A stretch of DNA of 10,713 nt, taken from contig JAGVKR010000450.1 of NCBI GenBank assembly GCA_020050375.1, positions 1 through 10,713 on the forward strand. Reading direction: 5' to 3'. Shown here in pieces: positions 1 through 10,713 of this stretch (position 1 is the first letter of the stretch; every line of letters starts with the position of its first letter). A model generated the notes under the pieces. The model searched no databases and was not told the origin of the DNA. It was given only the letters and a program-made list of their open reading frames with translations. A program made the position numbers and the translations under genes. The DNA comes from Planctomycetales bacterium. Lineage in GTDB: Bacteria; Planctomycetota; Planctomycetia; Planctomycetales; Planctomycetaceae.

Positions 1-849
1 AACCAGCAGCAGGAAGCGCTCGACGATCTCGAACAGGCGCAGCGCGAACTGGCGCGCGACCGCCGCCGTGCCGAAGAGCAGCTCGCGCGCGAGCAACTCG
101 ACAAGATCGCCAGCGAGCTGGCCGCGATGATCGACCGCGAACAGGCGGTCATCGATGAGACCAGGCGGCTCGACGCGATCCGCCAGGGGGCGGGTAAATT
201 CACGCGAGCTCAGCTTCTGGCCCTGCGCGACCTGACCACCGTCCAGCGAAATCTCAAAGACGACACCGACCGGCTCGTCGACAAATTGACGGCGGCCGAA
301 GTCTTCGCGCAGGCTCTTCGCGGAGCGGCTCGCAACATGCAGCTCGCCATCGACCTGCTCGAAGAGCGCGAAACCGGCGCCGATGCGCAACAGGCCGCCG
401 AGCACGCCCGGCGCCGGTTTGTCGATCTCAACGACGCCCTGAAACAGGACGAGGACGACGGAGCTTCGAAACAAGCACAGGCCGAGCAGCAGCAGGGTGG
501 TGACGACGGCCCGAGTCAGAACGACGAGGGGCCCCAGACCGACGGCATCCCGGCCATCGCCCAGCTCAAGATGCTTCTTTCGCTGCAGCGCGAGCTGCTC
601 GAACGAACGACCCGCCTCAGCGAACTGCACGAGTCGGGTAAGCCCTTGACTCCCGCCCAGCTTCAAGAGCTCGAAGCGCTCGCGAAAGAACAAGGCGAGC
701 TGGCGGACCTCGCCCGAAACCTGTCGCGCCTCGCCACCGAGCCGGACGACGATGAGCCTTCAAAAGACGCCTCCGAGCCGAAAGTAGATGACAAGCCGAC
801 GGGACCGAAAGCGGAGCCGGCAGAAACAGAGGGAGGCAAGAATGAATAG
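1..849 (+). CDS. C-terminal part of a long coiled-coil protein (5' end outside window)
   Basis: The reading frame is open from the first base and ends at TAG 847-849, so only the last 282 residues are visible and the start lies to the left. Residues 1-140 are heptad-like and rich in E, Q, R, L and A, typical of a long coiled coil. Residues about 148-182 are an acidic Q/D/G-rich linker. Residues 183-240 form a second helical stretch, and the tail is acidic and lysine-rich. No catalytic motif or membrane segment is visible in this part. It overlaps the next gene by 8 bp, so the two are probably translationally coupled. From family knowledge, planctomycetes carry large DUF4175-like coiled-coil proteins beside MoxR/VWA (Bat-type) clusters followed by a smaller coiled-coil partner, and this pair fits that pattern. 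That assignment is inference because the N-terminal domain is missing. The coding status is secure; the function is unknown. Confidence 0.85.
   Translation, partial: NQQQEALDDLEQAQRELARDRRRAEEQLAREQLDKIASELAAMIDREQAVIDETRRLDAIRQGAGKFTRAQLLALRDLTTVQRNLKDDTDRLVDKLTAAEVFAQALRGAARNMQLAIDLLEERETGADAQQAAEHARRRFVDLNDALKQDEDDGASKQAQAEQQQGGDDGPSQNDEGPQTDGIPAIAQLKMLLSLQRELLERTTRLSELHESGKPLTPAQLQELEALAKEQGELADLARNLSRLATEPDDDEPSKDASEPKVDDKPTGPKAEPAETEGGKNE
830..836 (+). promoter_or_regulatory. Shine-Dalgarno that fixes the start of the second coiled-coil gene
   Basis: AGGGAGG lies 5 nt upstream of ATG 842, inside the end of the preceding gene. It supports 842 over the in-frame ATG at 788, which would give 18 extra basic residues. 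Confidence 0.7.
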
Positions 850-1732
850 CCAGACGCACAATGCGATTCAGACTACGCGTCGTGACGTGTCTTGCTCCCT
901 TCCCCCCTTGCGGGGGAAGGGCCGGGGATGGGGGGGCGAACGTCAATCGGCCCTCCACTTCGACGGTAACTTTTCCGCGTCTTGCTTTTCGTGTCTTTCT
1001 TGGTTCCTCCCGTCTTTCCGGCCGCTTGTCGTTTTATTATTCCTCGTCACCGCGATTCCCCGACTCACCGCCGACGAGCCGCTCCCGACCGACGACGAGC
1101 CGCAACGATCCAAGCCGGCGGTGAAAGATCCCGCGCCCGCAGTCGACGACAAGTTGATCCGAGCCCTCGACCCGGCGGCGAAAGATCAGATCGAAAACGA
1201 GATTGCCCGGATGGAACGCGCCATCGAGGGGATGCGCCAGGCGAACAAACGCATCGAAGCCGACGACACCAGCGCCGCCACGCTCGAACTCCAACGCCGC
1301 GTGATTGAAGACCTCGAAAAGCTGCTCGAACAACTCAAGCGCGCGCAGCAGAACCGCAAGAACAATCCTCAGCCCCAGGGCCAGCAGCAAGAGCAGGGCG
1401 AGCGGCAGAAGCTCCCCAAACCACAACTCGACCCGCAGAATTCCGGGGCCCGTCCGCAGCCTCGCAATCAGAACCGCAACGAATCGTCGCAGCGCAACGA
1501 AGACGAGAAGTCCCGCGACGCGCAGGAGCGGCTCGACGCGGCGAAGGCTTCGCTCGCCGAGGAGTCCCGTCGGCAGCAGATGATCAAGGACGTCTGGGGA
1601 CACCTCCCTCCTCACCTCCGCGAAGCGATGCGCAACACATTCAGCGAAAAGTACCTGCCGAAGTACGAAGACCTCGTCAAACGCTACTACGAAGCCCTCG
1701 CTGAAAAGAACCGCAGCCGGTCGGAGAAATAG
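842..1732 (+). CDS. Secreted or membrane-anchored coiled-coil protein carrying a repeat in its N-terminus
   Basis: Encodes 296 aa from ATG 842, chosen for the AGGGAGG site and the 8-bp overlap with the upstream gene. Residues 17-38 are encoded by a copy of the GC palindrome also found at 2731 and are not expected in the native protein. A hydrophobic segment follows at about 54-72, with a possible signal-peptidase site near TA-DEP (residues 76-79). The exporting signal is therefore displaced about 50 residues from the start. Residues 108-172 are predicted helical coiled coil, 173-222 are a Q/N/P-rich low-complexity linker, and the C-terminus contains VWGHLPPHLREAM and YLPKYEDLVKRYYEALAE. I recall this type of C-terminal motif from planctomycete hypothetical proteins encoded beside large coiled-coil/VWA genes. 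The role is unknown; it is probably an envelope partner of the upstream protein. Codon use looks native outside the inserted repeat. Confidence 0.8.
   Translation: MNSQTHNAIQTTRRDVSCSLPPLRGKGRGWGGERQSALHFDGNFSASCFSCLSWFLPSFRPLVVLLFLVTAIPRLTADEPLPTDDEPQRSKPAVKDPAPAVDDKLIRALDPAAKDQIENEIARMERAIEGMRQANKRIEADDTSAATLELQRRVIEDLEKLLEQLKRAQQNRKNNPQPQGQQQEQGERQKLPKPQLDPQNSGARPQPRNQNRNESSQRNEDEKSRDAQERLDAAKASLAEESRRQQMIKDVWGHLPPHLREAMRNTFSEKYLPKYEDLVKRYYEALAEKNRSRSEK
895..951 (+). repeat. GC palindrome family, copy 1 (within coding sequence)
   Basis: A 57-bp stretch nearly identical to 2731-2787. It has a perfect 10-bp stem (897-906 with 912-921) and a 5-nt loop, followed by a G-rich tail and the flank CGAACGTCAATCGG, shared with copy 2. 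G-runs of 5, 3, 4 and 7 separated by 2-nt spacers (912-936) also fit a G-quadruplex pattern. It is read through in frame by the second coiled-coil gene, about 50 nt after its start codon. Similar LPPLRGKG-type translations are common in GC-rich genomes and mark this class of repeat. Confidence 0.85.
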
Positions 1733-1790
1733 CCAGCCGCGTCGTCTCGTTGATCGCGTCGTCCCCTTTCCCGCTCACCGATCCTCCTCC

Positions 1791-2696
1791 ATGCCCAAAC
1801 CCTCCGCCGAGTTCCCTTCCAAAGCCGACGAGACCTACGTCCCCGGGTCGCTGGTCCGACTGCAGCGCTATCTGGCGATGGCCGGGGCCGGTTCGCGCCG
1901 GCACTGCGAGGACTTTATTCTCATGGGCCGCGTCACGGTCGACGGCAAGGTCGTCAGCGAGCTGGGAACGCGGGTCGATCCCGAGACGCAGCTCGTCCGT
2001 CTCGACGGCGAGCGGATTCGCGTTCATCGCCGCACGTACTACCTGCTCAATAAGCCGATCGGCTACCTCTGCACCAATCGCGATCCCGACGGCCGTCCGC
2101 GCGTCGTCGACCTGTTCCCCCGCGATCGCGAGCGGCTCTTCACCGTCGGCCGGCTCGACGAAAACAGCCAGGGGCTATTGCTCGTCACCAACGACGGCGA
2201 GCTGGCCAACCACCTGGCCCATCCGCGGTTCCGAGTCCGCAAGGTGTATCTGGTGCAGGTCGCCGGCGTTCCCACCCGCGAGACGGTCGAGCAACTGACG
2301 CAGGGGGCCTACTTCGCCGAAGGAAAGTTCAAGGCGGCCGAAGCGCGGCTTGTCAAAGTTCGCAAACAAAGCGCGATTCTCGAGATCGTGCTGACCGAAG
2401 GGCAGAACCGCGAAATCCGCCGGCTCCTCGCCAAACTGGGACACAAGGTGCAGAGCCTGCAGCGCGTCGCCCTGGGGCCGCTCGAACTGGGCGCGCTGGA
2501 TCCCGGCCATTTTCGTCCCCTCGATTTTCAAGAAGTGCAGGCGCTGCACGCTTTCGTCAAGAGCCTCGGCGGTCGCGAGCGCGGCAAGTCTCCGGGAAAG
2601 CGCCGCGCAGCAGCCTCTCGGGGCCCGCGCACTGCCGATCGCAAAGAAAACCGTTCGCCCGCCTCCCGCAGGAACCGCCCCCAACGCAAGCGATGA
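1791..2696 (+). CDS. RsuA/RluB/RluE/RluF-family pseudouridine synthase
   Basis: Encodes 301 aa. It isomerises uridine to pseudouridine in rRNA, probably 23S (RluB-like) or 16S (RsuA-like), in the cytoplasm. Residues 22-80 form an S4 RNA-binding domain (LQRYLAMAGAGSRR, GRVTVDGKVV). The catalytic domain begins with LLNKPIGYLCTNRDPDGRP (85-103) and contains GRLDENSQGLLLVTNDGEL (120-138), with D123 as the expected catalytic aspartate. The family usually has Thr where this protein has Ser126. EGQNREIRRLLAKLGHKV is the conserved C-terminal family motif. The final 50 residues are a very basic Arg/Lys/Ser-rich tail, probably contacting RNA. ATG 1791 gives an N-terminus running straight into the S4 domain; no clear Shine-Dalgarno site is visible. 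It follows the coiled-coil pair by 58 bp on the same strand. Family assignment is firm; the exact target base cannot be read from sequence. Confidence 0.95.
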   Translation: MPKPSAEFPSKADETYVPGSLVRLQRYLAMAGAGSRRHCEDFILMGRVTVDGKVVSELGTRVDPETQLVRLDGERIRVHRRTYYLLNKPIGYLCTNRDPDGRPRVVDLFPRDRERLFTVGRLDENSQGLLLVTNDGELANHLAHPRFRVRKVYLVQVAGVPTRETVEQLTQGAYFAEGKFKAAEARLVKVRKQSAILEIVLTEGQNREIRRLLAKLGHKVQSLQRVALGPLELGALDPGHFRPLDFQEVQALHAFVKSLGGRERGKSPGKRRAAASRGPRTADRKENRSPASRRNRPQRKR

Positions 2697-2730
2697 CCAG
2701 CAAAGCCGATCGCAATTTGCGTATTTCTTA

Positions 2731-2787
2731 CTCCCTTCCCCCCCGGCGGGGGAAGGGTTGGGGATGGGGGGGCGAACGTCAATCGGC
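2731..2787 (+). repeat. GC palindrome family, copy 2
   Basis: Near-identical over 57 bp to copy 1. It has a 10-bp perfect stem (2733-2742 with 2748-2757), a 5-nt loop, and a G-rich tail ending in seven G at 2772, followed by CGAACGTCAATCGGC. It lies 34 bp after the pseudouridine synthase stop and could act as an RNA hairpin at the 3' end of that transcript, although no U-tract follows. Confidence 0.85.
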
Positions 2788-2869
2788 GTTCATGAGCAGC
2801 CGTATTGTGTTCGACGAACGCGGAACTACGCGAGTCTCGGCTGAAGGTGGTTGTCCCGAGACGCTCCTT

Positions 2870-2910
2870 CCCCCCCACCCCGGCCCTCCCCCCGCAAGGG
2901 GGGGAGGGAG
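2870..2910 (-). repeat. GC palindrome family, copy 3 (reverse orientation)
   Basis: Reverse-complement member of the same family. It has a 10-bp perfect stem (2884-2893 with 2899-2908) with a 5-nt loop, preceded on the plus strand by the C-rich counterpart of the G-rich tail. It lacks the CGAACGTCAATCGG flank of copies 1 and 2. Confidence 0.8.
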
Positions 2911-3050
2911 AGAACAGCAACCGAAGGGTGGTCCGCGTCCGGGAAAACAGTCGTGTTTTTCCCATGCTCATTCGCGCCAACGACGCGATCCCCGATGCGC
3001 GGGGAAACTCCAACCGTATCGCACTATCGCACCACACACCGGCTGAATCC

Positions 3051-4154
3051 ATGCCCGATCCGCTCTCCTGCACCGACGCGCCCCTCGCCTGCCAACAGAT
3101 TATCCGGGTCGTCGAGCAGGTTCGCCTGGCGCGCGACACGTACCGCCTGCGTCTGGCCGCCCCCGACCTCGCCGAAGCGGTCGTGCCGGGGCAATCTTTC
3201 ATGATTCGCGCGCCCGGCGTCACGAACCCGCTGCTCGGCCGTCCCTTCGCCCTCTACGACACGTGGCTCGACGGCGCCGGCCGGCCGGCGGGGATTGATA
3301 TTGTCTATCTCGTCGTCGGCAAGATGACCACGCTGATGAGCGGCTGGACCGCCGGCGACCGCGTCGAAGTCTGGGGCCCGCTCGGCAACGGCTTTCCGCT
3401 CCCGACGCCAAAGCGCCTGCTGCTCGTCGCCGGCGGCATCGGCAATACGCCGTTCCCCGCTGTGGCGCGGGAGGCGCTGGGGCAGCGGGTCTATGGGCGA
3501 CGTCCGGGTATCGACGACGGCTCGTCCACCGGGCGGAGCGAGACGGAGAGACAGGGAGACGGAGAGACAGGGAGAAGCATCTCCCCCACTCCCCCACTCC
3601 CCCACTCCCCATCTCTCCGTCTTCCGCTCACTCCCTCGCAAATCACGTTCTGCTACGGCACGCGATCCGCCGACTACCTCGCCGGCCTTGACGACTTCGC
3701 CGCGCTCGGCATCGACGTGCGTCTCGCCACCGACGACGGCACCCGCGGTCATCACGGCTTCGTGACCGATTTAGTCGACACATGGCTTGAGGATGCGCGG
3801 GAAGATCTGGAAGAAAGTACGAGAAAGACAGAGAGACAGAGAGACGGAGAGACCGGGAGAAATATCTCCCCCACTCCCCCACTCCCCATCTCCCCGTCTC
3901 CCCCTCAAGCCTCAAGTCTCAAGCCTCAAGCCTCCATCTTCTGCTGCGGCCCCGAGCCGATGATGCACGCCGTCGCGAAGCTGGCGGCGAAGCACGCTGT
4001 CCCCTGCTGGCTGTCGCTGGAAACGCCAATGGCCTGCGGCTTTGGCGCCTGCTTCAGTTGCGTGACCCGCGTCAAACAACCCGACGGCCACTGGGACTAC
4101 CGCCGCACCTGCGTCGAAGGCCCGATCTTCCCCGCTGAAATGCTGGCGCTTTAG
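3051..4154 (+). CDS. pyrK: Dihydroorotate dehydrogenase electron-transfer subunit (PyrK-like) with two repeat-encoded insertions
   Basis: Encodes 367 aa from ATG 3051; the family is usually about 250-290 aa. PyrK carries FAD and a 2Fe-2S cluster and passes electrons from dihydroorotate oxidation by PyrD type 1B to NAD+ in pyrimidine synthesis. The flavin domain is at 18-118, with GRPFALYD (63-70) as the FAD-binding RPxx motif and VYLVVGKMTTLMSGW. The NAD-type domain starts at LLLVAGGIGNTP (123-134) and continues with FCYGTRSADYL and FCCGPEPMM (297-305). The C-terminal cluster ligands are C329, C334, C337 and C354, in the PyrK arrangement. About 35 residues (162-196) and about 40 residues (254-294) are encoded by copies of one repeat family, which accounts for most of the excess length. 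The frame stays open upstream to 2805, but that part is repeat-derived. No pyrD is visible in the window. Function is preserved only if the loops tolerate the inserts. Confidence 0.88.
   Translation: MPDPLSCTDAPLACQQIIRVVEQVRLARDTYRLRLAAPDLAEAVVPGQSFMIRAPGVTNPLLGRPFALYDTWLDGAGRPAGIDIVYLVVGKMTTLMSGWTAGDRVEVWGPLGNGFPLPTPKRLLLVAGGIGNTPFPAVAREALGQRVYGRRPGIDDGSSTGRSETERQGDGETGRSISPTPPLPHSPSLRLPLTPSQITFCYGTRSADYLAGLDDFAALGIDVRLATDDGTRGHHGFVTDLVDTWLEDAREDLEESTRKTERQRDGETGRNISPTPPLPISPSPPQASSLKPQASIFCCGPEPMMHAVAKLAAKHAVPCWLSLETPMACGFGACFSCVTRVKQPDGHWDYRRTCVEGPIFPAEMLAL
3541..3622 (+). repeat. Purine/pyrimidine hairpin repeat, copy A, inside pyrK
   Basis: The outer arms AGACGGAGAGA (3541-3551) and TCTCTCCGTCT (3612-3622) are perfectly complementary. 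The inner stem GGGAGA/TCTCCC closes on an AGCA loop (3570-3585). The left half has two tandem 16-mers (3541-3556, 3557-3572) and the right half has three CCCCCACT octamers (3583-3606). It is read in frame as TERQGDGETGRSISPTPPLP. Confidence 0.9.
3821..3902 (+). repeat. Purine/pyrimidine hairpin repeat, copy B, inside pyrK
   Basis: Same family, orientation and reading phase as copy A. The outer arms at 3842-3852 and 3889-3899 match at 10 of 11 positions, and the inner GGGAGA/TCTCCC stem closes on AATA (3855-3870). It has only one full 16-mer, preceded by degenerate GA-rich units, and two octamers. It is read as TERQRDGETGRNISPTPPLP. Confidence 0.9.
3904..3931 (+). repeat. Four tandem heptamers (CTCAAGC) inside pyrK
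   Basis: Four units of CTCAAGC, the second with T at the last base, directly abut copy B. They encode part of the linker QASSLKPQAS just before the FCCGPEP strand. This is a short tandem repeat of a type prone to slippage. Confidence 0.85.
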
Positions 4155-4183
4155 GCGACGGCGATCAAAGACGAGGAGTGATG

Positions 4184-4302
4184 GAACGTCCAACATTCAA
4201 CGTCCAACATTCAACGTCCAACATTCAACGTCCAACTTTCAACGTCCAAAGTTGAATGTTTTCGTTCGGCGTTGGAAGTTGGACGTCGAATGTTGGACGT
4301 TC
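4184..4302. repeat. 14-mer tandem and inverted repeat cluster between convergent genes; possible bidirectional terminator
   Basis: Units of AACGTCCAACATTC start at 4185, 4199, 4213, 4227 (one change) and 4241 (diverged). Inverted units lie at 4275-4287 and 4288-4301. The 3rd and 4th units can pair with the inverted pair across a loop of about 34 nt, with one mismatch and one gap, giving a large hairpin. The cluster lies between the pyrK stop (4154) and the minus-strand epimerase stop (4312), where terminators are expected. No classical U-tract is seen, so the terminator role is inference. Confidence 0.8.
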
Positions 4303-4311
4303 GATGTTCGC

Positions 4312-5439
4312 CTATTTGCCTTTCTGACCCTGCTTCCGATCGCTCCCTTCGCGTATCACCGCGGTATGGATGTCAGGCGAGCGGCGGCCGGGGGCGCGTT
4401 CGCCGTTGATGATCGCGTAACGCCCTTGCCAGACGACGGCCGACGCCGTCACGCGCGACGAGCCGGCCGGCATCTGCCCACAGATGTTCCAGCGGTCGGC
4501 TTTCGCGTCGTAACAGAAGACGTCCAGCGGAAAGCCGGGGTGCGTTGAGGGCTCGGGCAGGGCCGCCGAATCGTCGATTCCGCCAATCACGTAGATCCGC
4601 GAAGAGTCGTGCGTGAGGGCAGGGGTCGGGGCCGCGCCGATCGCCCGCGGGACGTCGGCCAGACGCTTCCAGGTTCCTTCGGTGGGACCACGCGGCGTGT
4701 ATCGGTAGCAGTCGGTCTCGAAAGGAGCGATGCGAACGACCTCTCCCTTGGGGCCCGCCTTCCAGCGAAAGCCGCTCATCAGAACAAACGATCCGTCGAG
4801 CTCCGCCGCGACGGCATGCGATCGTTCCAGGCCAGGCCAAGGTTCGAGCACTTTCCACCGCATTGTCCCTTTGGGCTCCGCCAAGTCGAGGCCCCAGAAC
4901 GTCTTCATGGCTTCCGTCGCCTCCGGGCTGGCGGTCCCCCCGGCCACAAACAGCCGCGAGCCGACGAGGCAGCCGCACAAGTTGGCACACGGCTGCGGCA
5001 ACGCCGGCAGGGTTTCTGTTTGGATTTTGCCATCGACGAGGCGCAGGGCAAACACGTCGGCATAGTGACGCTTGAGGTCGCTTCCCCCGGCACAGATGAG
5101 CGCCCCATCCCACGTCGCGGAGACACCGTACCCCAGCGGCCGAGGCAGCTTTTCGGCAGCCACGCGCCATTGGCCCTGCGGTCGATCGAGAACATAGATC
5201 GTGTCATACCACCCCTTCGTCCCCCCTTCCCACGGAAATTTCCCCGGAAAGTTCGCCCCTCCCGCCACAACGAGCGCCCCACCGCTCGTCCCCGCGAACA
5301 TCGTGGCGAACCCTTCCTTGTCGGGCAACGACGGAAGCCGCGACCACTCGATGGATGGCGGAGAAGTTTTTGCATCATCCCCAAGCGCCGGCGGTGATTG
5401 CGTAAGGAGCGAAACCAGAAGAACGGCGGACAGGTTCAT
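4312..5439 (-). CDS. Secreted Kelch-type cyclically permuted mutarotase / N-acetylneuraminate epimerase homologue
   Basis: Encodes 375 aa from ATG 5439. The start is set by GGGGAG 5 nt upstream; longer in-frame starts only add the translation of the REP-like repeat. Residues 1-21 (MNLSAVLLVSLLTQSPPALG-D) look like a signal peptide, so the product is probably periplasmic. Kelch-type blade motifs recur: FAGTSGGALVVAGGANFPG (48-66), DTIYVLDRPQGQW, ICAGGSDLKRHYADVF, LFVAGGTA, FVLMSGFRW, IYVIGGIDD and YAIINGERAPGRRS. From family knowledge, NanM-type epimerases are six-bladed Kelch propellers that convert alpha- to beta-sialic acid, and GGANFP followed by PWEGG and a YD-IYVLD strand is typical of the cyclically permuted group. 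The substrate is not proven and other sugars are possible. No sialate lyase or transporter is seen nearby. It converges with pyrK and lies downstream of the transposase. Confidence 0.85.
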   Translation of the reverse strand: MNLSAVLLVSLLTQSPPALGDDAKTSPPSIEWSRLPSLPDKEGFATMFAGTSGGALVVAGGANFPGKFPWEGGTKGWYDTIYVLDRPQGQWRVAAEKLPRPLGYGVSATWDGALICAGGSDLKRHYADVFALRLVDGKIQTETLPALPQPCANLCGCLVGSRLFVAGGTASPEATEAMKTFWGLDLAEPKGTMRWKVLEPWPGLERSHAVAAELDGSFVLMSGFRWKAGPKGEVVRIAPFETDCYRYTPRGPTEGTWKRLADVPRAIGAAPTPALTHDSSRIYVIGGIDDSAALPEPSTHPGFPLDVFCYDAKADRWNICGQMPAGSSRVTASAVVWQGRYAIINGERAPGRRSPDIHTAVIREGSDRKQGQKGK

Positions 5440-5444
5440 TTGAT

Positions 5445-5450
5445 CTCCCC
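5445..5450 (-). promoter_or_regulatory. Ribosome binding site of the epimerase gene
   Basis: On the minus strand GGGGAG is followed by a 5-nt spacer and ATG at 5439. It decides the start against an in-frame ATG at 5520 that lies within the REP-like repeat. Confidence 0.7.
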
Positions 5451-5478
5451 AAAACGTTAATGCCCCGCCGGGTGTCCG

Positions 5479-5587
5479 GCGCAGTCGCGGAGCGACGACG
5501 TATTGTAGCCAGTGGCGCAAGCCACTGGAAAAACGGCAACGAGAATGCGAAGCCCCGGCAGGGGCGACGTCGAGCGCTCAATCCCAC
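5479..5587 (-). repeat. REP-like element R1 (transposase 3' end)
   Basis: This 109-bp sequence is repeated at 6275-6382 with few differences. It holds three hairpins: GTCGC/GCGAC with loop GGA, CCAGTGGC/GCCACTGG with loop GCAA, and GCCCC/GGGGC with loop GGCA. Its inner end, GTGGGATTGA on the minus strand, contains the last codons and stop of the transposase gene. Confidence 0.9.
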
Positions 5588-6030
5588 AAATACCGCTCGT
5601 CGTATTCGATCTGATTCTTCTTCAGCAGCGAAACAAGCTCCTCCTGAAACGTCGCCCTCCGATGGTGCCGCTCCTGTGTCTGAATGTATTTCCGCACCCG
5701 ATCGACCTGCGACTGGCTGACTGTAAATGCACCGTATCCCGTCTGCCATGCGAATCGCCGATCGAAATCGGGCCGCTCGTGAATCCACTTTGACGACTTG
5801 GATTTGATTGTCCGCAACAGCGTGGCGATGGCAAGATCGGCAGGCAACTTCACAAGCAGATGCACGTGGTCCGGCATTCCGCCGCATTCGAGCAGGATGC
5901 CGCCTTCGTCACGAATTGCGCCACCGAGATACGGATACAATTCGTCGCGCAGGTCCGGGGTGATGAATTCGCGGCGATGTTTGGTGCTGAAGACGAGATG
6001 GTAGAGCAGATTCGTATACGTGGATGGCAT
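5578..6030 (-). CDS. IS200/IS605-like HUH Y1 transposase (TnpA / RAYT type)
   Basis: Encodes 150 aa, the usual size for an IS200-type TnpA. It is a single-strand DNA nuclease that cuts at hairpin-marked ends through a 5'-phosphotyrosine link. The HUH motif is H55-V56-H57 within GGMPDHVHLLV. The likely catalytic tyrosine is Y115 in RVRKYIQTQERHH, with Q119 in the metal-binding position of the same helix. The N-terminus YTNLLYHLVFSTKHRREFI is the typical first strand of the family. The C-terminus KKNQIEYDERYLWD is complete and lies in the flanking repeat. ATG 6030 is chosen over 6087 because family proteins start at this point. All visible motifs are intact, so the enzyme may be active. No TnpB or IscB partner is present. 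I assign the family firmly; the RAYT subgroup is inferred from the REP-like flanks. Confidence 0.93.
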   Translation of the reverse strand: MPSTYTNLLYHLVFSTKHRREFITPDLRDELYPYLGGAIRDEGGILLECGGMPDHVHLLVKLPADLAIATLLRTIKSKSSKWIHERPDFDRRFAWQTGYGAFTVSQSQVDRVRKYIQTQERHHRRATFQEELVSLLKKNQIEYDERYLWD

Positions 6031-6110
6031 CGTGTTGGCCCTTTCGGTTCCAGAGAAACGGGGTGTTTGATTGAGGCTGATCGGCACAGGTGTGCCGTAT
6101 TCAAGGCAAT

Positions 6111-6157
6111 CCAGTGGCTTGCGCCACTGGCTAAATCACGCCGTCGCTCCGCGACTG
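6111..6157 (+). repeat. REP-like element R3 (inverted half copy upstream of the transposase)
   Basis: 47 bp matching the reverse complement of the outer halves of R1 (5482-5528) and R2 (6278-6324). It includes the CCAGTGGC/GCCACTGG hairpin (loop TTGC on this strand) and the CGTCGC...GCGAC hairpin; the link between them differs. It lies 81 bp upstream of the transposase start. Positions 6158-6274 contain only a small GTGG/CCAC hairpin near 6202 and no gene. Confidence 0.85.
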
Positions 6158-6274
6158 AGTTGCGGAGGAAGCCGGAGGGCAGGATTTGTCCACGCATAGT
6201 GGTCTCACCACGGAAACAATGCAGATGGCATCGAAATGGATCATGCGAGATCTCTTGGGATTTGAAACGAACGA

Positions 6275-6382
6275 GCGCAGTCGCGGAGCGACGACGTACT
6301 GTAGCCAGTGGCGCAAGCCACTGGAAAACGGCCACGAGAATGCGGAGCCCCGGCAGGGGCGACGTAGAGCCCTCAATCCCAC
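6275..6382 (-). repeat. REP-like element R2 (solo copy of the transposase 3' end)
   Basis: 108 bp, with the same three hairpins as R1 and the same inner end. On the minus strand the stop codon of the beta-propeller gene (6383-6385) is followed at once by GTGGGATTGA, the end of the shared block. It looks like a non-autonomous unit that the transposase could move in trans. It may also serve as a 3' hairpin for the beta-propeller transcript. Confidence 0.88.
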
Positions 6383-8056
6383 CTACGCAAACCCGAACGA
6401 ATACAGCGATCCGTTATTGAGCTCGAAGCGCAGACGGACCGGACGTCCGGCGAGCGCTTTCAGATCAGGATCGTTCTTCCACCGCACCGGGCGGGAAATG
6501 CCGTCTCCCGTCACCGGAACGGAATCGGCCAGTGAAAATCCGGGGAGCGGCTGGCCCGCTTCGTCCTGCAGCTCGGCCCGCAGCGCTCCCCGCGCCGCGT
6601 CCAGATTGACCGACAGTTTCGCCCCCTCGAAGCGGATCGGCTTTGTCCGCAGCTCGCCATTTTGGTCGCGAGCGTCGAGGCTCACGTGGCCGTCGACGCG
6701 CAGCGTCGCCCAGGCGGTGCTGCTGTTGCGTATGCGGTTGTTGTAGAACGGCCGGCCATCTTTGAAGAAGGCGAGATGGTCGCCGTTCCAGCAGGCGTAA
6801 TAAAACCGCAATTCATCCCCCACGCGCACCGGGCACGAGAGGCACGGGAGGCGATCGTAGCCATTGTCATCGGGATGGTGGGGCATCCACACGTCGCGAT
6901 CGCAGACCCGCTGCCACGACTTGCCGGCGTCGCGGCTGATCACCAGCCGCACTTCCGTCGTCCCTTTCCGCCACACGTTCTTGATCGTCGGCATTTCGTA
7001 CTGCGGATCGGAGCGATCGGAATGGAAGATCCAGAGCTGCCCGAGCCAGGCCCCGGTCCGTCGGCCGCCGACCCGATCTCCCCACAGATCCATATATTCC
7101 ACCCAGTCGTCGGGCTTTCGTGGTTCGTCGGCGGCGACCGGAAGAACGGCCTGCGGGCCGCTCCAGGTGACGAGATCGGGGGAAGAATAGCGGGCGACAT
7201 CGCGGCCGTTCCGTTTGAGCCAGTTCCCGATCACGTCCTGAGACGTCATGAACCACTCTTTCGCGTCGTGGTCGTAGCCGCAGAGCGTCGGAAATCCCTC
7301 GCCGCGCGGCGAAAGGCGGGCGTCAGCAATCGGGGTCAGTTTCTCCTTCCAACGCGGATCGGTCACATCGGGCCAGTCGCTCGCGTAATACATCCGCGAG
7401 TCGATCGGCTTCGCAAACGGATCGGAGCCGCTGTACGCCTCGACGACCCGCAGCAGAAACCGCTTGTCCGGATCGGAAATATTCCCGTGGGCGTGTAAAT
7501 CGCGGGCGAAGGCGATCGGATATCCAAAATTGTTGTGCTTCGAGACCCCGTCAGGTTTTTCAAACGGGAAGGCCTCGATCGGCAGCAACCGCGTCGGCCC
7601 CTCGAACCGTCCCAGATCAGGTTTCGTCCAATGGATCCCGTCGTCGCTTGTCGCATAACCGACCGTCTCGTGAAACCAGTGCGCCCGGTCGATGCCAATA
7701 TTCGGAAGTTTCTGCAGCTCTTCGTCCCACCAGTAGTAGCGGTACGTCATGTGGAACTTGCCCGCGTTGTCGCGGCAGACGATCTTCCCGACGTACACGC
7801 CGCCGCGCTCGAAGTCCCGCCCATCGGCTTCCTTGATCAGCCCCTGTTTTTTGGGCTGGTGGAGCGTGCGGGTGAGGCCGTCTTTGCTCTGCACGACCAG
7901 ATCGTCGATCAGAAGTTGAGTCTCGCGGCCGATCTCGACGGAATCGTTCACTGCGGCCAAAGAGATCCGCGGCCGGCCCGCCAATCCCGCCGCAGCCGTT
8001 GCAGCGGTAGCGATCGCCGACGACTGAGAGAGGAACTCACGACGATTGATCTGCAT
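6383..8056 (-). CDS. Tat-exported beta-propeller protein, glycosidase/sialidase-like, function unknown
   Basis: Encodes 557 aa from ATG 8056, supported by GAGG 7 nt upstream and by the Tat signal INRREFLSQSSAIATAATAAAG (residues 3-24) at the N-terminus. The body shows repeated propeller-type strands: TVGYATSDDGIHWTKPDLG (131-149), RMYYASDWPDVTD, ARYSSPDLVTWSGP (288-301), GQLWIFHSDRSD and VRLVISRDAGKSWQRV (369-384). The S-x-D-x-G-x-x-W type turns are like the Asp-boxes of sialidases and related GH32/GH43/GH130-fold proteins. The opening motif ETQLLIDDLVVQSKDGLTRTLHQPKK resembles a large family of planctomycete secreted proteins I recognise but cannot name. The final 150 residues form a beta-rich domain that may bind carbohydrate. 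Catalytic residues cannot be assigned from this alone. It is separated from the epimerase gene by the transposase. Confidence 0.8.
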   Translation of the reverse strand: MQINRREFLSQSSAIATAATAAAGLAGRPRISLAAVNDSVEIGRETQLLIDDLVVQSKDGLTRTLHQPKKQGLIKEADGRDFERGGVYVGKIVCRDNAGKFHMTYRYYWWDEELQKLPNIGIDRAHWFHETVGYATSDDGIHWTKPDLGRFEGPTRLLPIEAFPFEKPDGVSKHNNFGYPIAFARDLHAHGNISDPDKRFLLRVVEAYSGSDPFAKPIDSRMYYASDWPDVTDPRWKEKLTPIADARLSPRGEGFPTLCGYDHDAKEWFMTSQDVIGNWLKRNGRDVARYSSPDLVTWSGPQAVLPVAADEPRKPDDWVEYMDLWGDRVGGRRTGAWLGQLWIFHSDRSDPQYEMPTIKNVWRKGTTEVRLVISRDAGKSWQRVCDRDVWMPHHPDDNGYDRLPCLSCPVRVGDELRFYYACWNGDHLAFFKDGRPFYNNRIRNSSTAWATLRVDGHVSLDARDQNGELRTKPIRFEGAKLSVNLDAARGALRAELQDEAGQPLPGFSLADSVPVTGDGISRPVRWKNDPDLKALAGRPVRLRFELNNGSLYSFGFA

Positions 8057-8467
8057 GCGAAAACCTCGTGGCAAGTTGAGGATGAATGGGCCGGTCCGTA
8101 AGGAAGGTTCAGTCAACGAACCACGTGACAGCCGATCCAGTCACGTCGGCGCTCGCGATACTCGAACTGCTGCTCGTTCCCGGCACGCTAACGCGCCAAC
8201 AACCGTGAATCAAGCACCCTCCCCGGCGAGCGGGGCGGCGTCAGCCCCCTGAAGCGCGCCGAGGGATCAAACAAACCACCTTGACTGCAACTCGTCGTGC
8301 GACTTCAATTCTATTGTATAGCTGCATCTGCTTCTTGCCGAATAATGCCGCGTTCAACGTCCAGGCCGGCCCTTCGTTCCTTCATTGAGATTCCTTTCTC
8401 GAACTCTCCGGAAACGTCTGTTATCATCGAAACAGCTCCTTCCCCTGTAAATCTTGTTGAGCGCACG
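8057..8467. other. Divergent intergenic region
   Basis: This 411-bp gap between the beta-propeller gene and the toxin-antitoxin pair should hold both promoters. Visible items are an inverted repeat ACGTGAC/GTCACGT (8123-8129 and 8140-8146), a GC-rich stretch at 8221-8251 that resembles a REP-like fragment, and TTGACT at 8281-8286 as a weak -35 without a good -10 partner. Frames open through here have no protein-like character. Confidence 0.5.
8418..8435 (+). promoter_or_regulatory. Possible promoter/operator of the toxin-antitoxin pair
   Basis: TATCAT (8422-8427) resembles a -10 box about 40 nt upstream of the antitoxin start. It is embedded in the small inverted repeat CTGTT-N8-AACAG. RHH antitoxins commonly bind such short palindromes to autoregulate. 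The -35 is not recognisable, so this remains tentative. Confidence 0.25.
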
Positions 8468-8737
8468 ATGACGATCACCATCACACTGCCGCCGGAAACC
8501 GAAGAGCGCCTCCTGGCTCAGGCCGAAGCGACGGGCAAGAATATCAGTACGCTCGTTGTCGAGGCGGTCGAGGCCCGGCTTTCCGTGTCGCAGCTCAGCC
8601 TGCGCGAGATCCTCGCTCCGGCGCATGCCGATTTCCAGCGGAGTGGAATGACCGAAGCGGGTCTCGATACGCTGCTCAAGAAGTCGCGTGATGAGGCCCG
8701 AGCGGAACGGAGGTCGGCACCGGGCTCGCCGGCATGA
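8468..8737 (+). CDS. RHH-like antitoxin of a type II toxin-antitoxin pair
   Basis: Encodes 89 aa. Residues 2-40 (TITITLPPETEERL, AEATGKNISTLVVEAVEARL) match a ribbon-helix-helix layout: a short beta strand for DNA contact, then two helices joined by a GKN-type turn. The remaining C-terminal half is charged (LREILAPAHADFQRSGMTEAGL, then KKSRDEARAERR) and would wrap the toxin. The family usually both represses its own promoter and neutralises a PIN toxin. ATG 8468 is chosen because the RHH strand starts there; the frame stays open upstream to 8297 without protein-like sequence. No strong Shine-Dalgarno site is visible. The stop overlaps the toxin start as ATGA (8734-8737), the classic coupled arrangement. 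The antitoxin is intact although its toxin is broken. Confidence 0.8.
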   Translation: MTITITLPPETEERLLAQAEATGKNISTLVVEAVEARLSVSQLSLREILAPAHADFQRSGMTEAGLDTLLKKSRDEARAERRSAPGSPA

Positions 8738-9195
8738 TCACCACCGTCTTCGATTGCATGATCTTCCTGCAAGCGGCGACGAACGTTCGCGGTCCGGGAT
8801 TCGCTTGTGTATCGCTTGCCGAAGCGAATGTCGTGACCCTTTACGTCACGCCGGTGATTCTTGCGGAAGTTCGCGATGTGCTCGCACGACCGAAGATCTA
8901 GGCGAAGTTTCCGCATCTCACGCCCGACCGGATTGATACGTTTTTGCAGAAGATCGTGGCCATTGCCACGGTTGTTCCTGACGGTCCCGACGCTGGCATC
9001 GCGATCCGCGATCCGGACGATCTGCCGTACCTCAATCTCGCAGTTGTCGCCAACGTCGATTACCTTGTGAGCCGGGACAAAGACCTGCTCGCGCTCATGG
9101 GCGATCCGGCGTTTATTGCGAAGTATCCGCAGTTGCGAATCGTCGAGCCCGCGATTTTTCTGGCTGCCGTGCGCGGGTCAATACGAAAGCATTGA
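8734..9195 (+). pseudogene. PIN-domain toxin interrupted by an amber stop
   Basis: The frame starting at ATG 8734 runs to TGA 9193-9195 (153 codons plus stop), with a single in-frame TAG at 8899-8901 (codon 56). Both sides match the putative toxin-antitoxin PIN family: MITTVFDCMIFLQAATN with D7, VTPVILAEVRDVLARPKI with E44, then after the stop AKFPHLTPDRID, RDPDDLPYLNLA and DYLVSRDKDLL with further acidic residues. PIN toxins are Mg-dependent ribonucleases. The first fragment has only 55 residues and lacks half of the active site, so the product should be dead unless the stop is suppressed or is a sequencing error. No frameshift is needed to join the halves, and the ATG 8944 inside the second half gives no complete domain. 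The ATGA overlap with the antitoxin fixes the start. Confidence 0.85.
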
Positions 9196-9270
9196 CCGGC
9201 GCGCCCCGGTCACGCGATCGAGTTTCCGCGCGTGCGAAGCGCCGGTTGCTTGTCGGCGTCACGAGACATT

Positions 9271-9310
9271 CGCCCCCCATCCCGGGCGCTTCCCCCCCTC
9301 GCGGGGGGAC
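9271..9310 (-). repeat. GC palindrome family, copy 4 (degenerate, reverse orientation)
   Basis: Shares the C-rich flank and the C-run/G-run hairpin, here only 7 bp (9291-9297 with 9303-9309) with a 5-nt loop. Lies 75 bp after the toxin pseudogene and could be a 3' hairpin for that operon. Confidence 0.7.
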
Positions 9311-10149
9311 AAAGAAAGGTCGGGCACGAGCGATCCGCATCGACTGGAGTTCACGCAACGTGCGCCGGCGTTACTCCGCACGTCGAACTCCCCACTCCGA
9401 ACTTTTTTCGCATCCTTTCCAGATCGGCGCACCTCCGTCCGGTCGGCACTTCGGCGTTCGGGTAAAATGGAGGCAATAGCCGAAAGCGGAGAGCGGAAAG
9501 CAGGTGACGACGGAATGCGGCGGTCGGAACTTGGAATTGGCCGGCAGCAGGTCAATCCGTGGCCGCGCACACTGCCGGCCGGCGAAGCTTGTTTACTCCA
9601 TCGGAACCCCTATGGCCCTTCTTGACCCTGCGCCAAATCAGCAGTTCGCCGGCTCGCGTGGCAGCGCTCCGTCTGCACGGCCGAGCGACGTTTCCGCGCC
9701 GCAAGTGGAGGGGACTTCGCGAAAATCTGCGCGCGACAAAAATATCGCGCCAGTAGATATTCGAGCAGATTCGCGCGGCGAACGCACCGAAACCCCTGTG
9801 GCGCCTGCGCTTCCACCAGAAAAATTCGGTTCGAAGACGTTGCCGCTGCGGAGGCCCGTGCATTGACGCGGCGAATTCAACGGAAGCGATTGGGCGACAA
9901 GCCTCTGCGTCGTTAGGTTCCTCATGTTCCTCGATGACGCCCGTCGGGATCCGTCGGGACCAATTGGGAGGAGTTACGACGATTTCCGAAAGTGTTTTGA
10001 GCGCGCCTTTGTCCCCGGCGACGAACGGACTATGCCCGGCACGTTTCGACGCCGCGACGAGCGAAGTCGGCGCCCGTGTCATCGTGGGAAAGCGACAAAC
10101 AACCTGGCGCGGCCGCGCAATGCTCAGCCGCAACCGAGACACGACTCAA

Positions 10150-10254
10150 GACCACGGAATACACCGAACACACGGAAAAGGAGGGCGGACGACCGAGCAG
10201 ATCACTCCGTCATCGTCTCGGATTTCTTCCGTGTCTTCGGTGTATTCTGTGGTC
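10150..10254. repeat. Long inverted repeat with 28-bp arms
   Basis: Arms 10150-10177 and 10227-10254 are complementary at 26 of 28 positions around a 49-nt loop. The arms are AC-rich, around ACGGAATACACCGAA, and translate in one frame as TTEYTEHTEKE, a signature I recall from dispersed repeats in planctomycete and similar genomes. Confidence 0.85.
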
Positions 10255-10450
10255 AGTCCCCTGTGTCGATTGAAATCTTCGCGCCGCGCGCAGATTCGAA
10301 ATGTTGGTTACACCTGGTTTGTAATCCGAGGCGAAGTCGCCAAAGCGGAGGAGGGCCATCGGATTCGACCAGCGGTGGCCCCAAGACCGTGAACGGCGCG
10401 CGTCGGCGTTTCATTCAACGCGTTCACTCGCGCCAATGAATACGAAAATC

Positions 10451-10494
10451 ACCCTCACCCCCAGCCCCTCTCCCATCGAGGGAGAGGGGAGAAG
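10451..10494 (-). repeat. GC palindrome family, copy 5 (reverse orientation)
   Basis: CCCTCACCCCCAG flank followed by a perfect 10-bp stem (10465-10474 with 10480-10489) and a 5-nt loop. It has the same architecture as copies 1-3 but different stem bases (CCCCTCTCCC). It lies downstream of the minus-strand gene at the right edge and may sit at its 3' end. Confidence 0.75.
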
Positions 10495-10581
10495 CAGGCT
10501 TGCTGCCAGGGAGGTAACGGAGATCAGCGCGAAGAGCGCTTCCCGTTTCGCCGTCGAGCTTACTCGTCGCGCGTCGCCGAA

Positions 10582-10713
10582 CTACTTCGGCGGCGCGGGC
10601 GGTATCGGTGGCGGAGTGGCACCGAAGCGCCCGGCAAACTGCGGAATCTGCCCGGCGGCGGTCCAGGCCGGAAGACCCGCATTCCACAGCAGTGTCGGGC
10701 CGGCGATCTGGCC
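10582..10713 (-). CDS. C-terminal fragment of an unidentified protein (5' end outside window)
   Basis: A minus-strand frame is open from the window edge to TAG at 10584-10582, giving the last 43 residues. They read GQIAGPTLLWNAGLPAW, then QIPQFAGRFGATPPPIPPAPPK, with a proline-rich tail. Codons are strongly GC3-biased like the other genes here, which supports real coding, but no family is recognised. A different minus-strand frame (10424-10687) overlaps and runs through the palindrome repeat, which makes it less likely. Confidence 0.45.
   Translation of the reverse strand, partial: GQIAGPTLLWNAGLPAWTAAGQIPQFAGRFGATPPPIPPAPPK

Follow-up and report, generated by a model that had tools for sequence, protein, structure and literature searches.

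In-frame copies of a dispersed octanucleotide-unit repeat in two loops of a planctomycete PyrK

The pyrK gene of a Planctomycetales bacterium raises the question of how two copies of one repeat came to lie in frame within a housekeeping gene, and of what becomes of the protein that is translated through them. The gene stands in a stretch of 10,713 nucleotides (contig JAGVKR010000450.1, C116 in our numbering; hereafter the window) from a MAG whose 4.38-Mb assembly comprises 845 contigs and is 66.6% complete. An earlier note, made from the sequence alone, had read the copies as a mobile palindromic element tolerated inside PyrK. According to the analysis presented here, they are very probably copies of a dispersed, lineage-specific, quasi-palindromic repeat of 8-nt units, lodged in a pair of permissive loops within the NAD domain of PyrK, with the enzyme left working. 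The relevant features of the gene are as follows.

3051-4154, plus strand: pyrK, dihydroorotate dehydrogenase electron-transfer subunit, assigned from Pfam, NCBIfam, orthologue alignment and an AlphaFold model; likely start ATG 3051, placed from relatives; stop codon 4152-4154
3432-3452, plus strand: GGIGNTP, NAD-domain motif, intact, upstream of insert A (sequence and orthologue alignment)
3536-3637, plus strand: copy A, an octanucleotide-unit quasi-palindrome with arms at 3541-3574 and 3589-3622, read as SETERQGDGETGRSISPTPPLPHSPSLRLPLTPS (repeat search; site-A spacer of 66 aa against a mode of 30)
3821-3902, plus strand: copy B of the octanucleotide-unit repeat, hairpin core 3833-3900, read as KTERQRDGETGRNISPTPPLPISPSP (86% identical to A; site-B spacer of 97 aa)
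3903-3931, plus strand: repeat arm from another dispersed family, built of 7-nt units (CTCAAGCCTCAAGTCTCAAGCC) and translated as QASSLKPQAS (13-mer count in the same genome)
4035-4112, plus strand: 2Fe-2S cysteine cluster, C328, C333, C336 and C353 in model numbering, intact (Pfam DHODB_Fe-S_bind at residues 323-364; invariant columns)

A single open frame (2796-4151, plus strand) holds both repeat copies and encodes PyrK. Profile searches match the product to Pfam DHODB_Fe-S_bind with an E-value of 7.5e-14, and the FAD, NAD and 2Fe-2S motifs of a dihydroorotate dehydrogenase electron-transfer subunit are all present; the PyrK-type models of NCBIfam match with scores below their curated cut-offs, and Pfam FAD_binding_6 scores 20.1 against a cut-off of 21.1. 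PF00175, which we take to be the NAD-binding Pfam family, has no match in the window PyrK, yet it is listed for most of the best 120 related PyrK proteins, an instance of how profile searches lose proteins with such inserts. On either side of the inserts the family motifs are intact, a point of the earlier note that both the orthologue alignment and the invariant columns bear out. The protein core is under purifying selection, with pN/pS values of 0.21, 0.21 and 0.24 against three relatives (243 codons), and the enzyme is probably active, to judge from its sequence. A second, intact pyrK, which together with a non-functional gene here had been named as grounds for refutation, was not found in the 66.6%-complete assembly; the six other matches align with the repeat part of the gene, and one of them is copy B.

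The two copies had been placed correctly inside pyrK: in a repeat search of the window, positions 3536-3621 and 3821-3906 are 86% identical over 86 nt and form one family. Each copy consists of a purine-rich 5' arm of GAGNNNNN octamer units, a short loop and a pyrimidine-rich arm of complementary units, and what A and B have in common is this octamer skeleton, in which the 3' arm carries the complement of the 5'-arm unit. The hairpin cores measure 76 nt in A and 68 nt in B. The palindrome of copy A is imperfect, its arms being 76% complementary over 34 nt, and copy B is less palindromic than A, with no inverted-repeat entry of its own among the 25 longest of the 57 inverted repeats in the window. 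Against composition shuffles, the whole A spacer folds with z = -2.6, and the B spacer, at z = -1.1, folds hardly better than the shuffles. Inspection of the filled sites by eye showed neither fixed ends nor a target-site duplication at A or B, and no terminal tag or cognate transposase of the octamer repeat was found.

Insert B is composite, because the stretch directly 3' of copy B (3903-3931), made of 7-nt units of CTCAAGCC type, belongs to a second dispersed family. A 13-mer of this family has 50 matches in the same genome, some overlapping in tandem, against 14 for a reversed control pattern. The family lies in frame inside a YbeY domain and a sulfatase domain, between the domains of a second UvrA (UvrA-2), and in PdxA, where it adjoins the listed part of a domain match that falls into two stretches; at the end of one contig it is also in frame a short way into a PSD1 domain. 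Further short-unit repeats adjoin other repeats in the same way, namely a GGATTCA type (read IQDSGFG) in MnmE (G000:C745:1-768, L083) and a PSD1 gene, and a GACCGGG type (read GTGDRGP) inside PdxA; the other two loci are G000:C678 (L389) and G000:C83 (L342). Composite inserts are therefore not confined to copy B of PyrK.

The spacing of the PyrK motifs was compared across the family, with spacer A taken from GGIGxTPF to the YGxRS strand and spacer B from YGxRS to CGPEP. PyrK was found in 138 of the 150 family genomes, that of the window included; 110 loci were taken and 102 parsed. Spacer A has 30 aa in 78 of the parsed genomes and 27-39 aa in 96, against 66 aa in the window genome and 65 aa in G083 and G138, with one row mis-anchored and two lacking the anchor. 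Spacer B measures 55-59 aa in 92 genomes, 63-72 aa in seven, one of them the mis-anchored row, and 97 aa in the window genome, two rows again lacking the anchor. Measured against family modes of 30 and 56 aa, the added length roughly equals that of the inserts, as had been claimed, and in most family genomes the alignment gives far shorter spacers, without the inserts and with intact flanks. G057, the sole other genome of the same genus in the search, has spacers of 28 and 72 aa of unrelated sequence, with nothing extra at A and 16 extra residues of other sequence at B.

The exceptions are P0002 and P0003, the closest PyrKs after the window's own among the best 120 proteins listed from a search of 5.8 billion proteins (114 parsed). 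They are 74% and 72% identical to the window PyrK, have spacers of 48/77 and 55/84 aa, and carry ETER.../PPLP-like segments at both sites, shorter than those of the window. Among the 114 parsed proteins, window included, spacer A reaches at least 45 aa in six and spacer B at least 70 aa in 11, and some of these long spacers look repeat-derived. By this resemblance, the inserts are not private to the window genome, and at least part of them would be inherited. The insertions may be older than the divergence of these lineages and have degenerated since; otherwise, both loops would have been targets more than once. The objection raised at the outset, that close relatives might share the same residues at both sites as ancient protein sequence, thus holds in part: P0002 and P0003 have shorter segments, whereas G057 differs.

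The AlphaFold2 model of the window PyrK (55 sequences, mean pLDDT 82.6, pTM 0.82) is predicted to keep the PyrK fold, its best PDB match being 5ksw_B (TM 0.82 when scaled to target length and 0.60 when scaled to query length), with a further match to 1ep1_B. Both inserts are predicted to occupy loop positions. Insert A is modelled as a low-confidence loop between helix 134-141 and strand 197-203, with pLDDT below 50 at residues 153-167 and 170-185, and insert B as a helix extension (237-266) followed by coil up to strand 293-298. Low confidence is not specific to the inserts, because the 2Fe-2S loop (324-335) likewise falls below 50.

The octamer repeat is dispersed in its own genome, with 59 BLAST matches on 35 contigs at E<=0.01, a figure that exceeds the number of copies in that palindromes match both strands. 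A regular expression for the unit identifies 22 hairpin-form and 23 single-arm features (45 altogether) in the 180.8 kb of contigs with matches, a few of the single-arm ones possibly being chance. At E<=1e-4, with at most five candidates per genome scored in the rows listed, the repeat matches only seven of the 150 family genomes, the window's included, and G057 is not among them. Many copies lie at gene ends or outside recognised genes, and others stand in frame in conserved genes. In a UvrA-like gene (contig C390), the copy comes after the GVSGSGKSS motif, presumably Walker A, with domain matches on both sides; this site is not empty in G057, whose loop is comparable in length but differs in sequence, and several other relatives have shorter loops. 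In MnmE (C745), the copy lies in frame between the GTPase and helical domains, in a region of 46 aa against 6 aa in G008, and the MnmE of G057 is 19 aa shorter overall. Another copy is in frame between the domains of a PSCyt2/PSD1 protein (C62), and one lies downstream of the domain in a DNA-methylase ORF (C243). With the octamer or the 7-nt family in frame in two UvrA-like genes, MnmE, YbeY, PdxA and a sulfatase, the phenomenon is not confined to pyrK, and the genome-wide search suggested earlier has been answered by a dispersed repeat with in-frame copies elsewhere. A scan of 40 stop-to-stop ORFs touching or spanning octamer features gave a Pfam match in 17, and in none of these 17 was a domain seen to be cut at the repeat; at one or a few ORFs per feature, the scan could miss a broken gene. 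The C390 UvrA-like gene also holds two in-frame copies of a third hairpin family, 85% identical to each other over 136 nt and 80-98% identical over 42-60 nt to the copies of this family in the window (895-946, 2731-2782, 2870-2911 and 10443-10502); G057 is about 100 aa shorter in the stretch concerned.

Site A of PyrK has accommodated another hairpin in genus g57. Its genomes G083 and G138, together with the record Planctomyces sp. F1-80-MAGs005 (L271), carry a very strong in-frame hairpin at this position, with folding z values of -7.9, -7.4 and -6.9, respectively, in a survey of 190 loci, nine of them unparsed, whose rows giving 12 or 16 aa for spacer A are wrongly anchored. This g57-type hairpin encodes the 65-aa site-A spacers of all three; it is unrelated to the window's octamer repeat and far stronger as a hairpin, and one PyrK loop is common to both. 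Its outer arms are nearly unchanged among the three records and its loop has diverged, identity being 67-82% in the insert and 85-89% in the flanks. Because position and phase are equal in all three, a single inherited insertion would be the simplest reading. The element is multicopy, with 58 matches in G083 and 67 in G138 (both strands counted). In-frame copies sit within ThuA and PSD1 domains, immediately ahead of a further PSD1 domain, and in the interval separating M56 from HEAT-like matches. Of ten such ORFs searched against Pfam, one has no match at all, and not all have domains on both sides.

Particular weight had been given to the common reading phase of A and B. The two do coincide, with GAG ACA GGG AGA AGC ATC TCC at A and GAG ACC GGG AGA AAT ATC TCC at B, and the UvrA-like copy shares this phase; in the DNA-methylase and PSCyt2/PSD1 ORFs, the copies consist of a single arm and are read in another. 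As evidence, however, the agreement is of little value, being expected in one case in three, and all three sense frames are open in A and B, with similar peptides in each. An identical run of octamers gives cyclic forms of one peptide in any frame, because 8 and 3 share no factor; and because 8-nt units give related peptides in every frame, a common phase is weak evidence and no sign of coding function. The idea that the octamer repeat is specially open in all frames found no support: 93 of the 132 frames in the 22 hairpins are open (70%) against 63% in random stretches of the same lengths. In the g57-type hairpin, the left arm is read as an ARRGSPDPA-like peptide in ten of 11 ORFs, picked from 28 non-edge loci, and in eight of nine when two related pairs are each counted once, one pair being pyrK and the other two kinase ORFs with 67% identity across 593 residues. 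This bias is partly explained by stop codons, because over 19 readings of the element the ARRGSPDPA-like frame is open in 18, the second frame in 16 and the third in four.

For a dispersed repeat settling in permissive loops, the following course may be proposed. A dispersal process would bring copies of the repeat to many sites in the genome; copies with a net length divisible by three and free of in-frame stops would be translated as a hydrophilic peptide, with an ETERQRDGE-type charged arm followed by a Pro/Ser-rich arm; frame-keeping copies in loops would persist as largely disordered peptide while the enzyme keeps working; and gene-breaking copies would presumably be removed by selection. 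We infer arrival by dispersal rather than growth in place because the repeat is dispersed and because a multicopy element stands at the same PyrK loop in g57; selection would then have sorted the survivors. Of the mobile element proposed in the earlier note, dispersal, in-frame position and a functional-looking PyrK stand, and mobility is an extrapolation, no transposase, terminal repeat or target duplication having been tied to the octamer repeat.

The main rival is that the loops grew in place, a low-complexity linker having lengthened by slippage during replication and by fold-back copying of the template, with no mobile insertion; this we consider unlikely while granting it appreciable weight. 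Arms of tandem 7-8 nt units, variable unit numbers, copies that match by unit skeleton and not base by base, and related segments of other lengths in P0002 and P0003 would all suit such growth. Local growth alone, however, would not put one sequence into many genes, and the same arm-loop-arm architecture recurs at many unrelated places; the 7-nt family beside copy B is dispersed too, and in g57 site A holds the full hairpin of a multicopy family. A further origin is brought to mind by a transposase ORF in the window and the palindromes around it:

5578-6087, minus strand: ORF of a Y1 transposase
5483-5528, minus strand; 6111-6156, plus strand; 6279-6324, minus strand: Rfam Acido-Lenti-1 matches, flanking the transposase ORF

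That the copies are REPs or MITEs moved by a tyrosine transposase, such as this IS200-like Y1 protein, is less likely than growth in place. The flanks of the ORF are occupied by Acido-Lenti-1 palindromes and not by the octamer repeat, and at the stem foot A and B show, by eye, neither a GTAG nor a CGTC tag, both copies also exceeding 20-40 bp; what recommends the idea, beyond the presence of the ORF, is that planctomycete REPs have been reported, that GTAG REPs are hypothesised to be moved by RAYTs, and that intragenic REPs are known, all in the portion of the REP account drawn on here (PMC3733652). It is more doubtful still that the inserts represent ancient protein sequence retained because it serves a function, as a regulatory segment of the NAD domain might. 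The ETER.../PPLP-like pieces at both sites in P0002 (74%) and P0003 (72%) would fit, but length and sequence vary widely among close relatives, same-genus G057 has no insert at A, and the DNA belongs to a repeat family present on 35 contigs. A fragmented MAG of 845 contigs, 66.6% complete, might also be suspected of an assembly error, or the gene of being a pseudogene; this is very improbable, the frame being intact through both copies, the flanks aligning end to end with orthologues, the core pN/pS lying at about 0.2, and the P0002 and P0003 proteins showing the same architecture.

Taken as copies of a dispersed repeat, A and B are of the same kind as the in-frame palindromes of Rickettsia and the GTAG/CGTC REPs, and represent a new variant. 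Rickettsia palindromic elements (RPEs) are described as palindromic repeats within ORFs that keep the frame (PMC3767692, PMC3733652) and have a length of 100-150 bp (PMC3767692). RPE-1 and others resemble the window repeat in lying inside ORFs with the frame kept, and the latter occurs both in several genes and between genes; the parallel drawn in the earlier note is apt as an analogy, the likeness being one of description, across different phyla. The window repeat differs in being a variable tandem of octamers, with copy B fused to a second repeat family.

For GTAG/CGTC REPs, the consulted portion of the 2013 account (PMC3733652) describes copies in conserved genes, single genes that were entered twice (uvrA in O. 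terrae and Thioalkalivibrio, uvrB in R. conorii), a same-site case in recB of two Xanthomonas species, and planctomycetes among the hosts; pyrK is absent from that portion. Position inside conserved genes, double insertion in one gene and a same-site case are common to these REPs and the window repeat. The latter, in contrast, is untagged, longer and built of octamers, includes a composite copy, and shares one PyrK loop with an unrelated family from a different genus. It is not a 20-40 bp stem-loop with a tagged end, although CGTC does occur inside the repeat unit, and an Rfam scan of the window matched Acido-Lenti-1 only. The heptameric G-rich tandem repeats of Xanthomonas and Nostoc are, similarly, dispersed short-unit tandems in bacteria; the relevant excerpt reports them as under-represented in coding regions and does not describe them as in-frame inserts (PMC4692102). 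Within the open-licence literature, no description of octamer or heptamer hairpins in frame in planctomycetes was recognised, nor was one found of such an insertion in a planctomycete PyrK, in searches for which PyrK was not a term.

A broader proposition may be advanced tentatively, with belief falling somewhat short of even: that in planctomycetes a small set of permissive loops in housekeeping enzymes again and again receives short, unit-built hairpin repeats of several unrelated families, which are translated there, loop A of PyrK having taken at least two unrelated families in different genera. If this were true, repeat DNA would be a standing source of new disordered protein loops, beyond occasional tolerated junk. 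The planctomycetes considered here, with three or more repeat families in frame within conserved genes and two of them in a single uvrA-like gene, offer a comparative system for asking which positions in a protein admit new sequence and whether loops derived from repeats are no more than tolerated or eventually gain a use; the PyrK loops seem able to take up repeat DNA.

The window is also rich in other repeats. The stem of Acido-Lenti-1 is preceded by GTAG in two of the three matches (GTAGCCAGTGGC at 5505 and 6301) and by TTAG in the third, and this Rfam 'sRNA' may be a GTAG REP belonging to a REP-associated transposase. In a random contig sample, ten strong hairpins were found in the genome's own contigs (20 drawn, five of them masked to N, the masked rows dropped) and 14 in 12 contigs of G057, by a method that misses octamer hairpins with imperfect arms. 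An inverted repeat of 14-nt units (AACGTCCAACATTC) occupies 4185-4308, starting 30 nt after the pyrK stop codon, and another of ACCACGGAATACACCG type, at 10150-10254, has 28-nt arms that are 93% complementary.
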